A stretch of DNA of 64,000 nucleotides from Quadrisphaera granulorum (GTDB lineage: Bacteria > Actinomycetota > Actinomycetes > Actinomycetales > Quadrisphaeraceae): contig NZ_QGDQ01000011.1 in assembly GCF_003149145.1 (NCBI RefSeq), positions 1-64,000 on the forward strand, given 5' to 3'. The position numbers and the translations under genes were made by a program. Positions 1-64,000 of the stretch are shown here, piece by piece (the first letter of the stretch is position 1; each line of letters opens with the position of its first letter). The notes beneath the pieces are model-generated. The model had not been told where the DNA came from. It was given only the letters and a program-made list of their open reading frames with translations, and made no database searches.

Positions 1-2
1 TC

Positions 3-278
3 TCGGAGGCCGTCCAGGTCATGGGTGGGACGTTACTGGGCGCCACCGACAGTCGTACAGGTGTGCAGAGTAAATGCTTGTTACGGGGTTTTGAGGGTGA
101 CGGAGGGTGGTGGGGTGGTGACCGCGATGGGGCCAACAGACCACAGCTCCCCACAACGGCACCCACTCCGGAGATGGGGATCGCCACCCAGTCTTGGCCC
201 CGGAAGCGTGAGTGCCTCCGGGGCCACGTCACGTCGCCGGGCTTCACGCTCGTCGTCGTCCTGATCAGTGAGACGTGA
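3..278 (+). pseudogene. Possible acyl-CoA dehydrogenase C-terminal stub, cut by the window edge
   Basis: The open frame entering from the left edge begins S-E-A-V-Q-V-M-G-G, the peptide typical of the C-terminal domain of acyl-CoA dehydrogenases (EAVQ.xGG). Directly after the two glycines (about position 29) the expected GY..EYP..R.. continuation is absent and the frame runs into unusually AT-richer, non-homologous sequence. What I see is nine matching residues only. I infer a truncated gene end whose bulk lies outside the window; chance similarity cannot be excluded. No other gene is visible in 30-278. The stretch 261-300 contains the directly repeated words TGATCAGTGAGA just behind the stop of the next gene. 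Confidence 0.25.
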
Positions 279-1802
279 TCAGTGAGAGGTAACCGCCTCA
301 CGACTGATCACAGCGTCATCGGTGAGCCTGGGCCGAAGCGCCACCAGGCTGACCAGCGCGCCGACCAAACCCGCGACCCCAGCCACGAGGAAGACCCGGT
401 CGAGCCCCGCAGCGAAAGCCTCCTGCGCCAGCGACTCCGCCACCGCTCGCGCGCCACTGGGCACCGCCGCCAGCAGCTGCTGCGCCCCGCCGCTCGTCAA
501 CCCCGCGGCGAACCGCTCCGGCTGCGGCACGCCAGCCGCCCCAGACACCGAAGACCGCACCGCAGCGCTGAGCACGGACCCGAGGACGGCGATCCCGAGC
601 GCCATCCCGAGCTGGCGCGCGGTGTTCACCGCGCCGCTCGCCATGCCGGCGCGGTGGTGAGGCACCGTGGCGAGCGCCGCGGAGACGAGCACTGGCGTCC
701 CCAGCCCGACGCCCAGCCCGCCCACGACCATCCCCGGGACAAGCGCCATCCAGCCCACCGGCGACCAGACGTGCAGCGCCAGCACCACCAGCAGGTCACC
801 GGCGCCGATCAACGCCATGCCCACCGTGACCGGCAACCAGGGCGACCTGTCGTGCAGCAGCCGACCGACCGCCGCAGAGACCACGAACGCCACCACGCTC
901 AGCGGCAACACCACCAGCCCGGCCCGCACGGCGTCGAGCCCGAGCAGCGACTGCAGCCACAGCGACGCGTACGCCAACGTGCCGAACGCAGACGCCTGCA
1001 TGAGTACCGCCACCACGAGCAGCCCACTGAACGACGGCGACCGCAGCAGCCGCAGGTCGAGCAACGGCGCCGACGCCCGTCGCTCCACGACGCAGAAGAC
1101 GACGACGGCGAGCGCGCTCACGCCGACGCTGGCCACGGCCCCGGCGCTGGTCCACCCGTGCTCCCCGCCGCGAATCAGCCCGAAGACCAGGCTGGCTGCG
1201 GCGAGCGTGAACGCCACCGCCCCGCCAACGTCGAGCCGGCCCGCCGGGTGCCGCGTCTCCGGGAGCGTCCGCAGCGCGAGGACGACGGCGACCGCGGCCA
1301 CCGGCAGGTTGACGAAGAACACCCATCGCCACGACAGCGCGTCGACGAGCACCCCGCCGGCCAGCGGCCCGGCCGCCGCCGCCGCGCCGCTGACCGCGCC
1401 CCACACACCGAAGGCCGTGCCGCGGTCGCGTCCGGAGTAGCTCGTGGAGAGCAGGGCCGTGGTCGCGGCGAACATCGCGGCTCCACCGACACCCTGAACC
1501 ACGCGGGAGGCCACGAGGACCGACGACGACGGCGCCGCGCCGCACGCGAGCGAAGCCGCCGCGAAGACGACCAGCCCGACGACGAAGGTCGCGCGGCGGC
1601 CCGCGCGGTCGGCGATGGCGCCGGCGAGCATCAGCAGCGCGGCGAGCGCGAGGGCGTAGCCGTCGACCACCCACTGGAGGTCGGCGAACGACGCCGACAG
1701 CGAGGTCGCCATGGACGGCAGGGCGACGTTGACGATGGTGACGTCGAGGAGGAGCACGAAAGTGCCCAGACAGACCGCTGTGAGCGGCAGCCACTTGCGC
1801 AT
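279..1802 (-). CDS. MFS drug:H+ antiporter (DHA2, 14-helix type)
   Basis: A 507-residue inner-membrane transporter that probably exports toxic or signalling small molecules by proton antiport. The start is the ATG at 1802, chosen because GGAGG lies five bases upstream and helix 1 follows at once. The DHA2 motif LDVTIVNVALP ends helix 1, the loop 2-3 motif is ADRAGRR, and helix 5 carries the antiporter motif GPLAGGVLVD followed by WRWVFFVNLP. Length and helix density fit the 14-helix QacA/EmrB group. It is divergent from a Lrp-type regulator 147 bp away, which probably controls it. The substrate cannot be read from sequence. Confidence 0.85.
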   Translation of the reverse strand: MRKWLPLTAVCLGTFVLLLDVTIVNVALPSMATSLSASFADLQWVVDGYALALAALLMLAGAIADRAGRRATFVVGLVVFAAASLACGAAPSSSVLVASRVVQGVGGAAMFAATTALLSTSYSGRDRGTAFGVWGAVSGAAAAAGPLAGGVLVDALSWRWVFFVNLPVAAVAVVLALRTLPETRHPAGRLDVGGAVAFTLAAASLVFGLIRGGEHGWTSAGAVASVGVSALAVVVFCVVERRASAPLLDLRLLRSPSFSGLLVVAVLMQASAFGTLAYASLWLQSLLGLDAVRAGLVVLPLSVVAFVVSAAVGRLLHDRSPWLPVTVGMALIGAGDLLVVLALHVWSPVGWMALVPGMVVGGLGVGLGTPVLVSAALATVPHHRAGMASGAVNTARQLGMALGIAVLGSVLSAAVRSSVSGAAGVPQPERFAAGLTSGGAQQLLAAVPSGARAVAESLAQEAFAAGLDRVFLVAGVAGLVGALVSLVALRPRLTDDAVISREAVTSH

Positions 1803-1949
1803 GTCGACCTCCGGGTCGGACGGCGAGGATCGGGGAGGGGCGGACGCTCCGCTGGGGAGCGCCGGCCCCGCCGAGGTTCGTCCGCACATCCCGTGGCGCG
1901 GCAGCCGAACGGCTCTCGACGGCGGAACTCGACTGCTCGTACCGTCTGC

Positions 1950-2936
1950 GTGGTGGTTTCCGATGCCTTCACCGCCGGTGAGCGCCAGCTGCTGCAGGCG
2001 CTGCAGATCGACGGCCGAGCGCCGTTCCGCGTGCTGGCCGAGGTGCTCGGCGTCTCCGACCAGACCGTCGCCCGGCGCTGGGCGCGGCTGCGCGAGAGCG
2101 GACGAGCGCGCGTGGTCGGCCTCACCGCCCCACTCCGGCTGGGGCGAGCGTCGTGGATGGTGCGGGTGCGCACCCACCCCGATGCGGCGCTCGACGTCGC
2201 CACCGCCATCGCCCGCCGCGAGGACACCTCCTGGGTGCACATCACCTCGGGCGGCACGGAGATCGTCTGCAGCACGCAGACCGACAGGGTCCTCGGAGCC
2301 GACTCGCTACTCCTGGGGGTGCTGCCGCGCAGCCGCCGGGTGGTCGAGGTGACCGCGCACCAGCTGCTGCACGTCTTCCACGGCGGCACCGACAGCCCGC
2401 TGCTCAAGTGGGGAGCCCTCGACGAGGCGCAGGTCGCCGCGCTCGTGGCGCAGCGACCGCCGGTGGAGGTGACCGACGACGTCGTCGTCCTCGACGACCT
2501 CGACAGGGCGCTGGTGCGGCTGCTCGCCGTCGACGGACGGGCACGCGTGGAAGACCTGAGCGCCCACACGGGCGTCCCGGCCAGCACGGTTCGGCGGCGG
2601 CTCGACGCGCTGCGTCGCAGCGGGGCGCTGTACTTCGACGTCGAGTTCGACTCCCGACGGTTCGACACCGGCGCGCCCACGCTCGTCTGGGCGAAGGTGG
2701 CCCCTCGCGACCTGGACGCCGCCGGCGAGGGTCTTGCTGAGCTCCCGGCGACAGCGTTCGCCGCGGCGGTCACCGGCCCCAGCAACCTCTACGCCGTACT
2801 CACCACCCAGACCAGCGCCGAGCTCTACCGGCTGCTCAGCGGCCCCGTGGCCGAGCTGCCAGGCCTGACGGGCCTGGAGTCCTCACCGGTGCTGCGGAAC
2901 GTCAAGGCCGGCGCTCCTCTTCTCACCATGCGGTGA
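1950..2936 (+). CDS. Lrp/AsnC-family regulator with two helix-turn-helix units
   Basis: A 328-residue cytoplasmic transcription factor with two tandem AsnC modules, an architecture common in actinobacteria. The first HTH (about residues 12-52) contains LAEVLGVSDQTVARRWARL and the second (about 183-225) contains LSAHTGVPASTVRRRLDAL, each followed by a RAM-like ligand region. Start is one of the adjacent GTG codons at 1950/1953; the very long in-frame extension upstream is antisense to the transporter and has no coding character. The divergent MFS gene 147 bp away is the likely target. Ligand unknown; an amino acid is usual for the family. Confidence 0.82.
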   Translation: MVVSDAFTAGERQLLQALQIDGRAPFRVLAEVLGVSDQTVARRWARLRESGRARVVGLTAPLRLGRASWMVRVRTHPDAALDVATAIARREDTSWVHITSGGTEIVCSTQTDRVLGADSLLLGVLPRSRRVVEVTAHQLLHVFHGGTDSPLLKWGALDEAQVAALVAQRPPVEVTDDVVVLDDLDRALVRLLAVDGRARVEDLSAHTGVPASTVRRRLDALRRSGALYFDVEFDSRRFDTGAPTLVWAKVAPRDLDAAGEGLAELPATAFAAAVTGPSNLYAVLTTQTSAELYRLLSGPVAELPGLTGLESSPVLRNVKAGAPLLTMR

Positions 2937-3035
2937 CGCCTGACGTGACGGCGGCGGCCGTGCATGACACGAGCGTCTGGGCCTCCCGCCCGACACCTGG
3001 ATCAGGTTCACGCGATCGAACGGAACGATGCAGCG

Positions 3036-3578
3036 ATGAGCCACGAGCTGCGCACACCCGAAGGACTGCTCCTGCGTGCCTGGCAGGACGACGACGCGGC
3101 CGCCGTCCTGGAGGCCTTCAGCAGTCCAGACATGGCGCGCCAGACTGCCGAGCCGATCACCGACCTCAACGCCGCGATCGGCTGGATTTGGCGGGCGAGC
3201 GCGGGCAGGGACACCGACGCGTGGTTCAGCTGGGCCGTCTCCGATCCCGACGGTGCGGTACTCGGCAACGTGACCGTCTCCGGCATCGACCGCCGCCACG
3301 AGCAGGCGTGGGTCTCCTACTGGACGCTCCCGCGGGCTCGTGGTCGCGGTGTCGCCGCAGCAGCCACTCGGGCCGCGGCACGCTGGGCCTTCTCCGAGGG
3401 AGGGCTCCACCGACTGGAGCTCGGGCACCGGACCAACAACCCGACGTCGTGCCGCGTCGCGCTGGCCGCGGGCTTCGCCGTGGAGGGCGTGGAACGGGAG
3501 AAGCTCCTCTACGACGGCGTCCGCTTCGACGTGGGGCGGCATGCTCGCCTCGCCACCGACCCCGCGCCGTCCGCGTAG
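3036..3578 (+). CDS. GNAT acetyltransferase, RimJ/RimL-like
   Basis: A 180-residue N-acetyltransferase using acetyl-CoA. The N-terminus has the RimJ/RimL-type opening (LRTPEGLLLRAW), the acetyl-CoA pyrophosphate loop is RARGRGVAAAATRAA (about residues 104-118), and the C-terminal half has HRLELGHRTNNPTSCRVALAAGF, the usual N-P-x-S-x-x-V-A..AGF signature. I took the internal ATG at 3036 because homology begins there; an ATG at 2964 gives 24 extra non-conserved residues. No strong ribosome site precedes it. Substrate unknown; ribosomal proteins, peptides or small amines are all used in this family. Confidence 0.8.
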   Translation: MSHELRTPEGLLLRAWQDDDAAAVLEAFSSPDMARQTAEPITDLNAAIGWIWRASAGRDTDAWFSWAVSDPDGAVLGNVTVSGIDRRHEQAWVSYWTLPRARGRGVAAAATRAAARWAFSEGGLHRLELGHRTNNPTSCRVALAAGFAVEGVEREKLLYDGVRFDVGRHARLATDPAPSA

Positions 3579-3665
3579 GCCATCACGCACTCGACGGTCA
3601 CGACATCCACCCGACCAGCACCGCTCCGTCACGGAATCGGCGTGACGACTCCGCCGCTCGATAGT

Positions 3666-3671
3666 TACTGT
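3666..3671 (+). promoter_or_regulatory. -10 hexamer of a leaderless small ORF
   Basis: TACTGT sits exactly six bases before the GTG at 3678. The same TANNNT-N6-GTG spacing occurs before four other genes in this window, which supports a leaderless transcript. Confidence 0.4.
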
Positions 3672-3677
3672 GGGCAC

Positions 3678-3749
3678 GTGAGCACAGCGATGTCCCGCCT
3701 CAGCGGGGCCCTGGAGGTGGTCGGCGGGTTCTCCGCCTGCATGAGGTGA
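3678..3749 (+). CDS. Putative 23-residue leader peptide
   Basis: A very short frame (GTG to TGA) reading MSTAMSRLSGALEVVGGFSACMR. It has no ribosome site but a -10-like TACTGT at the spacing seen for leaderless genes. A 7-bp hairpin follows ten bases after its stop (3759-3782) and the next real gene starts at 3923. The peptide matches nothing I recognise. A leader peptide, or no protein at all, are both possible. I list it because of the promoter-ORF-hairpin order. Confidence 0.3.
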   Translation: MSTAMSRLSGALEVVGGFSACMR

Positions 3750-3758
3750 CCGCCGCAC

Positions 3759-3782
3759 CCGGTGACCGCGCGCGATCACCGG
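3759..3782 (+). terminator. Small hairpin between leader ORF and FBP gene
   Basis: Inverted repeat CCGGTGA / TCACCGG with a 10-nt GC-rich loop. It may be an attenuator or terminator for the short ORF upstream. No T-run follows. The remaining bases to 3922 hold nothing else I can identify. Confidence 0.3.
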
Positions 3783-3922
3783 ACAGCGGCGCAGCGACAG
3801 CACACCGGCACACGGCGGCGACTCTCGTCGTCGTCGTCGGCCCCTCACCGCTGCCGCCGCGTCCTCTCAGGACCACCGCCCGCCGCCCCCAGAACCGGCG
3901 GCTCTCACGGACAGGCACCGCG

Positions 3923-4435
3923 ATGCTCCCCCTCGACCCCAGCGCTCTGCGCGCCTCGCTCGTCAACGCCTCTCGCAAGGAGGCCTCCGACATGACCCCA
4001 CCGCCAGACCTCGGCTCCCTCGACTGGGAACAGCTGGACCTGCTCGGGTGGCGAGACCCGAAGCTCCCGCGCCGCGCCTACGTGGTGCTCCCCGGCCACC
4101 CGGACGACGACGACCGCCCGCGCGGCGTGCTGCTGCGCCAGGCCGAGGCCGTCCCGAGGCGACGAGCGCAGTGCGCGTGGTGCCAGGACGTCACGCTGCC
4201 GAACGACGTCGTCTTCTACGCGGCTCGCCGCGCCGGAGCCGCCGGGCGCGTGGGCGCGACGGTGGGCACGCTGCTCTGCCGGGACTTCGAGTGCTCGCGC
4301 AACGTCCGGGTGCTGCCGCCGCTGGCCTACGAGGGCTTCGACCGGGAGGCCGCGCGCCAGCAGCGGGTCGCCGTGCTGCGGGAGCGATCCCGCGCGTTCC
4401 TCCTGGCGGTGCTGGGCGACGAGCACGCGGGGTGA
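3923..4435 (+). CDS. FBP-domain protein (EF-G-binding-protein-type treble-clef zinc finger)
   Basis: A 170-residue cytoplasmic protein of the actinobacterial family annotated as FBP domain / elongation factor G-binding protein C-terminal zinc finger (related to FusB/FusC fold). Seen: an N-terminal helix ending SLVNASRKEA, then DWEQLDLLGWRDPKLPRRAYVV, then a zinc site formed by CAWC (Cys84, Cys87) and CRDFEC (Cys119, Cys124). The family rescues or protects EF-G on the ribosome in firmicutes; the role here is inferred only. Start ATG 3923 matches the family length; the upstream in-frame extension is not conserved. Confidence 0.75.
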   Translation: MLPLDPSALRASLVNASRKEASDMTPPPDLGSLDWEQLDLLGWRDPKLPRRAYVVLPGHPDDDDRPRGVLLRQAEAVPRRRAQCAWCQDVTLPNDVVFYAARRAGAAGRVGATVGTLLCRDFECSRNVRVLPPLAYEGFDREAARQQRVAVLRERSRAFLLAVLGDEHAG

Positions 4436-4487
4436 GTCGCCGGGTGGTCAGCGGGCGGGTTTCGGTGGTGGCGCCGATGCTGGAGCG

Positions 4488-4586
4488 GTGTTCCTCTTCT
4501 TCAGCAACCGGGCGGGCTGCCTGGGATCGCTGGTCATCAGCCTCGTCGTGACGCTGCTGCTCGTCGCCGCGTTCACGCTGCTGTGA
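4488..4586 (+). CDS. Tiny hydrophobic membrane protein (32 residues)
   Basis: GTG-started frame reading MFLFFSNRAGCLGSLVISLV and a further single hydrophobic run ending FTLL. It is one membrane segment with the N-terminal signature FFSNR.GCLGSL that recurs in small actinobacterial membrane proteins. The stop overlaps the GTG of the next gene (GTGA), so it is translationally coupled to the radical SAM enzyme. It is too short for ordinary gene finders. The ribosome site is poor (GGAG two bases before the start). Function unknown. Confidence 0.55.
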   Translation: MFLFFSNRAGCLGSLVISLVVTLLLVAAFTLL

Positions 4587-5695
4587 CGACGTCCGCACGG
4601 CCCGCGCAGCCGGCCGGGACGGCGCCGGTCGCCCGACCGCGGCGCCTCCTCGACGTCCGCACGGTCTACGCCGAACCGGCCGCGCTGGCGCTGCCCCGCG
4701 GGCAACAGGTGGTGGCGCGCTGGCCCGAGGCGGAGGTGGTGGAGGTCGCTTCCGCGCTGCGGATCCCGGCCGTCCACGGCGACGACGCCAGCGTGGAGCG
4801 GTGGGTCCGCACCAAGACCGAGGTGCTCGCCCTCGGGGTGCGCAAGAGCATGGCCGCGCGCAAGAACGACAGGTCGGCCAACTGGATCGCGCCGTCGCTG
4901 TCCAACGGCTGCGCCATGGCGTGCGCCTACTGCTACGTGCCCCGGCACAAGGGGTACGCCAACCCCATCACCGTCTACGCCAACAGCGACGACGTCGTCG
5001 GCTACCTGCAGCGCCACGTCGCCCGGCAGGGCGTCAAGCCGGGGCCGGACCAGTGCGACCCGGCCGCCTGGGTCTACGACATCGGGGAGAACTCCGACGC
5101 CTCGGTCGACGCGGTGGTGTCCGACAACGTGCGCGACCTCGTGGCCGCGTTCGCGCGGATGCCCACGGCCAAGGCGAGCTTCGCGACTAAGCACGTCAAC
5201 CGCGACCTGCTCACCTACGACCCCCGCGGGCGCACCCGGGTCCGCTTCTCGGTGATGCCCGAGCGCATGGCGAAGCTCGTCGACGTCCGCACCGACCCGG
5301 TGCGCGAGCGCATCGCCGCCGTCGACGACTTCGTGGAAGCCGGGTACGAGGTGCACCTCAACCTCTCCCCCGTCATCGTCCACGAGGGGTGGCTGCAGGA
5401 GTGGGCGGAGCTGCTGGCCCAGCTCGACGACGCGCTGTCTCCGCGGTCGAAGACGCAGTGCGCGGCGGAGGTCATCTTCCTCACCCACAACGCCGGGCTG
5501 CACGAGGTGAACCTCGGCTGGCACCCGAAGGGCGAGGAGGCCCTGTGGCGCCCCGACGTGCAGGAGGCCAAGCGCTCCCACAACGGCATGGAGAACGTGA
5601 GGTACCGGGCGCGCTGGAAGGCGGTGTGGGTGCAGCGCTTGCTCGACCTCATCGCCGAGCGCACCCCGTGGCTCACCGTCCGGTACGCCTTCTGA
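4583..5695 (+). CDS. Spore photoproduct lyase family radical SAM protein
   Basis: A 370-residue radical S-adenosylmethionine enzyme. The 4Fe-4S cluster site is C-AMA-C-AY-C (Cys110, Cys114, Cys117), the C-x3-C-x2-C form shared by spore photoproduct lyase and other radical SAM enzymes. The rest (SLSNGCAMACAYCYV, VYDIGENSDASVD, ATKHVN, EVHLNLSPVI, EVIFLTHN) matches the actinobacterial SPL family rather than Bacillus SplB. SplB reverses UV-induced thymine dimers in spores; the actinobacterial branch occurs in non-endospore formers and its substrate is not settled. Start GTG 4583 overlaps the stop of the 32-residue protein. Confidence 0.8.
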   Translation: MTTSARPAQPAGTAPVARPRRLLDVRTVYAEPAALALPRGQQVVARWPEAEVVEVASALRIPAVHGDDASVERWVRTKTEVLALGVRKSMAARKNDRSANWIAPSLSNGCAMACAYCYVPRHKGYANPITVYANSDDVVGYLQRHVARQGVKPGPDQCDPAAWVYDIGENSDASVDAVVSDNVRDLVAAFARMPTAKASFATKHVNRDLLTYDPRGRTRVRFSVMPERMAKLVDVRTDPVRERIAAVDDFVEAGYEVHLNLSPVIVHEGWLQEWAELLAQLDDALSPRSKTQCAAEVIFLTHNAGLHEVNLGWHPKGEEALWRPDVQEAKRSHNGMENVRYRARWKAVWVQRLLDLIAERTPWLTVRYAF

Positions 5696-5762
5696 TCCGC
5701 TCGCGCGTCTCGTCCGCGACGGCCACCAGCTTCCGACGGCAGGCAGAGCACGGCTGACTGCG

Positions 5763-5893
5763 ATGGCGCGGTCTCTCGGTGTCGAGGTCGGGCGCACCGG
5801 CCTGGTGGCCGTGGGCGTGCGGCATCGTGCTGACCACCGCAGCCGTCGCCGTCGCCGGACCGGTGATGTTCATCGCGCTCGCCGCACCAGGTA
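5763..5893 (+). pseudogene. Relic of a FecCD-type siderophore permease
   Basis: Two short frames shifted relative to each other give ARSLGVEVGRTGLVAVGV and then GIVLTTAAVAVAGPVMFIAL, followed by AAPG. Together these are the conserved cytoplasmic loop plus following helix of FecCD permeases (aRsLGv.vgr..L....LLt.aaVavaGPi.FvaLaaP). The rest of the gene is gone and the frame runs into the hairpin at 5912. I infer decay of an iron-siderophore permease gene; intact homologues sit at 47.9-50 kb. Bases 5696-5762 contain nothing recognisable. Confidence 0.5.
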
Positions 5894-5911
5894 ATCACCC
5901 CCACCCCCGCG

Positions 5912-5959
5912 GTGATCATGGGCGTCCGCCACCCCAGGGTGGCGGACGCCCATGATCAC
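5912..5959. repeat. TGATCATGGGC hairpin, copy 1 (bidirectional terminator)
   Basis: Perfect 23-bp inverted repeat with a 2-nt centre, starting GTGATCATGGGC and ending GCCCATGATCAC. It lies between the relic and the convergent permease gene, so it probably terminates transcription from both sides. Same core as at least ten other sites in the window. Confidence 0.85.
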
Positions 5960-5968
5960 GGACAGGGG

Positions 5969-7336
5969 TTAGACGGTCTGGAGAGACCGGCGCGGGATCA
6001 GCAGGTAGAGCGCCCCGGCGACGACGAAGCCGACCAGCGGGGTGAGGTCACCGAGCTGCGGGAGCGCCGTGGCCACCGGGCCCGCGTACACCGCCTGGTT
6101 GGCGAACAGCGCAATGGACACGACCGTGCCCACGATGAACGCCACCAGGCCGCCGACGTTGGTCCACGACTTCTCGTGCAGCACGCCGGACACGTCCTCG
6201 CCTCGGCGGACCCACTGGTCGGCGAGCACCACCGCGAGCCACGGAGCGACCCAGTAGGAGATCACCAGGAGGAAGGACTCGTAGGCGTGACCGGCGTCGG
6301 CGAGCCCGCCCCAGGCGAGGAAGAACCCGACCACCCCGAACGCCACCGGGACGACCGCCCGGCGGCGCGCCAGCGACGTGAAGCCCATCGACAGGAACGC
6401 CATCGAGCCGGAGTAGACGTTGATGATGTTCGCGCAGATCGCCCCGAGGGCGATGGCCAGCAGCGTCACCTGCGCGAGAGCGCCGGGCAGGTGGGAGGTG
6501 AACGCCTCGGTGGGGTTGTCGCTGGTAGCGCCGGGGATGAAGAAGGACGCTGCGCCGGCGAGCATGAGCACCGTGGTCGAGAGGAACAGACCGACGCCCG
6601 CGGCCCAGCCGGCGGCGCGCCCGGTGCCCAGGGGCAGGTAGCGCGTGTAGTCGGTGGCGTAGGGGTTCCACCCGGCGCTGTAGCCCCACGCCGTCGCCGC
6701 CGCGAGGATGAAGCCGCCCATACCGGCCGGCTGCTCGGGCACCACCGAGTAGTCGGCCTTGGCGAAGGTCAGGACGGCGACGACGGCGAACACCACCGCG
6801 AGCACGATGACCGCGTACCGCTCGAAGAGGTGGACCAGGTCGTGGCCGAGCGCGGCGACGCCGATCTGCACGAGCACCACCGCGAGCAGGCAGACCACGG
6901 GGGCGAGCGTCGTCAGGGCCGACAGCGCGAACGCCGCGGAGACGCTGTTGACGGCGAACCAGCCGAAGCCCGCCATGACGGACATGAGCGTCGCGGGGAC
7001 GACGTTGCCGCGGAACCCAAAGGCGACCCGTGCGAGCACCATCTGCGGTACGCCGACCTTCGGCCCGCGGGCCGACAGGATGCCGTGGGACAGGGCCGCC
7101 AGTCCGTTACCCAGCAGGATGGCGGCCGCGGCCTGCCAGAAGGTCAGGCCGAAGGCCATGGTCGCCAGGACGCCGACGAAGACGGTCGCGAACTCCAGGT
7201 TCGGGGAGCTCCACGTCCACGCGAGGTGGAGCGGGCGTCCGCGCCGCTCGCTGAGCGGGATCGTCTCGGTGGAGCGCTTCTCGAGCGTCTCCGTGGCGGC
7301 GACGGGGGCGGGTGGTGCTGTGCTGGTAGCGGTCAT
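5969..7336 (-). CDS. NCS1-family nucleobase permease (cytosine/purine type)
   Basis: A 455-residue, roughly 12-helix membrane protein of the nucleobase:cation symporter-1 family, which imports cytosine, purines, allantoin or related compounds. Seen: N-terminal IPLSERRGRPLHLAWTW, helix-1 region LATMAFGLTFWQA, the loop GPKVGVPQMVLARVAFG, the helix-6 segment GWNPYATDYTRYLP (characteristic of NCS1 CodB-like carriers) and AWGGLADAGHAYESFLL. Its ATG overlaps the deaminase stop (ATGA). The pairing with a cytosine deaminase argues for cytosine as the substrate. Confidence 0.87.
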   Translation of the reverse strand: MTATSTAPPAPVAATETLEKRSTETIPLSERRGRPLHLAWTWSSPNLEFATVFVGVLATMAFGLTFWQAAAAILLGNGLAALSHGILSARGPKVGVPQMVLARVAFGFRGNVVPATLMSVMAGFGWFAVNSVSAAFALSALTTLAPVVCLLAVVLVQIGVAALGHDLVHLFERYAVIVLAVVFAVVAVLTFAKADYSVVPEQPAGMGGFILAAATAWGYSAGWNPYATDYTRYLPLGTGRAAGWAAGVGLFLSTTVLMLAGAASFFIPGATSDNPTEAFTSHLPGALAQVTLLAIALGAICANIINVYSGSMAFLSMGFTSLARRRAVVPVAFGVVGFFLAWGGLADAGHAYESFLLVISYWVAPWLAVVLADQWVRRGEDVSGVLHEKSWTNVGGLVAFIVGTVVSIALFANQAVYAGPVATALPQLGDLTPLVGFVVAGALYLLIPRRSLQTV

Positions 7337-7833
7337 GGGAGGTCCTCTCCGATGTCTTCGAACCACACGTCGGGGCGTTCGGTGATGAAGCGCTGCATGA
7401 GGTCCTTGCAGCGCTGGTCGTCGAGCACGGTCACCGAGACGCCGTGCTCGGCCAGCCAGTCGTGGCCGCCGGTGAAGGTGGAGCTCTCGCCCACCACGAC
7501 GTGCCCGATGCGGAACTGGCGGACCAGCCCGCTGCAGTACCAGCAGGGCGAGAGCGTGGTGACCATGACCGTGTCGCGGTAGCTCGGCCGGCGGCCCGCG
7601 GCGCGGAACGCGTCGGTCTCTGCGTGGACGGACGGGTCGCCGTCCTGGATACGGCGGTTGTGGCCCGCCCCCAGCAGCTCGCCGTCGAGGGAGAACAGGG
7701 CCGCGCCGATGGGGACGCCACCCTCGGCGGCGCCCTTGCGGGCCTGGGCGACGGCGACGTCGAGGAGCGCGCCGACGTCGTACGGGAGCTCCGGGGCTCC
7801 CAGAAGTGTCGAAGGAGTGACGGTGGTGCTCAT
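7333..7833 (-). CDS. Cytosine deaminase, yeast Fcy1-like
   Basis: A 166-residue zinc hydrolase of the CDA fold converting cytosine to uracil. The zinc ligands and catalytic glutamate are in VHAET and SPCWYC. The tail ERPDVWFEDIGE and the internal GGVPIGAALF and GAGHNRRIQDG closely follow fungal Fcy1-type enzymes, not the amidohydrolase CodA. I start at the ATG at 7833; a GTG at 7857 adds eight non-conserved residues. It is the first gene of an operon with the permease and is divergent from a PucR regulator, giving a compact cytosine-salvage unit. Confidence 0.85.
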   Translation of the reverse strand: MSTTVTPSTLLGAPELPYDVGALLDVAVAQARKGAAEGGVPIGAALFSLDGELLGAGHNRRIQDGDPSVHAETDAFRAAGRRPSYRDTVMVTTLSPCWYCSGLVRQFRIGHVVVGESSTFTGGHDWLAEHGVSVTVLDDQRCKDLMQRFITERPDVWFEDIGEDLP

Positions 7834-7914
7834 AGGTGTCACCCCACCAGCCGACATGGGCGTGGCGTCAGCGTCACCCTGTCAGCATTCGGACTACCGA
7901 TCTCGGACACTGCG

Positions 7915-7920
7915 TACGCT
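7915..7920 (+). promoter_or_regulatory. -10 hexamer of leaderless pucR-type gene
   Basis: TACGCT six bases before the GTG at 7927, with no ribosome site between them. It fits a leaderless transcript. The 93-bp divergent gap to the deaminase start would hold both promoters and the PucR operator. Confidence 0.5.
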
Positions 7921-7926
7921 GCAGAC

Positions 7927-9528
7927 GTGGCACTGCTCGTGCGCGAGGCGCTCCAGCACCCGGTGGTGAGCGCGGCGTCGCCGCAGGTACTCACCGACGG
8001 AGCCGACCTCGACGTCCCCGTCCGGTGGGTGCACTCCAGCGAGATCTACGAGATCGGCCCGCTGCTCACCGGCGGAGAGCTGCTGCTGACCACAGGGCTC
8101 GGCGTCTCCGGTGCCGACGCCGGGGCCCGTCGCCACTACGTGCGCGACCTGGCGGCCCGCGGCGTGGCGGCGCTCGCCATCGAGGTGGGGCGCTCGCTGC
8201 CGGCGGTGCCGCCGGAGATGGTCGACGAGGCGACCCGCCGCGGCCTGCCCCTCGTGGTGCTGCGCGAGGTGGTCCCGTTCATCCGGATCTCCGAGGCCCT
8301 CAACACCCTCATCGTCGACGACACCTCGGCCAGGCTGCGCCTGTCCGAGCGCGTCACCGCCGCAGTCCAGGCGGCCCAGGCGGAGGAGCGAGGCCTGGCG
8401 GGGCTGCTCGCCGCGGTGGGTCAGCTGCTGGGACGCCCGCTCGTGCTGGTCTCCGCGGGCGGCGCACTGGTGTCCGCCGCCGGCACCCCCGACGATCGCG
8501 CGGCCTGGCGGGTGGTCGAGTCGCCCGCGGCGGTCCAGGTCGACGTCGTCGTGCGGGGCCGACGCTGGGGTGCTGTCGCCGCCGGCAGTCCCAGCGGTGT
8601 GGGGGCGGGTGGCTCCGGTGCTGCCGGTGGCGCCGGTGACGTGGCGGTCCAGATCTCCGACGACGACGTCAGCGCGGCGCTGAGCAGGCTCGCCCCTGCG
8701 CTGGCACTGGAGCTGCTGCACGGCCGCGGCACACCCCACCGCCCCGACCAGCTCGCGGCACGCCTCCTCGCCGACCTCGTCGAGGGCGAGTCGCCCGACA
8801 CCGACCTGCTCGTGCGCGCCGGCGCCGCGGGGTTCCACCCGGGCGCGGCCGACGTCGTCGTCGGGGTCGCCGTGGACGTCCCCGAGAGCCGGACCGGGCT
8901 GTCACTGCTGCAGGCCGCGGCGCGCAGCACCGGAAGTGGCGGCACGGTGCTGCGAGGCCGCGTCGGCGCGGACGTGCTGGCGCTGTTCGCGCTGGACCGC
9001 CCGGACCCGGTGCGCGTCGTCGCCGAGGCGCTCACCGCGGCCTGGCGTCGCGCGGGCGAGCCGCCGCTGCAAGCCGCCGTGGGTGACGCCGTGGCCGCCG
9101 ACCGCGGCGCGGCGGGCTGGCGCTGGACGCTCGGACGCGCCCGGGCGGCGGCGTCGCTGGCCAGCAGGGCACCCGCGCCCCCCGAGGCCGCCGGTCGGGT
9201 GACCACCGCCCGGGCGTGGGCGCTGGAGCTGCTGCTCCACGAGAACGGCGCTCCGGTGGCCGACATCGCCGACTCCACCCTTCGAGGCCTGCGCCGCTGG
9301 GACGCGCGGCACGGCAGCGACCTCGTACGCACCGTCGAGACGCACCTGCGCTTCGGCGGCTCACCGTCACGGACCGCCGAGGAGCTGCAGATCGGCCGGC
9401 AGGCTGTCTACCAGCGCCTGGCCCGCATCGAGGAGCTGCTTGGGCACCCGCTCGACGCCCCCGACGCCCACGCCGCGCTGCTCGTGGCGGCAGCCGCCGC
9501 GCGCCTCGCCCGCACCCCCTCCCCGTGA
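7927..9528 (+). CDS. PucR-family transcriptional regulator
   Basis: A 533-residue regulator with an N-terminal PucR ligand domain (about 1-125; ALQHPVVSAASPQVLTDGADL.VPVRWVHSSEI is typical) and a C-terminal PucR-type HTH (about 465-520; HGSDLVRTVETHLRFGGSPSRTAEELQIGRQAVYQRLARIEELLG). The middle is a GGDEF-like degenerate region rich in Ala/Gly loops. The start is a GTG behind a leaderless promoter. Divergent location next to cytosine deaminase and permease makes those genes the likely targets, with a nucleobase as signal. Its TGA stop is part of a TGATCATGGGC half-repeat. Confidence 0.85.
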   Translation: MALLVREALQHPVVSAASPQVLTDGADLDVPVRWVHSSEIYEIGPLLTGGELLLTTGLGVSGADAGARRHYVRDLAARGVAALAIEVGRSLPAVPPEMVDEATRRGLPLVVLREVVPFIRISEALNTLIVDDTSARLRLSERVTAAVQAAQAEERGLAGLLAAVGQLLGRPLVLVSAGGALVSAAGTPDDRAAWRVVESPAAVQVDVVVRGRRWGAVAAGSPSGVGAGGSGAAGGAGDVAVQISDDDVSAALSRLAPALALELLHGRGTPHRPDQLAARLLADLVEGESPDTDLLVRAGAAGFHPGAADVVVGVAVDVPESRTGLSLLQAAARSTGSGGTVLRGRVGADVLALFALDRPDPVRVVAEALTAAWRRAGEPPLQAAVGDAVAADRGAAGWRWTLGRARAAASLASRAPAPPEAAGRVTTARAWALELLLHENGAPVADIADSTLRGLRRWDARHGSDLVRTVETHLRFGGSPSRTAEELQIGRQAVYQRLARIEELLGHPLDAPDAHAALLVAAAAARLARTPSP

Positions 9529-9547
9529 TCATGGGCTTCGGGAACAC
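9525..9547. repeat. TGATCATGGGC half-element overlapping the pucR-type stop
   Basis: CGTGATCATGGGCTTCGGGAA lacks its inverted partner. The first TGA in it is the regulator's stop codon. A near-identical half (GATCATGGGCTTCCGGAAC) occurs at 12037. Confidence 0.6.
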
Positions 9548-9563
9548 TGTCCGGCAGCCGCCC

Positions 9564-10934
9564 TCAGCCTGCAGCGCCTGCACTCCCGCGACGGCCCGGA
9601 TGCGTCGTCGGCAGATGCGGCGACGACGATCCGGTGATCATCTCCCGCAGCGTGCCGCGTCGAGGCCGTTCCGGCAGCAGCCCCCGCGACCGCAGCAGCG
9701 GCATGACGTCGGCGATGAAGTCCCGGTAGGACTCGGTGCCTCCGAAGGTGAACTCCACGAGGAAGCCGTCGACGTCGGTCGCCTCGACGATCGCCGCGAT
9801 CTCGTCCGCCGCCTGCTCCGCGGTACCCGTCACCTTGAAGCCGCCCATGGTTTCCCGCAGGCCGTCCAGCACGTCGCCGACCGTGGTGCCCGGGTCGGCG
9901 TACTGCGCCAGCAGGCTCTGCCCCACCTCGGTGGAGACCTCCGTGAGCGTGGCGGCGGGGTCGAGGCGCGTGAGGTCGACACCCGACCATCCGAGGAACA
10001 GCGCCGCCATCGCCTCGCGCGACGGGGCGGCGGTGAGCTCGGCGCGCAGCTGCCGCGCCTCGCCCTCGGTGGACCCGACGATGACGGACAGCCCGTTGAC
10101 CACCTTCACCGCGTCGCGCGGGCGCCCGTGCCGCTCAGCCCTGTCCCGCAGGTCGACGACGAGCCGCGCCAGCGCCTCCGTGGAGCGCTCCTGCGTGAAG
10201 ATGCACTCGGCATAGGTCGCCGCGAAGTCCTTGCCCGCCCGCGACGCACCGGCCTGGAAGAGCGTCGGCGTGCGCTGCGGCGACGGCGAGACCGGGTAGT
10301 AGCCGTCCAGGGTGAAGAACGGGCCGCGGTGCTGCAGCCGGTGCACCTTGGCGGGGTCGGTGAAGACGCCGGTCTCGCGGTCCATCGGCTGCGCGTCGTC
10401 GTCCCACCCCTTCTCCCACAGGGCCAGGCACAGGGAGACGAAGTCGTCGGCGCGGGCGTAGCGCACGTCATGCGCGGTGACTCCGGGCTCACCGAGCAGA
10501 CGGACCAGCGCGTCCTGCATGTCGGAGGTGACGATGTTCCACCCCACCCGGCCGTCCGTGAGGTGGTCGAGCGTGGAGAACCGCCGCGCCAGCAGGTACG
10601 GGCGCTCCGCCGTCGTCGACGACGTCACCACGAACCCCAGCCGGTCCACGGTCGCGGCGAGCCCGGACAGCAGCAGCGGCGCGTCATGGACGGGGAACTG
10701 CACCGCCTCCCGGATGACCACCTCGGGGACGTCGCCGTCGGGCGTCATCGGGTAGGCGAGGGCCTCGGCGAAGAAGAGGAAGTCGAACCCGCCCGCGTCG
10801 AGCTGGCGGGCCAGCTCCTGCCAGTGCGCCAGCCCGGCGTACCCCTCGGGCTGTGCGAGCGGGTGGCGCCACGAGTTCGCCAGGAACGTCGGGGCCATGA
10901 CCTCGAACGCCCCGAGCACGAGCTGCTTGGTCAT
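9564..10934 (-). CDS. LLM-class FMNH2-dependent monooxygenase (NtaA/SnaA/DszA type)
   Basis: A 456-residue TIM-barrel flavin monooxygenase needing reduced flavin from a separate reductase. Family marks: GFDFLFFAEAL, ERPYLLARRFSTLDHLTDGRVGWNIVTS, the flavin-phosphate region VSPSPQRTPTLFQAGASRAGKDFAATYAE and FTFGGTESYRDF near the end. Family members oxidise nitrilotriacetate, dibenzothiophene sulfone, pristinamycin and other polar compounds. Its ATG overlaps the stop of the adenosine-deaminase-family gene (ATGA), so the two are co-translated and probably act on one compound. The compound is unknown. Confidence 0.82.
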   Translation of the reverse strand: MTKQLVLGAFEVMAPTFLANSWRHPLAQPEGYAGLAHWQELARQLDAGGFDFLFFAEALAYPMTPDGDVPEVVIREAVQFPVHDAPLLLSGLAATVDRLGFVVTSSTTAERPYLLARRFSTLDHLTDGRVGWNIVTSDMQDALVRLLGEPGVTAHDVRYARADDFVSLCLALWEKGWDDDAQPMDRETGVFTDPAKVHRLQHRGPFFTLDGYYPVSPSPQRTPTLFQAGASRAGKDFAATYAECIFTQERSTEALARLVVDLRDRAERHGRPRDAVKVVNGLSVIVGSTEGEARQLRAELTAAPSREAMAALFLGWSGVDLTRLDPAATLTEVSTEVGQSLLAQYADPGTTVGDVLDGLRETMGGFKVTGTAEQAADEIAAIVEATDVDGFLVEFTFGGTESYRDFIADVMPLLRSRGLLPERPRRGTLREMITGSSSPHLPTTHPGRRGSAGAAG

Positions 10935-11983
10935 GCCCACTCCCCCTGCACCTTCGCACGGAGCGCCTCGACGCCGGCCAGCACCCGGGCGCGCAGCGCC
11001 GCCTTGTCGGTCTCGTCCAGCCAGCAGCCCTCGACGGCGTTGAGCGTGAACCCGGCCAGCTCGTCCAGGCCGTAGCCGAGGGCGGTCGCGACAGCGCGGT
11101 AGTCGTGGGTGGGGTCGGTGCCGAACATCGGCGGGTCGTCGGAGTCGATCGTCACGCACAGCCCGGCGTCGACCATCTCCTTGATGCGGCGATGCGAGCC
11201 GTCGCCCGAGCCGGAGTACCTGCCGATGTCGGAGCTCACGGGCGTGCACGTGAAGGGGATCCGCTCCGCCACGCAGCGCGCGGTGATCGCTGGGTCGTCG
11301 ACGACGTGGTAGCCGTGGTCGATGCGCTCCCCGCCGAGCAGGTCGAGGATCGTCTCGACGTGGTGCGGCGGGCCGCTCTCGGAGTGCGCGGTGCGACGCA
11401 GGCCCGCCTCGCCGGCCAGGCGGAACGCCTTCCAGAACCGCTCCGGCGGGCCGATGGTCTCGTCGTAGTCCAGGCCGATGCCGAGCACCTCGTCGCGACG
11501 GTCGGCGATGACCTGCTCGACCAGCTCGACGCCTGCGGCCGCGCTGTCGTTGCGGTTGATGGCGACGACGAGGTTCGCGTGGATGCCGGTGTCAGCGTGC
11601 GCATCGCGCATCCCGGCGATGACGCCGTCGAGGATCGTCCGGTACGGCACGCCCGGATGGCCCGGCGGACTGAGCATGATCTCGCGGTAGAGCACGCCGT
11701 GGTCCGCGCCACCGCTGGTCAGCGACTCGTAGGTGACGCGGTGGAAGTCGTCGACGTCGCGGATGACGGCGCCGACGACGTCGAGCACGCGGAGGAACTC
11801 GCCGAGGTCCTCGTAGCTGGCGTGGTCGTAGAGGTTCTCGGCGGTGCGCCCGCCGTCGAGAGCGACCCCGTGCTTGCGCGCCAGCTCCACCACCGTGGTG
11901 GCCTGCACGGAGCCGATGAGGTGGGTGTGGAGGGAGACCTTGGGCAGCCCCGTCACGATCCGCTCGAGCTCCGCGTCGTTCAC
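10931..11983 (-). CDS. Adenosine/adenine deaminase family amidohydrolase
   Basis: A 350-residue metal-dependent hydrolase. The zinc ligands are seen in SLHTHLIGS, HSESG, IDHGYHV and TIDSDDPPMFG; the catalytic Glu lies in the HSE motif as in adenosine deaminases. The first motif reads HTHLIGS where adenosine deaminases usually have HxHLxGS, and CTPVSS replaces the common CPxSN, so the substrate may be a modified purine rather than adenosine. GTG start at 11983. It is the upstream gene of a pair with an LLM monooxygenase. No divergent regulator is present. Confidence 0.75.
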   Translation of the reverse strand: MNDAELERIVTGLPKVSLHTHLIGSVQATTVVELARKHGVALDGGRTAENLYDHASYEDLGEFLRVLDVVGAVIRDVDDFHRVTYESLTSGGADHGVLYREIMLSPPGHPGVPYRTILDGVIAGMRDAHADTGIHANLVVAINRNDSAAAGVELVEQVIADRRDEVLGIGLDYDETIGPPERFWKAFRLAGEAGLRRTAHSESGPPHHVETILDLLGGERIDHGYHVVDDPAITARCVAERIPFTCTPVSSDIGRYSGSGDGSHRRIKEMVDAGLCVTIDSDDPPMFGTDPTHDYRAVATALGYGLDELAGFTLNAVEGCWLDETDKAALRARVLAGVEALRAKVQGEWA

Positions 11984-12036
11984 CCGGCGGACTGTGGCAC
12001 CCCTGTATGACGCCGCCGTTTCCCCGCCCCCGTCGC

Positions 12037-12180
12037 GATCATGGGCTTCCGGAACGCATCACGCCGTCCCAGTGTCAGGACGTGCCGCGGTGTCAGGACG
12101 TCAAGGCCGTATCCGGCCTGGTGAACCTGACACTGCGCCATGACCTGACGGTGCGGGTGGCCGACTGTCCATGATCACGG
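12037..12180. repeat. Split TGATCATGGGC element with a second repeat between its halves
   Basis: One half, GATCATGGGCTTCCGGAAC, lies at 12037-12055, and the opposite half GTGGCCGACTGTCCATGATC starts at about 12158. Between them lies a different palindrome (12090-12133) with the words GTGTCAGG and CCTGACAC. The 251-bp gap holds nothing else apart from the promoter of the next gene. Confidence 0.55.
12090..12133. repeat. TGTCAGG-GTCAAGGC palindrome, copy 1
   Basis: Inverted repeat with left arm GTGTCAGGACGTCAAGGCC, six-base loop GTATCC and right arm GGCCTGGTGAACCTGACAC (one arm carries small mismatches). The second copy is at 33198-33241 and shares the loop word ATCC and the flanking CCTGACACTG-like tail. 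Confidence 0.6.
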
Positions 12181-12234
12181 TGGTGGTGGTTGCGGCGGGC
12201 CGGGAGCACACAGCGCTGCAGGGAGAATGACCCG

Positions 12235-15200
12235 GTGACGACCCAGCTCGACAGGCCGGCCGGCGGTCCCGCCAGCGCCGGTGCGCCCCAGGTGGCCACC
12301 CTCGACCTGCTGCGCGCCCTGCGCTCCGCCCTCGGCGTGCGCGACGGCTCCCCCGAGGCCGCCCGCGTCGTCGACGCCTCCACCCGCCGCCGCGCCGAGT
12401 ACACCTCCGACGCCTCCAACTACCGCGTGGTGCCACAGGTCGTCGTCTTCCCGCGCTCGGCGGACGAGCTGGCCGCCGTCGTCGACGTCTCCCGCGCCCA
12501 GTCGGTGCCGCTGACCCTGCGCGGCGCCGGCACGTCGGTGGCGGGCAACGCGTGCGGACCGGGCATCGTCGTCGACACCTCGGTGCACCTCAACCGCGTC
12601 CTGGAGCTCGACCCCGCCAGCCAGACGGCGCTGGTGGAGCCCGGCATCGTGCTCGACGCGCTGCAGGGCCACGCCCGCCAGCACGGCCTGCGCTTCGGCC
12701 CCGACCCGAGCACGCACGCCCGCTGCACCATCGGCGGGATGATCGGCAACGACGCCTGCGGCTCCCACGCTCTCGCGTACGGCCGCACCAGCGCCAACGT
12801 GCTGGAGCTGGACGTCGTCGACGGCCTCGGGCGCCGCTGGTCGACGACGGCGCCGCCACCCGAGCTCGTCACGGCACTGCGCGGCGTCGCCGATCGTCAC
12901 CTCGCGACTCTCCGCACGAAGTTCGCCACCTTCGGCCGTCAGGTCTCCGGGTACGCCCTGGAGACGCTGCTGCCCGAGCACGGCGGCCCGCTCGGCGACG
13001 GTGGCCGCAAGGACGCGCCCGGCTCGAACCTTGCCCGCCTGCTCTCCGGCAGCGAGGGCACCCTCGCGGTGCTGACCAGCGCCCGCGTGCGCCTGGTCCG
13101 CGAGTCGCCGGCCACGGCGTTCGTCGTCCTCGGCTACCCCGACATGGCCACCGCCGCGGACCACACGCCCGCGCTGCTGGAGCCGGGGCCGAACGGGAAG
13201 GGGCCCCTCGCCGTCGAGGGCCTCGACCGGCGCCTGGTCGAGGTCGTCCGGGCACGCGGCGGCGACGTCGACGGCCTGCCCGACGGCAACGGCTGGCTCT
13301 TCGTCGAGGTTGGCGGCGAGACCGACGCCGAGGCCCTCGCCGGCGCCACGGCGCTCGTGGCGGCCTCGGGCACCCGCGAGCACGTCATCATCCCCACCCG
13401 CGCGCAGGCCCGGGCGCTGTGGCGGATCCGCGAGGACGGCGCCGGGTACGCCGGCCGCTCCCCCTCCGGTACGCCCGCGTGGCCGGGCTGGGAGGACGCC
13501 GCCGTCCCGCCCGCGCGCCTGGGCACCTATCTGCGCGACCTGCAGGCACTCATGAGCAGCCACGGCGTGGACGGGCACGCCTACGGCCACTTCGGCGACG
13601 GCTGCATCCACATGCGCCTCGACCTGCCGCTGTCCGAGCCGGGCGGGGTGGACCGGTCCGGCGAGTTCCTGCGCGCCGCCGCGCGCCTGGTCGCCGCGCA
13701 CGGGGGGTCGCTGTCCGGTGAGCACGGCGACGGCCGCGCCCGGTCGGCCCTGCTCCCCCTGATGTACGACGACGACGCCCTGCGCGCCTTCGAGGAGGTC
13801 AAGGCCGCGTTCGACCCCGCCGAGCTGCTGAACCCCGGCGTGCTCGTCAAGCCCGCTCCGCTGGAGGCGGATCTGCGGGTGCCGGCCGCCCGCACCGCCG
13901 TCGAGATTCTGCCGGCTCGGCCGCTGTCCATCGCCTACCCAGCGGACGGCGGTGACCTCACGGCCGCCGTCCACCGCTGCGTCGGCGTGGGCAAGTGCCG
14001 TGCGGAGCCCGCGAGCGGCTCGGGCGGCGTGATGTGCCCGAGCTACCTCGCCACCCGCGACGAGAAGGACTCCACCCGCGGCCGCGCGCGGCTCCTGCAG
14101 GAGATGGCCAACGGCACGCTCGTCACCGACGGCTGGCGGTCGGAGGAGGTTCGCGAGTCGCTCGACCTGTGCCTGTCGTGCAAGGGCTGCTCGGTCGACT
14201 GCCCCGCCGGCGTGGACATGGCGACGTACAAGTCGGAGTTCCTCGACCACCACTACCGGGGCCGACGGCGTCCTCTGAACCACTACGCGCTGGGGTGGCT
14301 TCCGCGGTGGACGCGCCTGGTGGCGCTGGGGCAGCCGGTGCTGCCCGCGCTGGTCAACCTCGCGGCGAAGGTGGCCCCCGTGCGCAGGGCAGGCATGAAG
14401 GCGGTCGGCATCGACCCCGCGATGGCCGTGCCGACGTTCGCCCGCCAGACCTTCCGCGCGTGGTTCTCCCGCCGCCCTGCCCCCTCCTCCCCCACCCCCG
14501 CCCGTGATCATGGGCGGTCGGCCACCACCGACGTCGTGCTCTGGGTCGACACCTTCACCGACGGCTTCGACCCTCAGGTCGGCGTCGCCGCGGTGACACT
14601 GCTGGAGCACCTCGGCTTCCGCGTGCACCTGCCCACGGCCAAGGTCTGCTGCGGTCTGACGTGGGTCTCCACCGGCCAGCTCGACGGCGCCAAGCGGCAG
14701 CTCGCCGCCACCCTCGACGCCCTCGAGGGACGAAACGGCGAGCTGGCAGGGATGCCCGTGGTCGGCCTGGAGCCGAGCTGCACCGCGCTGCTGCGCGAGG
14801 ACGCCTCCCGGCTGCTCCCCGACGACCCGCGCGCCGCCGCCCTGCACGCGCGCGTGCGGACAGTGGCCGAGCTCGTCGCCGAGCACCGCCCCGACTGGAC
14901 GCCGCCGCAGCTCAAGACCGCGGCCGTGGTGCAGCCGCACTGCCACCAGCACGCCGTCATGGGCTTCAGTGCTGACGCGGCGCTGCTGGCCCGAGCGGGC
15001 GTCGACGCCACGCAGCTCGGCGGCTGCTGCGGCCTGGCCGGAAACTTCGGCGCCGAAGCCGGCCACCGCGACGTGTCGGTGGCGGTGGCCGAGCAGCAGC
15101 TGCTGCCAGCGCTGCGGAAGGCCGGCGACGACGTGCCCGTGGTCGCGGACGGCTTCAGCTGCCGCACGCAGACGGACGCGCTGGCCGGTCGTCGCCCGAA

Positions 15201-15255
15201 GCACCTCGTGGAGCTGCTGGCCGAGGCCCTGCCCGGGGGCCCGGCGGCGGGCTGA
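12235..15255 (+). CDS. FAD-linked dehydrogenase with Fe-S and CCG domains (D-lactate/D-2-hydroxyacid type)
   Basis: A 1006-residue respiratory dehydrogenase fusing a FAD-binding GlcD-like half to a GlpC-like Fe-S half. Seen: PCMH FAD-binding loop LRGAGTSVAGNACGPG and IGGMIGNDACGSHALAYGRTS; C-terminal oxidase domain ending LSGEHGDGRARS; Fe-S motifs GKCR...MCPSY and CLSCKGCSVDCP; two cysteine-rich CCG motifs including LGGCCGLAGNFG. Such proteins oxidise D-lactate or D-2-hydroxyglutarate and pass electrons to the quinone pool. GTG start with GGGAGA upstream. Between the Fe-S and CCG parts (about residues 757-765) the coding sequence contains a 27-nt copy of the intergenic TGATCATGGGC half-element, read as ARDHGRSATT. 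Confidence 0.85.
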   Translation: MTTQLDRPAGGPASAGAPQVATLDLLRALRSALGVRDGSPEAARVVDASTRRRAEYTSDASNYRVVPQVVVFPRSADELAAVVDVSRAQSVPLTLRGAGTSVAGNACGPGIVVDTSVHLNRVLELDPASQTALVEPGIVLDALQGHARQHGLRFGPDPSTHARCTIGGMIGNDACGSHALAYGRTSANVLELDVVDGLGRRWSTTAPPPELVTALRGVADRHLATLRTKFATFGRQVSGYALETLLPEHGGPLGDGGRKDAPGSNLARLLSGSEGTLAVLTSARVRLVRESPATAFVVLGYPDMATAADHTPALLEPGPNGKGPLAVEGLDRRLVEVVRARGGDVDGLPDGNGWLFVEVGGETDAEALAGATALVAASGTREHVIIPTRAQARALWRIREDGAGYAGRSPSGTPAWPGWEDAAVPPARLGTYLRDLQALMSSHGVDGHAYGHFGDGCIHMRLDLPLSEPGGVDRSGEFLRAAARLVAAHGGSLSGEHGDGRARSALLPLMYDDDALRAFEEVKAAFDPAELLNPGVLVKPAPLEADLRVPAARTAVEILPARPLSIAYPADGGDLTAAVHRCVGVGKCRAEPASGSGGVMCPSYLATRDEKDSTRGRARLLQEMANGTLVTDGWRSEEVRESLDLCLSCKGCSVDCPAGVDMATYKSEFLDHHYRGRRRPLNHYALGWLPRWTRLVALGQPVLPALVNLAAKVAPVRRAGMKAVGIDPAMAVPTFARQTFRAWFSRRPAPSSPTPARDHGRSATTDVVLWVDTFTDGFDPQVGVAAVTLLEHLGFRVHLPTAKVCCGLTWVSTGQLDGAKRQLAATLDALEGRNGELAGMPVVGLEPSCTALLREDASRLLPDDPRAAALHARVRTVAELVAEHRPDWTPPQLKTAAVVQPHCHQHAVMGFSADAALLARAGVDATQLGGCCGLAGNFGAEAGHRDVSVAVAEQQLLPALRKAGDDVPVVADGFSCRTQTDALAGRRPKHLVELLAEALPGGPAAG
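14503..14529 (+). repeat. TGATCATGGGC half-element inside a coding region
   Basis: CGTGATCATGGGCGGTCGGCC and the following bases match the intergenic half at 38220-38243 with a single difference over 24 bases, but here lie in frame in the linker of the FAD/Fe-S dehydrogenase. Confidence 0.7.
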
Positions 15256-15271
15256 CTCCCGCGCCGCGGAC

Positions 15272-15318
15272 GGTGGCCGGGTGCCCATACTCACGGTGAT
15301 CATGGGCACCCGGCCACC
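15272..15318. terminator. TGATCATGGGC hairpin, likely terminator
   Basis: 23-bp arms (GGTGGCCGGGTGCCCAT... and its complement) with a single central base and two mismatches, 16 bases after the dehydrogenase stop. Confidence 0.8.
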
Positions 15319-15447
15319 TCCCTTGACGGTGAGCCACCGCCGTCCCCCGAGCGCCATCGGGAGGCTTCGATCGGGCCGGTGGTCGGCGCTACGGTCCCGC
15401 CGATCACCGCGCCGGCCGGCCCGGTGGCGCCGTCCCGGAGGTGCGCT

Positions 15448-17085
15448 GTGCCGTCCTTCTCCCGCCGAGCCCTCCTGGCATCCGCGATCGGCACTGCTGC
15501 CGTCGGCGCCACCACCGCGAGCGCAGCAGCCAACCCGCTCCCCCGCGGCGCAGCCAACGCCAACCCGTTCCTGGAACTCAAGTACCGGGCGCTCGTCCCG
15601 GAGATCTACGCGACGCCACCCACCGTGGCCAGCCACACCCCGGTCCTGGTCATCGGCTCCGGCTTCGGCGCCGCAGTGACCGCCCTGCGCCTTGCGCAGG
15701 CAGGGCAGAAGGTGTCGGTGCTGGAGCGCGGCTCTCGCTGGCCGCGTAGCGCATGGCGGCAGATCTTCGCCGACGACGCCCTGCCTGACGGCCGCGCCCA
15801 GTGGTACCGCACCTCGTTCACCGGCGTCTCGGGCGTGCCGGTGTTCTTCGACAGGTTCGGCGGCGTGCTCGACGTCACCGAGTACCGGAACATCAGCGTT
15901 TGGCGGGGCGCCGTGGTGGGAGGCGGCTCCATCGTCTTCACCGGCGCCCTCGTCCAGCCGGAGCAGCGGTTCTTCGACCACGTCTTCGGTGGCACCGTCG
16001 ACTACACCGAGATGTCCCGCGCCTGGTACCCCAAGGCGCTGTCGATGCTCCGGGGCTCGCTGATGCCGGCGGACGTCTACAACTCCTCGCCGTTCGGCCA
16101 CTCCCGCATCTGGGACCAGCAGGCCCGCGCCGCGGGGTACTCCCCGCAACCGATCAACTCAATCTTCTCGTGGGACGTGGTCCGCCAGGAGCTGTCGGGG
16201 AGGGTGCGTGCGTCCGCGATCCGCGGCGAGAGCAACTACGGCAACTCCAACGGCGCCAAGTACGACCTCACGCAGAACTACCTCGCGCAGGCCGAGGCCA
16301 CCGGCAGGGTCACCATCCACCCGCGGCACGTGGTGCAGTCGATCGGGCGCGAGGCGAACGGCCGCTACCGGGTCGACCTCCAGGTGATCCGCCCCGACGG
16401 CACGGTCGTCTCGACGCGCTCGGTCACGTGTGACCGCCTCTTCCTCGGTGCCGGCTCCATCGGCACGTCCGAGCTGCTCGTCCGCGCCCGCGCCACTGGC
16501 GCCCTGCCCGACCTCAACGAGCACGTCGGGCAGGGCTGGGGCTCCAACGGCGACGCGGCGGTCACCCGCAGCTTCGCCCCGTCCCGGGGCATCGTGCAGG
16601 CCGCGCCGTCGGCGTCACGCATCCTCGACGAGCGCGGGATGCCGGTGACGCTCGAGAACTGGTACGCACCGGGTGTGCCGGTCAACGCGGGGATCATCGG
16701 GTCGCTCGGCATGACGCTGGACGACACCCGTGGCTCGTTCCGCTACGACACGGCCCGCGACGACGTCGTCCTCGACTTCCCCGGCCAGCCGGACACGGTC
16801 GCCGCGATCCGCGCGGTCAACGACCGCATCGTCGCCGCCAGCGGCGTGGTCGCAGGGCTGCCGCCGTTCGTGCGCGACGTCAACGACTCCTTCACCGCGC
16901 ACCCCCTCGGCGGCGCGGTGGTCGGCAAGGCCACCGACGCCTACGGGCGAGTGGTCGGCTACCCGGGGCTGTACGTCGTGGACGGCGCCGCGATCCCCGG
17001 TTCGACCGGGACGGTCAACCCGTCGCTGACCATCACGGCGCTCGCCGAGCGCAACATCGACGCCATCATCCGCGCCGGTCGCTGA
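15448..17085 (+). CDS. Secreted cholesterol oxidase (GMC type, class I)
   Basis: A 545-residue FAD enzyme that oxidises and isomerises 3-beta-hydroxysterols. A Tat-like signal SRRALLASAIGTAAVG with cleavage near ASA indicates export. The dinucleotide fold GSGFGAAVTALRL is at about residue 70, VWRGAVVGGGS follows, GQGWGSNGDAA is typical of actinobacterial cholesterol oxidases, and the active-site His (HPLGG, about 486) and Asn (VNPSLTI, about 524) are present in the usual VDGAAIPGSTGTVNPS context. GTG start eight bases after GGAGG. Flanked on both sides by TGATCATGGGC hairpins, so a monocistronic unit. Confidence 0.88.
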   Translation: MPSFSRRALLASAIGTAAVGATTASAAANPLPRGAANANPFLELKYRALVPEIYATPPTVASHTPVLVIGSGFGAAVTALRLAQAGQKVSVLERGSRWPRSAWRQIFADDALPDGRAQWYRTSFTGVSGVPVFFDRFGGVLDVTEYRNISVWRGAVVGGGSIVFTGALVQPEQRFFDHVFGGTVDYTEMSRAWYPKALSMLRGSLMPADVYNSSPFGHSRIWDQQARAAGYSPQPINSIFSWDVVRQELSGRVRASAIRGESNYGNSNGAKYDLTQNYLAQAEATGRVTIHPRHVVQSIGREANGRYRVDLQVIRPDGTVVSTRSVTCDRLFLGAGSIGTSELLVRARATGALPDLNEHVGQGWGSNGDAAVTRSFAPSRGIVQAAPSASRILDERGMPVTLENWYAPGVPVNAGIIGSLGMTLDDTRGSFRYDTARDDVVLDFPGQPDTVAAIRAVNDRIVAASGVVAGLPPFVRDVNDSFTAHPLGGAVVGKATDAYGRVVGYPGLYVVDGAAIPGSTGTVNPSLTITALAERNIDAIIRAGR

Positions 17086-17089
17086 CGCC

Positions 17090-17144
17090 AGAGGGTGGCC
17101 GGGTGCCCATGATCACGGTGATCATGGGCACCCGGCCACCCTCT
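17090..17144. terminator. TGATCATGGGC hairpin, 27-bp perfect arms
   Basis: Perfect inverted repeat AGAGGGTGGCCGGGTGCCCA... of 27 bp per arm around one central G, five bases after the oxidase stop. It is the longest perfect member of the family in the window. Confidence 0.88.
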
Positions 17145-17165
17145 GGAAGCCACCCGCTCGGTAGG

Positions 17166-17171
17166 TAGCGT
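17166..17171 (+). promoter_or_regulatory. -10 hexamer of a leaderless GNAT gene
   Basis: TAGCGT six bases before the GTG at 17178, the same spacing as at 7915, 34920 and 32190. Confidence 0.45.
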
Positions 17172-17177
17172 GCCGTG

Positions 17178-17744
17178 GTGATCTCGACGACGACGACGAC
17201 GCGCAACGAGACCACAGGGGTCTCGGTGCGCCTGGTCCACGACGACGACGTCCCCACGCTCACCGACCTGCTGCGCCGCAGCCGCGAGCACCTCGCGCCG
17301 TGGGAGCCACTGCGCGACGCGTCCTTCTTCACGGAGACGTCGCAGCGGGCGAGCATCCAGGCGCTCCTGGAGCGGCACGCCGCCGGCACGCACGTCCCAC
17401 TGGTCATCACCGACGACGGCGACGTCGTCGGCCGGATCACCGTGAACGACGTCGTGCGCGGGGCGTTCCAATCGGCGCACCTGGGCTACTGGGTCGGAGC
17501 AGAGCACACGGGGCGCGGCGTCGCGACGGCTGCGGTGGCCGCCACGGTGCGCCTCGCCTTCGGCGAGCTGGGACTGCACCGTCTCCAGGCCGACACCCTG
17601 GTGCACAACGTCGCCTCCCAGACCGTGCTGGCGCGGAACGGCTTCTCCCGCATCGGCACGGCACCGCGCTACCTCAAGATCGCCGGGCGCTGGCAAGACC
17701 ACCACCTGCACCAGCTGCTCCACGACGACCACACCGACGCCTGA
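17178..17744 (+). CDS. GNAT acetyltransferase, RimJ/RimL-like
   Basis: A 188-residue acetyl-CoA-dependent N-acetyltransferase. Seen: VRLVHDDDVPTLTDLLRRSREHLAPWEP (RimJ-type N-terminus), the acetyl-CoA loop TGRGVATAAVAA, and LGLHRLQADTLVHNVASQTVLARNGFSRIG. Of two adjacent GTG codons (17175, 17178) I chose the second because it fits the leaderless spacing. The family acetylates ribosomal protein N-termini or antibiotics; nothing here decides which. It is convergent with dgdA and followed by two different hairpins. Confidence 0.8.
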   Translation: MISTTTTTRNETTGVSVRLVHDDDVPTLTDLLRRSREHLAPWEPLRDASFFTETSQRASIQALLERHAAGTHVPLVITDDGDVVGRITVNDVVRGAFQSAHLGYWVGAEHTGRGVATAAVAATVRLAFGELGLHRLQADTLVHNVASQTVLARNGFSRIGTAPRYLKIAGRWQDHHLHQLLHDDHTDA

Positions 17745-17772
17745 CTTCCCTCCCCCGTCCCCCGTTCCGCTC

Positions 17773-17825
17773 TTTCCGCGGCAAGTGCGCTTCCCGCGCC
17801 GCCGATGGCGCACTTGCCGCGGAAA
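17773..17825. repeat. TTTCCGCGGCAAGTGCGC palindrome, copy 1
   Basis: Perfect 18-bp inverted repeat with a 17-nt spacer, followed by GTGCGGGAA. A diverged copy with the same layout and tail (TTTCCACGGCA ... TGCCGTGGACAGTGCGGGAA) is at 47824-47885. It probably forms a stable stem in the 3' end of the GNAT transcript. Confidence 0.65.
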
Positions 17826-17842
17826 GTGCGGGAAGACGGAGA

Positions 17843-17889
17843 GGTGGCCGGGTGCCCATGATCACCGTGATTATGGGCACCCGGCCACC
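17843..17889. terminator. TGATCATGGGC hairpin between convergent genes
   Basis: 23-bp arms with one mismatch (GTGATTATG instead of GTGATCATG) and one central base, eight bases beyond the dgdA stop codon. Likely bidirectional terminator. Confidence 0.82.
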
Positions 17890-17896
17890 GTGCGGG

Positions 17897-20289
<2,393 letters not shown>

Positions 20290-20364
20290 CGTCGAGCGTG
20301 CCATCGCCCGAGCGGCCACCGGACGGCGGCGAGGCCGGTCGCAGACCAGGCGCACGGGTCCGAG

Positions 20365-20784
20365 CTAGTGGGTGCGCGGCCCGGGGGCGCCGTGAGCTGC
20401 CGCATCAGGCCCGCGTCGTCGCGCACCGCCCAGTGCTCGACGCCCTTGCCGCCTCGCATCCGGATGAGGTGCATCTGGCGGTACGCGAACTGCCGCCCGG
20501 TGGCCGGCAGGCCGAACCAGTCGCCGGTGTGGCGTCCGCTGTGGACGCAGTGCATGGCCACGAGGTCACCCTCGGCCACCATCTGGTCGACGGTCCACTG
20601 CTGGTCGGAGAAGGCGTGGGCCAGCAGCTCCATGAACATCGTGACGCTGCCCAGGCCCGGCGGGGTGCCGGGCGGCGCCTCGTGGTTGACGAACGACCCG
20701 TCCAGCAGCTCAGCCAGCGCGGTCTGGTCGTTGGTGGGGAAGACCTCCTCGAGGACGCGGCGCCGAGGCCTTGTTGGCCTCCAC
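20365..20784 (-). pseudogene. Broken SnoaL-like ester cyclase
   Basis: The body (VLEEVFPTNDQTALAELLDGSFVNHEAPPG, then HAFSDQQWTVDQMVAEGDLVAMH, GRHTGDWFGLPATGRQFAYRQ, IRMRGGKGVEHWAVRD) is a clear SnoaL-like ester cyclase. The expected start GTG-GAG-GCC-AAC-AAG (20784) is one frame off from the body, and at the C-terminus the frame runs past the natural end into the LysR gene while a TAG sits one frame over at 20365. I infer two frameshifts and loss of function, or sequencing errors at two sites. An internal ATG would give only a truncated domain. Confidence 0.6.
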
Positions 20785-20804
20785 GCTGTCGACGGGTCGG
20801 GCCC

Positions 20805-21092
20805 CTCCTCAGGGTGCTCGACGAGGCAGCCGGAGACCCAGCGCTGGCGCAGCTCCGCGACGAGCTCGTCGAACAGCGGCTCCAGGGCCTGCGGCGCTTC
20901 GCGGAGCTCCTCGCCGAGCGCGGCGCGCTGAAGCCCAGGCTGACCGTCGACCGCGCCCGCGACCTCATCTGGACCCTCTGCGCACAGAGCAACTACGACG
21001 CCCTCGTCGGCGCCCGCGGGTGGAGCCACACCGAGTACCGCGAGTGGCTGAGCGACGCGCTGGCCGCTGCGCTCCTGCCGACCGCCGGCTAG
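20805..21092 (+). pseudogene. C-terminal fragment of a TetR-family regulator
   Basis: The frame reads LLRVLDEAAGDPALAQLRDEL, then QRLQGLRRFAELLAERGALKP and DLIWTLCAQSNYDALVGARGWS, ending AALLPTAG. This is the ligand-domain end of an actinobacterial TetR protein. The DNA-binding N-terminus is missing: upstream bases belong to the ester-cyclase remnant on the other strand. The two fragments abut at about 20785-20805, so one deletion probably removed both the TetR N-terminus and their shared promoter. 21093-21229 shows nothing but the next gene's promoter region. Confidence 0.6.
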
Positions 21093-21229
21093 TCGTTCTG
21101 CTCGGGGACGTCGGGGCGGCGCTCATGCGGGACGCACACCCGGGTCGGGAACCCGCAGCGGGCGGGGTGCCTGCAGGGCCGCAGCACGTCGTCGCCAAGA
21201 TGAGAGCACCTCGACGAAGGAGTCGCCCC

Positions 21230-22123
21230 GTGCCGTACCGCACCGACCGCACCATCTCCCCCGCCGACGGCCTGGAGCTGGCCACCACCACGTGGGACGA
21301 CGTCAGCGGCACCCCGCGCGGCGTGGTCCAGCTGGTCCACGGCCTCGCCGAGTACACGGCCCGCTACGACAGGTTCGCCCGAGCCCTCAACGCTGCGGGC
21401 TTCGTCGTCTCCGGCGCCGATACGCGCGGCCACGGCGGCTCGGTCTCCGCGACGGTGCCGCTGGGCAGCTTCGGCGTCCCCGGGGCGGCGGGCTTCTTCG
21501 CCGACACCGCCGCGTACGCCGGTCGCCTGGCACGCCAGTACCCCGACCTGCCGCTGTTCGCGTTCGCGCACTCGCTGGGCTCGATGTGCCTGCAAAACGT
21601 GCTCATCAACGACCCGGTGCCCTACGCCGGCGTGGTGCTGTCCGGGACGACAACGCTCGACGGGCTCATCGCGGTGGTCCAGGGCCTCGCCGCCGACCCC
21701 GACGCGGGCGAGGGGCTCGCCGGCTTCAACGCGGGGTTCGAGCAGCGCACGGGGTTCGAGTGGCTCAGCCGTGACGCCGCCGAGGTGGACGCGTACGTCG
21801 CCGATCCGCTGTGCGGTTTCGCCACCGAGGACGCCGTGCTCGGCGGCATCCTCGCCACCGCGGAGCGCACGGCGGACCCCGCCGCGCTCGGCCGGATCCG
21901 CTCCGACCTGCCGCTGCTGCTCGTCTCCGGCGACGCAGACCCGGTCGGCGGTCGCGGCGGTGCGCACGTCACGGCGCTGGCGGAGCGGTACCGCTCGGCG
22001 GGTCTGGCGGACGTCACCGTGAACCTCTACCCGGGCGCCCGCCACGAGCTGGTCAACGAGACCAACCGCGACGAGGTCACCGCCGACGTCGTCGCCTGGC
22101 TGGAGTCTCACCTGCCCTCGTGA
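21230..22123 (+). CDS. Alpha/beta hydrolase, monoacylglycerol-lipase-like
   Basis: A 297-residue serine hydrolase. Seen: oxyanion loop VVQLVHGLAEYTARYDRFA, DTRGHGGS, nucleophile elbow AHSLGSM (the first Gly of GxSxG is Ala), acid in LLVSGDADPVGGRG and His in YPGARHELVNE. These resemble lysophospholipase/monoacylglycerol lipases of the PldB group. No signal peptide, so cytosolic. GTG start with AAGGAG eight bases upstream. Monocistronic, followed by a hairpin. Confidence 0.8.
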   Translation: MPYRTDRTISPADGLELATTTWDDVSGTPRGVVQLVHGLAEYTARYDRFARALNAAGFVVSGADTRGHGGSVSATVPLGSFGVPGAAGFFADTAAYAGRLARQYPDLPLFAFAHSLGSMCLQNVLINDPVPYAGVVLSGTTTLDGLIAVVQGLAADPDAGEGLAGFNAGFEQRTGFEWLSRDAAEVDAYVADPLCGFATEDAVLGGILATAERTADPAALGRIRSDLPLLLVSGDADPVGGRGGAHVTALAERYRSAGLADVTVNLYPGARHELVNETNRDEVTADVVAWLESHLPS

Positions 22124-22135
22124 CCTCCCCTCCCC

Positions 22136-22185
22136 GACGATCAAGGACGTTCAGCGCGGCAACGTGCACAGCTTCCTTGATCGTC
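22136..22185. terminator. Inverted repeat after the hydrolase gene
   Basis: GACGATCAAGGA and TCCTTGATCGTC, 12-bp perfect arms with a 26-nt spacer, 12 bases after the stop. Unrelated in sequence to the other hairpin families. Confidence 0.55.
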
Positions 22186-22325
22186 ACGGGCAGGGTGATG
22201 ATGATCCAGCGAATCCACTCCGCCGGGGGTGCTCCGGCGGGCGGCGGCCGCGCTGAGCAGCCAGGATGGGCAGCGCGGACGTCCAGACGGGTGCGGCTGC
22301 ACGCCCCCATCCGTGAGGACCCCCG

Positions 22326-23351
22326 ATGACCGCCGACGCTGCCGCGCGCGCCGCCACCACTTCGGCTCCGGACGGGCCTCTGCGCTGCGCCGTCGTCGTC
22401 AACCCAGCCCGCGTGGAGGACCTCGAGCAGCGCCGCGCCGCTGTCGACGCCGCCCTCACCGACGCCGGCTGGCCTGCACCGGAGTGGATCGAGACGACGC
22501 CGGACAGCCCCGGCGTCGAGCAGGCCCGGCAAGCGGCGGCCGACGGGTTCGACGTCGTCTTCGCGTGCGGCGGCGACGGGACGGTCCGCTCGTGCGTGGA
22601 AGGTCTGGTCGGGACGTCGACGGCGCTCGCCATCCTCCCGGCCGGCACCGGCAACCTGCTCGCCACCAACCTCGGCGTCCCGCAGGACCCGACCGCGGGG
22701 GTGGGGCTGGTGCTGGAGCGCGGGCGCCGCCGGATCGACGTCGGCGTCGTCGCCGGAGACGACGACGACGACAGAGATCAGCAGGACGACGACGGCGAGC
22801 GCGGGTCCGGCCAAGCCTTCGCGGTGATGGCGGGGATGGGCTTCGACGCGGCGATGCTCGACGACGCCGACTCCCGGCTCAAGAGCAGGTTCGGCCCCGT
22901 CGCCTACGTGGTGTCGGCGGTCAAGCACCTGGGCGACCGGAGCATGCACCTGGAGATCACCCTCGACGACCACCCGCCCCTGCGGCGGCGCGCGCGCAGC
23001 GTGGTGGTCGGCAACGTCGGTCGACTGCAGGCCGGGGTGCGGTTGCTGGAGCACGCGAGCCCTGACGACGGCGTCGTCGACGTCGCCGTCCTCGCCCCTC
23101 GGAACCTCGCGCACTGGGTGCGGTTGGCGTGGGGCGTGGTGCGCCGCCACTCCCGCGTGCCGCACCTGGAAGTGCACCGCGCCTCGCGCGTGGTGGTGCG
23201 CGCCGACCGGGAGCACCCGCGGGAGCTCGACGGTGACGTCATCGACCCCGGACGCTCACTGGTGGTGAACGTGCGGGAGCGCTCGCTGGAGCCGTGCGTA
23301 CCGCAGCCGGAACGCAGCGCCGACCTCGCGGAGGGCTCCGAGCGCCTCTGA
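22326..23351 (+). CDS. Diacylglycerol/sphingosine kinase-family lipid kinase
   Basis: A 341-residue ATP-dependent kinase of the DAGK catalytic-domain family. Seen: VVVNPARV, the nucleotide motif FACGGDGTVRSCVEGL, ILPAGTGNLLATNLGVP, and MAGMGFDAAMLDD, VVGNVGRLQAG and ELDGDVI, in family order. An acidic insert (about residues 140-158: runs of Asp, QQDDDGERGSG) interrupts the fold and is not typical. Product could be phosphatidic acid or a phosphorylated sphingoid/polyprenoid lipid. Start ATG 22326. Confidence 0.82.
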   Translation: MTADAAARAATTSAPDGPLRCAVVVNPARVEDLEQRRAAVDAALTDAGWPAPEWIETTPDSPGVEQARQAAADGFDVVFACGGDGTVRSCVEGLVGTSTALAILPAGTGNLLATNLGVPQDPTAGVGLVLERGRRRIDVGVVAGDDDDDRDQQDDDGERGSGQAFAVMAGMGFDAAMLDDADSRLKSRFGPVAYVVSAVKHLGDRSMHLEITLDDHPPLRRRARSVVVGNVGRLQAGVRLLEHASPDDGVVDVAVLAPRNLAHWVRLAWGVVRRHSRVPHLEVHRASRVVVRADREHPRELDGDVIDPGRSLVVNVRERSLEPCVPQPERSADLAEGSERL

Positions 23352-23382
23352 GGACCAGAGGATCTCCGAGAGGCGTCGGGAG

Positions 23383-23880
23383 TCAGGAGTCGGGCCAGAC
23401 GAGCGGGTCCACGGTCGCGTCGTGGTGCATGGTGAGGACCCTCAGCACCACGAGCTCGTGGTCGCCGGCCGGGTACACGTGCTCGATCGAGGTCTCCAAC
23501 CGGGCCGGGGCCGCATCGAGCAGGACGGCACCGAACTCGGTGGTGTGGTGAGGCACGTCCACGAGGCGCCGGCGGCGGTCGCGCGACGCCAGCTGCCGCG
23601 CGCGATCGGCATGGGCCTTCGCGAGGACGGAGACCCCGATCCGGGGCGCGGCACGGAGCTCCTTCCACGTCGTCGACGATTGCTGCACCGCGAAGGTGAC
23701 GAGGGGCGGCACGAAGGAGACGCCCGCGGTGAAGGACGAGGCGACCATCACCACGGCCTGCCCCTCGACGTGGGCGCCCACCGCCACCAGGACCGACGGC
23801 ACGCAGGCGAGGGCTCGGCGCATCTCGTCGGGGTCGGTCGTGCGCACCATCGACGACGGCGGCCCGCCGTTGGCGCTCAT
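23383..23880 (-). CDS. Flavin reductase (two-component monooxygenase partner)
   Basis: A 165-residue flavin reductase-like domain that would supply FMNH2 from NAD(P)H. Family marks: MRRALACVPSVLVAVGAHVEGQAVVMVASSFTAGVSFVPPLVTFAVQ, then WKELRAAPRIGVSVLAKAHADRARQLASRDR, and YPAGDHELVVLRVL at the end. It is the last gene of the eight-gene flavin operon and overlaps the transporter-kinase stop (ATGA). Two LLM monooxygenases upstream in the same operon need exactly this partner. Comparable to HpaC/RutF or the reductase RcaB of riboflavin-degrading Microbacterium. Confidence 0.85.
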   Translation of the reverse strand: MSANGGPPSSMVRTTDPDEMRRALACVPSVLVAVGAHVEGQAVVMVASSFTAGVSFVPPLVTFAVQQSSTTWKELRAAPRIGVSVLAKAHADRARQLASRDRRRRLVDVPHHTTEFGAVLLDAAPARLETSIEHVYPAGDHELVVLRVLTMHHDATVDPLVWPDS

Positions 23881-25595
23881 GCCGGGCGTCCGAGGATTGC
23901 GCGGGCGCGGCGCTCGTCGTCGCGCATGGCCTCGACGAGCGCCGCGGGGTCGGCGAAGGCTCGCTGGCCGCGCAAGCGCCGGACCATCGTCACGGAGACC
24001 TCGGCGCCGTACAGGTCGCCATCGAAGTCGAGGACGTGCACCTCGGCAGTGCGGGCCTGGCCCGCGAAGGTCGGGTTGACCCCGATGGAGACGAGAGCAG
24101 GCCTGGGCTGCGCCTCGTGTCCCACCGTGAGGTCCCCGAGGTAGACCCCGTCGGACGGCAGTGCGGATCCCTCGGCCAGCTCGATGTTCGCGGTGGGGTA
24201 ACCCAGGCCGCGCCCCACCCCGGCACCGTGCACCACCCGCCCGCGGAGCTGAACGGGCCGTTCTGCGCGCTCCGACGCGGGCAGGAGCGCGCCGGCCACG
24301 ACGGCCACCAGGCACGCCAGCGCGAGCGCCCCGAGCGCCGCAGCGGGACTGGCCACGGCGAGCACCGCGGCGGTCACGGCACTTCCGAGCACAGCACCCA
24401 GCTGCTTCGCCGTGTTGAACGTGCTCGACGCCGCCCCGAGCTCGGCCCTGGGGACCTCCTGCACAGCACTCAACGAGAAGGGGGACCAGACGAACGCGTT
24501 GGCGATGCCGTAGACGCCGAACGCGCCGGCCAGGGCCCAGGGTGGCCCCTCCCCCTGCATCAGGTATCCGGCGCCCGCCACGGAGATCCCGAGCAGGGAG
24601 GTGCCGAGCAGCGCGGTGACGCGGGGCCCGGCCCGCCCGGTGAGCGCGCCGACGAAGGGCACCGCGGCGACGCAGAGGATGCCCATCGGCAGCAGCAGCA
24701 TCGACGCTGCCGCGGCGGAGAGTCCCGCGGAGCCCTGCAGGTACAGCATCAGCGGAACCGGCGCCGACGCGACGCAGCAGGCTGCTGCTGCGGCGCCGGT
24801 CGATCCGGCGACGAACGGCCGGCGGGACAGCAGGCGCACCGGGACCAGCGCGCCGGTACCCAGACGCGACTGCCCGACCACGACCGCGGCCACCGCCACG
24901 ACACCGGCAATCACCAGAGCGGCGCGCAGCGGGGTGGAGGTGACCCCGGAGACCCCCTGCACGCCGACGACGACGGCGAGCACCCCCACCATCAGGGCCG
25001 CGACCGGCGCGAGCGGCAACCGCACCGGCAGCCGTGGCGAGGACGGCACGAACCGCAGGACGGCTACCGCCGTCACGACGCCGACGGGAACATTGACGAG
25101 GAAGACGGCCGGCCACCCCCAGCGGTCGACGAGCACGCCGCCGAGCACCGGACCGACCACGGTGGCTGCTCCGCCCCCACCGCTCCAGACCGCGAGCGCG
25201 GTGGCCAGCGCCGGCGGCTCGAACAGCTCCCGGATGATCGCGAGGCACTGCGGGGTGAGCAACGCCGCGCCGAGTCCCTGCACGGCCCGCCAGATCACCA
25301 GCGCGCCGACGCTCGGAGCCGCCGCACAGCCCACCGAGGCGATGGTGAACACCGCAAGCCCGACCAGGTACACGCGCCGCCGGCCGAACCGGTCGCCGAT
25401 CCGGCCCGTGACGAGCAGGGGAACGGCGAGCGCCAGCAGGTAGGCGCTGTTGACCCAGACGGTCTGCGCTGGAGTGGCCCCCAAGTCCCGGGCCATCGCG
25501 GGAAGCGCGACGGACACGACGGTGCCGTCGATCAGCAGCACGAAGAAGCCGAGGCACAGCGCCGACAGCGCAGCCCACCGGCGTCTGGTGGTCAC
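23877..25595 (-). CDS. MFS transporter fused to a riboflavin kinase domain
   Basis: A 572-residue fusion. Residues 1 to about 440 are a 14-helix DHA2-type MFS carrier (LLIDGTVVSVALP in helix 1, GRIGDRFGRRRVY, GPVLGGVLVDRWGWP, FNTAKQLG). Residues about 445-572 are a full riboflavin kinase domain as in the RibF C-terminus: RGRVVHGAGVGRGLGYPTAN, DGVYLGDL, SIGVNPTF, EVHVLDFDGDLYGAEVSV. The ATP/flavin PTAN motif and the DFDGDLYG motif are intact. I infer transport and phosphorylation of riboflavin to FMN at the inner membrane face. No FAD synthetase domain is attached. GTG start overlaps the upstream monooxygenase stop (GTGA). One continuous frame; no sign of an artefactual join. Confidence 0.85.
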   Translation of the reverse strand: MTTRRRWAALSALCLGFFVLLIDGTVVSVALPAMARDLGATPAQTVWVNSAYLLALAVPLLVTGRIGDRFGRRRVYLVGLAVFTIASVGCAAAPSVGALVIWRAVQGLGAALLTPQCLAIIRELFEPPALATALAVWSGGGGAATVVGPVLGGVLVDRWGWPAVFLVNVPVGVVTAVAVLRFVPSSPRLPVRLPLAPVAALMVGVLAVVVGVQGVSGVTSTPLRAALVIAGVVAVAAVVVGQSRLGTGALVPVRLLSRRPFVAGSTGAAAAACCVASAPVPLMLYLQGSAGLSAAAASMLLLPMGILCVAAVPFVGALTGRAGPRVTALLGTSLLGISVAGAGYLMQGEGPPWALAGAFGVYGIANAFVWSPFSLSAVQEVPRAELGAASSTFNTAKQLGAVLGSAVTAAVLAVASPAAALGALALACLVAVVAGALLPASERAERPVQLRGRVVHGAGVGRGLGYPTANIELAEGSALPSDGVYLGDLTVGHEAQPRPALVSIGVNPTFAGQARTAEVHVLDFDGDLYGAEVSVTMVRRLRGQRAFADPAALVEAMRDDERRARAILGRPA

Positions 25596-26932
25596 GTCCG
25601 CAGTGCCAGGTTCTCGCGCAGGGTGGCGCCCGGGTACCGCGGTGCGAGCGCGCCGCGAGACCGCAACGCCGGCATCAGCAGCTCGCTCAGCCGGTCGAAA
25701 CCTCCGGGAGCGCCGAGCGGACTGGAGAGCATGAACCCGCCGGGGCCGCCCACGGCGTCGAAGGTCTCCTGCAGCGTGTCCGCGACCGTCTCGGCGTCAC
25801 CGACGACCATGTGGTCGAGACCGGCTGCAGCGCGGCGCCCCCGTTCGAAGAACTCCTCCCGCGTGACGCACGCGGCCGGGCCCAGCTCGTCGACGAGCCC
25901 ACCGACGAACCCTGCCGGGCTGGCCTGCGCCGCCCGGATCTCGTCGTGGAGCTCGCCGAGCCGGAAGGAGGCCGGCAGCGTGGAGAAGTCGTAGCCGGAG
26001 TTGTGCGAGAGGAAGACCCCGACCGCCTCCGGGTTCCAGAAGCGCAGCAGCTCGTCGCGCTCGGCGAGGGCGCCGGCGGTGGTCGGCGCGACGATCGCCT
26101 GGGTCGCCCAGAGGATCCCCACCTCGGCGGGGTCTCTGCCGACGTCCACGAGGGCCCGGTCCAGGGCCGCGCGGTGCCGCTGCTGGGCGGTGACGGTCGG
26201 ACCGAAGCCGAAGACGAGGTCCGCGAAGGAGGCGCTCGCGGCGATGCCCCGGGGGGAGGCGCCGGCCTGCACGATCGGTGGGTGCCGCTGTGGACTCGGG
26301 ACGCTGGCGAGCGGACCGCGCACGGAGAAGAAGCGACCCTCGTGGTGGATCGGGTGCACCTTTCGCGGATCGGCGAAGCGGCCGGTGACGACGTCGCGCA
26401 CGATGGCGTCGGGTTCGACCGAGTCCCACAGGGCGCGGCAGACGGAGACGAACTCCTCCATGCGTTCGTAGCGCAGGTCGTGGTCCATGAGGTGGTCCGC
26501 CCCGTGGTTCGCCGCGTCGCTGCCCCGGGTCGAGGCGACGACGTTGAAGGCGATCCGCCCACCGGTGACGTGGTCCAGCGAGTTCAGTAACCGCGCGACG
26601 GTGAAGGGGTGCATGAAGGTGGAGGAGTAGGTGAGGCCGAAGCCGATGTGCCGGGTCGCGGTGGACAGGACCGCGATCACGGGGGCCATGTCGTGCCGTG
26701 GCCACTGGATGCCCCACTCCACGGCGGCGTCGATGCTGCCGCGCCAGGTGGAGGGGACCCCGGAGCCGTCTCCGAAGAAGAGCAGGTCGACGCCTGCTCG
26801 TTCCGCGGCGATCGCGACCTGCCGGTAGCCGGCAAGATCGGGGAAGGTTATCCCGGCTGATCCATCGGCCAGGGCCCAGCGTCCCTCGGTGTGCGCGAAG
26901 GACAGGTCGTAGGCCACGTGCATCCCCGTCAT
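25592..26932 (-). CDS. LLM monooxygenase, riboflavin-lyase (RcaE)-like candidate
   Basis: A 446-residue FMNH2-dependent TIM-barrel monooxygenase of the NtaA/SnaA/DszA group. Seen: AERAGVDLLFFGDGSG, HIGFGLTYSSTFMHPFTVARLLNSLDHVTGGRIAFNVVAS, NHGADHLMDHDLRYERMEEFVSVCRALWDS, and the flavin region VPSPQRHPPIVQAGASPRG. Riboflavin lyase RcaE, which splits riboflavin to lumichrome and ribose using FMNH2, belongs to this structural class. Placement between a riboflavin kinase fusion and a flavin reductase makes that the best guess, not a proven call; other polar substrates are possible. ATGA overlap with the hydrolase upstream. Confidence 0.7.
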   Translation of the reverse strand: MTGMHVAYDLSFAHTEGRWALADGSAGITFPDLAGYRQVAIAAERAGVDLLFFGDGSGVPSTWRGSIDAAVEWGIQWPRHDMAPVIAVLSTATRHIGFGLTYSSTFMHPFTVARLLNSLDHVTGGRIAFNVVASTRGSDAANHGADHLMDHDLRYERMEEFVSVCRALWDSVEPDAIVRDVVTGRFADPRKVHPIHHEGRFFSVRGPLASVPSPQRHPPIVQAGASPRGIAASASFADLVFGFGPTVTAQQRHRAALDRALVDVGRDPAEVGILWATQAIVAPTTAGALAERDELLRFWNPEAVGVFLSHNSGYDFSTLPASFRLGELHDEIRAAQASPAGFVGGLVDELGPAACVTREEFFERGRRAAAGLDHMVVGDAETVADTLQETFDAVGGPGGFMLSSPLGAPGGFDRLSELLMPALRSRGALAPRYPGATLRENLALRT

Positions 26933-27579
26933 CGCGACTCTCCTCGCCCCAGCCCCCGCCACAGGGCGGTGACGTGCTCGGCCGACGCAATCACCGCGAT
27001 GTTCGCCGCGAGCAGCTGCAGCGCCGCGGCGGCCAACTCGGGGGTGTAAGCCGTCGTCGCGTCCGCGGGCACGACCACGGGCCAGTCGAGCTGCATCGCG
27101 TCCTGCGCGGTCGCCAAGACACAGCACTCGCTCGTCAGTCCCACCACCGTCACCCAGCCGACCTCCGCCGCCGTCAGGCGCTCCGCCAGGTCTGTTCCGG
27201 CGAAGCCGCTGTAGCCGCGCTTGACCACCCGCACCTCACCGGCTGTGGGGGTGACCCGGTACCACTGCGCGCCCTGCGAGCCGGTCACGCACGGCTGCTC
27301 GGCCTCGCCCGTCGTGGTGCCGCGCAACCAGTCGCTGGCCCGCCACGGCCGGGCGGGGTCGCTGGCGAGCTCCACCCACACCACCGGCACGCCGAGGGCA
27401 CGGGCACGCTCGACGAGGTCTCCGATCCGACCGACGACCGCGTCCAGTTCGGCGGTGGACTCGGCCGACAACCCGTACTCGCCGAGCCTGCTCGGGTCAG
27501 CGAAGTCACGTTGGACGTCGACGACGACGAGGGCGGGCCGGCCACGCAGCGCGGCCAGCCGCGGGTCGGCGGCACTCAC
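26929..27579 (-). CDS. Isochorismatase-fold cysteine hydrolase, RutB-like
   Basis: A 216-residue amidase of the cysteine hydrolase family. The catalytic triad is visible: Asp21 in ALVVVDVQRDF, Lys120 in VVKRGYSGF and Cys153 in LTSECCVLATAQDA, followed by the usual VPADATTAY. RutB of the pyrimidine Rut pathway (ureidoacrylate amidohydrolase) and nicotinamidases share this layout. It lies between a RutA-like and a RcaE-like monooxygenase and overlaps both neighbours by 4 nt, so it probably hydrolyses the ureido/amide product of one of them. GTG start at 27579. Confidence 0.78.
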   Translation of the reverse strand: MSAADPRLAALRGRPALVVVDVQRDFADPSRLGEYGLSAESTAELDAVVGRIGDLVERARALGVPVVWVELASDPARPWRASDWLRGTTTGEAEQPCVTGSQGAQWYRVTPTAGEVRVVKRGYSGFAGTDLAERLTAAEVGWVTVVGLTSECCVLATAQDAMQLDWPVVVPADATTAYTPELAAAALQLLAANIAVIASAEHVTALWRGLGRGESR

Positions 27580-28646
27580 GACGAGACCGCCGCGTCGCGG
27601 GCGCGTAGGGCGGGCAGCACCTCGTCGCCGAACCGCACGATGTCGTCGTCGTACTCCGGGAAGATCAGCATCAGCCCGTCCAGCTCGGCCTCGTCGACGA
27701 TGGAGGCGATGTGGTCGATGACGGTCGACGCGGCACCCGCGACGTACGGCGTCTGGAACGCGGCCTCGCCGACGGCGCCGTCCGCCCAGGAGCGGGCCTG
27801 GTCGGCGGGGATGCCCCAGGAGGCGCGCATCGCGGCGAGCGCGCCACGGTCGAGGCCGGCGCCCCAGGCCTGCACCTTCGCCTCCGCAGCCGCATCGGTG
27901 TCGTCTTGCACGACCGTGAGCATCGAGTACGTGCGGCACGACCGTCCCAGCTGCGCGGCTCGGTCGTGGACGTCGCGGGACAGGTCCCGCATCTCCTGCA
28001 GGTTGTCGGCGGACAGGAAGGCGCCGTCGGCGAAGCGGGCCTGGAACGCTCGGGCGCGCTCCGACCTGCCGGCGCTGATGACCGTCGGGCGCTTCGACGG
28101 GTGGGGCCTCGACTCGCAGTCCTCCAGGGTGAACCAGGGGGTGCTCACGGTGACGGAGGGCTCCGACCACAGGCGCAGCACCGCTTCCGTCCACGCCTCG
28201 GTCATCCGGTAGCGGTCGTCGTGACTGAGCCCCTCGTCCCACAGGCCGAACTGCGCGAACTCCTCCGCGTACGAACCGCTCACGACGTTCATGCCGGCTC
28301 GCCCGCCGGACACGTCCTGCAGTGTCGTGAACATCTTGGCCGCGACGGCCGGGTTGTGGACGTTTGCGTGCATGGTCGCCCAGATCTGCACCCGCGACGT
28401 CGCCTCCGCGATCGCGGACATCATGGTCATCGACTCCAGCGACCGGCCCCAGTGGTCGGTGGTGCCGCCGAATCCACGCCACTTCGCCATGGACATCACG
28501 AAGTCGAGGCCTGAGTCCTCGGCCGTCACCGCAGCGCGCCGGTTCCAGGCGTAGCTCGCCTCCGGGTGCGGCGCGGTGGTGGACAGCATCCAGCCACCGT
28601 TCCCGATCGGCAGGAAGATGCCGTACTCCTTGGTGCCTCCGCTCAC
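27576..28646 (-). CDS. LLM monooxygenase, RutA-like
   Basis: A 356-residue flavin-dependent monooxygenase resembling pyrimidine oxygenase RutA: YGIFLPIGNGGWMLSTTAPHPE, AEDSGLDFVMSMAKWRGFGGTTDHW, LESMTMMSAIAEATSRVQIWAT, DVSGGRAGMNVVSGSYAEEFAQFGLW, RPTVISAGRSERARAFQARFADGAFL and a C-terminal DGLMLIFPEYDDDIVRFGDEVLPAL. RutA opens the uracil ring between N3 and C4. Here the operon partners are flavin-related, so a fused pyrimidine ring such as the one in lumichrome is a plausible substrate (inference). GTG start overlaps the lipoprotein stop. Confidence 0.75.
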   Translation of the reverse strand: MSGGTKEYGIFLPIGNGGWMLSTTAPHPEASYAWNRRAAVTAEDSGLDFVMSMAKWRGFGGTTDHWGRSLESMTMMSAIAEATSRVQIWATMHANVHNPAVAAKMFTTLQDVSGGRAGMNVVSGSYAEEFAQFGLWDEGLSHDDRYRMTEAWTEAVLRLWSEPSVTVSTPWFTLEDCESRPHPSKRPTVISAGRSERARAFQARFADGAFLSADNLQEMRDLSRDVHDRAAQLGRSCRTYSMLTVVQDDTDAAAEAKVQAWGAGLDRGALAAMRASWGIPADQARSWADGAVGEAAFQTPYVAGAASTVIDHIASIVDEAELDGLMLIFPEYDDDIVRFGDEVLPALRARDAAVSS

Positions 28647-29788
28647 GGTGCCGGCCAGACGAGGGTGCCGCCGGAGTAGACGGACGTCACGAAGGAGTTG
28701 TCGAACCACCCGGCAGCGACCTCGGGCGTCACGGTGCTCGGCACGATGTCGTACTGGCGCAGCATCTGGACGAGATCCGTGACGTTCTGCGGGTCGATCC
28801 CACCCAGCGGTTGCCCGGGCGTCGGGTTGTCGGCGACCACGCTCGTCTCCGTCGTCCAGATCTTCTCGTTGAGGTCCGTGTCGTACGTCGCGCCGCTCAG
28901 GTCCTTGGCGAACCCGACGCACGTCGCGGTCGCCGCTGCATCGGCGGAGCAGGTGGCGTACGCGTGCAGCGCAGCGCGGAGCACGTCCTCCACCGCCGTG
29001 GGGTGGGCCTCGGCGAACGCGGGGTTCACGGCCATCGCGCCGATCGAGCTAGGAATGCCGTACGTCACGGGTTGCCACACCGTGACGGGGGTACCGGCCG
29101 CTTCCAGCTGGTTCGGCTCGTTCGAGATGAACCCGGTCAGCGCAGCCAGGTCGTTCTGCCGCCGCGGCAGCACCGAGGGGTCGTACCCCTCCTTCACCAG
29201 CTGGACCGACGACCAGTCGACACCGGCCTTCTCCACCATCGCTCGCACCGATGCGGGCACGTAGCCCTTGTGCCCGACGACCTTGCCGTCCAGCTGCTTG
29301 AGGTCGGTGACGTCGGGGTTGGTCATGAGGATGTCCAACCCGGCGTTGGAGTAGGACGAGATGCCGGTGATGTCGATGCCGTTCGCTCGTGCCTGGATGA
29401 CGTCCTGCATCGACACGGCCGAGATCGTCGCCTGGCCGCTCGCCAGCAGCTTGGTGTTCTGGGCCGTGTCACCGCTGCCCGGCTTGAGCTGCACGTCGAG
29501 GCACAGGTCGTCGAAGTAGCCGAGGTCCTTGGCCGCGATGTACTCCAGGATCGAGACCGATGACTGGAACTGATACCCCGACAGGTAGGTGATGGTGCCC
29601 GCGGCGCGGTTCTTCGCGCAGCGGTCCGCCGAGATCGCCGCCCCGCTGCCGTCTGTGGCCACGGACGGGCTTTCGGCGGAGGGGCTTCCGGCCGAGGGGC
29701 TTCCGCCGCAGCCGGTCACGGCGAGCAGCCCCGCGAGAGCGACGAGCGCCGCGCCGCGGCGGGTCGTGAGCAGAGAAAGCTGAGACAT
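28643..29788 (-). CDS. ABC importer substrate-binding lipoprotein (NMT1/THI5-like)
   Basis: A 381-residue exported lipoprotein. The signal peptide ends in a lipobox AVTGC with Cys27, followed by a Ser/Gly/Ala-rich tether. The mature part has the NMT1/THI5-like fold: AAKDLGYFDDLCLDVQLKPGSGDTAQNTKLLASGQATISAVSMQDV, LDILMTNPDVTDLKQLDGKVVGHKGY. Family ligands include thiamine precursors, taurine, and, for RibY of Chloroflexus, riboflavin. Position in the flavin operon favours a flavin ligand. A GGAG lies six bases before the ATG. A gap of about 140 bp separates it from the permease gene; no strong promoter or terminator is visible there. Confidence 0.83.
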   Translation of the reverse strand: MSQLSLLTTRRGAALVALAGLLAVTGCGGSPSAGSPSAESPSVATDGSGAAISADRCAKNRAAGTITYLSGYQFQSSVSILEYIAAKDLGYFDDLCLDVQLKPGSGDTAQNTKLLASGQATISAVSMQDVIQARANGIDITGISSYSNAGLDILMTNPDVTDLKQLDGKVVGHKGYVPASVRAMVEKAGVDWSSVQLVKEGYDPSVLPRRQNDLAALTGFISNEPNQLEAAGTPVTVWQPVTYGIPSSIGAMAVNPAFAEAHPTAVEDVLRAALHAYATCSADAAATATCVGFAKDLSGATYDTDLNEKIWTTETSVVADNPTPGQPLGGIDPQNVTDLVQMLRQYDIVPSTVTPEVAAGWFDNSFVTSVYSGGTLVWPAP

Positions 29789-29927
29789 GGGACTCCGATC
29801 CACGGTGATGAAGGGGGTGATGAAGGAGCGCAGAGGTGCTGGAGGGATGGGTTCAGAGCACGGCCGCCCGGAGGGAACGCGGGCGCGGCGTGCAGGAGAA
29901 GGGCGGTGTACGGGCGAGGAACGCCGG

Positions 29928-30749
29928 TCAGTCAGTGGTGCCGCGGTGCCATCGCAGGACCCGCCGCTCGACGAGGGTGATGACACCGAGGAGAGCGACA
30001 CCCAGCAGCGCGAGGATGAAGATCGACGCATACACGACCGCGAGCTGGTTCATCGACGAAGCCGTGCTGATCACCGTGCCGAGCCCGCCGGTCGCTCCGG
30101 CCGCCGAAAGTTCCGCGACGACCGCACCGATGATCGACAGCGGGAAGACGATGCGCAGAGCCGCGAACACGTAGGGCAGGGCCGACGGGACGCGGACGTG
30201 CAGCAGCAGCTCCAGACGCGACGCGCGGACGGTCCGGTACACCTGGAGCACCTGCTGCGGAACCGACCGCAACCCGGTCGCGGTGTTGATGAGGATGGGG
30301 AAGAAGCAGATCAGGGCAGTGATGATGAGCTTCGGGGCTGCCCCGAACCCGAAGGCGACGACGAGCGCGGGAGCGATCGCCACCAGCGGCGTGACGTTCA
30401 GCACGACGGCGACCGGCATCACGGCTCGGCGGATCACGGCCGACTCACTGGTCAGGACTGCAAGACCGAAGGCGACGACGAAGCCGATGGCCAGGCCCGC
30501 CACCGACTCGAAGAGCGTGATCCCCGCGTTCTGCAGGTAGTACGGCAGCTCGGTGGCGAGCGTTGCGGCGACGTCCTGCAGGGGCGGCAGCAGGAACGGC
30601 ATCTCCACAGCCGTGACCTGCCACGCGAGCGCGAGCACGGAGATCAGCACGAGAGGCGGCATCCACAGGGAGATCCGCAGGCGCTGCAGGACGCCGCGCT
30701 GGGTGCGGGTGGGTCGGCTGTCCACGGAGCGGGAGAGAGTGGTGGCCAT
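29928..30749 (-). CDS. ABC importer permease (SsuC/RibX-like)
   Basis: A 273-residue six-helix permease of the BPD_transp_1 family, partner of the lipoprotein and ATPase on either side. Seen: PPLQDVAATLATELPYYLQNAGITLFESVAGLAIGFVVAFGLAV, the EAA-type loop QQVLQVYRTVRASRLELLLHVRVPSALPYVFAALRI, and IGAVVAELS.ATGGLG. I took ATG 30749 because the ATPase stop lies 10 bp upstream and the longer frame overlaps it. Type matches sulfonate/thiamine-precursor/riboflavin importers. Confidence 0.85.
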   Translation of the reverse strand: MATTLSRSVDSRPTRTQRGVLQRLRISLWMPPLVLISVLALAWQVTAVEMPFLLPPLQDVAATLATELPYYLQNAGITLFESVAGLAIGFVVAFGLAVLTSESAVIRRAVMPVAVVLNVTPLVAIAPALVVAFGFGAAPKLIITALICFFPILINTATGLRSVPQQVLQVYRTVRASRLELLLHVRVPSALPYVFAALRIVFPLSIIGAVVAELSAAGATGGLGTVISTASSMNQLAVVYASIFILALLGVALLGVITLVERRVLRWHRGTTD

Positions 30750-30759
30750 CAGCGGTCGC

Positions 30760-31575
30760 CTACGCCGCACCGGGGACGCGCCAGGCGCCGCGCAGGGCAT
30801 TCCGGACACGGTCCTCGTAGGCATGGAAGCGCCCCTGCTCGAGCAGTTGCTGGCCGCGCGGGCGCGGCAGGTCGATGTCGATCACGTCGACGACTCGACC
30901 CGGATCCGGTGCCATCACGACGACGGTGTCGGAGAGGCGCACCGCCTCCTGGATCGAGTGGGTGACGAAGAGCACGGTGGTCTGCAACTCGTCCCACAGG
31001 TCGAGCAGTTGCTCCTGCAGCGCCTCTCGCGTGAACTCGTCGAGGGCGGAGAACGGCTCGTCCATGAGCAGCACGTCCGGCCGCAGCCCGAAGGCGCGCA
31101 CGATCGCCACCCGCTGCTGCATACCGCCGGAGAGCTGCGACGGCAGGCGGTGCACCGCCTCGGCAAGACCCGCTCTGGCCAGCAAGGAGAGCATGTCCGG
31201 CTCCTGGAGCACAGCCCGTGCCTCGACTCCCGCGATCTCGGCGCGACGGGCGGCCGCTCGACGGTTCATGCGGCGTGGAAGCGTGACGTTGCGGAGCACG
31301 TCCAACCACGGCAGCAGAGCGGGCGTCTGGGGGACGAGCCCGATGAGCTTGGCCGCGCAGGCGTCCTCCGGGGACACACCGTGCACGGACACCTGCCCGT
31401 GGTCCTGGGCTTCGAGCCCAGCGACGAGCCGGAGCAGGGTCGACTTCCCGCAACCGCTGGGGCCGATCAGCGAGACGAACCGCCCTGGAGGCACGGACAG
31501 CGAAACGTCGTCGAGAGCGACGGTGCCGTCACCGTAGGTCTTCCGGACTCCGTGGAGTCGTACTCCTGCGTTCAT
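30760..31575 (-). CDS. ABC importer ATPase
   Basis: A 271-residue nucleotide-binding subunit: Walker A GPSGCGKST (about 36-44), Q-loop LVPQTPALLPWLDVLRNV, signature LSGGMQQRV, Walker B DVLLMDEPFSALDEFTRE and switch VTHSIQEA. First gene of the eight-gene operon; its ATG has GGAGGG six bases upstream. The upstream 176 bp (31576-31751) carry the operon promoter and an inverted repeat. Confidence 0.87.
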   Translation of the reverse strand: MNAGVRLHGVRKTYGDGTVALDDVSLSVPPGRFVSLIGPSGCGKSTLLRLVAGLEAQDHGQVSVHGVSPEDACAAKLIGLVPQTPALLPWLDVLRNVTLPRRMNRRAAARRAEIAGVEARAVLQEPDMLSLLARAGLAEAVHRLPSQLSGGMQQRVAIVRAFGLRPDVLLMDEPFSALDEFTREALQEQLLDLWDELQTTVLFVTHSIQEAVRLSDTVVVMAPDPGRVVDVIDIDLPRPRGQQLLEQGRFHAYEDRVRNALRGAWRVPGAA

Positions 31576-31637
31576 CGCCGTCCCTCCATACCTGGTGCGG
31601 CACACCTCAGGGCCGCGTCGTGTATGGCGGAGAGCGT

Positions 31638-31665
31638 GCGTCACGAGCGAGAGGAACTGTGACGC
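31638..31665. promoter_or_regulatory. Possible operator upstream of the flavin operon
   Basis: GCGTCAC and GTGACGC, a 7-bp inverted repeat with 14-nt spacer, 63 bases before the first start codon. No regulator gene is adjacent. I looked for the conserved FMN riboswitch core in this leader and did not find it. Confidence 0.3.
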
Positions 31666-31751
31666 GGAGGTCCGCTACGACTCGGGAAGCTAGGAGCCCC
31701 GCGTTTCACCGAGCGACGCACGTGTTGCGGTCGCGTAACAGAGGATCGTCG

Positions 31752-32183
31752 TCAGGCGTCATCCTGTCCGTAGGCAGTGACCGATCCGTTCGCTCCAGCC
31801 CCCCACACGAGAACCGTGATCCCTGTCTCTGCGGCCGCCGTCCCTACCCAGCCGGCGAGAGCACGGCGCACCGGCTCGGCGATGACGAGCACGGGCTCCG
31901 GAGCGCCCGGGATCGTCTGCCGAAGCCAGAGCAGCTTGAAGAAGTCAGCCATGACCTTGTTCCGAAAGGCCGGCTTGTAGGCGCCCTGGTTGGCGACGAG
32001 CTGGGCGATGTAGCGGTCGGCCGCGTCGATGCCTTCGACCTCGACACGCGCACGGTCGAGCCTGATCATGCGTGGCCGCAGCTCGACTCCCAGGTGAGCC
32101 CCGGCATCCACCAGCATCCGCCGCTCGACCGAACCGGGTGCGAAGCGGCCCCACGCCCGCTCCTCGTCGGAATCGATTGCCAC
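31752..32183 (-). CDS. Hypothetical protein (143 residues)
   Basis: A soluble protein I do not recognise. It starts MAIDSDEERAWGRFAPGSVERR, has a central charged region with VEGIDAADRYIAQLVANQGAYKPAFRNKVMADFF, and a hydrophobic C-terminal half (TGITVLVWGAGANGSV). The GTG at 32183 is preferred over an ATG eight codons upstream because TACACT stands exactly six bases before it. It lies between the flavin operon and an oxidoreductase on the other strand; no evidence of joint function. Confidence 0.5.
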   Translation of the reverse strand: MAIDSDEERAWGRFAPGSVERRMLVDAGAHLGVELRPRMIRLDRARVEVEGIDAADRYIAQLVANQGAYKPAFRNKVMADFFKLLWLRQTIPGAPEPVLVIAEPVRRALAGWVGTAAAETGITVLVWGAGANGSVTAYGQDDA

Positions 32184-32189
32184 GCGCGC

Positions 32190-32195
32190 AGTGTA
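32190..32195 (-). promoter_or_regulatory. -10 hexamer of a leaderless hypothetical gene
   Basis: TACACT on the minus strand, six bases before the GTG at 32183, no ribosome site. Confidence 0.5.
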
Positions 32196-32297
32196 GGAAG
32201 GCCCCACGGTGCCGTGGCCTGGCGATCACCTGGCCTGTAAACGGCACCAGGTCGTGATCGTGGCGCCGCCGTCGAGCCGGCAGGGCAGGGTGGGGTC

Positions 32298-33179
32298 GTG
32301 CACATCGCAGTCACCGGAGGATCCGGCAAGCTCGGGCGGGTGGTGGTGGCCGACCTGGTCGCCCACGGCCACACCGTGCTCACCCTCGACCAGAACCCCC
32401 CGCCGGGAGGCGTCGGGGCACTGCCACGTGGAGCGCGCTTCCTGAAGGCCGACCTCGCCGATCACGGGCAGGTGCTCGAGGCGTTGCTCGGCGTGGACGA
32501 GCACCGCTCGGAGCACGGCATCGACGCCCTGGTGCACCTCGGCGCGATCCCCGCACCGGGCCTGGCCACGGACGCGGTGACGTTCCAGAACAACACCATG
32601 AGCACGTACAGCGCGTTCGCCGCGGCCCGCGCCGCGGGCATCCACAACGTGGTGTGGGCGTCGTCGGAGACGGTGCTCGGGCTGCCCTTCGACGAGGCAC
32701 CGCCCTACGTGCCCGTCGACGAGGAGTACCACCCCCGCCCGAACAGCAGCTACTCGCTGAGCAAGACCCTCGGCGAGGAGATGGCGGTGCAGTTCTGTCG
32801 CTGGGACCCGCAGTCGAAGATCATCGGACTGCGGTTTTCGAACGTCATGTACGCCGATCAGTACGCCGAGTTCCCCGACTACGACGCCGACCCGCTGCTG
32901 CGGAAGTGGAACCTGTGGGGCTACATCGACGCCCGCGACGGCGCGCAGGCCGTGCGGAAGGCGCTGGAGCTGGAGGCCACCGGCGCTGACGTGTTCATCA
33001 TCGCCAACGCCGACACGGTGATGCAGCGCTCCTCGGCGGAGCTCGTCGAGGAGGTCTTCCCGGGCGTGGAGATCCGCGGCGAACTGGGCGAGCACGAGAC
33101 GCTGCTGAGCATCGAGAAGGCGAAGCGGGTCCTGGGCTACGCCCCGCAGCACTCCTGGCGAGACACCTTCACCGCCTGA
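32298..33179 (+). CDS. NAD-dependent epimerase/dehydratase (extended SDR)
   Basis: A 293-residue Rossmann enzyme: VTGGSGKLGRVVVADLV at the N-terminus (G-x-x-G-x-x-G), acidic residue after strand 2 (LDQNPPP), HLGAIPAP, and the catalytic YxxxK in SSYSLSKTLGEE. WASSETVLGLPFD supplies the Ser/Thr. Related actinobacterial proteins act on uronates or nucleotide sugars; substrate undetermined. GTG start, with CAGGGT six bases upstream (weak leaderless signal). A short inverted repeat CGATCACCTGG/CCAGGTCGTGATCG lies at 32223-32260 before it. Confidence 0.8.
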   Translation: MHIAVTGGSGKLGRVVVADLVAHGHTVLTLDQNPPPGGVGALPRGARFLKADLADHGQVLEALLGVDEHRSEHGIDALVHLGAIPAPGLATDAVTFQNNTMSTYSAFAAARAAGIHNVVWASSETVLGLPFDEAPPYVPVDEEYHPRPNSSYSLSKTLGEEMAVQFCRWDPQSKIIGLRFSNVMYADQYAEFPDYDADPLLRKWNLWGYIDARDGAQAVRKALELEATGADVFIIANADTVMQRSSAELVEEVFPGVEIRGELGEHETLLSIEKAKRVLGYAPQHSWRDTFTA

Positions 33180-33197
33180 CTGCACCGTCCTCGCGCA

Positions 33198-33261
33198 CTG
33201 TCAGGTCGTCAAGGCTGAATCCGGCCTTGAGGACCTGACAGTTCGCCTCGTCCTGACACTG
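33198..33261. repeat. TGTCAGG-GTCAAGGC palindrome, copy 2
   Basis: CTGTCAGGTCGTCAAGGC and GCCTTGAGGACCTGACAG form 18-bp arms with few mismatches around GAATCCG, followed by a third TCCTGACACTG word. Matches copy 1 at 12090. Confidence 0.65.
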
Positions 33262-33310
33262 TTGAGCGGCGCGGGGAAGGTGGTGGCCGCCGCGGTCGTT
33301 GACGCAAGGG

Positions 33311-34840
33311 ATGAGCGCCCCAGCGACCACGTCCACAGCCACCAGCACCGGCACCGGCGAGCCGCATCTGACGCACGCCTTTGCCGACGCGCTGCCCGAG
33401 CTGGCCGTCCCATGGAAGGCCGCACCCGCGCCGCACCCGCAGCTCCTGGTCCTCGACGAGACGCTCGCCGCTGAGCTAGGCCTCGACCCGACCTGGCTGC
33501 GCAGCGACGACGGCGTCCGCTTCCTCACCGGCGAGCACGTCCCGGCCGGCGCCCACCCCGTCGCCCAGGTCTACGCGGGCCACCAGTTCGGCGGGTACTC
33601 CCCGCGCCTCGGCGACGGCCGTGCGCTTCTCCTCGGCGAGCTGACCACCCCCGACGGCACGCCCCGCGACCTGCACCTCAAAGGCTCCGGTCGCACGCCG
33701 CTCTCCCGCGGCGGCGACGGCCTAGCCGCCGTCGGCCCGATGCTGCGCGAGCACGTCATCAGCAGCGCCATGCACGCCCTCGGCGTGCCGACCACGCGAG
33801 CGCTCGCCGTCGTCGCCACTGGCCGTGACGTGCAGCGCGAGGTCGTGCTGCCCGGCGCGGTGCTGGCGCGCACGGCGTCCAGTCACCTGCGGGTCGGTTC
33901 GTTCCAGTACGCCCGCGCCACCGGCGACCTCGCGCTGCTGCGACGACTGGCCGACGTCGCCATCGCCCGTCACCACCCGGCCGCCGCGGCTGCAGGCTCC
34001 CCGCCGGAGCAGGCGCGCGCCCTGCTCGACGCCGTCATCGCCGCCCAGGCCGACCTCGTCGCGCAGTGGCTGCTGCTCGGCTTCGTGCACGGCGTCATGA
34101 ACACCGACAACACGACCATCTCCGGCGAGACGATCGACTACGGGCCCTGCGCCTTCATCGACGTCTACGACCCGGCCGCCTCCTTCTCCTCCATCGACCA
34201 CGCCGGCCGCTACGCCTACGGCGCGCAGCCGGGCGTGCTGGAGTGGAACCTCGCCCGCTTCGCGGAGACGCTCCTGCCGCTCCTGGTGGAGGGAACCGAG
34301 GACGACGACGCGAGCGGCAGCGACCGCGCGGTGGCGATCGCCACGGAGTCCCTGGGGGCGTACCGGACGAGGTTCGCGGCAGCGTGGAGATCCGGCATGC
34401 GCCGCAAGCTCGGGCTCGCGCACCTGGTTGGGGACGACGACGCCGTCGACCAGCTCGTCACCGACCTGCTGCGCCTGGCGCAGACGGACCACGTCGACCA
34501 CACCGGTCTGTACCGCCGCCTCGCCGACGCGGCTCGCGCCGGCAGTACCGCCCCCGCGCGCGACCTGTTCCTAGCCCGGGAGGCCTTCGACGCGTGGGCC
34601 TCGCGCTGGCTGGCCCTCGCGCCCGATGCCGCCGCGATGGATGCGGTGAACCCCCTCTACATCCCGCGCAACCACCTCGTGGAGGAGGCGCTGGCGGCGG
34701 GGACCAACGGCGACCTCGACCCACTGGAGCGCCTCGTCGACATCGTGACCCACCCCTACGCGGAGCGCGCCGGGTGGGAGCGCTACGCCGAGCCCGCACC
34801 CGACGCCTTCGGCCCCTACACCACGTTCTGCGGCACCTAA
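33311..34840 (+). CDS. selO: SelO-family protein adenylyltransferase (YdiU/UPF0061)
   Basis: A 509-residue pseudokinase that transfers AMP to protein Ser/Thr/Tyr. Seen: [24 protein letters not shown] (about 87-110), [18 protein letters not shown] (about 120-138), [51 protein letters not shown] (about 260-287) and the C-terminal [15 protein letters not shown], all family hallmarks. The metal/AMP ligands Asn and Asp of NTDN and DYGP are present. Start uncertain: ATG 33311 chosen; a TTG at 33299 adds four residues. Confidence 0.88.
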
Positions 34841-34843
34841 CCT

Positions 34844-34899
34844 CCGTGATCATGGGCGTCCGCCACCCCCCGTGAGTGGCCGATCGCCCATGATCACGG
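34844..34899. terminator. TGATCATGGGC hairpin after selO
   Basis: CCGTGATCATGGGCGTCCGCC and a right arm ending GCCCATGATCACGG; arms have a few mismatches in the inner part. Ten-base outer stem is perfect. Confidence 0.72.
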
Positions 34900-34919
34900 T
34901 GGGATCCAGGGAGGCTGCT

Positions 34920-34925
34920 TAGGCT
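34920..34925 (+). promoter_or_regulatory. -10 hexamer of leaderless Lon-N gene
   Basis: TAGGCT six bases before the GTG at 34932. Confidence 0.5.
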
Positions 34926-34931
34926 GGGGCG

Positions 34932-35618
34932 GTGAGCGAGCGGCTGCCCCTGTTCCCGCTGCGTACCGTGCTGGTGCCGGGCCTCGTGCTCCCTCTGACG
35001 ATCTTCGAGCCGCGCTACGTCGCCCTGGTCGAGCACCTGCTGTCCCTGCCCGAGGAGCAGCGGGCGTTCGGTGTGGTCGCGCTGCGCCACGGCCGTGACG
35101 CCGGCTCGCAGCCCGGCGCTGTCGATCTCCACGCGATCGGCTGCACCGCCGTCGTCCGCGACGTCTCCGAGCCTGATGGTCCCGGCGACGGCCGCTACGA
35201 GCTCATCACGTCCGGCGCCGTGAGGTTCCGCCTGGACGGCCTCGACGAGAACGCCGGCACCCCGTACCTCACCGGCCTGGTCAGCCCCGTGCCGGAGCAG
35301 TCGGGGGCGGACCCCGACCACCTCGCTGACCTCGCCACCTCCACCGCCGCCGCGTGGACGGCGTACCGCGTGCAGCTCGGCATCTCCACCACGGGCGTGC
35401 CCGGCGGCGTCCCGGAAGACCCGGCGGTGCTGAGCTACCTCGTCATGGCGGGCATGGTGCTCGACCTGCCCGAGCGCCAGCGGCTGCTGGAGCTCCCCGA
35501 CACCGCCACCCGCCTTCGCGAGGAGCGGGCGATCCTGCGGCGCGAGCAGATCCTCATCTCCGAGCTGCGCTCCCTCCCCGCGCAGGAGCTCCTCGACGAC
35601 CCGCCCGTCTACAACTGA
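34932..35618 (+). CDS. Lon protease N-terminal (substrate-binding) domain protein
   Basis: A 228-residue stand-alone LON substrate-binding domain: LPLFPLRTVLVPGLVLPLTIFEPRY at the N-terminus, then FGVVALRHG, AVDLHAIGCTAVVRDV and a helical C-terminal part with LPERQRLLELPDTATRLREE. There is no ATPase or protease domain. Such proteins are widespread in actinobacteria and may act as adaptors or peptide binders. GTG start behind a leaderless promoter. Confidence 0.85.
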   Translation: MSERLPLFPLRTVLVPGLVLPLTIFEPRYVALVEHLLSLPEEQRAFGVVALRHGRDAGSQPGAVDLHAIGCTAVVRDVSEPDGPGDGRYELITSGAVRFRLDGLDENAGTPYLTGLVSPVPEQSGADPDHLADLATSTAAAWTAYRVQLGISTTGVPGGVPEDPAVLSYLVMAGMVLDLPERQRLLELPDTATRLREERAILRREQILISELRSLPAQELLDDPPVYN

Positions 35619-35649
35619 GCCCCCTTCGACGGAAAACAGGACGACGACG

Positions 35650-36150
35650 ATGGCCAAGAAGGCCCCGGGCGCCAGCACGCCCGCCACGGTCGCACTGGCC
35701 AAGGCCGGGGTGGCGCACACCGTGCACCCCTACGAGCACGACGCCGCCGTCTCCGCCGAGGTCGGCTACGGCCTGGAGGCCGCGCACGCCCTGGGGATCG
35801 ACCCGGCGCGCGTCTACAAGACCCTCGTGGTGGAGGTCGACGGCGCGCTCGGCGTCGCGGTGCTCCCGGTGAGCTCCAAGCTCGACCTCAAGGCGGTCGG
35901 CGCGGCCCTGGGTGGCAAACGCGCCGCCATGGCCGACCCGACCGCCGCCGAGCGCACCACCGGTTACGTCCGCGGCGGCATCAGCCCCCTCGGGCAGCGC
36001 AAGCGACTGCCCACCGTCGTCGATGCGAGTGCCCTGGAGCAGCCGACGGTGCTGGTCAGCGGCGGCCGTCGCGGTCTCGACGTGGAGCTGGCCCCCGCCG
36101 ACCTCGTCTCGCTGACCGGCGCCACCGTCGCGCCCGTCACCGCCGCCTGA
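35650..36150 (+). CDS. ybaK: Cys-tRNA(Pro) deacylase YbaK/EbsC
   Basis: A 166-residue trans-editing enzyme that hydrolyses Cys-tRNA(Pro). Seen: MAKKAPGASTPATVALAKAGVAHTVHPYEHD, VYKTLVVEVDG (catalytic Lys in the YKTLV motif), VLPVSSKLDLKAVGAALGGKRAAMADP, TGYVRGGISPLGQRKRLPTVVD and SGGRRGLDVELAPADL. All conserved blocks are intact. Follows the Lon-N gene by 31 bp and is probably co-transcribed with it and rlmC. Confidence 0.9.
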   Translation: MAKKAPGASTPATVALAKAGVAHTVHPYEHDAAVSAEVGYGLEAAHALGIDPARVYKTLVVEVDGALGVAVLPVSSKLDLKAVGAALGGKRAAMADPTAAERTTGYVRGGISPLGQRKRLPTVVDASALEQPTVLVSGGRRGLDVELAPADLVSLTGATVAPVTAA

Positions 36151-36182
36151 GCACCCACCACACGGACGACCGAGCACCCACC

Positions 36183-37385
36183 ATGCAGTGCGACTACTTC
36201 GACGCCGGGGTGTGCCGCTCGTGCACCCTCATGGGCGTCCCGCACGAGGTGCAGGTCGCCGACGCCCACGCCCGCGTCGAGACGCTCCTGCCCTCCGTCC
36301 CGGCGTGGCTCCCCCCGGCCACCGGCCCCGAGGCGCACTTCCGCAACCGCGCCAAGATGGTCGTCGCCGGCATCACCGACGCCCCCACCCTGGGCATCCT
36401 CGACGAGGCCGGCCGCGGCGTCGACCTCGTCACCTGCGGCCTCTACCCGCCATCCATCACCGACGCCCTGGAGCCGCTGCGTGCCTTCGTCACCCGCGCC
36501 GCACTGGTCCCCTACGACGTCCCCGCCCGCCGCGGCGAGCTCAAGCACGTCCACGTCACGGCCTCTCCCTCGGGCGAGCTCATGGTCAGGTTCGTGCTGC
36601 GCTCCACCGAGTCGCTGCCACGGATCCGCAAGCACCTGCCGTGGCTCCTCGAGCAGCTGCCCGCCGCCCTCGTCGTGTCCGCCAACCTCCTCCCCCAGCA
36701 CGCCGCGCTGCTCGAGGGCGACGTCGAGATCCCCCTCACCCCCGCCGAGCGCCTCCCCATCCGCCAGGGCGCGGTGACGCTGCTCGCCCGTCCGCAGGGG
36801 TTCCTCCAGACCAACACGGTCGTGGCTGGGCAGCTATACGCCCAGGTGGCGGCGTGGGTGTCGGAGATCGAGGACGACGACGACGGCGAGCGCGGCCATG
36901 CGCCAGCCGCTGCGCCGACGCCCGCCCCCACCCGGCTGCGGGTGTGGGACCTCTACTGCGGCGCCGGTGGCTTCGCACTGCACGTGGCGGCGTATGACTC
37001 GACGACCGGACGAGAGGTGGTCGGCGTAGAGACGAGCGAGCAGGCCGTCGCCGCCGCCCGGGACGCCGCCTCCACCGCCCGCCTCAGCGGAACGACGTTC
37101 GTCCACGCCGACGCCACCACGTGGGCTCAGCTGCAGCCGGACGACGCCGCGCCCGACGTCGTCGTCGTCAATCCACCCCGGCGAGGACTGGGCGCGCCGC
37201 TCTGCGGCTGGCTCGACGCCGCTCCCCCGCGCGTCCGGCACCTGCTCTACTCCAGTTGCAACCCGGCGTCGCTGGCCAAGGACCTGGAGGCGCTACCCGG
37301 GTGGGAGCCGGTGCGCGGGCGGCTGTTCGCGATGTTCCCGCAGACCACGCACGTCGAGGTGCTGGTGCAGCTCCGCCGCCGCTGA
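36183..37385 (+). CDS. rlmC: 23S rRNA (uracil-C5)-methyltransferase RlmC
   Basis: A 400-residue SAM-dependent enzyme making m5U in 23S rRNA. The short N-terminus MQCDYFDAGVCRSCTLM without a TRAM domain is the RlmC form; Cys3, Cys11, Cys14 and Cys85 (VTCGLY) fit the Fe-S site. Motifs: FRNRAKMVV, FLQTNTVVAGQLY, LYCGAGGFALHVA, VNPPRRGLG and catalytic YSSCNPASLAKDL. An Asp-rich, Pro/Ala-rich insert (EDDDDGERGHAPAAAPTPAP) lies between the two domains and is unusual for the family. Confidence 0.88.
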   Translation: MQCDYFDAGVCRSCTLMGVPHEVQVADAHARVETLLPSVPAWLPPATGPEAHFRNRAKMVVAGITDAPTLGILDEAGRGVDLVTCGLYPPSITDALEPLRAFVTRAALVPYDVPARRGELKHVHVTASPSGELMVRFVLRSTESLPRIRKHLPWLLEQLPAALVVSANLLPQHAALLEGDVEIPLTPAERLPIRQGAVTLLARPQGFLQTNTVVAGQLYAQVAAWVSEIEDDDDGERGHAPAAAPTPAPTRLRVWDLYCGAGGFALHVAAYDSTTGREVVGVETSEQAVAAARDAASTARLSGTTFVHADATTWAQLQPDDAAPDVVVVNPPRRGLGAPLCGWLDAAPPRVRHLLYSSCNPASLAKDLEALPGWEPVRGRLFAMFPQTTHVEVLVQLRRR

Positions 37386-37471
37386 CAGGTGGCCAACTGC
37401 CCATGATCAACGCCAGTGGCGTCCATGATCACCGCTAACACCATCCGTGATCATGGGCAGTCGACCACCTG
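37386..37471. repeat. TGATCATGGGC element with an internal extra copy
   Basis: Outer arms CAGGTGGCCAACTGCCCATG... and ...CATGGGCAGTCGACCACCTG enclose a third, partial ...TCCATGATCACC word, so three half-elements are stacked here. It follows the rlmC stop at once. 37472-37585 has only the promoter of the next gene. Confidence 0.7.
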
Positions 37472-37585
37472 TGCCGGGCTCTTCGCGCCGGGCACCCGTG
37501 CCCTGCCGACGAGGTCCGGATCCGAGTTTCCTCTTCCTCACCAGGGCGAACGCCCAGAGGAAGACCAACTCGGAGGAGATCCGCC

Positions 37586-38164
37586 ATGTCCGCTCGCGCC
37601 ACTGTCCGCCGCTTCGCCGCCACCGGCCTCGCTGCCGCTCTGCTCGCCGGGGGCCTCGGTGTGGCCGCCGTTGCGCCGGCCTCCGCCGCTCCGGCCGACT
37701 GCAGCTACTACGGCTACAACTCCCGCTACGACCGGCAGGCCGTGGGGCTCGACTACGCCGAGGTGAAGCTCTTCAACGACATCAACGCCTACCGCGCCGC
37801 CAACGGCCTCCCGGCGCTGCGACTGTCGAACAGCTTGGCCCGCCCCGCGATGTGGGCGTCGCTCGACTCCGCCGTTCGCGGCTTCTCGCCGTCTAACCAC
37901 GTCGACTCCCGCGGGATGAACATCCCGCAGCGCGCGCAGTACTGCTCCGGGTACACCGGCCCCATCGGCGAGATCAACTACTGGGGGTGGGGCAGCAAGT
38001 ACGCGGGCTCGAACGACGCGGCGCTGGCCTGGTGGAAGCAGTCGCCGGGTCACAACGCGATGCTGCTCAGCCGCAACTACACGACGATGAGCGTGGCGTG
38101 GGCCTACATGGGCGTCAACGCTGAGGTGCGGGGTCACTGGACGGTGAACTTCGGCGTCTCGTGA
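37586..38164 (+). CDS. Secreted CAP-superfamily (SCP/PR1-like) protein
   Basis: A 192-residue exported protein: Arg-rich start, hydrophobic core LAAALLAGGLGVAAVA and signal-peptidase site ASA-AP near residue 35. The mature part has the CAP fold: FNDINAYRAANGLPALRLSNSLARPAMWASLDS, the NHVDSRGMN and GPIGEINYWGWGSKY segments and AALAWWKQSPGHNAMLLSRNYTTMSVAWAYM, which matches the CAP motif (W..S.gHr..ml). GGAGGAG six bases before the ATG. Function of bacterial CAP proteins is mostly unknown. Confidence 0.83.
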   Translation: MSARATVRRFAATGLAAALLAGGLGVAAVAPASAAPADCSYYGYNSRYDRQAVGLDYAEVKLFNDINAYRAANGLPALRLSNSLARPAMWASLDSAVRGFSPSNHVDSRGMNIPQRAQYCSGYTGPIGEINYWGWGSKYAGSNDAALAWWKQSPGHNAMLLSRNYTTMSVAWAYMGVNAEVRGHWTVNFGVS

Positions 38165-38183
38165 CCCCACGTCGGCACTCCGA

Positions 38184-38243
38184 GGTGGTCGACTGCCCAT
38201 GATCACGGCGGGCACCGTGCGTGATCATGGGCAGTCGGCCACC
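38184..38243. terminator. TGATCATGGGC hairpin between convergent genes
   Basis: Arms GGTGGTCGACTGCCCATGAT... and ...ATCATGGGCAGTCGGCCACC with a 12-nt centre, directly between the CAP gene and the hxlR-type gene stop. Confidence 0.8.
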
Positions 38244-38244
38244 G

Positions 38245-38640
38245 TCAGTCGGCGTCGTGGGTCTCACGGGCAGCCAACACCTGGGGCACGTGCCGCTCGG
38301 CCCACCCCTTGAGGGGCCTGATGACCTCCATGAGGGAGCGCCCGAGGTCGGTGAGCTCGTAGGTCACCGTGACCGGCACCGTCGCTTCGACGGTCCGGGT
38401 GATCAGCCCGTCGCGCTCGAGGCTGCGGAGGGTCTGCGACAACATCTTGGGACTGACGCCCGCGATGCGGCGGGCCAGCTGGGCATTGCGGGCGGGACCG
38501 TCCGCCAGGGCGCTGAGCACGAGGACGACCCACTTGTCCGTGAGCCGGTCGAGGAGGATCCGGCTGGGACAGGAGGCGAGGTAGGCGTCGTACTCGGCCT
38601 TCTCCTGGGCGCGACGCTGGGCCGCCGTCATCGTGACCAT
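38245..38640 (-). CDS. HxlR-family regulator
   Basis: A 131-residue winged-helix repressor/activator: SCPSRILLDRLTDKWVVLVLSALADGPARNAQLARRIAGVSPKMLSQTLRSLERDGLITRTVEATVPVTVTYELTDLGRSL, the full HxlR domain, with a single Cys (CPSR) that could sense redox or aldehydes as in HxlR/HypR proteins. It is divergent from an oxidoreductase gene with direct repeats in the 124-bp gap. Confidence 0.86.
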   Translation of the reverse strand: MVTMTAAQRRAQEKAEYDAYLASCPSRILLDRLTDKWVVLVLSALADGPARNAQLARRIAGVSPKMLSQTLRSLERDGLITRTVEATVPVTVTYELTDLGRSLMEVIRPLKGWAERHVPQVLAARETHDAD

Positions 38641-38668
38641 GGCTCTCCCGGTGACCTAGGCACTCTCA

Positions 38669-38694
38669 GGTAACTACTTCCTCCTGGTTACTGC
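38669..38694. promoter_or_regulatory. Probable HxlR operator
   Basis: Direct repeats GGTAACTAC and GGTTACTGC, starts 17 bp apart, in the gap between the divergent hxlR-type and oxidoreductase genes. These AT-richer words stand out from the local GC content. Confidence 0.45.
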
Positions 38695-38764
38695 TTGCCC
38701 TCAGGGTGATCCTCATCCGCGGACGGCACAAGGGCCGACCGCGATCTCACCCGAGGAGGGACCT

Positions 38765-39682
38765 GTGCTCGCCACCACCATCACCACCCCCGGCGGCCCC
38801 GAGGCGCTCCAGCTGACCGAGCTCCCGCTACCCGAGCCTGGCGCCGGGCAGGTGCGGATCCGCGTGGAGGCTGCCGCAGTCAACCCCGTCGACCTCATGC
38901 TCCGCAGCGGCGCCTTCCACCAGCTGGGGATGATCACCGGGCCGCGTGTGGGAGTCGGCATCGACCTGGCCGGGGTGGTCGACACCCTCGGGCCGGACCT
39001 CACCGACGACGCTGCCGACCGGCTCACGCCCGGGACGAGGGTTGCCGCCGTGCTGGCCTTCTCGCCCGCGGAGTCGCTGGCGTACGCCGAGTACGCGGTG
39101 GTTCCTGCGGCCGACCTCGCCGTCGTGCCCGACGGCCTCTCGTCGGTCCAGGCGGCGTCGGTGCCGCTCAACTCCCTCACCGCGGAACAGGCACTGGACC
39201 TGCTGGGGCCCGCGCGCGGCCGCACGCTGCTCGTGACCGGCGCGGCTGGAGCCGTCGGCGGGTACGCGGCGCAGCTGGCCAGCGAGCGGGGCTTCGTGGT
39301 GAGCGGTCTGGCGCGACCGTCCGACGAGGCGTTCGTCACGTCGACCGGCGCGACGCTGCTGACGGAGCTGCCGACGACGCCGGCCTTCGACGCGGTTGTC
39401 GACGCCGCCGTGCTCGAGCCCGCTGCCATCGCTGCGGTGGTGGACGACGGCGACTACGTCGGCGTCATCAGGGTGCGCCCGTACCGCGCGGAGCGCGGGA
39501 TCACCGTGCACACGGTGGGCTTCCACCCCGACGGGCCGCGGCTGGCGGGACTGCTGGAGCGCAGCGCGCGCGGCGAGCTGCCGGTGCGCGTCGCGGAGGT
39601 GCTCCCGCTCAGCGAGGCACCCAAGGCCCACCGCCTGGTGGAGGCCGGTGGTCTGCGCGGCCGGGTGGTCCTGGTCCCCTGA
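38765..39682 (+). CDS. NADP-dependent quinone oxidoreductase (MDR, zinc-free)
   Basis: A 305-residue medium-chain dehydrogenase/reductase of the QOR type: LPEPGAGQVRIRVEAAAVNPVDLMLRSG at the N-terminus, GVGIDLAGVVD, YAEYAVVPAADLAVVPDGLS and the NADP loop LLVTGAAGAVGGYAAQLA. Zinc ligands of alcohol dehydrogenases are missing. GTG start with GAGGAGGGA upstream. The divergent HxlR regulator suggests induction by an electrophile or quinone. Confidence 0.84.
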   Translation: MLATTITTPGGPEALQLTELPLPEPGAGQVRIRVEAAAVNPVDLMLRSGAFHQLGMITGPRVGVGIDLAGVVDTLGPDLTDDAADRLTPGTRVAAVLAFSPAESLAYAEYAVVPAADLAVVPDGLSSVQAASVPLNSLTAEQALDLLGPARGRTLLVTGAAGAVGGYAAQLASERGFVVSGLARPSDEAFVTSTGATLLTELPTTPAFDAVVDAAVLEPAAIAAVVDDGDYVGVIRVRPYRAERGITVHTVGFHPDGPRLAGLLERSARGELPVRVAEVLPLSEAPKAHRLVEAGGLRGRVVLVP

Positions 39683-39691
39683 CCGGCACCC

Positions 39692-39754
39692 GAGGTGGCC
39701 GACTGCCCATGATCACGGACGAGGTTCTTCGTGATCATGGGCTTCCGCCACCTC
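39692..39754. terminator. TGATCATGGGC element between convergent genes
   Basis: Left arm GAGGTGGCCGACTGCCCATG..., right arm ...CATGGGCTTCCGCCACCTC. The two arms belong to different sub-types (GACTG against CTTCC in the middle). The right half encodes the last residues of the minus-strand gene ending at 39713. Confidence 0.75.
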
Positions 39755-40264
39755 AGCGGGGTCGCGAGGCGTGCGGGCGCCGCTCCAGGCGGCGGCGAGG
39801 TGGCCCATCGTCATGACGAGCGCAGCGACCGCCGGCCACACCAACAGCACACCCGTGCTGTGCGCCCGCAGAGGGCTCACCAGCCCGCGCTCCGGATCAG
39901 CCCCGGCGGCCACCTGCGCCGCCACCGACGGAGGCCCCAGCCACTGCCCCACCAGCGACGCGATGACCGCCCCGAACAGGCAACCGGCCACCACGGCCAG
40001 GCTCCGCCGCACCGGCGCCGCCCCCGGACGCACCGCCGCGACCGCCCCACACACCAGCCCGGCGGCCGCGCTGATCACCACCAGCCACCCGTCCTGCGAA
40101 GCGGTGAGCTCGGGGTCGGCGGCGCCGAGCACCGAGCCGCCCTGCAACTGCACCACGGGCCCGATCGGGGCCACGAGCCACCACACCAGACCCGCCACCA
40201 CGCCGAGCAGCACCGGCCCCAGCACGGGCGCGAGCGCCCGCACACGCCGCGGCAGCCGTGGCAT
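39713..40264 (-). CDS. DUF2567-like membrane protein
   Basis: A 183-residue protein with about four membrane helices: VLGPVLLGVVAGLVWWLVAP at the N-terminus, then VVISAAAGLVCGAVAAV, LAVVAGCLFGAVIASLVGQW and VLLVWPAVAALVMTMGHL. The layout fits actinobacterial DUF2567 proteins; function unknown. Its ATG overlaps the dnaE stop by one base (TGATG), so it is co-translated with dnaE. The C-terminal residues AEAHDHEEPRP come from the intergenic hairpin repeat, which also gives its stop codon. Confidence 0.65.
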   Translation of the reverse strand: MPRLPRRVRALAPVLGPVLLGVVAGLVWWLVAPIGPVVQLQGGSVLGAADPELTASQDGWLVVISAAAGLVCGAVAAVRPGAAPVRRSLAVVAGCLFGAVIASLVGQWLGPPSVAAQVAAGADPERGLVSPLRAHSTGVLLVWPAVAALVMTMGHLAAAWSGARTPRDPAEVAEAHDHEEPRP

Positions 40265-43200
40265 CAGGCGAGGCAGCTGGGCCCCAGTAGCGCCTTGAGG
40301 TCGCCGAAGAGCGACGGCGAGGGCGTCACGCGCAGCGCGTCGTCAAGACAGACCAGAACCTGCTTGTCGGTGGTGAGCAGCTTGAGGTGCACCGACGTCT
40401 GACCGCGGTGGTCCTGCAGCACACCGCGCAGCCGGTCGGCCACGGGCTCGGTGCACCGCTGCTCGGGCAGCGTGATGACCACCGGGCCGTCGGCGGCAAC
40501 GGACGTGTCGGGCACGGACAGGTCCTGCGCGTGCAGCGAGGGCACGTCGTCACGGCGCGACAGACGACCCTTGACGACGACGACGGCGTCCGGCGCCAGT
40601 AGGTGCGCGAACTGCTCGTAGCTCGTGGGGAAGAACAGCACCTCCACCGCACCGCCGAGGTCCTCGACGGTGGCGATGGCCCACTGCTTGCCCTGCTTGG
40701 TCATCTTGCGCTGCAGGCCCGTGATGAGCCCGGCGATGGTCACCATCGCTCCGTCCTGCCGAGACTCGTCGGTGAGCAGCGTGGCGATGGAGCAGTCGGC
40801 GGCCGAGCTCAGCACGTGCTCGAGCCCGAAGAGCGGGTGGTCGGAGACGTACAGGCCGAGCATCTCGCGCTCGCGCGCGAGCAGCTCCTTCTTGTCCCAC
40901 TCGGGCAGGTCGGGGACGGCGACCGACAGCGCCGATCCCTGGCCGACACCGTCGCCGTCGTCGTCACCCATCAGCCCACCGAACAGGTCGTACTGGCCGC
41001 GGGCCTCCTCGCGCTTGAGGCCGACGACCGAGTCGACCGCGTCCTCGTGGACGGCGAGCAGCGCCCGCCGGGGTGCGCCGAGGGAGTCGAACGCGCCGGC
41101 CTTGATGAGCGACTCGACCGTGCGCTTGTTGCAGACGACGGCGGGGACCTTGGCGAGGAAGTCGCCGAAGCTCGTGAAGGCGCCCTTCTCCTCACGGGCC
41201 TTCTCGATGGCCTCGACGACGTTCTCGCCGACGTTGCGGATGGCCGCCAGCCCGAAGCGGATGTCGGGGCCGACCGCGGCGTACGTGGCGATCGACTCGT
41301 TGACGTCAGGCGGGAGCACGGTGACGCCCATGCGACGGCACTCGTTGAGGTAGAGGGCGGACTTGTCCTTGTCGTCGCGAACGGACGTGAGCACCGCGGC
41401 CATGTACTCGGCCGGGTAGTGCGCCTTGAGGTAAGCCGTCCAGTAGGAGACGACGCCGTATGCCGCGGAGTGCGCCTTGTTGAACGCGTAGTCCGAGAAT
41501 GGGAGCAGCACGTCCCACAGGGCCTTGACCGCGGCGTCGGAGAAGCCGCGCTCGTGCATGCCGGCGCTGAACTTTTCGTACTGCTTGTCCAGCTCGGACT
41601 TCTTCTTCTTGCCCATCGCGCGCCGCAGCAGGTCTGCCTGACCGAGGCTGAAGCCCGCCACGGTCTGCGCGATGGACATCACCTGCTCCTGGTAGACGAT
41701 CAGGCCGTAGGTGGTGCCCAGCACCTCCGCGAGCGGTTCGGCCAGCTCGGGGTGCAGCGGCGTGATCTCCTGCTGGCCGTTCTTGCGCAGGGCGTAGTTG
41801 GTGTGGCTGCCCGCACCCATGGGGCCGGGGCGGTAGAGCGCGCCGACGGCGGAGATGTCCTCGAAGTTGTCGGGGCGCATGAGGCGCAGCAGCGAGCGCA
41901 TGGGCCCGCCGTCGAACTGGAAGACGCCGAGGGTGTCACCGCGCTGGAGCAGCGCGTAGGTCTCCGGGTCGTCGAGTTCGAGCTCCTCGAGCACCACCTT
42001 CTCGCCGCGGTTGCGCTCTACGAGGCGGACGGCGTCGTCCATGATCGTGAGGTTGCGCAGGCCGAGGAAGTCCATCTTGATCAGGCCGAGCGACTCACAG
42101 CTCGGGTAGTCGAACTGCGTGATGACCTGGCCGTCCTGCTCGCGGCGCATGATCGGGATGAGGTCGATGAGCGGCTCGCTCGACATGATGACGCCGGCGG
42201 CGTGCACGCCCCACTGCCGCTTCAGGCCTTCCAGCTGCTTGGCCGTCTCGACCACCTTCTGCACGTCGGCCTCGGCCTCGTACAGCTCCCGGAACTCTTT
42301 TCCCTCCGCGTAGCGGTTGTGGGTGGGCTCGAAGATCTGATTGAGGGGCACGTCCTTGCCCATCACCGCGGCGGGCATCGCCTTGGTGATCCGGTCGCCC
42401 ATGGCGAACGGGTAGCCGAGCACGCGCGAGGCGTCCTTGACGGCCTGCTTGGCCTTGATGGTGCCGTAGGTGACGATCTGCGCGACGCGGCTCTCGCCGT
42501 ACTTCTCCGTCACGTACTTGATGACCTCGCCGCGTCGGCGCTCATCGAAGTCGATGTCGAAGTCGGGCATGGAGACGCGGTCGGGGTTGAGGAACCGCTC
42601 GAAGATCAGGCCGTGGCGCTGCGGGTCGAGGTCGGTGATTTCCAGGGCGTACGCGGCGATCGACCCTGCACCCGAACCGCGGCCGGGACCGACGCGGATG
42701 CCGTGGCGCTTGGCCCAGCGGATGAAGTCGGCGACGACGAGGAAGTACCCCGAGAAGCCCATCTTGGTGATGACGCCGATCTCGTACTCGGCCACGCGGC
42801 GGCTCTCCTCGGGCACCTCGCCCTTGAACCGCATGAGCAGCCCGCGCTCGACCTCCTTGACGAACCAGGAGTCTTCGCTCTCCCCCTCCGGCACGGGGTA
42901 GCGCGGCATGTACGTGCCGACGCCCTCGGTGAACTCCACCGAGCAGCGCTCGGCGATGGCGAGGGTGTTGTCGCACGCCTCCGGCAGCTCGCGCCACAGG
43001 TGGCGCATCTCGGCGGGGGTCTTGAGGTAGAACTCGTCGGCGTCGAACTTGAAGCGGTTCGGGTCCGCCAGGGTGGAACCCGACTGCACGCACAACAGGG
43101 CCGCGTGGCCCTCGGAGTGCTCCGGGCGCGTGTAGTGCAGGTCGTTGGTGGCGACCAGCGGGATGCCGAGGTCCTTCGCGAGGCGGATGAGGTCCTTCTG

Positions 43201-43809
43201 GATGCGGGTCTCGATCTCGAGCCCGTGGTCCATGATCTCGCAGTAGAAGTTCTCCGCGCCGAAGATGTCGCGGAACTCCGCAGCGGCCTCGACGGCCTTG
43301 TCGTACTGGCCCAGCCGCAGGCGCGTCTGCACCTCACCGGACGGGCAGCCCGTCGTCGCGATGATGCCCTTGCCGTAGGTGGTGAGCAGCTCGCGGTCCA
43401 TGCGGGGCTTGAAGTAGTGCCCCTCGAGGCTGGCGAGGCTCGCCATGCGGAAGAGGTTGTGCATCCCCGCGGTGTTCTGCGCCCACATCGTCATGTGGGT
43501 GTACGCGCCGGAGCCGGAGACGTCGTCGCGGCCGGCGCTCGGGTCGCCCCACTTCACGCGGGTCTTGTCTCCCCGGGCGGTGCCCGGGGTGAGGTACGCC
43601 TCGAGCCCGATGACGGGGTTGACTCCGTGCTTCTTGCCGGCCTTCCAGAACTCGTACGCCCCGAAGATGTAGCCGTGGTCGGTGGTCGCCAGCGCCGGCA
43701 TGCCCATCTCGGCGGCGGTGGCGAACAGCTCGTCGATCCTCGCGGCCCCGTCGAGCATCGAGTACTCGGTGTGGTTGTGCAGGTGGACGAACGAGTCACC
43801 AGCGGGCAT
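40264..43809 (-). CDS. dnaE: DNA polymerase III alpha subunit
   Basis: An 1181-residue replicative polymerase subunit (DnaE1 type). N-terminal PHP domain with FVHLHNHTEYSMLDG; polymerase active site PDFDIDFDERRR at about 412-423 and GPGRGSGAGSIAAYAL before it; DFLGLRNLTIMDD; PMGAGSHTNY; YQEQVMSIAQTVAGFSLGQADLLRRAMGKKK; HSAAYGVVSYWTAYLKAHYPAEYMAA; C-terminal OB-fold with ATVEDLGGAVEVLFFP. GGAGG precedes the ATG at 43809. The longer frame upstream runs through intergenic repeats and is rejected. Confidence 0.96.
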   Translation of the reverse strand: MPAGDSFVHLHNHTEYSMLDGAARIDELFATAAEMGMPALATTDHGYIFGAYEFWKAGKKHGVNPVIGLEAYLTPGTARGDKTRVKWGDPSAGRDDVSGSGAYTHMTMWAQNTAGMHNLFRMASLASLEGHYFKPRMDRELLTTYGKGIIATTGCPSGEVQTRLRLGQYDKAVEAAAEFRDIFGAENFYCEIMDHGLEIETRIQKDLIRLAKDLGIPLVATNDLHYTRPEHSEGHAALLCVQSGSTLADPNRFKFDADEFYLKTPAEMRHLWRELPEACDNTLAIAERCSVEFTEGVGTYMPRYPVPEGESEDSWFVKEVERGLLMRFKGEVPEESRRVAEYEIGVITKMGFSGYFLVVADFIRWAKRHGIRVGPGRGSGAGSIAAYALEITDLDPQRHGLIFERFLNPDRVSMPDFDIDFDERRRGEVIKYVTEKYGESRVAQIVTYGTIKAKQAVKDASRVLGYPFAMGDRITKAMPAAVMGKDVPLNQIFEPTHNRYAEGKEFRELYEAEADVQKVVETAKQLEGLKRQWGVHAAGVIMSSEPLIDLIPIMRREQDGQVITQFDYPSCESLGLIKMDFLGLRNLTIMDDAVRLVERNRGEKVVLEELELDDPETYALLQRGDTLGVFQFDGGPMRSLLRLMRPDNFEDISAVGALYRPGPMGAGSHTNYALRKNGQQEITPLHPELAEPLAEVLGTTYGLIVYQEQVMSIAQTVAGFSLGQADLLRRAMGKKKKSELDKQYEKFSAGMHERGFSDAAVKALWDVLLPFSDYAFNKAHSAAYGVVSYWTAYLKAHYPAEYMAAVLTSVRDDKDKSALYLNECRRMGVTVLPPDVNESIATYAAVGPDIRFGLAAIRNVGENVVEAIEKAREEKGAFTSFGDFLAKVPAVVCNKRTVESLIKAGAFDSLGAPRRALLAVHEDAVDSVVGLKREEARGQYDLFGGLMGDDDGDGVGQGSALSVAVPDLPEWDKKELLAREREMLGLYVSDHPLFGLEHVLSSAADCSIATLLTDESRQDGAMVTIAGLITGLQRKMTKQGKQWAIATVEDLGGAVEVLFFPTSYEQFAHLLAPDAVVVVKGRLSRRDDVPSLHAQDLSVPDTSVAADGPVVITLPEQRCTEPVADRLRGVLQDHRGQTSVHLKLLTTDKQVLVCLDDALRVTPSPSLFGDLKALLGPSCLA

Positions 43810-43978
43810 GGGGCGAGGACCTCCGTGGAGCAGGCGGAGCAGGCTGGGGAAGGAGCCCCACTGTAGGCGCCGGCGACGACGATGACGGCCTCCCCGTCGC
43901 GCCCGTCCGGCGTGCCGCCGTGGCCCTGCTGGTGGGGCGCTCGCGCGCGGACCCGCCCGTCGCGGCGCGCTGGCCACG

Positions 43979-44055
43979 GTGACGACGGACGGGCAGAACT
44001 CCGCGATACGCCGCCCCGAACGCCCTTCGGCGGACTTCTGCACGTCCGTCGTCAC
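43979..44055. repeat. 77-nt hairpin, type A (GTGAC...GTCAC), copy A1
   Basis: Starts GTGACGACGGACGGGCAGAA, ends TTCTGCACGTCCGTCGTCAC; arms about 27 bp around a variable 23-nt centre. The 355-bp gap between dnaE and the next gene holds only this and B1, plus the dnaE promoter region. Confidence 0.8.
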
Positions 44056-44073
44056 GGCCTCAGCTGGTTCAGC

Positions 44074-44150
44074 GTCCCGCCCAGCATGCAGAAGTCCGCC
44101 ACCCCGGCCTGGTGGGCACGTGCACGCAACTTCTGCATGTCCCACGGGAC
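44074..44150. repeat. 77-nt hairpin, type B (GTCCC...GGGAC), copy B1
   Basis: Starts GTCCCGCCCAGCATGCAGAA, contains ACTTCTGCATGTCCCACGGG near its end and closes GGGAC. It is 18 nt after A1. Confidence 0.8.
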
Positions 44151-44164
44151 ACGTCCGCCGCGGA

Positions 44165-44758
44165 TCAGAACCAGCCGAGGGCCACCGCGAGCTGCCCCAG
44201 CGCGTAGACCCCGACCATCGCCGTCTCCACGACGACGAGGTCACGCAACGCCCAACGCACACTCCACCGCTCGACACCTCCGCCGTCGCTCACCGGTGTG
44301 GTCTCCCTCCAGTCCCGCACCGCCTTCGCAGCGCGTCTGACCGTGGAACCCCCCGACCAGTCCGGGGAGCGCCAGCTGGGCAGGCCGAAGACGGTGATGG
44401 ACCGCGTCGAGGTGACCACGTTCAGTCCACGATCGAGAGAGACGCGCACGACGCGATCCGGCGAGAGCACCCAGCTGTGGACGAGCTGCTCCACCCGGAG
44501 CTCTGCACGCCCGAGGTGGAGGCCCGCGCGCGCCCCGCAGCGCCAGGTGAACCAGAGGAGGGCGCCGGCGACGGTCGCCCCCACGACGCCGTCGGCCACG
44601 CCGGCCTCGGGCGTGACGTCGAGGAGGAGCCACTGGAGAGCCACGAAGCCGCCGACCGTCAAGGCGACGCTGGCGGCGGACGCCGAGCGCGACGTGTGGA
44701 ACCGGCGGGCCCGGCGCCGGCGCAGGGGCCGCGAGATGTGCGCCACGCCTCCGATCAT
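44165..44758 (-). CDS. Small membrane protein, tandem paralogue 1
   Basis: A 197-residue protein opening MIGGVAHISRPLRRRRARRF, then two membrane helices (SVALTVGGFVALQWLLLDV and VVGATVAGALLWFTW), a PH-like middle (LHLGRAELRVEQLVHSWVLSPDRVVRVSLDRGLNVVTSTRSITVFGLPS) and a C-terminal helix VETAMVGVYALGQLAVALGW. About half of its residues are identical to the next gene, which has exactly the same length. The middle looks like a bacterial PH domain of the kind following two helices. Function unknown. Confidence 0.7.
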   Translation of the reverse strand: MIGGVAHISRPLRRRRARRFHTSRSASAASVALTVGGFVALQWLLLDVTPEAGVADGVVGATVAGALLWFTWRCGARAGLHLGRAELRVEQLVHSWVLSPDRVVRVSLDRGLNVVTSTRSITVFGLPSWRSPDWSGGSTVRRAAKAVRDWRETTPVSDGGGVERWSVRWALRDLVVVETAMVGVYALGQLAVALGWF

Positions 44759-44780
44759 GACTGGTAGCCCCTGCAGCCCT

Positions 44781-44857
44781 GTGACGCCGGACGTGCAGAA
44801 CTCTGCGACACGCCGCCGTCAGCGCCCTCCGGCGGACTTCTGCACGTCCGGCGTCAC
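44781..44857. repeat. 77-nt hairpin, type A, copy A2
   Basis: GTGACGCCGGACGTGCAGAA ... TTCTGCACGTCCGGCGTCAC. Confidence 0.82.
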
Positions 44858-44875
44858 AGGCTCGGCCGGTCCAGC

Positions 44876-44952
44876 GTCCCGCCCAGCACGCAGAAGCCGG
44901 GCGGCCCGGCCTGCAGGGCGCTCGCGGCTGACTTCTGCATGTCCGACGGGAC
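44876..44952. repeat. 77-nt hairpin, type B, copy B2
   Basis: GTCCCGCCCAGCACGCAGAA ... TTCTGCATGTCCGACGGGAC, again 18 nt after its A partner. Confidence 0.82.
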
Positions 44953-44966
44953 GCGTCGGCCGCGGA

Positions 44967-45560
44967 TCAGAGCCAGCCGACGGCCACCGCGAGCTGCCCG
45001 AGCGCGTACGTCCCGACCGCTACCACCTCCGCAGCCACCAGGGTGAGGAGCGCGCGCCGGACGCTGACCCTCTCCACGCCCCCGTCCCCGCTGACGGGGG
45101 TGGTCTCCACCCACTCCCGCACGGCCGCACCGGCCCGCCTCACGGAGGTGTTCCCGGTCCAGTCGGCGATGAGTGAGCCCGACAGGCCGAAGACGCCAAT
45201 GGTCCGCGCGGGCGTCCGGATGGCCAGGCCCCGCTCGTCCCTGACCGCGCGCACACGGTCGGGAGTGAGCACCCGGCTGTGGAAGAGCTGCTCCACCCGG
45301 AGCTTCCTGCTGCCCAGGTTGATGCCGGCGCTCGCTCCGCAGCGCCAGATGAACCAGAGCAGCGCACCCCCCGGGGCAGCGGCCACCAGGCAGGTCCAGA
45401 ACCCGTCGCGGGGCGTCGACGTGAAGAGAGACCACTGCATGAACGCGAACATCCCCGCAGTCCCGAGGACGCTGAAGGCCCGCGTAGACCGCGACGTGTG
45501 GAACCGGCGGGCCCGGCGCCGCCGCAGGGGTCCCGAGCTGTGCGCCACACCCCCGATCAT
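44967..45560 (-). CDS. Small membrane protein, tandem paralogue 2
   Basis: A 197-residue duplicate of the previous gene: MIGGVAHSSGPLRRRRARRF, helices FSVLGTAGMFAFMQWSLF and AAAPGGALLWFIW, then RKLRVEQLFHSRVLTPDRVRAVRDERGL, TIGVFGLSGSLIADWTGNTSVRRAGAAVREWVETTPVSGDGGVE, and C-terminal VGTYALGQLAVAVGWL. Both copies start and end at the same places and each is followed by an A+B hairpin pair, so the duplicated unit was gene plus hairpins. Confidence 0.7.
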   Translation of the reverse strand: MIGGVAHSSGPLRRRRARRFHTSRSTRAFSVLGTAGMFAFMQWSLFTSTPRDGFWTCLVAAAPGGALLWFIWRCGASAGINLGSRKLRVEQLFHSRVLTPDRVRAVRDERGLAIRTPARTIGVFGLSGSLIADWTGNTSVRRAGAAVREWVETTPVSGDGGVERVSVRRALLTLVAAEVVAVGTYALGQLAVAVGWL

Positions 45561-45582
45561 GACGGGCCGCCCGGGCAGTGGC

Positions 45583-45642
45583 GTGACGCCGGACGTGCAG
45601 AACTCTGTGACACACCGGCCCGAGCGCCCTCTGGCGGACTTC
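45583..45642. repeat. Type A hairpin, truncated copy A3
   Basis: Starts GTGACGCCGGACGTGCAGAA and reaches GGCGGACTTC, but the last about 17 nt of the right arm are deleted where copy B3 begins. Confidence 0.7.
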
Positions 45643-45654
45643 ACCGAGGTCAGC

Positions 45655-45731
45655 GTCCCGCCCAGCATGCAGAACTCCGGCGGCCCGGCCTGCAGGGCGC
45701 TCGCGGCTGACTTCTGCATGCCCGACCGGAC
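45655..45731. repeat. 77-nt hairpin, type B, copy B3
   Basis: GTCCCGCCCAGCATGCAGAA ... CTTCTGCATGCCCGACCGGAC. It is followed by repeated GGACC/GGAGC words up to 45765. Confidence 0.78.
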
Positions 45732-45824
45732 CGGACCGGAGCGGAGCGGTGCGGTGCGGTGCAACAGCGCAGCCCCTGGCCGCGTCATGATCCCGAGGTC
45801 GGTCGAGCAGCGTGAGGAGGCGCC

Positions 45825-46316
45825 GTGCGCGGGGTACGCGGGCAAGGCGGGGCGCGGTGGCTGAGCGCGGCCGTGACCGCCGCCGTGGCCGTCGTCGTCG
45901 GTGGTGCGTCCGGGTGCGTGCGTGACGAGGCCATGGCCGGCATGGGACTGCCGCGCCTGTCCGCCGACGAGCAGGTGGCCGGAGATGCCGTGCCGTTCCA
46001 GGGCACCCTCGAGATCGGGCCGCAGGGGTGCCTCATGGTCCGCCTCACCGACCCCGCCGGTGACACCGCCGACCGTTGGACGGCCTGGCCCTCCGGCTCC
46101 GAGGCCGTCTACGGCTCCGCCGAGGAGGGCAACGGGGCGAAGGTCGACCGCGAGACGTTCATGGGCGGCGACGCGGTCTCGGGCACCGGCCGGCTGGTCC
46201 CGCTGTCCGCACTGCCCGGCGGCATCTCCCCCGGCAGCTACTTCGAGGGTTCCGGCCGCTACTGCGACGCGCTCGTCGGCGGGGTGCTCGTCATTGACGA
46301 GGTCGCGCACGCCTGA
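45825..46316 (+). CDS. Putative lipoprotein, unknown function
   Basis: A 163-residue protein with an N-terminal hydrophobic stretch ending in a lipobox-like GGASGC (Cys31), so probably a membrane-anchored extracellular protein. The mature part contains PFQGTLEIGPQGCLMVRLTDPAG.TADRWTAWPSGSEAVY and a C-terminal SGRYCDALVGGVLVIDEV; two further cysteines may pair. GTG start seven bases after GAGGAGG. No family recognised. Bracketed by type A/B hairpins on both sides. Confidence 0.6.
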   Translation: MRGVRGQGGARWLSAAVTAAVAVVVGGASGCVRDEAMAGMGLPRLSADEQVAGDAVPFQGTLEIGPQGCLMVRLTDPAGDTADRWTAWPSGSEAVYGSAEEGNGAKVDRETFMGGDAVSGTGRLVPLSALPGGISPGSYFEGSGRYCDALVGGVLVIDEVAHA

Positions 46317-46329
46317 CGGGGCTCGAGGC

Positions 46330-46406
46330 GTCCCGTCCAGCATGCAGAAGTCCACCGGCCCACCCTGAGGGGCACCTGCACGCGACTTCTGCATGTCCGA
46401 GGGGAC
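46330..46406. repeat. 77-nt hairpin, type B, copy B4
   Basis: GTCCCGTCCAGCATGCAGAA ... TTCTGCATGTCCGAGGGGAC, 13 bases after the lipoprotein stop. Confidence 0.8.
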
Positions 46407-46413
46407 GGCCGCG

Positions 46414-46490
46414 GTGACGACGGACGTGCAGAACTCCGCGACACGCCCCCCTGGACGCCCTCCGACGGACTTCTGCACGTTCGTCGTCAC
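46414..46490. repeat. 77-nt hairpin, type A, copy A4
   Basis: GTGACGACGGACGTGCAGAA ... TTCTGCACGTTCGTCGTCAC. Here the order is B then A, 7 nt apart, the mirror of the pairs at 44 kb. Confidence 0.8.
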
Positions 46491-46556
46491 GGGCAGCCGG
46501 GTCACCAGTCGTCAGAGAAGTGGGTGAAGTCGGCGCGGAGGACACGGAAGGCCGAC

Positions 46557-47678
46557 ATGATCGGCGCCGTGAGCATGGGGGGCCTGGACTCAGTGGTGGC
46601 GCAGCGTGAACGGTACGGGGACGGTGAGCACTGCCCGCAGTGCGGAGCGGAGGGCACGCAGCGGATCCGCCGACGGCTGACCAGCTCCGTGCCGCACTGG
46701 CTGGTGAGCGGCGACCAGCTCTTCTCCCAGGTCCGGGAGTGCAGCGCCTGCCGGTACCGCTGGCCGGGGGTCTTCTTCTTCGGCCGCGGTGACGTATCGC
46801 GGTGGCAGCTGCCCTGGCGGGCGGCCCGCGCCGTCGTCGTCACGCTGCACGAGGAGCGGACGGTGCATCCGGTGCCGTGGTTCTACCTCGCCAGCACTGC
46901 GATCGGGGCCGGGACGGGCGCCGCGCTCGGCAGCTGGCGCAGCAGCACCGGAAGCACAGCGCGCGGCGCGGCGGTGGGCGCCGCCAGCGGCTGGCTGATG
47001 TGCTGGTCGGTCTTCGCCGCAACCGCCCTCAGGCAGTACGGCGTGGGCACCGCCCTCGCGGACGCCGTGCTCGTCCAGGTTGGCGACCCGCAGCGCAACA
47101 ACGAACGCCATGCCCGCCGCGACGAGGAGCAGGCGGCCAGCGCGGGGTTCACGCCGTACGGCCTGGACGCGTCGTGGCAGGGACGTCGGTATCTGGCGGG
47201 AGTGTGCTCAGCGTGGACCAAGGGCCGGCAACCGCCGCACGTCACCGAGCTGGTACTCGCTCACACGACCAGCACCGCGAGTCCCGGGGCCCCGGGGTGG
47301 GACGAGGGTGTTCGCGTGACCACGCTGGCGCCGCGCGACGCGACAGGGCCTGGCCGCACGCCCGACCACCGCTGGGAGCTCACCGCCGAGGAACTGCTGG
47401 GCAACCTCGGATGGGAGTTCGAGAGCGGCAGCGAGGATGACGCGCCGGTGCAGCGGCGGGCTGTCGTCGTCGTGCTGGACGGGACCGCGGTGGAGGTGAC
47501 CGCGCTGCACGGAGACGACCGCTGGGTGGTGCTCCTGCGCACCACCGACGCCCACGTCGAGGTGCGCGGCACGGGCGAGGTGCCCGACGACCTGCGGCTG
47601 GAGCGCGTACGCGACCTGAGCGCCTACCCGTCCTCGCTGCGCCTGCTCGACGCGGACGACGAGGCGCGTCCGGCCTGA
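46557..47678 (+). CDS. Zinc-ribbon membrane protein, unknown function
   Basis: A 373-residue protein. Residues about 18-66 hold a zinc-ribbon-like CPQC...CSAC pair, residues about 107-170 two membrane helices (WFYLASTAIGAGTGAALGSW and AAVGAASGWLMCWSVFAATALRQYG), and the rest is soluble with acidic segments. I chose ATG 46557 because GGAAGG precedes it; a GTG at 46524 would start inside the preceding hairpin flank. No family recognised. It is the third orphan membrane or exported protein in this hairpin-rich stretch. Confidence 0.6.
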   Translation: MIGAVSMGGLDSVVAQRERYGDGEHCPQCGAEGTQRIRRRLTSSVPHWLVSGDQLFSQVRECSACRYRWPGVFFFGRGDVSRWQLPWRAARAVVVTLHEERTVHPVPWFYLASTAIGAGTGAALGSWRSSTGSTARGAAVGAASGWLMCWSVFAATALRQYGVGTALADAVLVQVGDPQRNNERHARRDEEQAASAGFTPYGLDASWQGRRYLAGVCSAWTKGRQPPHVTELVLAHTTSTASPGAPGWDEGVRVTTLAPRDATGPGRTPDHRWELTAEELLGNLGWEFESGSEDDAPVQRRAVVVVLDGTAVEVTALHGDDRWVVLLRTTDAHVEVRGTGEVPDDLRLERVRDLSAYPSSLRLLDADDEARPA

Positions 47679-47693
47679 CACCAGGGGTCGCTA

Positions 47694-47815
47694 TCAGGCG
47701 GCACGCCGCATGAGGTACTCGTTCACCTCGGTGAAGCTGACGACGTCGGCCGTGGTCACCACCCCTGGGCGGGCCCCGGCGACCAGCCGGCGGGCGGCCA
47801 CCCCAGACACCCCCT
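47694..47815 (-). pseudogene. C-terminal remnant of an unknown gene
   Basis: A frame reading VSGVAARRLVAGARPGVVTT and then ADVVSFTEVNEYLMRRAA to a TGA at 47694 has the look of a protein C-terminus. It has no start of its own and its upstream end meets the palindrome at 47824. I cannot assign a family. It may equally be noncoding. Confidence 0.25.
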
Positions 47816-47823
47816 GTACGCAC

Positions 47824-47885
47824 TTTCCACGGCATGTGTGCCTCCCGCGGCCGCAGTGACGCATGTGCCGTGGACAGTGCGGGAA
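47824..47885. repeat. TTTCCGCGGCA palindrome, copy 2 (diverged)
   Basis: TTTCCACGGCATGTG ... CATGTGCCGTGGACAGTGCGGGAA, the same layout as 17773-17835. It lies 12 bases beyond the stop of the iron permease gene and may terminate that operon. Confidence 0.55.
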
Positions 47886-47897
47886 CGGGGAAGGGCA

Positions 47898-49004
47898 TCA
47901 GCGGCGGTGGCGAGTCAACGCCCACGCCAGGTACGCGCCGCCGAGGCAGATCGTCACCAGGCCCGTGGGCAGGATGGTCGGGGCGAGCAGCCGCTGGGCG
48001 ACGACGTCGCTGGCCAGCAGCAGCACCGCGCCCGTCAGGGCGGTCGCGGCGAAGGGCACCGTTCCGGTGCGCCAGACGCGCCGGGCGATCTGCGGCGCCG
48101 CCAGCGCCACGAAGGCGATCGGCCCGGCGACAGCGGTGGCCACCGCCACCAGCGCCACCCCCACGGCCATCGCCGCGAGCGCGAACCGGCCCGTGTCCAC
48201 ACCCAGCGCGGCGGAGAGCTCGTCGCCGAGTTCGTAGACCCGCGCCGACCGCGCGAGCACCACCACCGCCACGCCGAGCACCCCCACGGCCAGCGCCGTG
48301 GGCGCCACCCACGCGGCTGCGACGCCGTTGAGCGACCCGGCTCCCCACAGCGCCGCCCGCAGGGCGGCGCGCTCGTCGGCGCGGGTGACGAGCAGCACGT
48401 TCACGGCGTTGAGCAGGGCGGTGGTGCCGATGCCGACGAGCACGAGGCGTGGCCCGCGCGCGCCCGCACGCACCAGCAGGAGCCAGATGAGGACGGCGGT
48501 GGCGAGTCCCCCGACGAGCGCGCCGCCGGTGGTGGCGGCCATGCTCGCGGGCGCTACCGCGCCGCCGCTGCCCCCAGTACCCGCGCCAGCTGCACCTCCG
48601 GACAGCCCGCCGAGCATCACGAGCAGCGCTCCGGTGGACGCGCCCGTGGTGAAGCCGAGGATGTCCGGGCTGCCCAGCGGGTTGCGCGTGACCACCTGGA
48701 ACAGCGCGCCGCTGAGCCCGAGCGCCGCACCGAGCAGCACCGCCAGGAGCACGCGCGGGAGCCGCCACTGGAGGACGACGACGGCGCTGCCCCCGGTGGC
48801 CCGCCCGAGCAGCGCGTCGAGCACGTCGGGCAGCGGCACGCGCACCTCGCCGGCAGTCAGCCCCACCACGACGAGACCCAGCAGCACGGCGAGGCTCACG
48901 GCCGTCACGAGCGCCCCTCGCGCCCTGCGCGCCGCTCGGGCTGGCCGCGACGTGACCGTCGTCGTCCCCGTCACCCCGGCGGTCGCTGAGGTCGCTGAGG
49001 TCAC
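47898..49004 (-). CDS. Ferric-siderophore ABC permease (FecCD) 2
   Basis: A 368-residue FecCD-family permease: VVLQWRLPRVLLAVLLGAALGLSGALFQVVTRNPLGSPDILGFTTGASTGAL, LLLVRAGARGPRLVLVGIGTTALLNAV, YELGDELSAALGVDTGR and VAGPIAFVALAAPQIARRVW. FepG-like position as second permease. GTG start at 49004 overlaps the previous stop (GTGA). No ATPase gene follows, so the FepC-type subunit must be encoded elsewhere. Confidence 0.85.
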   Translation of the reverse strand: MTSATSATAGVTGTTTVTSRPARAARRARGALVTAVSLAVLLGLVVVGLTAGEVRVPLPDVLDALLGRATGGSAVVVLQWRLPRVLLAVLLGAALGLSGALFQVVTRNPLGSPDILGFTTGASTGALLVMLGGLSGGAAGAGTGGSGGAVAPASMAATTGGALVGGLATAVLIWLLLVRAGARGPRLVLVGIGTTALLNAVNVLLVTRADERAALRAALWGAGSLNGVAAAWVAPTALAVGVLGVAVVVLARSARVYELGDELSAALGVDTGRFALAAMAVGVALVAVATAVAGPIAFVALAAPQIARRVWRTGTVPFAATALTGAVLLLASDVVAQRLLAPTILPTGLVTICLGGAYLAWALTRHRR

Positions 49005-50050
49005 CGGAGCCTCCGGGGGTGGCCGAGCGCCAGCGCGATGAGCACCGGCGCCCCGACGAACGCCGTGACGACGCCGACCGACACCTCCGCCGGGGCGATG
49101 ACCGTGCGCGCCACGAGGTCGGCCACGAGCACGAGCGCCGGCCCCGCGAGCAGGCTCCCCCGCAGGAGGCGGCCCGGGTCGTGGCCGAGGAGCAGCCGCA
49201 GCACCTGGGGCACCACCAGTCCGACGAAGGCGACTGGCCCGGCCGCGGCGGTGGCCGCACCGCACAGGACGACGACGGCGAGCAGCGCGAGCCCTCGCAC
49301 GAGCCCGACGCGGGTGCCGAGCCCGCGTGCGGTGTCGTCCCCGAGGGCGAGCAGCCGCAGCCCGGGCGCCAGCGCCAGTGCCAGGACGACGCCGAGCCCC
49401 ACGGCGACCAGCGTGGTGAGCGCCACGGGCAGCTCCCGTCCGGCGAACGTCCCGGCCGACCAGCGCGCCAGCTGCGCGAAGCCGCGGGGGCTGAGCATGC
49501 TCACCGCGGAGGTGGCCGCGGACAGCACCGCAGCTACCGCGACCCCGGCCAGCACCAACCGCACCGGGCCGTCACCCACTCCGGCACCGGCACGGCCACC
49601 ACCGGCCCGCGTCAGGCCGAGCACGGCCACCACGCCGACCACCGTGCCGACCAGCGACAGCCACAGCGTGTCGCGGTAGCTCGTGAGGCCGAGCAGCACG
49701 TACCCGGCGGCCACCGCGAAGCCCGCACCGGCGCTGACACCCAGCAGCCCGGGCTCAGCGAGGGGGTTGCGCACCACCGCCTGCAGCAGCACGCCGGAGA
49801 CCGCGAGCGCCGCGCCGACGCTCACCGCGACGAGCGTCCGCGGCAGGCGCACCCCCGTCACGATGAGATCGGCCTCCGTGCCGGTCGGGCTCGCCAGTGC
49901 GTGCCACACCTGCGCCGGGGCGAGCGTCTGGGCACCGAGCAGCACGCTGGCAGCGACGAGCCCCGCCACCACGAGGACGCCGACGACGGCGACGGCCAGC
50001 TCTCGGCTGCGGCCCGCCGTCGTCGTCGCCATCTCAGAGGCCAGCGTCAT
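49001..50050 (-). CDS. Ferric-siderophore ABC permease (FecCD) 1
   Basis: A 349-residue partner permease: GVRLPRTLVAVSVGAALAVSGVLLQAVVRNPLAEPGLLGVSAGAGF, LVLAGVAVAAVLSAATSAVSML, LLALGDDTARGLGTRVGLVRGLALLAVVVLCGAATAAAGPVAFVGLVVPQVLRLLLGHD. Start is ATG 50050 right after the lipoprotein stop or ATG 50032; the word CTCTGAGATG is repeated before both. Forms a heterodimer with permease 2. Confidence 0.85.
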   Translation of the reverse strand: MTLASEMATTTAGRSRELAVAVVGVLVVAGLVAASVLLGAQTLAPAQVWHALASPTGTEADLIVTGVRLPRTLVAVSVGAALAVSGVLLQAVVRNPLAEPGLLGVSAGAGFAVAAGYVLLGLTSYRDTLWLSLVGTVVGVVAVLGLTRAGGGRAGAGVGDGPVRLVLAGVAVAAVLSAATSAVSMLSPRGFAQLARWSAGTFAGRELPVALTTLVAVGLGVVLALALAPGLRLLALGDDTARGLGTRVGLVRGLALLAVVVLCGAATAAAGPVAFVGLVVPQVLRLLLGHDPGRLLRGSLLAGPALVLVADLVARTVIAPAEVSVGVVTAFVGAPVLIALALGHPRRLR

Positions 50051-50051
50051 C

Positions 50052-51038
50052 TCAGAGGACAGAGAGCACCTTCTGCTCGAGCTCCTCCAGCCAGGCCGTC
50101 GCCGACGGGTAGTCGGTGACGCTGCTGGCCATCGGGTAGACGTGCCCGCTCTGCGCGACGGGGAGTCGCTGGAAGAGGGGGTTGTCACGGATCGCCTGGA
50201 CGCCGGGGTTGGGGCTGCCGTCGGCGCTGGCGAAGGTGAGGGCCACGGTCACGCCCTCGAAGACGGAACCGAGCTGCTCGAGGGGGTAGGAGGCGTAGCC
50301 GCGGGCGTTGTAGTCCGTGGGGACACCAGGGCCGTACGTCATGCCGAGCTCGTTGACGAGCAGGTTGCCCGTGGCGCCGGTGGGCTGCTGGACGGAGAAC
50401 TGGCTGGCGTCGTCACCGAGGGAGAAGTTGATCCACCGGTTGTTCGCGATGACGTCGGCGTACTGGGTCTTGAGGCGGTCGCGGGTCTGCTCGAAGGCGG
50501 CCTTGGACTCCTGCCACTGCGCCTCGCGACCGACGGCCTTCGCGGTCTGCTCCGTGGTGACCTGCCAGTCGCCGCGGCTCCCACCACCCACCAGGACGGT
50601 CGGGGCGACGGCGCTGAGCTGGGCGTAGGTTGCCTCGTCGACCTCCTCGGCGGTGCCGATGATGAGGTCGGGCTGGGCGGCAGTGACGGCCTCGACGTTG
50701 ATCTCGCCGAACGTGCCGACGGTGGGCACGCCCTCGACGAAGGCCTGCTGCTCGGTGCTGAACTCGTCGATCCACGGGCCGTAGTCGAGGGAGGTCACAG
50801 GCTTCACGCCGAGGCTCATGAGGTTCCAGGTGGTGTCGTAGGAGACGGCCGCCACGCGCTGCGGCTCCTCGGGCACCGTGACGTCCCCATGGGCGGAGGC
50901 GACCGTGCGGGTGCCGGCGCCGGCGGTGGACGACGCGGCACCGGAGGCGCCGGAGTCGCTCGCGCCGGCGGCCGAGCACCCGGCGAGCAGGGCGGCGACG
51001 GCGGTGAGGGCGACGACGAGGAGAGGGGGGCGAGACAC
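50052..51038 (-). CDS. Siderophore-binding lipoprotein (FhuD/FepB-like)
   Basis: A 328-residue exported binding protein with lipobox LLAGC (Cys21) and a Ser/Gly/Ala tether. The mature domain has the class III binding-protein signature: VPEEPQRVAAVSYDTTWNLMSLGVKPV, INVEAVTAAQPDLIIGTAEEV and a C-terminal DYPSATAWLEELEQKVLSVL. GTG start. An iron-regulator box lies 19 bases upstream. Likely ligand is the ferrioxamine made by the adjacent desABCD cluster, although xenosiderophores are possible. Confidence 0.85.
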   Translation of the reverse strand: MSRPPLLVVALTAVAALLAGCSAAGASDSGASGAASSTAGAGTRTVASAHGDVTVPEEPQRVAAVSYDTTWNLMSLGVKPVTSLDYGPWIDEFSTEQQAFVEGVPTVGTFGEINVEAVTAAQPDLIIGTAEEVDEATYAQLSAVAPTVLVGGGSRGDWQVTTEQTAKAVGREAQWQESKAAFEQTRDRLKTQYADVIANNRWINFSLGDDASQFSVQQPTGATGNLLVNELGMTYGPGVPTDYNARGYASYPLEQLGSVFEGVTVALTFASADGSPNPGVQAIRDNPLFQRLPVAQSGHVYPMASSVTDYPSATAWLEELEQKVLSVL

Positions 51039-51056
51039 GGCGAACTCCTGGCTGAC

Positions 51057-51075
51057 TTAGGTGAGGTTTACCTCA
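51057..51075. promoter_or_regulatory. DtxR/IdeR-type iron box before the siderophore importer
   Basis: TTAGGTGAGGTTTACCTCA, matching the 19-bp DtxR/IdeR consensus TTAGGTTAGGCTAACCTAA at most positions. Fe(II)-bound regulator would repress the importer operon. Confidence 0.82.
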
Positions 51076-51157
51076 TCCTGGCGCGACAGCCGGGTCGCTG
51101 CTGACGCTCAGCGCCGCAAGCCCTTGCCGCCAGAGGACGGTTCTTTCACCGGATCGG

Positions 51158-51979
51158 TCACGAGGCCCGCTCGGGAGCCTGGGTCCAGCGTGCGGCGGCC
51201 CTCGCGAACGCCGCGGGGGTGGTTCCGGTCGTCTCGCGGAAGGCCGTGGTGAACGACGCCTGCGCACTGAAGCCCGTGGCGCGGGCCACGGCGCCCGGCG
51301 GCTCCCCCGCCGCCAGGCGCTGCATGGCCGCGCGGATGCGCAGGTCGCGCCGCCACGCGGCGAACCCGCGCCCCGTCTCCTGCTGGAACGCGCGCGTGAA
51401 GGTGCGCGTGCTCACCGCACAGCCGGCTGCCCACTCCTGCACCGTGCGCCGGTCCGCGGGGTCGCGGGCCAGCGCGTCCGCCACCGCGACGAGCGCCGGG
51501 GTCCGCGGTCGTGGCACGTCGACGTCCACCGTGCGCGACGGCCGCAGCAGGTCCACAGCGAACACCTCCGCGCGGCGCCGCTCCGCCGGGTCGAGCGCTG
51601 CGACGAGGAGGTGCTCCATCACCCTGTCGAACAGAGGCGGCGTCACGAGCACGCTGGTGGTGCGGAGCTCAGGGAGGTCGGCCTGCCGCGCCAGCCACGT
51701 GCACTGCAGGCGGCACCCGGCCTCGGCGCGGACCTCGTGCTCGACGCCCGCGGGGATCCAGATGCTCGCGCCGGGCGGCACCGCGAAGTGCGCCTCGGGC
51801 GTGGTCACGCTGAGGCGTCCGGAGACGGCCCACATGAGCTCGTGGTCGTCGTGGCTGTGCGCGGGCCAGCACTCGCCGTCCACCTGGTCGACGGGGATGG
51901 CGATCGTGCGGGTCTCGGTGGCCGGCCGCAGCGCGCCGTCGTCGACACCGTCGTCATCGCCGACTCCCGCCCTGGTCAC
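51158..51979 (-). CDS. AraC-family regulator of the siderophore locus
   Basis: A 273-residue activator with a cupin-like N-terminal sensor (HSHDDHELMWAVSGRLSVTTPEAHFAVPPGASIWIPAGVEHEVRA) and the double HTH at the C-terminus (WAAGCAVSTRTFTRAFQQETGRGFAAWRRDLRIRAAMQRLAAGEPPGAVARATGFSAQASFTTAFRETTGTTPAAFA). Located between the importer and desA with intergenic iron boxes on both flanks. AraC proteins of this kind (YbtA, PchR) activate siderophore genes; here inferred from position. GTG start. Confidence 0.84.
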   Translation of the reverse strand: MTRAGVGDDDGVDDGALRPATETRTIAIPVDQVDGECWPAHSHDDHELMWAVSGRLSVTTPEAHFAVPPGASIWIPAGVEHEVRAEAGCRLQCTWLARQADLPELRTTSVLVTPPLFDRVMEHLLVAALDPAERRRAEVFAVDLLRPSRTVDVDVPRPRTPALVAVADALARDPADRRTVQEWAAGCAVSTRTFTRAFQQETGRGFAAWRRDLRIRAAMQRLAAGEPPGAVARATGFSAQASFTTAFRETTGTTPAAFARAAARWTQAPERAS

Positions 51980-52081
51980 GGCCGGGACGGTAGCTCGCCC
52001 GGCGCCCCGGTGACGACGGGTGACCCTGCCGCCCGGACGAGGTCGTCACCCGTTCGAGTTGACGCACCGAAGGAGACCTAT

Positions 52082-52100
52082 TTAGGTGAGGCTGTCCTAA
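52082..52100. promoter_or_regulatory. DtxR/IdeR-type iron box before desA
   Basis: TTAGGTGAGGCTGTCCTAA, 54 bases upstream of the desA GTG. Matches the consensus with the last half CCTAA exact. Confidence 0.82.
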
Positions 52101-52153
52101 GTGACGTCAGGCATCATTCCTGGCGCCCGGCCACCCACCTCCCCTGGAGAACC

Positions 52154-53788
52154 GTGGACACCACGCACCACCCCTACCCCTCCGCAGCGCCGCCTCCCGC
52201 GGCGCCCCGTCGCGAGGCATCGGCCGCCCCGCCCGGGGCCCCCGCAGCAACAGGGGCGCGCGAGCACCTCCTCGACCCCTCCGGCCTCGACAGGTACCGC
52301 AGCGCCGTCGCCCAGGGCGTGGAGCGGGTGGCCCGCCACGTCGCCGCCGCGCAGAAGCCCGCCACGGGAGCCGACCCGGCCGCCCTGCAGCGCGCTGTCG
52401 ACGCCGTCGATCTCGACGCCCCGCTCGGTGAGGTGGCGCCCGCTCTGGACGAGCTGGAGCAGCTGTACCTGCGCGACGCCGTCTGGTTCCACCACCCGAC
52501 CTACCTCGCCCACCTCAACTGCCCCGTGGTGCTGCCCGCCGTGCTGGGCGAGACCGTCATCGCCGCGGTGAACTCCAGCCTCGACACCTGGGACCAGAGC
52601 AGCGGCGCCACGCACGTCGAGCGCCGCCTGGTCCGCTGGACCGCCGACCGCCTCGGCCTGCCCGCGACCGCGGACGGCGTCTTCACCTCCGGTGGCACCC
52701 AGTCGAACCTGCAGGGACTACTGCTCGCCCGCGACGAGGCCTGCGACCGGCTGCGCGCCCAGCACCCGGACGCCCGCCTGCCCGAGCTGCTCGGACGGCT
52801 GCGGGTGCTGGTCTCCGAGGTCGGCCACTTCAGCACCACGACGGCGTGCCGGCTGCTCGGGCTCGGTGAGGACGCCGTGATCGCCGTCCCCGTGGACGAC
52901 GCGATGCGGATGCGTCCCGACGCCCTCCAGCGCGCCCTCACCGACTGCGCGCAGCGGGGGCTCGTGCCCGCGGCCGTGGTCGCCACGGCCGGCACCACCG
53001 ACTTCGGCAGCATCGACCCGCTCGCCCGCGTCGGCGCGCTCGCCGAACGCGCCGGAGCATGGTTCCACGTCGACGCCGCCTACGGCGGTGGGCTGATCAC
53101 CTCGCGGCGCCGCCGCCACCTGCTGGACGGCATCGACCGCGCCGACTCGGTCACCGTCGACTTCCACAAGACGTTCTTCCAGCCGGTCAGCTCCAGCGTC
53201 CTGCTCGTGCGCGACTCTGCGTCGCTGCGCCACGTCGCGCACCACGCCGACTATCTCAACCCCGAGCCGGAGCTCCTGCTCGACGCGGGGCTGCCCGTCG
53301 CGCCGGACCAGGTGGGCAAGAGCCTGCAGACCACCCGCCGCTTCGACGCGCTGAAGCTGTGGCTGACGCTGCGCGTCATGGGCGCCGACGCCGTCGGCGA
53401 CCTCGTGGACGCCGTCATCGACACCGCGTCCGCCGCCCACCGGGTGCTCGCCGCCGACCCCCGGCTGGACGTGGTGGTGGCCCCGGAGCTGTCCACGCTC
53501 GTCTTCACGTTCCGCCCCGGCGCGGGCCCGCACGCCCACCTGGGGCCCCTGGAGCTGGACCGGCTGGTCCGCCGCGTGCGGGCGTCCGTGGGGAACGAGG
53601 GCAGGGCGGTGCTGGGCGGCACCACCGTGCGCGGGCGCGCCCACCTCAAGCTGACCCTGCTGAACCCGGCGACGACGGTCGAGCACGTCCGGGAGGTCAT
53701 CGCCCTCGTGCACGAGCACGCGGAGCGACTGCTGCTCGAAGACGAGCCGCTCGTGCTCGACGAGGAGCCGGTGGGGGCGACGGCATGA
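52154..53788 (+). CDS. desA: Lysine decarboxylase of desferrioxamine biosynthesis
   Basis: A 544-residue PLP-dependent group II decarboxylase making cadaverine from lysine. Seen: WFHHPTYLAHLNCPVVLPAVLGE, NSSLDTWDQSSGATHVERRLVRW, GVFTSGGTQSNLQGLLLARD, HFSTTTACRLLGLG, TAGTTDFGSIDPL, WFHVDAAYGGG and the PLP site DFHKTFFQP (Lys339). First gene of desABCD; GTG 52154 chosen after GGAG. The N-terminal about 45 residues are Pro/Ala-rich and probably disordered. It overlaps desB (ATGA). Confidence 0.9.
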   Translation: MDTTHHPYPSAAPPPAAPRREASAAPPGAPAATGAREHLLDPSGLDRYRSAVAQGVERVARHVAAAQKPATGADPAALQRAVDAVDLDAPLGEVAPALDELEQLYLRDAVWFHHPTYLAHLNCPVVLPAVLGETVIAAVNSSLDTWDQSSGATHVERRLVRWTADRLGLPATADGVFTSGGTQSNLQGLLLARDEACDRLRAQHPDARLPELLGRLRVLVSEVGHFSTTTACRLLGLGEDAVIAVPVDDAMRMRPDALQRALTDCAQRGLVPAAVVATAGTTDFGSIDPLARVGALAERAGAWFHVDAAYGGGLITSRRRRHLLDGIDRADSVTVDFHKTFFQPVSSSVLLVRDSASLRHVAHHADYLNPEPELLLDAGLPVAPDQVGKSLQTTRRFDALKLWLTLRVMGADAVGDLVDAVIDTASAAHRVLAADPRLDVVVAPELSTLVFTFRPGAGPHAHLGPLELDRLVRRVRASVGNEGRAVLGGTTVRGRAHLKLTLLNPATTVEHVREVIALVHEHAERLLLEDEPLVLDEEPVGATA

Positions 53789-55293
53789 GCGCCACCACCA
53801 GCAGCAGCAGCACTGCCACCAGCACCGAGCGGGTGCACGACCTCCTCGGCATCGGCCTGGGGCCGTTCAACCTGGGCCTGGCCGCTCTCGCCGAGCCCCT
53901 TGGCCTGGACTGCCTCTTCCTGGAGCGCAAGGACCGCTTCTCCTGGCACCCGGGGATGCTGCTGCCCAGCTCCACCCTGCAGGTGCCGTTCATGGCCGAC
54001 CTCGTGACGATGGCCGACCCCACCTCGCGCTACTCCTTCCTCAACCACCTCAAGCGCGAGGGCCGCCTGTACCGCTTCTACATCCGCGAGAGCTTCTACC
54101 CGCTGCGGGTGGAGTTCGACAGGTACTGCCGCTGGGTGGCCGACCAGCTGCCGTCGGTGGAGTGCGGCTGGGACGTCCGCGACGTCACCTGGCACCCCGA
54201 GCCCGACGGCAGCGGCCAGGGACGCTTCACGGTGGAGTCGGTGGACGCCGCGGGTCGCCGCCGCACCGACGCAGCCCGCCGGCTGGTCCTGGGCACCGGC
54301 ACTCCGCCGCACGTGCCGGACGCCTTCCGCGACGTCGCCGACGACGACGCCGTGGTCCACACCGCCGACTACCTCGCCGCGCGCGAGCAGCTGCAGAGCC
54401 GCCGGGCGATCACCGTGGTGGGCAGCGGGCAGAGCGCCGCGGAGGTCTACCGCGACCTGCTGCCCGAGGCCCGCTCCCGCGGCTACCGGCTCGACTGGGT
54501 GACCCGTTCCCCGCGGTTCTTCCCGCTCGAGTACACCAAGCTGACCCTGGAGATGACCTCGCCGGAGTACGCCGACTACTTCCACGCCCTGCCGCCCGAC
54601 ACCCGCGACGAGCTGCTGGTCAGCCAGGCGCAGCTGTACAAGGGCATCGACGGGGAGCTGGTCGACGAGATCTACGACCTCCTCTACGAGCTCGACGTCG
54701 ACGGTCCCCCGCCCACCCGCCTGTTCACCGGCACCGCGTGCGAGCGGGTGACCCGCGAAGGCGGCGGCTACCGGCTCCACCTGCACCACGCCGAGCAGGG
54801 GCGCCGCTCCTCGCTGACCACCGACGCCGTGGTCATGGCCACCGGCTACCGCCAGCAGGTGCCCGGCTTCTGCCGCGGCATCGCCGACCACCTGCGCTGG
54901 GACGAGCGCGGGCGGTTCGCGGTCACCCGCGACTACCGCGTGGACTCCGCCGCCGGTGAGGAGGACGACGACGCGGGCCGCGGCCCCTCGGCGCCCGCCC
55001 CCGCTGCCGCCCTCGCCCCCGCGCCGGCCGGTGCGGTCTTCGTGCAGAACGCCGAGGCGCACACGCACGGCTTCGTGGCCCCCGACCTCGGCATGGCCGC
55101 CTACCGCAACAGCTGCATCCTGCGCGCGGTGCTCGGGCGGGAGCCGTACCCGGTGGAGCGGGCGATCGCGTTCCAGCACTTTGGCGCTCCCCACACCGAC
55201 CCGCCCCGCCGGGGCGCCGCGTCGTCGGCGGCCTCGACCGCGGGACGCGCCAGTCGTGCCCGCGCGGGCGCTGCGGCAGGGGGACGGCGGTGA
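53785..55293 (+). CDS. desB: Cadaverine N-monooxygenase
   Basis: A 502-residue FAD/NADPH N-hydroxylase (lysine/ornithine monooxygenase family) that converts cadaverine to N-hydroxycadaverine. FAD site GIGLGPFNLGLAALAEP, substrate/flavin WHPGMLLPSSTLQVPFMADLVTM, NADPH site VVGSGQSAAEVYRDLL, ATGY motif VMATGYRQQ and C-terminal NAEAHTHGFVAPDLGMAAYRNS. An Asp-rich then Ala/Pro insert (about 390-415) and an Ala/Arg tail are additions to the family core. Overlaps desA and desC by 4 nt. Confidence 0.9.
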   Translation: MSATTSSSSTATSTERVHDLLGIGLGPFNLGLAALAEPLGLDCLFLERKDRFSWHPGMLLPSSTLQVPFMADLVTMADPTSRYSFLNHLKREGRLYRFYIRESFYPLRVEFDRYCRWVADQLPSVECGWDVRDVTWHPEPDGSGQGRFTVESVDAAGRRRTDAARRLVLGTGTPPHVPDAFRDVADDDAVVHTADYLAAREQLQSRRAITVVGSGQSAAEVYRDLLPEARSRGYRLDWVTRSPRFFPLEYTKLTLEMTSPEYADYFHALPPDTRDELLVSQAQLYKGIDGELVDEIYDLLYELDVDGPPPTRLFTGTACERVTREGGGYRLHLHHAEQGRRSSLTTDAVVMATGYRQQVPGFCRGIADHLRWDERGRFAVTRDYRVDSAAGEEDDDAGRGPSAPAPAAALAPAPAGAVFVQNAEAHTHGFVAPDLGMAAYRNSCILRAVLGREPYPVERAIAFQHFGAPHTDPPRRGAASSAASTAGRASRARAGAAAGGRR

Positions 55294-55907
55294 GCGTGCT
55301 CTCGTCGTCGTCGACGGCCACTGCCGCGGGCCGGGCGCGCTGGGGCGCGGTGACCTGGCGGGTGGTCGACCCCGACCGCGACGGCGACCTCCTGCACCGC
55401 TGGCTCACCGCGCCGCGGGCCCGGTTCTGGATGATGCAGGGCTGGACCCGCGAGCAGGTGGTGGCCGAGTACCGGCGCATCACCGACAGCCCCACCCACG
55501 AGGCGCTGCTCGGCCACCTCGTGAACCCCGCCGACGCCGCAGCCACCGAGCCGGCGCTGCTGGTGGAGCGGTACGAGCCCGCCTCCGACCCGGTGGGCGC
55601 CACCTACCCGGTGCAGCCGGGCGACGTCGGCATGCACCTGTTCGTCGCCCCGCCCGCGGGCCCGCCGCGGGCGGGCTGGACCTCCGAGGCCATGCACGCC
55701 GCGCTCGTGCTGGTCTTCGCCGACCCGTCCGTGCGGCGGGTGGTGGTGGAGCCCGACGTCGACAACCTCGCCGTGCAGCGGCTCAACGCGCGGTGGGGCT
55801 TCGAGGTGGTCCGCGACGTCGACCTGCCCGGCAAGACCGGCCGTCTCAGCACCTGCACCCGCGCCGCCTTCGAGAGGGCGCGCACCGAGAACGGGAGGAC
55901 CGCATGA
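55290..55907 (+). CDS. desC: Siderophore acyltransferase (GNAT, RhbD/AlcB-like)
   Basis: A 205-residue acyl-CoA transferase acylating N-hydroxycadaverine (succinyl or acetyl). Seen: WRVVDPDRDGDLLHRWLTAPRARFWMMQGWTREQVVAEYRRI, PALLVERYEPASDPVGATYPVQPGDVGMHLFVAPP and PSVRRVVVEPDVDNLAVQRLNARWGFEVVRDVDLPGKTG, the conserved blocks of this family. GTG start in a GTGA overlap; its stop overlaps the desD ATG. Confidence 0.9.
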   Translation: MSVLSSSSTATAAGRARWGAVTWRVVDPDRDGDLLHRWLTAPRARFWMMQGWTREQVVAEYRRITDSPTHEALLGHLVNPADAAATEPALLVERYEPASDPVGATYPVQPGDVGMHLFVAPPAGPPRAGWTSEAMHAALVLVFADPSVRRVVVEPDVDNLAVQRLNARWGFEVVRDVDLPGKTGRLSTCTRAAFERARTENGRTA

Positions 55908-57742
55908 ACTCTGCTGACCTGATTGCTGACCCGACGGCTCACCTGTCGCCGCAGGTGTGGGAGCGCGCCGACCGGGCCCTGGTGGCCAAGGCGATCGGCG
56001 AGTACGCCCACGAGCTCCTGATCTCCCCGGAGCACCTCGGGGACGACGAGTACCGGCTGGTCACGGCCGCCGCCGTCTACTCGTTCACCGCCCGGCGGCT
56101 GCCCCTGGACCACTGGGAGGTGGACCCCGCCAGCGTCGAGGTGCAGCGCTCGGGTGGGGCGGGCGCTGGTGTCCCGGCGCGGCCGCGCGCCACCCAGCTG
56201 GTGCTCGACCTGCGCGACGAGCTGGGGCTGACCGACGCGGTGCTGCCGCTGTACCTCGAGGAGGTCGCGGCGACCACGGCGGCGCGCGCGTGGACCCTGC
56301 ACCGCGGCGGCCCCACGAGCGAGGAGCTGCTGGAGGCCGGGTTCCAGGAGGTCGAGGCGGCGATGACCGCCGGCCACCCGGTGTTCGTGGCCGGCAGCGG
56401 GCGGATCGGCTTCGACGCCGACGACCTGCGGCGCTACGCGCCCGAATCGGGCGCGACGTTCCGGATGGAGTGGGTGGCCGTGCGCCGGGACCGGTGCGTG
56501 CTCGCCCTCGGGGAGGGCCTGGAGGAGGAGTCGCTGTACTCCTCCGAGCTCGACGCGCCGGTGCGCGAGCGGTTCCGGGAGGTGCTGCGCGGCCACGGGC
56601 TCGACCCCGCCGACTACCTGCCGGTGCCGGTGCACCCCTGGCAGTGGCGACGCCGCGTGATGACGACGTTCGCGCCGGAGCTGGCGGACCGGACCCTCGT
56701 GCACCTGGGCACCGACGGCGACGCTCGCCGGGCGCAGCAGTCGGTGCGGACCGCGTTCAACGCCTCGCACCCGCGGCGCAGCTACGTCAAGACGGCGCTG
56801 TCGGTGCTCAACATGGGCTTCCTGCGGGGGCTGTCGACGGAGTACATGAGCGTCACGCCCGCCATCAACGACTGGGTGCACGACGTCGTCTCCTCCGACC
56901 CGGTGCTGCTGGAGCGCGGGTTCCGCGTGCTGCGGGAGCGCGCGGCCGTCGGCTACCGCCCGCCGCTGTACGAGCAGGCAGCGCCGAAGGGGTCGCCGTA
57001 CCGCAAGATGCTCGCCGCGCTGTGGCGGGAGAGCCCGGTGCCGCTGGTGGAGCCGGGTCAGAAGCTCGTGACGATGGCGTCCCTGCTGCACCGCGACGAC
57101 GACGGGCGCTCCTTCGCCGCGGCGCTCGTGCGGGCCTCCGGCCTGGCCCCGCGGAACTGGCTGCGCCGCTACCTCGAGGCGTACCTCGTGCCGGTGCTGC
57201 GCTGCTACTACGCGCACGATCTGGTCTTCATGCCGCACGGGGAGAACCTCATCCTCGTGCTGGAGGACCACGCCGTGGTCAGCACGTTCATGAAGGACAT
57301 CGGCGAGGAGGTGGCGCTCCTGGACACGGCCGCGCCGCTGCCCGCCGACGTCGAGCGGATCCGCGCGGACATCCCCGAGCACCTGCGGCTGCTGTCCGTG
57401 CAGACCGACGTCTTCGACTGCTTCTTCCGGCAGCTGTCGGCCCTGCTCGACGGGGCGGGAGTGCTGGTCGCGGACGACTTCTGGGACGAGGTCGCCGCCT
57501 GCGTGCTCGACCACCAGGGGGCCCACCCGGAGGACGCCGCTGCCCACGTCCGCGGTGACCTGTTCACCCCGACGTTCGCCCGCTCCTGCCTCAACCGGCT
57601 GCAGCTGCGCGACAACCAGCAGATGGTCGACATCGCCGACCCGGCCACCGCCATCCGCATTGTCGGAGAGCTGGAGAACCCGCTGGCTGCCGCCGCTCCA
57701 GCGCGCGGGGCTGCTGAGGGATCGCTCGTGAGCAGCGCCTGA
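55904..57742 (+). CDS. desD: NIS siderophore synthetase (IucA/IucC family)
   Basis: A 612-residue ATP-dependent synthetase that joins and cyclises N-hydroxy-N-succinylcadaverine into desferrioxamine E/B-type products. Seen: GHPVFVAGSGRIGFDADDLRRYAPE, PVPVHPWQWRRRVMTTF, the ATP/citrate region SVRTAFNASHPRRSYVKTALSVLNMGFLRGLSTEYM, HGENLILVLEDHAVVSTFMKDIGEE and CLNRLQLRDNQQMVDIADPATAIRI. ATG 55904 gives the family length; longer upstream frames are shadows of desB/desC. Last gene of the iron-controlled operon, followed by a type B hairpin. Confidence 0.92.
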   Translation: MNSADLIADPTAHLSPQVWERADRALVAKAIGEYAHELLISPEHLGDDEYRLVTAAAVYSFTARRLPLDHWEVDPASVEVQRSGGAGAGVPARPRATQLVLDLRDELGLTDAVLPLYLEEVAATTAARAWTLHRGGPTSEELLEAGFQEVEAAMTAGHPVFVAGSGRIGFDADDLRRYAPESGATFRMEWVAVRRDRCVLALGEGLEEESLYSSELDAPVRERFREVLRGHGLDPADYLPVPVHPWQWRRRVMTTFAPELADRTLVHLGTDGDARRAQQSVRTAFNASHPRRSYVKTALSVLNMGFLRGLSTEYMSVTPAINDWVHDVVSSDPVLLERGFRVLRERAAVGYRPPLYEQAAPKGSPYRKMLAALWRESPVPLVEPGQKLVTMASLLHRDDDGRSFAAALVRASGLAPRNWLRRYLEAYLVPVLRCYYAHDLVFMPHGENLILVLEDHAVVSTFMKDIGEEVALLDTAAPLPADVERIRADIPEHLRLLSVQTDVFDCFFRQLSALLDGAGVLVADDFWDEVAACVLDHQGAHPEDAAAHVRGDLFTPTFARSCLNRLQLRDNQQMVDIADPATAIRIVGELENPLAAAAPARGAAEGSLVSSA

Positions 57743-57752
57743 GTCCGGGGAC

Positions 57753-57829
57753 GTCCCGCCGGGCATGCAGAAGTCGGCCGCCCCGGCTCCGCGAGGCCGT
57801 CTGCTCGACTTCTGCATGCCCGGCGGGAC
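57753..57829. repeat. 77-nt hairpin, type B, copy B5 (after desD)
   Basis: GTCCCGCCGGGCATGCAGAA ... TTCTGCATGCCCGGCGGGAC, 10 bases after the desD stop; probable terminator of the siderophore operon. No type A partner here. Confidence 0.82.
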
Positions 57830-57874
57830 ACCGGCCCATGGCCGGCGCCCCGTCCAGGCTGGTACCAAGGCCAC

Positions 57875-58254
57875 GTGCCCGCTCCGTCCGCTGCAGCCCT
57901 GCGTCGTCTGGCGCAGGAGCGGACGGCGTGGCTGTGCACGCTGCGGCCCGACGGCTCGCCCCACCTCACGCCCGTCTGGTTCTGCTACCTGCGCGGCTCG
58001 TGGTGGGTCTGCAGCGCCGCCCGCAACCGGAAGGTCGTTCACCTGGCCACGGACTTGCGGGTCAGCATCGCTCTGCCCGACGGCGACCACCCGCTCGTGG
58101 CCGAGGGCTCAGCGCGCCTGGTGCGCGGCGGCTTCCCTCCCGACGTCGTCACCGCCTTCGCCGAGAACACGGGTGGGACATCACCGGCCCCGGACCGGAG
58201 GGACCCTTGGTGCTCGTCGAGGTGCCCGTGACGCGCTGGCTGCTGGACGCATGA
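57875..58254 (+). pseudogene. PPOX-class flavin-dependent protein, frameshifted near the end
   Basis: The first 98 residues (LRRLAQERTAWLCTLRPDGSPHLTPVWFCYLRGSWWVCSAARNRKVVHLATDLRVSIALPDGDHPLVAEGSARLV, as separate blocks in that order) form a pyridoxamine-5'-phosphate-oxidase-like split barrel, probably F420- or flavin-binding. At about 58165 the frame is lost; the natural tail HGWDITGPGPEGPLVLVEVP and VTRWLLDA continues one frame over to 58254, where its TGA overlaps the next ATG (ATGA). I infer a recent one-base indel or a sequence error. The unshifted frame would give only 118 residues ending in a nonsense tail. Confidence 0.7.
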
Positions 58255-58967
58255 AGGGCACCGGGACGACCGGACGCCGTTTCCGCGGGGTGCTGCTGGA
58301 CTGGCGCGGCACGCTCGTCGTCGCCCCGACGTACCGCTGGCTGGTGCGGCGCGGCCTGCAGGCACTGGCCCGACCGGACTCCGACGACGACGTCGAGGCC
58401 GTGCTCGCCCGGCTCCGGTCTGCTGACGCGACCGAGGTGGGGTCGTCAGCGGTGGACGCCGACGCCGACCTCCACCGCCGCGTCTACGCGCGCTGGTTCC
58501 GCGCGGCAGGACTCGACGACGAGCTGGCCGCGGCGCTCTACGCCGTGGAGTGCGACGTGGCGGCGAACCCGTTCGCCGACGACGTCGGGCCGCTGCTGAG
58601 CGCCCTGCGCGGGGCGGGCGTGAGGGTCGGCGTCCTCAGCGACGTCCACGTGGACCTGCGCCCCGCGTTCGGCGCGCACGCGATCGCGGACGGCACCTCG
58701 TGGGCGGACCTCGTGGACGTCTGGACGCTGTCCTTCGAGGTGGGTGCGGCCAAGCCCGACCCGGCGATCTTCGAGCGGGCGCTGCGGCAGCTCGGCCTGC
58801 CGGCGGCCGAGGTGCTCATGGTCGGTGACCGTGGCACGCACGACGGCGCTGCCGCCGCCTGCGGCATCACGACGCTGCTGCTGCCTCCGCTGGGCTCCCC
58901 GCAGGAGCGGCGCCTGCAGCGGGTGCTCGACCTGGTGCTGCCGGGCGCGGTACTGCCGGACACCTGA
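58251..58967 (+). CDS. HAD-superfamily hydrolase
   Basis: A 238-residue phosphatase-like protein: motif I VLLDWRGTL (nucleophile Asp17; the usual second Asp is Arg), VGVLSDVHVD (motif II Ser), AAKPDPAIFERALRQLGL (motif III Lys) and MVGDRGTHDGAAAACGITTLLL (motif IV with one clear acidic residue before Gly-Thr-His-Asp). With Arg at the general-acid position it may be a phosphotransferase or slow phosphatase. ATG overlaps the PPOX stop. Confidence 0.8.
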   Translation: MKGTGTTGRRFRGVLLDWRGTLVVAPTYRWLVRRGLQALARPDSDDDVEAVLARLRSADATEVGSSAVDADADLHRRVYARWFRAAGLDDELAAALYAVECDVAANPFADDVGPLLSALRGAGVRVGVLSDVHVDLRPAFGAHAIADGTSWADLVDVWTLSFEVGAAKPDPAIFERALRQLGLPAAEVLMVGDRGTHDGAAAACGITTLLLPPLGSPQERRLQRVLDLVLPGAVLPDT

Positions 58968-58978
58968 GGCGCAGCGGC

Positions 58979-59057
58979 GTCCCGTCCAGCACGCAGAAGC
59001 CCGGCTGGTCGCCCTCTCAGTCCCGGCGCGGTGGCTCCTGCACGCTCCCGGCGGGAC
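58979..59057. repeat. Type B hairpin, degenerate copy B6
   Basis: GTCCCGTCCAGCACGCAGAA at the left, CTCCTGCACGCTCCCGGCGG near the right end; centre diverged and 79 nt long instead of 77. Confidence 0.65.
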
Positions 59058-59064
59058 GGGCGCC

Positions 59065-59141
59065 GTGACGCCGGACGTGCAGAACCCCGCGACACGCCGT
59101 CCCGAGCGGCGTCGGGCCGACTTCAGCACGTTCGGCCTCAC
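59065..59141. repeat. 77-nt type A hairpin, degenerate copy A5
   Basis: GTGACGCCGGACGTGCAGAA at the left, CTTCAGCACGTTCGGCCTCAC at the right with several substitutions; B-A order and 7-nt spacing as at 46.4 kb. Confidence 0.65.
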
Positions 59142-59149
59142 CGCCGGCC

Positions 59150-59788
59150 TCACCAGACGGGCCGTGCCCGATCAGCCGCCGCGTGCAGCCCCTCGGTGGA
59201 GACCTCCACCGAGGTCTCGACGATGCCGCGGTCGGGCCAGGCGCACACCAGCCGCATCGTGGGGAGCGGCGGCAGGGGCCACAGCCAGATCCCTCGCTGC
59301 CAGCAGCCCCACCCGTGGACCGGCATCCCGACGCCGTCCATCACCGGGTGGTCGGGCTCCCACCCGTCGTGGGCGATGCCGTCGGGCACCTCGTTGTACG
59401 GCGTGTCATCCATCGACGTGACGCGGGCTCCGTCGGCGAACTCCATCCCCCACCGCAGGCCCCCGGGCGGTAGTGACAGGTCGAACTGCCCACGGCCGTG
59501 GTGCAGGTTGAGTGCCTTGAAGAGCTGGCGCTGCGCCTCCTCCTGCCGCTCGCGCACGTAGATGACCAGCTGCAGGAGGACGCCCTGCGGGTACACCTCA
59601 CCGCCCTGGAAGACCACGGCCGTCGTGTCGGACCTTCCGATCTCCACCACCAGGTCGGACACTCCGGGCAGCACTCTGCGGGGCCTTCCCAGCCAGCCGG
59701 CGTCCCACTCGGGTTCGATGCTGTCGAGGTCGCTGGTGACGGGGTGGGTGGTAGCCGAGCGGGCTTCGGGGAAAAAGGACGAGATCAT
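59150..59788 (-). CDS. Hypothetical protein (212 residues)
   Basis: A soluble, Trp-rich protein: GRPRRVLPGVSDLVVEIGRSDTTAVVFQGGEVYPQGVLLQLVIYVRERQ, then GGLRWGMEFADGARVTSMDDTPYNEVP and WQRGIWLWPLPPLPTMRLVCAWPDRGIVETSVEVSTEGL. It resembles actinobacterial proteins of unknown function with a beta-sandwich feel; no catalytic motif is evident. ATG at 59788 taken. Follows the degenerate hairpin pair. Confidence 0.55.
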   Translation of the reverse strand: MISSFFPEARSATTHPVTSDLDSIEPEWDAGWLGRPRRVLPGVSDLVVEIGRSDTTAVVFQGGEVYPQGVLLQLVIYVRERQEEAQRQLFKALNLHHGRGQFDLSLPPGGLRWGMEFADGARVTSMDDTPYNEVPDGIAHDGWEPDHPVMDGVGMPVHGWGCWQRGIWLWPLPPLPTMRLVCAWPDRGIVETSVEVSTEGLHAAADRARPVW

Positions 59789-59839
59789 GATCCAGCCTGG
59801 CACCGGTCCACTGACCGTGTCACCGACCCAGCGCCAGGC

Positions 59840-60143
59840 CGGACCTGGTCGTACCGGGCGACCCGACGCCGCCACGCACGGCGAACGTCCTCCCACGGCG
59901 TCGCCGTGATCTGGATGCTCAGGCCTTCCGCGTGCCGCAGCGTCGCCTCGATGCCCAGCGGTCGCAGCGGATGCCCGGGCGGTTGGCCGCCGCTCGCAGA
60001 TCTGACAGGACCTCGAAGGCGAGGTGTCCCGGTGCGAGGAGCTGCTCCGTTGGGGGCCGCTCACCCAGCGCCCTTCGAGCCGCAGCACCACGAGGCCCGG
60101 GACCGGCGACAGCATCGATGACGACCGATGCGTCGACGATCAC
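59840..60143 (-). pseudogene. Decayed VapC-type PIN-domain toxin
   Basis: Starts MIVDASVVIDAVAGPGPRGA (PIN first acidic residue DAS) and continues AFEVLSDLRAAANRPG with the conserved Glu. At about 59975 the frame shifts; in the next frame one reads HPLRPLGIEATLRHAEGLSI and PWEDVRRAWRRRVARYDQV, after which the catalytic third Asp region and C-terminus are missing. The GTG start overlaps the antitoxin stop. The protein as encoded is 74 residues and cannot form a PIN active site. Confidence 0.6.
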
Positions 60144-60427
60144 TGCTGCTGAGGCTCGCCTCGACGGGCGACCAGGCCGTCCGAGCGCTCGGCAAGCGCC
60201 TCACCGATGGCGTCGAGCACGGACTGCCTGTCCTCGAGCGCGACGGGCGGGAGCCCGTGCAACGTGCGCTCCAGAGCCCTCAGCGTCTGCTGCCTCCGCT
60301 CGTGAGCGGCATGCATCTGGACGGCACTGAGCAGGTATGCCTGCAGAGTCAGCCCTCGTTCGGCCGCCACGGACCGGATCACTTCCAGGTCCTCGCTCGG
60401 GACGTCGCGAATGAGCACGTCCGGCAT
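60140..60427 (-). CDS. FitA/VapB-like antitoxin
   Basis: A 95-residue protein opening MPDVLIRDVPSEDLEVIRSV, AAERGLTLQAYLLSAVQMHA: the ribbon-helix-helix of FitA-type antitoxins. The C-terminal part should bind the PIN toxin. TAGCGT lies seven bases before the ATG without a ribosome site, consistent with a leaderless, autoregulated promoter. It remains intact beside a decayed toxin gene. Confidence 0.72.
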   Translation of the reverse strand: MPDVLIRDVPSEDLEVIRSVAAERGLTLQAYLLSAVQMHAAHERRQQTLRALERTLHGLPPVALEDRQSVLDAIGEALAERSDGLVARRGEPQQQ

Positions 60428-60434
60428 GCACCTG

Positions 60435-60440
60435 ACGCTA
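60435..60440 (-). promoter_or_regulatory. -10 hexamer of the antitoxin gene
   Basis: TAGCGT on the minus strand, seven bases before the ATG at 60427. Confidence 0.4.
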
Positions 60441-60496
60441 TCGATGCTGGCGGCACGGTGCCACGCTCCCGCGAGAGGCGTGTCACAGTCACCGCC

Positions 60497-61414
60497 ATGA
60501 CCCTGTCGATCATCGCCCGCTGCGAGGAGACCGGCCGGTTCGGCTTCGCGGTGGCGTCGTGCGTGTTGGCCGTCGGCACCCGCATCGGGGCCGCCCGCGC
60601 AGGCGTCGGTGCCGTCGCCGTGCAGGACGGCGGCTGGTTGCACTGGCGCGACGCCCTGCTGGACCTGCTCGACCGGGGCCTGTCCGCCGCCGAGGCCACC
60701 GCGATGATCGCCCTCGCCGACGACGCCCCCGCCAGCCAGCTCGCCGCCGTCGGTCCCACCGGAAACGCGTCAGCGTTCACCGGTCCGCGCAGCACGCCGG
60801 TCACCGGCCACCTCGTGCGCGGCAGCGCCAGCGCACAGGCCAACACGATGGCCGTCCCCGACGTCCCCGAGACGCTGCTGTCCGCCTTCGAGGCGGCCGA
60901 CGGCCCGCTCGAGCACCGCCTCGTCGCCGCGCTCCTGGCCGCCGACACCCTCGGCGAGCACGGCCCGGACTACCGCGGGCGCCAGTCGGCCGCCGTCCGC
61001 GTGGTGCCCGCCGAGCGCGGTCGCACCCCCACCGGTGACGCCGACGACCCCCACGTCGACCTCCGCATCGACGACTCCGCCCACCCCACTCAGGACCTCG
61101 CCCGCCTGCTCGACGTCCACCGGGCTCACCGCCACCTCATCGCCGCTGGGATGGCTCACGACGACGACGAGCGCCTCGCGCATGTCCGTCGCGCTGCCCA
61201 GGTCGCTCACGGTGAGCGGGTGGTGGCTCCCCTGCTGGGAATCCGCACGGCGCTGGCCGGAGACGCCGACACAGCCCGCGACCTGCTGCGCGAGGCCGCC
61301 CGCGTCAACCCGGCCACGTGGCAGTGGGCTGCTCGCAGCGCCGAGCGTGCCGCCGCCGGCGACCCCGGCGCCGACGTGCTCGCCGAGCTGGTCCGGGAGG
61401 CAGCGTCGAGCTGA
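60497..61414 (+). CDS. DUF1028 (Ntn-hydrolase-like) protein
   Basis: A 305-residue protein of the DUF1028 family: MTLSIIARCEETGRFGFAVASCVLAVGTRIGAARAGVGAVAVQ, AADGPLEHRLVAALLAADTLGEHGPDYRGRQSAAVRVV, then VDLRIDDSAHPTQDLARLLDVH. The Thr near the start would become N-terminal after processing, as expected of Ntn hydrolases. The C-terminal about 90 residues look like a helical repeat extension. ATG 60497 taken. Divergent from the toxin-antitoxin remnant. Confidence 0.75.
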   Translation: MTLSIIARCEETGRFGFAVASCVLAVGTRIGAARAGVGAVAVQDGGWLHWRDALLDLLDRGLSAAEATAMIALADDAPASQLAAVGPTGNASAFTGPRSTPVTGHLVRGSASAQANTMAVPDVPETLLSAFEAADGPLEHRLVAALLAADTLGEHGPDYRGRQSAAVRVVPAERGRTPTGDADDPHVDLRIDDSAHPTQDLARLLDVHRAHRHLIAAGMAHDDDERLAHVRRAAQVAHGERVVAPLLGIRTALAGDADTARDLLREAARVNPATWQWAARSAERAAAGDPGADVLAELVREAASS

Positions 61415-61549
61415 GCTGGGGACCCGCAGTCCCAGTGGGGTCGCGCAGTCCCGCCCCTGGCCCTCAGGCCCGGGCCTCAGCGTCCCCGCCGGGATCGAGC
61501 GTCCCACTCCCGTCGCCACGCGCTGCTGACATCGCGAGGGGCCGACGTC

Positions 61550-61702
61550 GTGATCTACGGGATGCCCGGCCTGTGGCTGCTCGCGCTGCTGGTAGGGGCG
61601 GGGCTGGCGGCCGTGCTCCTCTGGCTGGGCCGCACCCAGCGGGAGGCGCGCACGGAGGTGGCCCGCGGCCGCCGCACTGGGCGGATGCCCCAGCCTCGGT
61701 AG
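61550..61702 (+). CDS. Small single-helix membrane protein (50 residues)
   Basis: GTG-started frame MIYGMPGLWLLALLVGAGLA followed by AVLLWLGRTQREARTEVARG and a basic tail. One membrane helix with a positively charged C-terminus, 32 bp upstream of the aminotransferase. Too short for most gene callers; coding is supported by the clean hydrophobic/charged layout. An ATG at 61562 is an alternative start. Function unknown. Confidence 0.45.
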   Translation: MIYGMPGLWLLALLVGAGLAAVLLWLGRTQREARTEVARGRRTGRMPQPR

Positions 61703-61734
61703 GTCACGGAGCGTCGCGTGCCACAGTTGGTCCC

Positions 61735-62964
61735 GTGACCAGCGCACTCCGACAGGCCGACCGGTTGCGCACGGTGCGCTACGACATCCGCGGGCCGCTG
61801 CTGCGCCGCGCCCGCGAGATCGAGGCGGCCGGGCACGAGGTGGTCAAGCTCAACATCGGCAATCCCGCCGCGTGGGGGCTCCAGGCCCCGGACGCCGTCG
61901 TGCAGGGGCTGGTCAAGCACATCAACGACGCCGAGGGCTACAGCGACGCCCGCGGCATCCTCCCCGCCCGCGAGGCGGTGGCGGACTACTACGCGGGCCG
62001 CGGTGTGGTCGGTGTCGGGCCGGACCAGGTGATGCTCGGCAACGGCGTCTCCGAGCTCATCGTCATGACGCTGCAGGCGCTGCTCGACCCGGGAGACCAG
62101 GTGCTGGTCCCCTCCCCCGACTACCCGCTCTGGACGGGCGCGGTGCGCCTGTCCGGCGGCACGGCGGTGCACTATCGGTGCGTCGAGGAGGACGGTTGGC
62201 AGCCGGACGTCGCCGACGTCGCCGCCAAGGTCACCCCCGCCACCAAGGCGCTGGTGATCATTAACCCGAACAACCCGACGGGCGCCGTGTACTCGCGCGA
62301 GACGCTGCTGGCGCTGCTCGACGTCGCGCGTCAGCACAGCCTGCTCGTGCTGGCCGATGAGATCTACGACCACATCCTCTTCGGCTCCCCAGACGCCCCG
62401 GTCGTCCACGAGCACGCCGCGGCGCTGGCCCCCGACCTCGTGGTGCTGACCATGTGCGGACTGTCCAAGAACCACCGCGCGGCAGGGTTCCGGTCGGCGT
62501 GGCTGGCGATCTCCGGCCCCCGCGAGCGCGCCGCCGATTACCTCGACGGCCTCGAGCTGCTCGCCAACATGCGCATGTGCCCCAACGTGCCGGCGCAGCA
62601 CGCCGTGGCGGCGGCGCTGGCCGACCGGGCCAGCATCGACCCGCTCCTCGCCCCGGGTGGGCGCCTGCGCGAGCAGCGCGACCACGCACTGCGCCGCCTC
62701 AACGCCATCCCGGGTGTCTCGTGTGTGGAGCCGCGCGGGGCGCTGTACCTGTTCGCCAAGCTGGACCGCTCCGTGCTCGATGTCGACGACGACGAGGCGC
62801 TGGTCATGGACCTGCTGAACGCCGAGCACCTGCTCGTCACGCACGGCACGGGGTTCAACCTGCCGACGCCCGACCACCTGCGGATGGTGTTCCTCGCGCC
62901 GGTGGAGGTCCTCGACGACGCCGCCGACCGGCTGGAGAGGTTCCTCGCCGGCCGGCATCGCTAA
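61735..62964 (+). CDS. alaA: Alanine-type aminotransferase
   Basis: A 409-residue class I aminotransferase close to AlaA/YfbQ (glutamate-pyruvate transaminase): YDIRGPLLRRAREIEAAGHEVVKLNIGNPAAWG, GYSDARGILPAREAVADYY, MLGNGVSELIVMTLQALLDPGDQVLVPSPDYPLWTGAVRLSGG, IINPNNPTGAVYS, LADEIYDHILF, GLSKNHRAAGFRSAWL (PLP Lys245), NMRMCPNVPAQHAVAAAL and MVFLAPVEVL. GTG start at 61735. Terminated by a perfect TGATCATGGGC hairpin. Confidence 0.88.
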   Translation: MTSALRQADRLRTVRYDIRGPLLRRAREIEAAGHEVVKLNIGNPAAWGLQAPDAVVQGLVKHINDAEGYSDARGILPAREAVADYYAGRGVVGVGPDQVMLGNGVSELIVMTLQALLDPGDQVLVPSPDYPLWTGAVRLSGGTAVHYRCVEEDGWQPDVADVAAKVTPATKALVIINPNNPTGAVYSRETLLALLDVARQHSLLVLADEIYDHILFGSPDAPVVHEHAAALAPDLVVLTMCGLSKNHRAAGFRSAWLAISGPRERAADYLDGLELLANMRMCPNVPAQHAVAAALADRASIDPLLAPGGRLREQRDHALRRLNAIPGVSCVEPRGALYLFAKLDRSVLDVDDDEALVMDLLNAEHLLVTHGTGFNLPTPDHLRMVFLAPVEVLDDAADRLERFLAGRHR

Positions 62965-62978
62965 CCCCACCCTCCGTC

Positions 62979-63031
62979 CGTGATCATGGGCCTCCGCCAC
63001 CCTCCCGAGGTGGCGGAGGCCCATGATCACG
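62979..63031. terminator. TGATCATGGGC hairpin after alaA
   Basis: 23-bp perfect arms (CGTGATCATGGGCCTCCGCC...) and a 7-nt loop, 14 bases after the stop. The right arm ends 40 bases before the next ATG. Confidence 0.85.
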
Positions 63032-63071
63032 ATGGGTCAGCCGTCGCACGAACTGCCCCGAGAGGACCCGC

Positions 63072-63608
63072 ATGACCACCCCGGTGACCGTCGACGAGCC
63101 GACCGACGCCGACGCGAGCGCCCTGGGCGCGATGCACCTGCGCTCTTGGCACGAGACCTACGACGAGGCTCCCGGGATCGGCGCGGCCTGGGTCGACGAG
63201 CACATCGGCTTCATCACCTCACCCCCCGCCGACGCCTTCCGCGTCCGCACGTTCGCGGCCCAGCGCGCCGATCCGTCGCGCACCTACTACCGGGTGGCGC
63301 GCCGAGGTGAGGTGGTGGTCGGCTTCGTGCACGCCTCCCTGCCTTCACAAGATCAGGACGACGACGGCGACGCGAAGCTCGAGGCGCTGTACGTGCTCCG
63401 CTCCGAGCACGGGACTGGTCTGGCCGATCGGCTGATGACCAGCGCGCTGGCGTGGGCCGACGGTCGTGCAGTCTGGCTGGAGGCGTCACCGCTGAGCGTG
63501 CGCGCCGTCCCCTTCTACCGTCGTCACGGGTTCGAGCCGACAGGCGAGACGGGCGTCTTCCGCCACCGCGTGCTCACGGTGACGCTGCGGCGCCCCGCCG
63601 ACGCCTGA
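63072..63608 (+). CDS. GNAT acetyltransferase
   Basis: A 178-residue N-acetyltransferase: MHLRSWHETYDEAPG (typical GNAT opening), VVGFVHASL, KLEALYVLRSEHGTGLADRLMTSALAWA (acetyl-CoA loop), and WLEASPLSVRAVPFYRRHGFEPTGETGVF. An acidic QDQDDDGD insert precedes the central strand. ATG 63072 preceded by GAGAGGA. Substrate unknown. Confidence 0.8.
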   Translation: MTTPVTVDEPTDADASALGAMHLRSWHETYDEAPGIGAAWVDEHIGFITSPPADAFRVRTFAAQRADPSRTYYRVARRGEVVVGFVHASLPSQDQDDDGDAKLEALYVLRSEHGTGLADRLMTSALAWADGRAVWLEASPLSVRAVPFYRRHGFEPTGETGVFRHRVLTVTLRRPADA

Positions 63609-63648
63609 CCCGCACCGCACCCGACCGAGGTACGTACGGGCACGGACG

Positions 63649-63861
63649 TCAGCCGCCGAAGGGGCCTCCGACGCGCAGTGCGGCGAGGTTGAAGTCCTCC
63701 GCCTGCCTCTCGGCCAGTGCACGAGGCGACCTGCTGCCCGGCGGTGGGAACCGCTTCGGGCCCAGCACGAACCACCCCACGAATCGACCGACCGATGCCA
63801 GCCCGCTCCCGATCCGCCTCATGATCGGACGGTACGCCGGTCGCACCCGCTTCACCAGCAC
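63649..63861 (-). CDS. Small basic hypothetical protein (70 residues)
   Basis: From GTG 63861: MLVKRVRPAYRPIMRRIGSG, LASVGRFVGWFVLGPKRFPP, then a tail ending FNLAALRVGGPFGG. One weak amphipathic/hydrophobic segment and a Pro-rich tail. No family recognised. The longer frame to 63969 overlaps the next gene's start and is less likely. Confidence 0.4.
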   Translation of the reverse strand: MLVKRVRPAYRPIMRRIGSGLASVGRFVGWFVLGPKRFPPPGSRSPRALAERQAEDFNLAALRVGGPFGG

Positions 63862-63939
63862 ATCCCGTCGACCGTCACGACGACGTACCGCGGGTTTGCC
63901 CGACGTGCCGGGCGGCCCGTCGCGTGCGACGGTCCCCGG

Positions 63940-64000
63940 GTGACGATCCAGACCACCGGCTTCAGCCACGTCCGCCTCACCGTCCGGGACATCGCGGTCT
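63940..64000 (+). CDS. VOC (glyoxalase/bleomycin resistance) family protein, cut by the window end
   Basis: GTG start reading MTIQTTGFSHVRLTVRDIAV before the window ends. The pattern F.HV.LTVRDI is the first beta-strand and metal-ligand His of VOC-superfamily proteins (glyoxalase I, dioxygenases, resistance proteins). Only 20 residues are available, so the subfamily cannot be told. Confidence 0.6.
   Translation, partial: MTIQTTGFSHVRLTVRDIAV

Follow-up and report, generated by a model that had tools for sequence, protein, structure and literature searches.

Four groups of described systems come closest to the locus analyzed here: the riboflavin catabolic (rca) clusters, the bifunctional RibF enzymes, in which a riboflavin kinase (RFK) is joined to an FAD synthetase half, the DHA2 drug exporters, and the Rut uracil pathway. 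The DHA2 exporters QacA, EmrB, and EfpA have 14 helices. Xu et al. are said to have described, in 2016, a riboflavin catabolic cluster with RcaA/RcaB in Microbacterium maritypicum G10. According to PMC12746152, which also mentions this cluster, five genes together with RcaE convert riboflavin to lumichrome and ribose, and RcaE was not known to adjoin the lumichrome genes in any strain.

In the window (the whole stretch of DNA that was analyzed, 64,000 nucleotides, from a high-GC bacterium), an RFK domain is fused to an MFS transporter. It is encoded by gene number seven in a row of eight on one strand, in the order three ABC genes, RutA-like LLM, cysteine hydrolase, NtaA/DszA-like LLM, MFS-RFK fusion, and flavin reductase. 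The last six genes, from the binding protein through the reductase, show a start/stop overlap (GTGA or ATGA) at each of their five junctions. The locus comprises:

23383..23880, reverse strand: flavin reductase (PF01613, E 1.8e-24), its ATG overlapping the fusion stop
23877..25595, reverse strand: MFS-riboflavin kinase fusion, 572 aa (Pfam, model, and homologous fusions in L150 and L152)
25592..26932, reverse strand: NtaA/DmoA-family FMN-dependent LLM monooxygenase (TIGR03860, 352.6 bits for a cut-off of 279.7; protein scanned from 26935)
26929..27579, reverse strand: isochorismatase-family cysteine hydrolase (PF00857, E 3.4e-37)
27576..28646, reverse strand: RutA-like LLM monooxygenase (PF00296; RutA 230.1 bits, below the cut-off of 498.3; protein scanned from 28643, without its GTG)
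28643..29788, reverse strand: ABC substrate-binding protein, NMT1/THI5 type (PF09084)
29928..30749, reverse strand: ABC permease (PF00528)
30760..31575, reverse strand: ABC ATPase (PF00005)
31752..32207, reverse strand: conserved 151-aa ORF upstream of the operon, with homologs at the corresponding place in 10 other genomes
23353..32282, no strand: island that carries the entire operon and is missing from two genomes of the genus (blastn)

Two genomes of the same genus (G008 and G010) align to the window up to 23352/23351 and resume at 32283, with approximately 90 bases in between (blastn). Since 23353-32282 is missing in both while the flanks continue, the operon sits on an 8.9-kb island. Three other same-genus comparisons were uninformative, L171 having other sequence at the site and L173 and L174 matching one flank gene only. 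Both ends of the island were checked for flanking repeats, and none was convincing. The 151-aa ORF matched no Pfam or NCBIfam family and is possibly a regulator or some other part of the pathway. Pfam scans of the operon neighbors gave no substrate. In one related locus (L139 3471-7178, genome G780), two consecutive MFS genes are followed by an Asp/Glu/hydantoin racemase-family gene, which is a possible clue to the operon substrate. Another (L183 8409-15256, genome G423) contains a pair of RutA-like genes about 5 kb apart. RutA-like proteins (47% identical) are also encoded with cysteine hydrolase, flavin reductase, and MFS genes on Acinetobacter and Paraburkholderia plasmids, and these groupings indicate that an MFS protein, too, belongs to the wider theme.

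The fusion is one open frame with a GTG start and no internal stop, and its GC3 stays at 0.84-0.95 throughout, junction included. It is divided as follows:

24288..25595, reverse strand: MFS domain, DHA2-like, residues 1-436 (Pfam; 14 helices by model)
24264..24287, reverse strand: linker, residues 437-444 (pLDDT below 50 at 443-445; unfused orthologs stop about here)
23892..24263, reverse strand: riboflavin kinase domain, residues 445-568 (PF01687; PTAN and EVHVLDFDGDLYG)

Pfam assigns MFS_1 to residues 13-404 (E 6.8e-62) and Flavokinase (PF01687) to residues 445-568 (E 1.5e-36), the latter over positions 2-124 of a profile of 124. With 125.8 bits against a curated cut-off of 19.6, the kinase domain is complete. 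PTAN and EVHVLDFDGDLYG are present in the window fusion. Each of the three fused RFKs (window, L115, and L152) retains PTAN, the acidic motif before DLYG, and ExHxxD; the first two we take to be catalytic residues of riboflavin kinase. Only MFS-type families and Flavokinase were returned by Pfam, and the FAD synthetase domain expected of a bifunctional RibF is absent from the fusion. In an AlphaFold model (mean pLDDT 83.5, built on 8 aligned rows), helices counted as 14 spans extend to residue 436 and are followed by strands at 448-543 and a C-terminal helix. The pLDDT falls below 50 at residues 443-445, 459-463, and 507-513, and the RFK part is the weaker one, with 10-residue means of 58-84. 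On this model, the MFS half has the 14 helices of the DHA2 type. It scores 188.8 bits with the EmrB-type exporter model TIGR00711, under the curated cut-off of 230.2, and its best PDB matches by sequence and by fold are the drug exporters QacA, EmrB, and EfpA, at 25-28% identity; this likeness does not settle the direction or the substrate of transport. A sequence-only reading of the stretch had proposed a single continuous frame running from a 14-helix DHA2 transporter into a complete kinase domain with intact motifs. It had the coordinates, strand, and continuity right, and the model and the Pfam match bear out its description of the two domains.

The best PDB match to the fusion RFK domain is 3op1, named 'Macrolide-efflux protein'; as the match lies in the C-terminal end of 3op1, this entry looks like a misnamed RibF. 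The window also contains another MFS gene (537-1802, reverse strand), whose product shares 38% identity with the MFS part of the fusion across residues 4-423.

The MFS-RFK fusion is real. The same two domains are fused in-frame in the same operon, on one contig each, in genomes G565 (L150, the same gene as L115) and G944 (L152), which makes an assembly error very unlikely. The sequence-only reading would have been undermined by homologs in which the domains are always separate genes; these two homologs are fused. An assembly or frame artifact was considered as the source of the fusion and was ruled out by the same two genomes. The window fusion is 51-53% identical to those of G565 and G944 in the RFK domain and 51% identical in the MFS domain. 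Between G565 and G944, dN/dS is 0.21 (MFS) and 0.22 (RFK); against the window fusion, where dS is high, it is 0.48-0.52 (MFS) and 0.34-0.35 (RFK). These identities and dN/dS values indicate that the fusion is more than chance, and both halves are under constraint. Searches of an open-access library, partly directed at transporters with kinases and judged by titles and abstract openings, listed no recognizable MFS-RFK protein. The architecture is real and conserved, and no description of it was found there.

The distribution of the operon was followed with the RutA-like protein as the probe, and 10.9-19.5 kb were fetched around each ortholog (L141 and L185 are cut short). Matches were detected in 17 of 396 genomes of the order at E ≤ 1e-60, with 13, the window included, at 53% identity or more; in 5 of 366 genomes of genus g30 (probably Microbacterium) at 1e-90; and in 11 of 384 genomes of the class at 1e-90, two of them already known. 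Altogether, 27 genomes, window included, carry the ortholog. The fusion is present in three of them (window, G565, and G944), representing two families, while six (G942, G972, G1064, G134, G780, and G515) have the operon MFS unfused and no RFK match in the fetched stretch. An NtaA-type ortholog (at least 540 bits) is found in 15 of the 27, including all nine with an operon MFS. Within the fetched stretches, no operon-type MFS was found in 18 of the 27 (three, L140, L185, and L191, have a weak MFS match of 32-93 bits), no NtaA-type ortholog in 12, two of these stretches being on short contigs, and no RFK in 24; given these absences, the RFK is not essential to the pathway.

The genome of the window has two PF01687 domains, that of the fusion and a RibF-like one on contig 1, and the remaining 12 genomes of the family carry one each. 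Among 394 genomes of the class, with no more than 10 candidates scored in each, the RFK ranking next reaches 52% identity, and an extra RFK was confirmed in no other genome. Six class genomes in which two RFK pieces had been seen proved to have one PF01687 match each. In genus g30, 24 of 198 genomes have more than one RFK, amounting to 25 extra copies. All but one partial copy (G661) were fetched, and 22 of these 24 are in rca clusters, one is in a flavin reductase-RFK pair (L100), and one is the MFS-RFK fusion (L115, G565). A scan of genome contigs with the whole fusion gave at least 14 distant matches, all in the MFS part and with no fusion among the matches listed, although its patterns were poor and it proves little. 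A tblastn search of the fusion against plasmids matched 2287 records, none covering 80% of the query. Flanks of up to 1.5 kb around the best 29 MFS relatives in the order (L016-L044, some cut by contig ends) contained no RFK.

In the alignment, the RFK of the fusions starts where the unfused MFS proteins of G942, G972, G1064, G134, and G780 stop, shortly after the last helix. The MFS tree (built without L016, the same gene as L149, and without G515, which was found afterwards) gathers eight operon MFS proteins into a single clade (100/99), inside which the three fused ones form their own (100/99). This nesting implies that the operon had its MFS before the fusion arose. Single-gene trees disagree about the position of G515. 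In a seven-protein tree, the three fused genomes form a clade (92/95) with the unfused G515 as sister; topology tests did not reject G515 with G565 and G944 (p 0.12) and rejected G515 with the window (p 0.01). The simplest reading of these trees is that RFK and MFS were joined in one gain.

The fused RFKs also form one clade (100/94), outside the RibF clade of the genus, in a tree from which L092 (a partial match) and exact duplicates were dropped. An origin of the fusion RFK as a recent copy of the RibF of its own genome was not supported by this tree. The best tree keeps the fused RFKs apart from the rca RFKs, but a single clade of the two was not rejected (AU p 0.41). In G515, a separate FMN_red gene lies between the MFS gene and the reductase gene, and the flavin reductase that follows is 53% identical to that of the window. 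In the reductase tree (rows below 40 bits or 110 residues dropped, G515 missing), the three fused-operon reductases cluster with their rca counterparts (100/99) and are separate from the reductases of seven other operons (99/99), indicating that the fused branch carries a different flavin set. Their nearest outside relative is the reductase of L100 (96/90).

RFK genes are found beside LLM oxygenases elsewhere as well. All 22 rca clusters of genus g30 have a ribokinase and an RFK near an LLM and a flavin reductase. The LLM of rca cluster L101 matches PDB 5w48 (riboflavin lyase) with 745 bits, and those of the 21 others are 66-98% identical to it, in L097 over 143 residues only because of a contig end. 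One rca cluster (L096 7741-9453, genome G616) has a 571-aa frame in which RFK is fused to a PfkB ribokinase (Flavokinase 47-163, PfkB 283-551). The flavin reductase-RFK pair of L100 (about 6990-8383, genome G662) has an LLM gene about 3 kb away whose product shares only 38% identity with the rca type; a ribokinase match was not found in that locus. On plasmids of Arthrobacter 68b (p2MP), A. dokdonellae, Maritalea, and Phaeobacter, RFK genes lie about 8 kb or less from LLM and flavin reductase genes; these four were chosen by name, as four of the five records plainly named 'riboflavin kinase' among 30 listed. The Maritalea grouping is an rca cluster. On p2MP of Arthrobacter sp. 68b, a pyridine degrader, a free RFK gene has a succinate-semialdehyde dehydrogenase gene on one side and RidA and LLM genes on the other (L156), and the grouping in A. 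dokdonellae (L157) is similar. We infer that the common theme of these groupings is FMN supply.

The fusion is probably a dedicated FMN supply for FMNH2-dependent oxygenases, with the kinase added once to a transporter that was already in the operon. The operon would be catabolic, its substrate a small molecule that enters via the ABC importer and may be an N-heterocycle or a ring of similar kind. The two LLM oxygenases would oxidize this substrate with reduced FMN from the flavin reductase, and the cysteine hydrolase would cleave an amide-like bond. Oxygenases using free FMNH2 would raise the demand for FMN, and this branch of the operon would have met it with its own, presumably active, riboflavin kinase, joined once and in-frame to the C-terminus of the resident MFS protein. 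The transporter may move the substrate, an intermediate, or the product, and the kinase would sit on the cytoplasmic face; the fusion and flavin reductase genes overlap. Of the two roles suggested by the sequence-only reading, feeding FMN to the monooxygenases is the likelier, since the gene overlaps the LLM and reductase genes and RFKs accompany such genes elsewhere. It should be noted that an extra FMN supply is not strictly needed, because a RibF-like kinase is already encoded in the genome.

What the halves do is a separate matter from what their joining does. Transport and FMN making may have become one chain simply by loss of a stop codon, the single chain doing nothing in itself; we rate this a little below an even chance, and it is compatible with FMN supply. 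That the unfused orthologs stop at the junction, that G515 has a separate FMN reductase gene in the same slot, and that RFK was joined to another partner, ribokinase, in rca cluster L096 would all fit such an accident, whereas the retention of the fused state in two families, with each half at 51% identity, speaks against it without thereby proving a benefit. It is very improbable that the tail is a sensor, binding riboflavin, FMN, or ATP and gating the transporter: a covalent link would provide exactly one copy per transporter, but a pure sensor has no need of the kinase motifs that are kept in all three fusions. The other role suggested from the sequence was metabolic trapping akin to group translocation, in which the MFS domain would bring riboflavin into the cell for immediate phosphorylation by the tail of the same protein. 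Such a device would indeed look like a kinase on a carrier, and RibZ (which has MFS_1 domains) and RfnT allow growth of an E. coli riboflavin auxotroph, according to PMC4418817; the abstract of PMC6362234 assigns RfnT-like proteins to a copper importer family. However, six of the nine operons with an operon MFS have the orthologous transporter without RFK, the nearest solved MFS relatives are exporters, and the operon has its own ABC importer. The host, moreover, probably makes riboflavin, as RibH is encoded in its genome alongside the RibF-like kinase. No FMN riboswitch (RF00050) reached the gathering score in the window, L150, or L152, a weak point, since none was found in rca locus L101 either. 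Trapping is possible but unlikely, and we disfavor it.

It is likewise doubtful that the MFS half handles a flavin in a wider sense, taking riboflavin in or passing a breakdown product out, while the tail phosphorylates at the membrane and FMN goes straight to the reductase and the oxygenases; if true, one chain would combine uptake, trapping, and cofactor delivery. Degradation of riboflavin or lumichrome by the operon, with the RutA-like enzyme opening the uracil-like ring, seems quite improbable. The reductase resembles the rca partner, the NMT1-type ABC genes have relatives in rca cluster L101, and a RutA-like enzyme with a cysteine hydrolase recalls uracil ring opening. Yet the NtaA-like LLM shares only 31% identity with the riboflavin-lyase type and is nearer to DszA (its nearest PDB match with 221.7 bits, as opposed to 162.5 bits for riboflavin lyase), no ribokinase match was found in the window stretch, and no RFK was seen in 24 of the 27 operons with a RutA-like gene. 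The function of the fusion is most likely ordinary, namely FMN supply together with the operon's own transporter.

The fusion is of interest as a naturally occurring, conserved polypeptide that pairs a 14-helix transporter with a complete cofactor-making kinase, and its unfused relatives are near enough to be compared with it directly. It also points to a pattern in which some FMNH2-dependent oxygenase clusters, such as rca and several plasmid clusters, bring their own RFK. If a dedicated FMN supply is confirmed, this supply would become adjustable on transfer of such oxygenases into other hosts, and an extra RFK gene could flag undiscovered FMNH2-dependent catabolic operons.

Compared with the described systems, the kinase half resembles the RFK of RibF (Corynebacterium ammoniagenes, PDB 5fo1/5a88) in having the whole PF01687 domain and the same motifs, but it lacks the FAD synthetase half, is joined to a transporter, and falls in a separate clade. 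The MFS half shares 14 helices with the DHA2 exporters QacA, EmrB, and EfpA, its best PDB matches in sequence and fold, but its identity to them is low, its score is below the EmrB cut-off, and in the fusion it bears a kinase tail. The operon recalls the Rut uracil pathway (RutA, RutB, and RutF) in combining a RutA-like LLM, an isochorismatase-fold hydrolase, and a flavin reductase in one operon. As the window proteins score below the equivalog cut-offs for both RutA (230.1 of 498.3 bits) and RutB (45.7 of 378 bits), they are not Rut enzymes. In the rca clusters, in contrast to the window, RFK has its own gene (joined once, to ribokinase, in L096), a ribokinase is present, the LLM is a different one, and no MFS of the fusion type was among the matches; the window does not combine a riboflavin lyase with a ribokinase, as rca clusters do. 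In common with them, the window operon has an RFK, probably a dedicated one, beside a flavin reductase, an NMT1-type ABC transporter (ATPase 51%, permease 46%, and binding protein 33% identical to those of L101), and an FMNH2-dependent LLM, and the reductases of the fused operons and the rca clusters share one clade.
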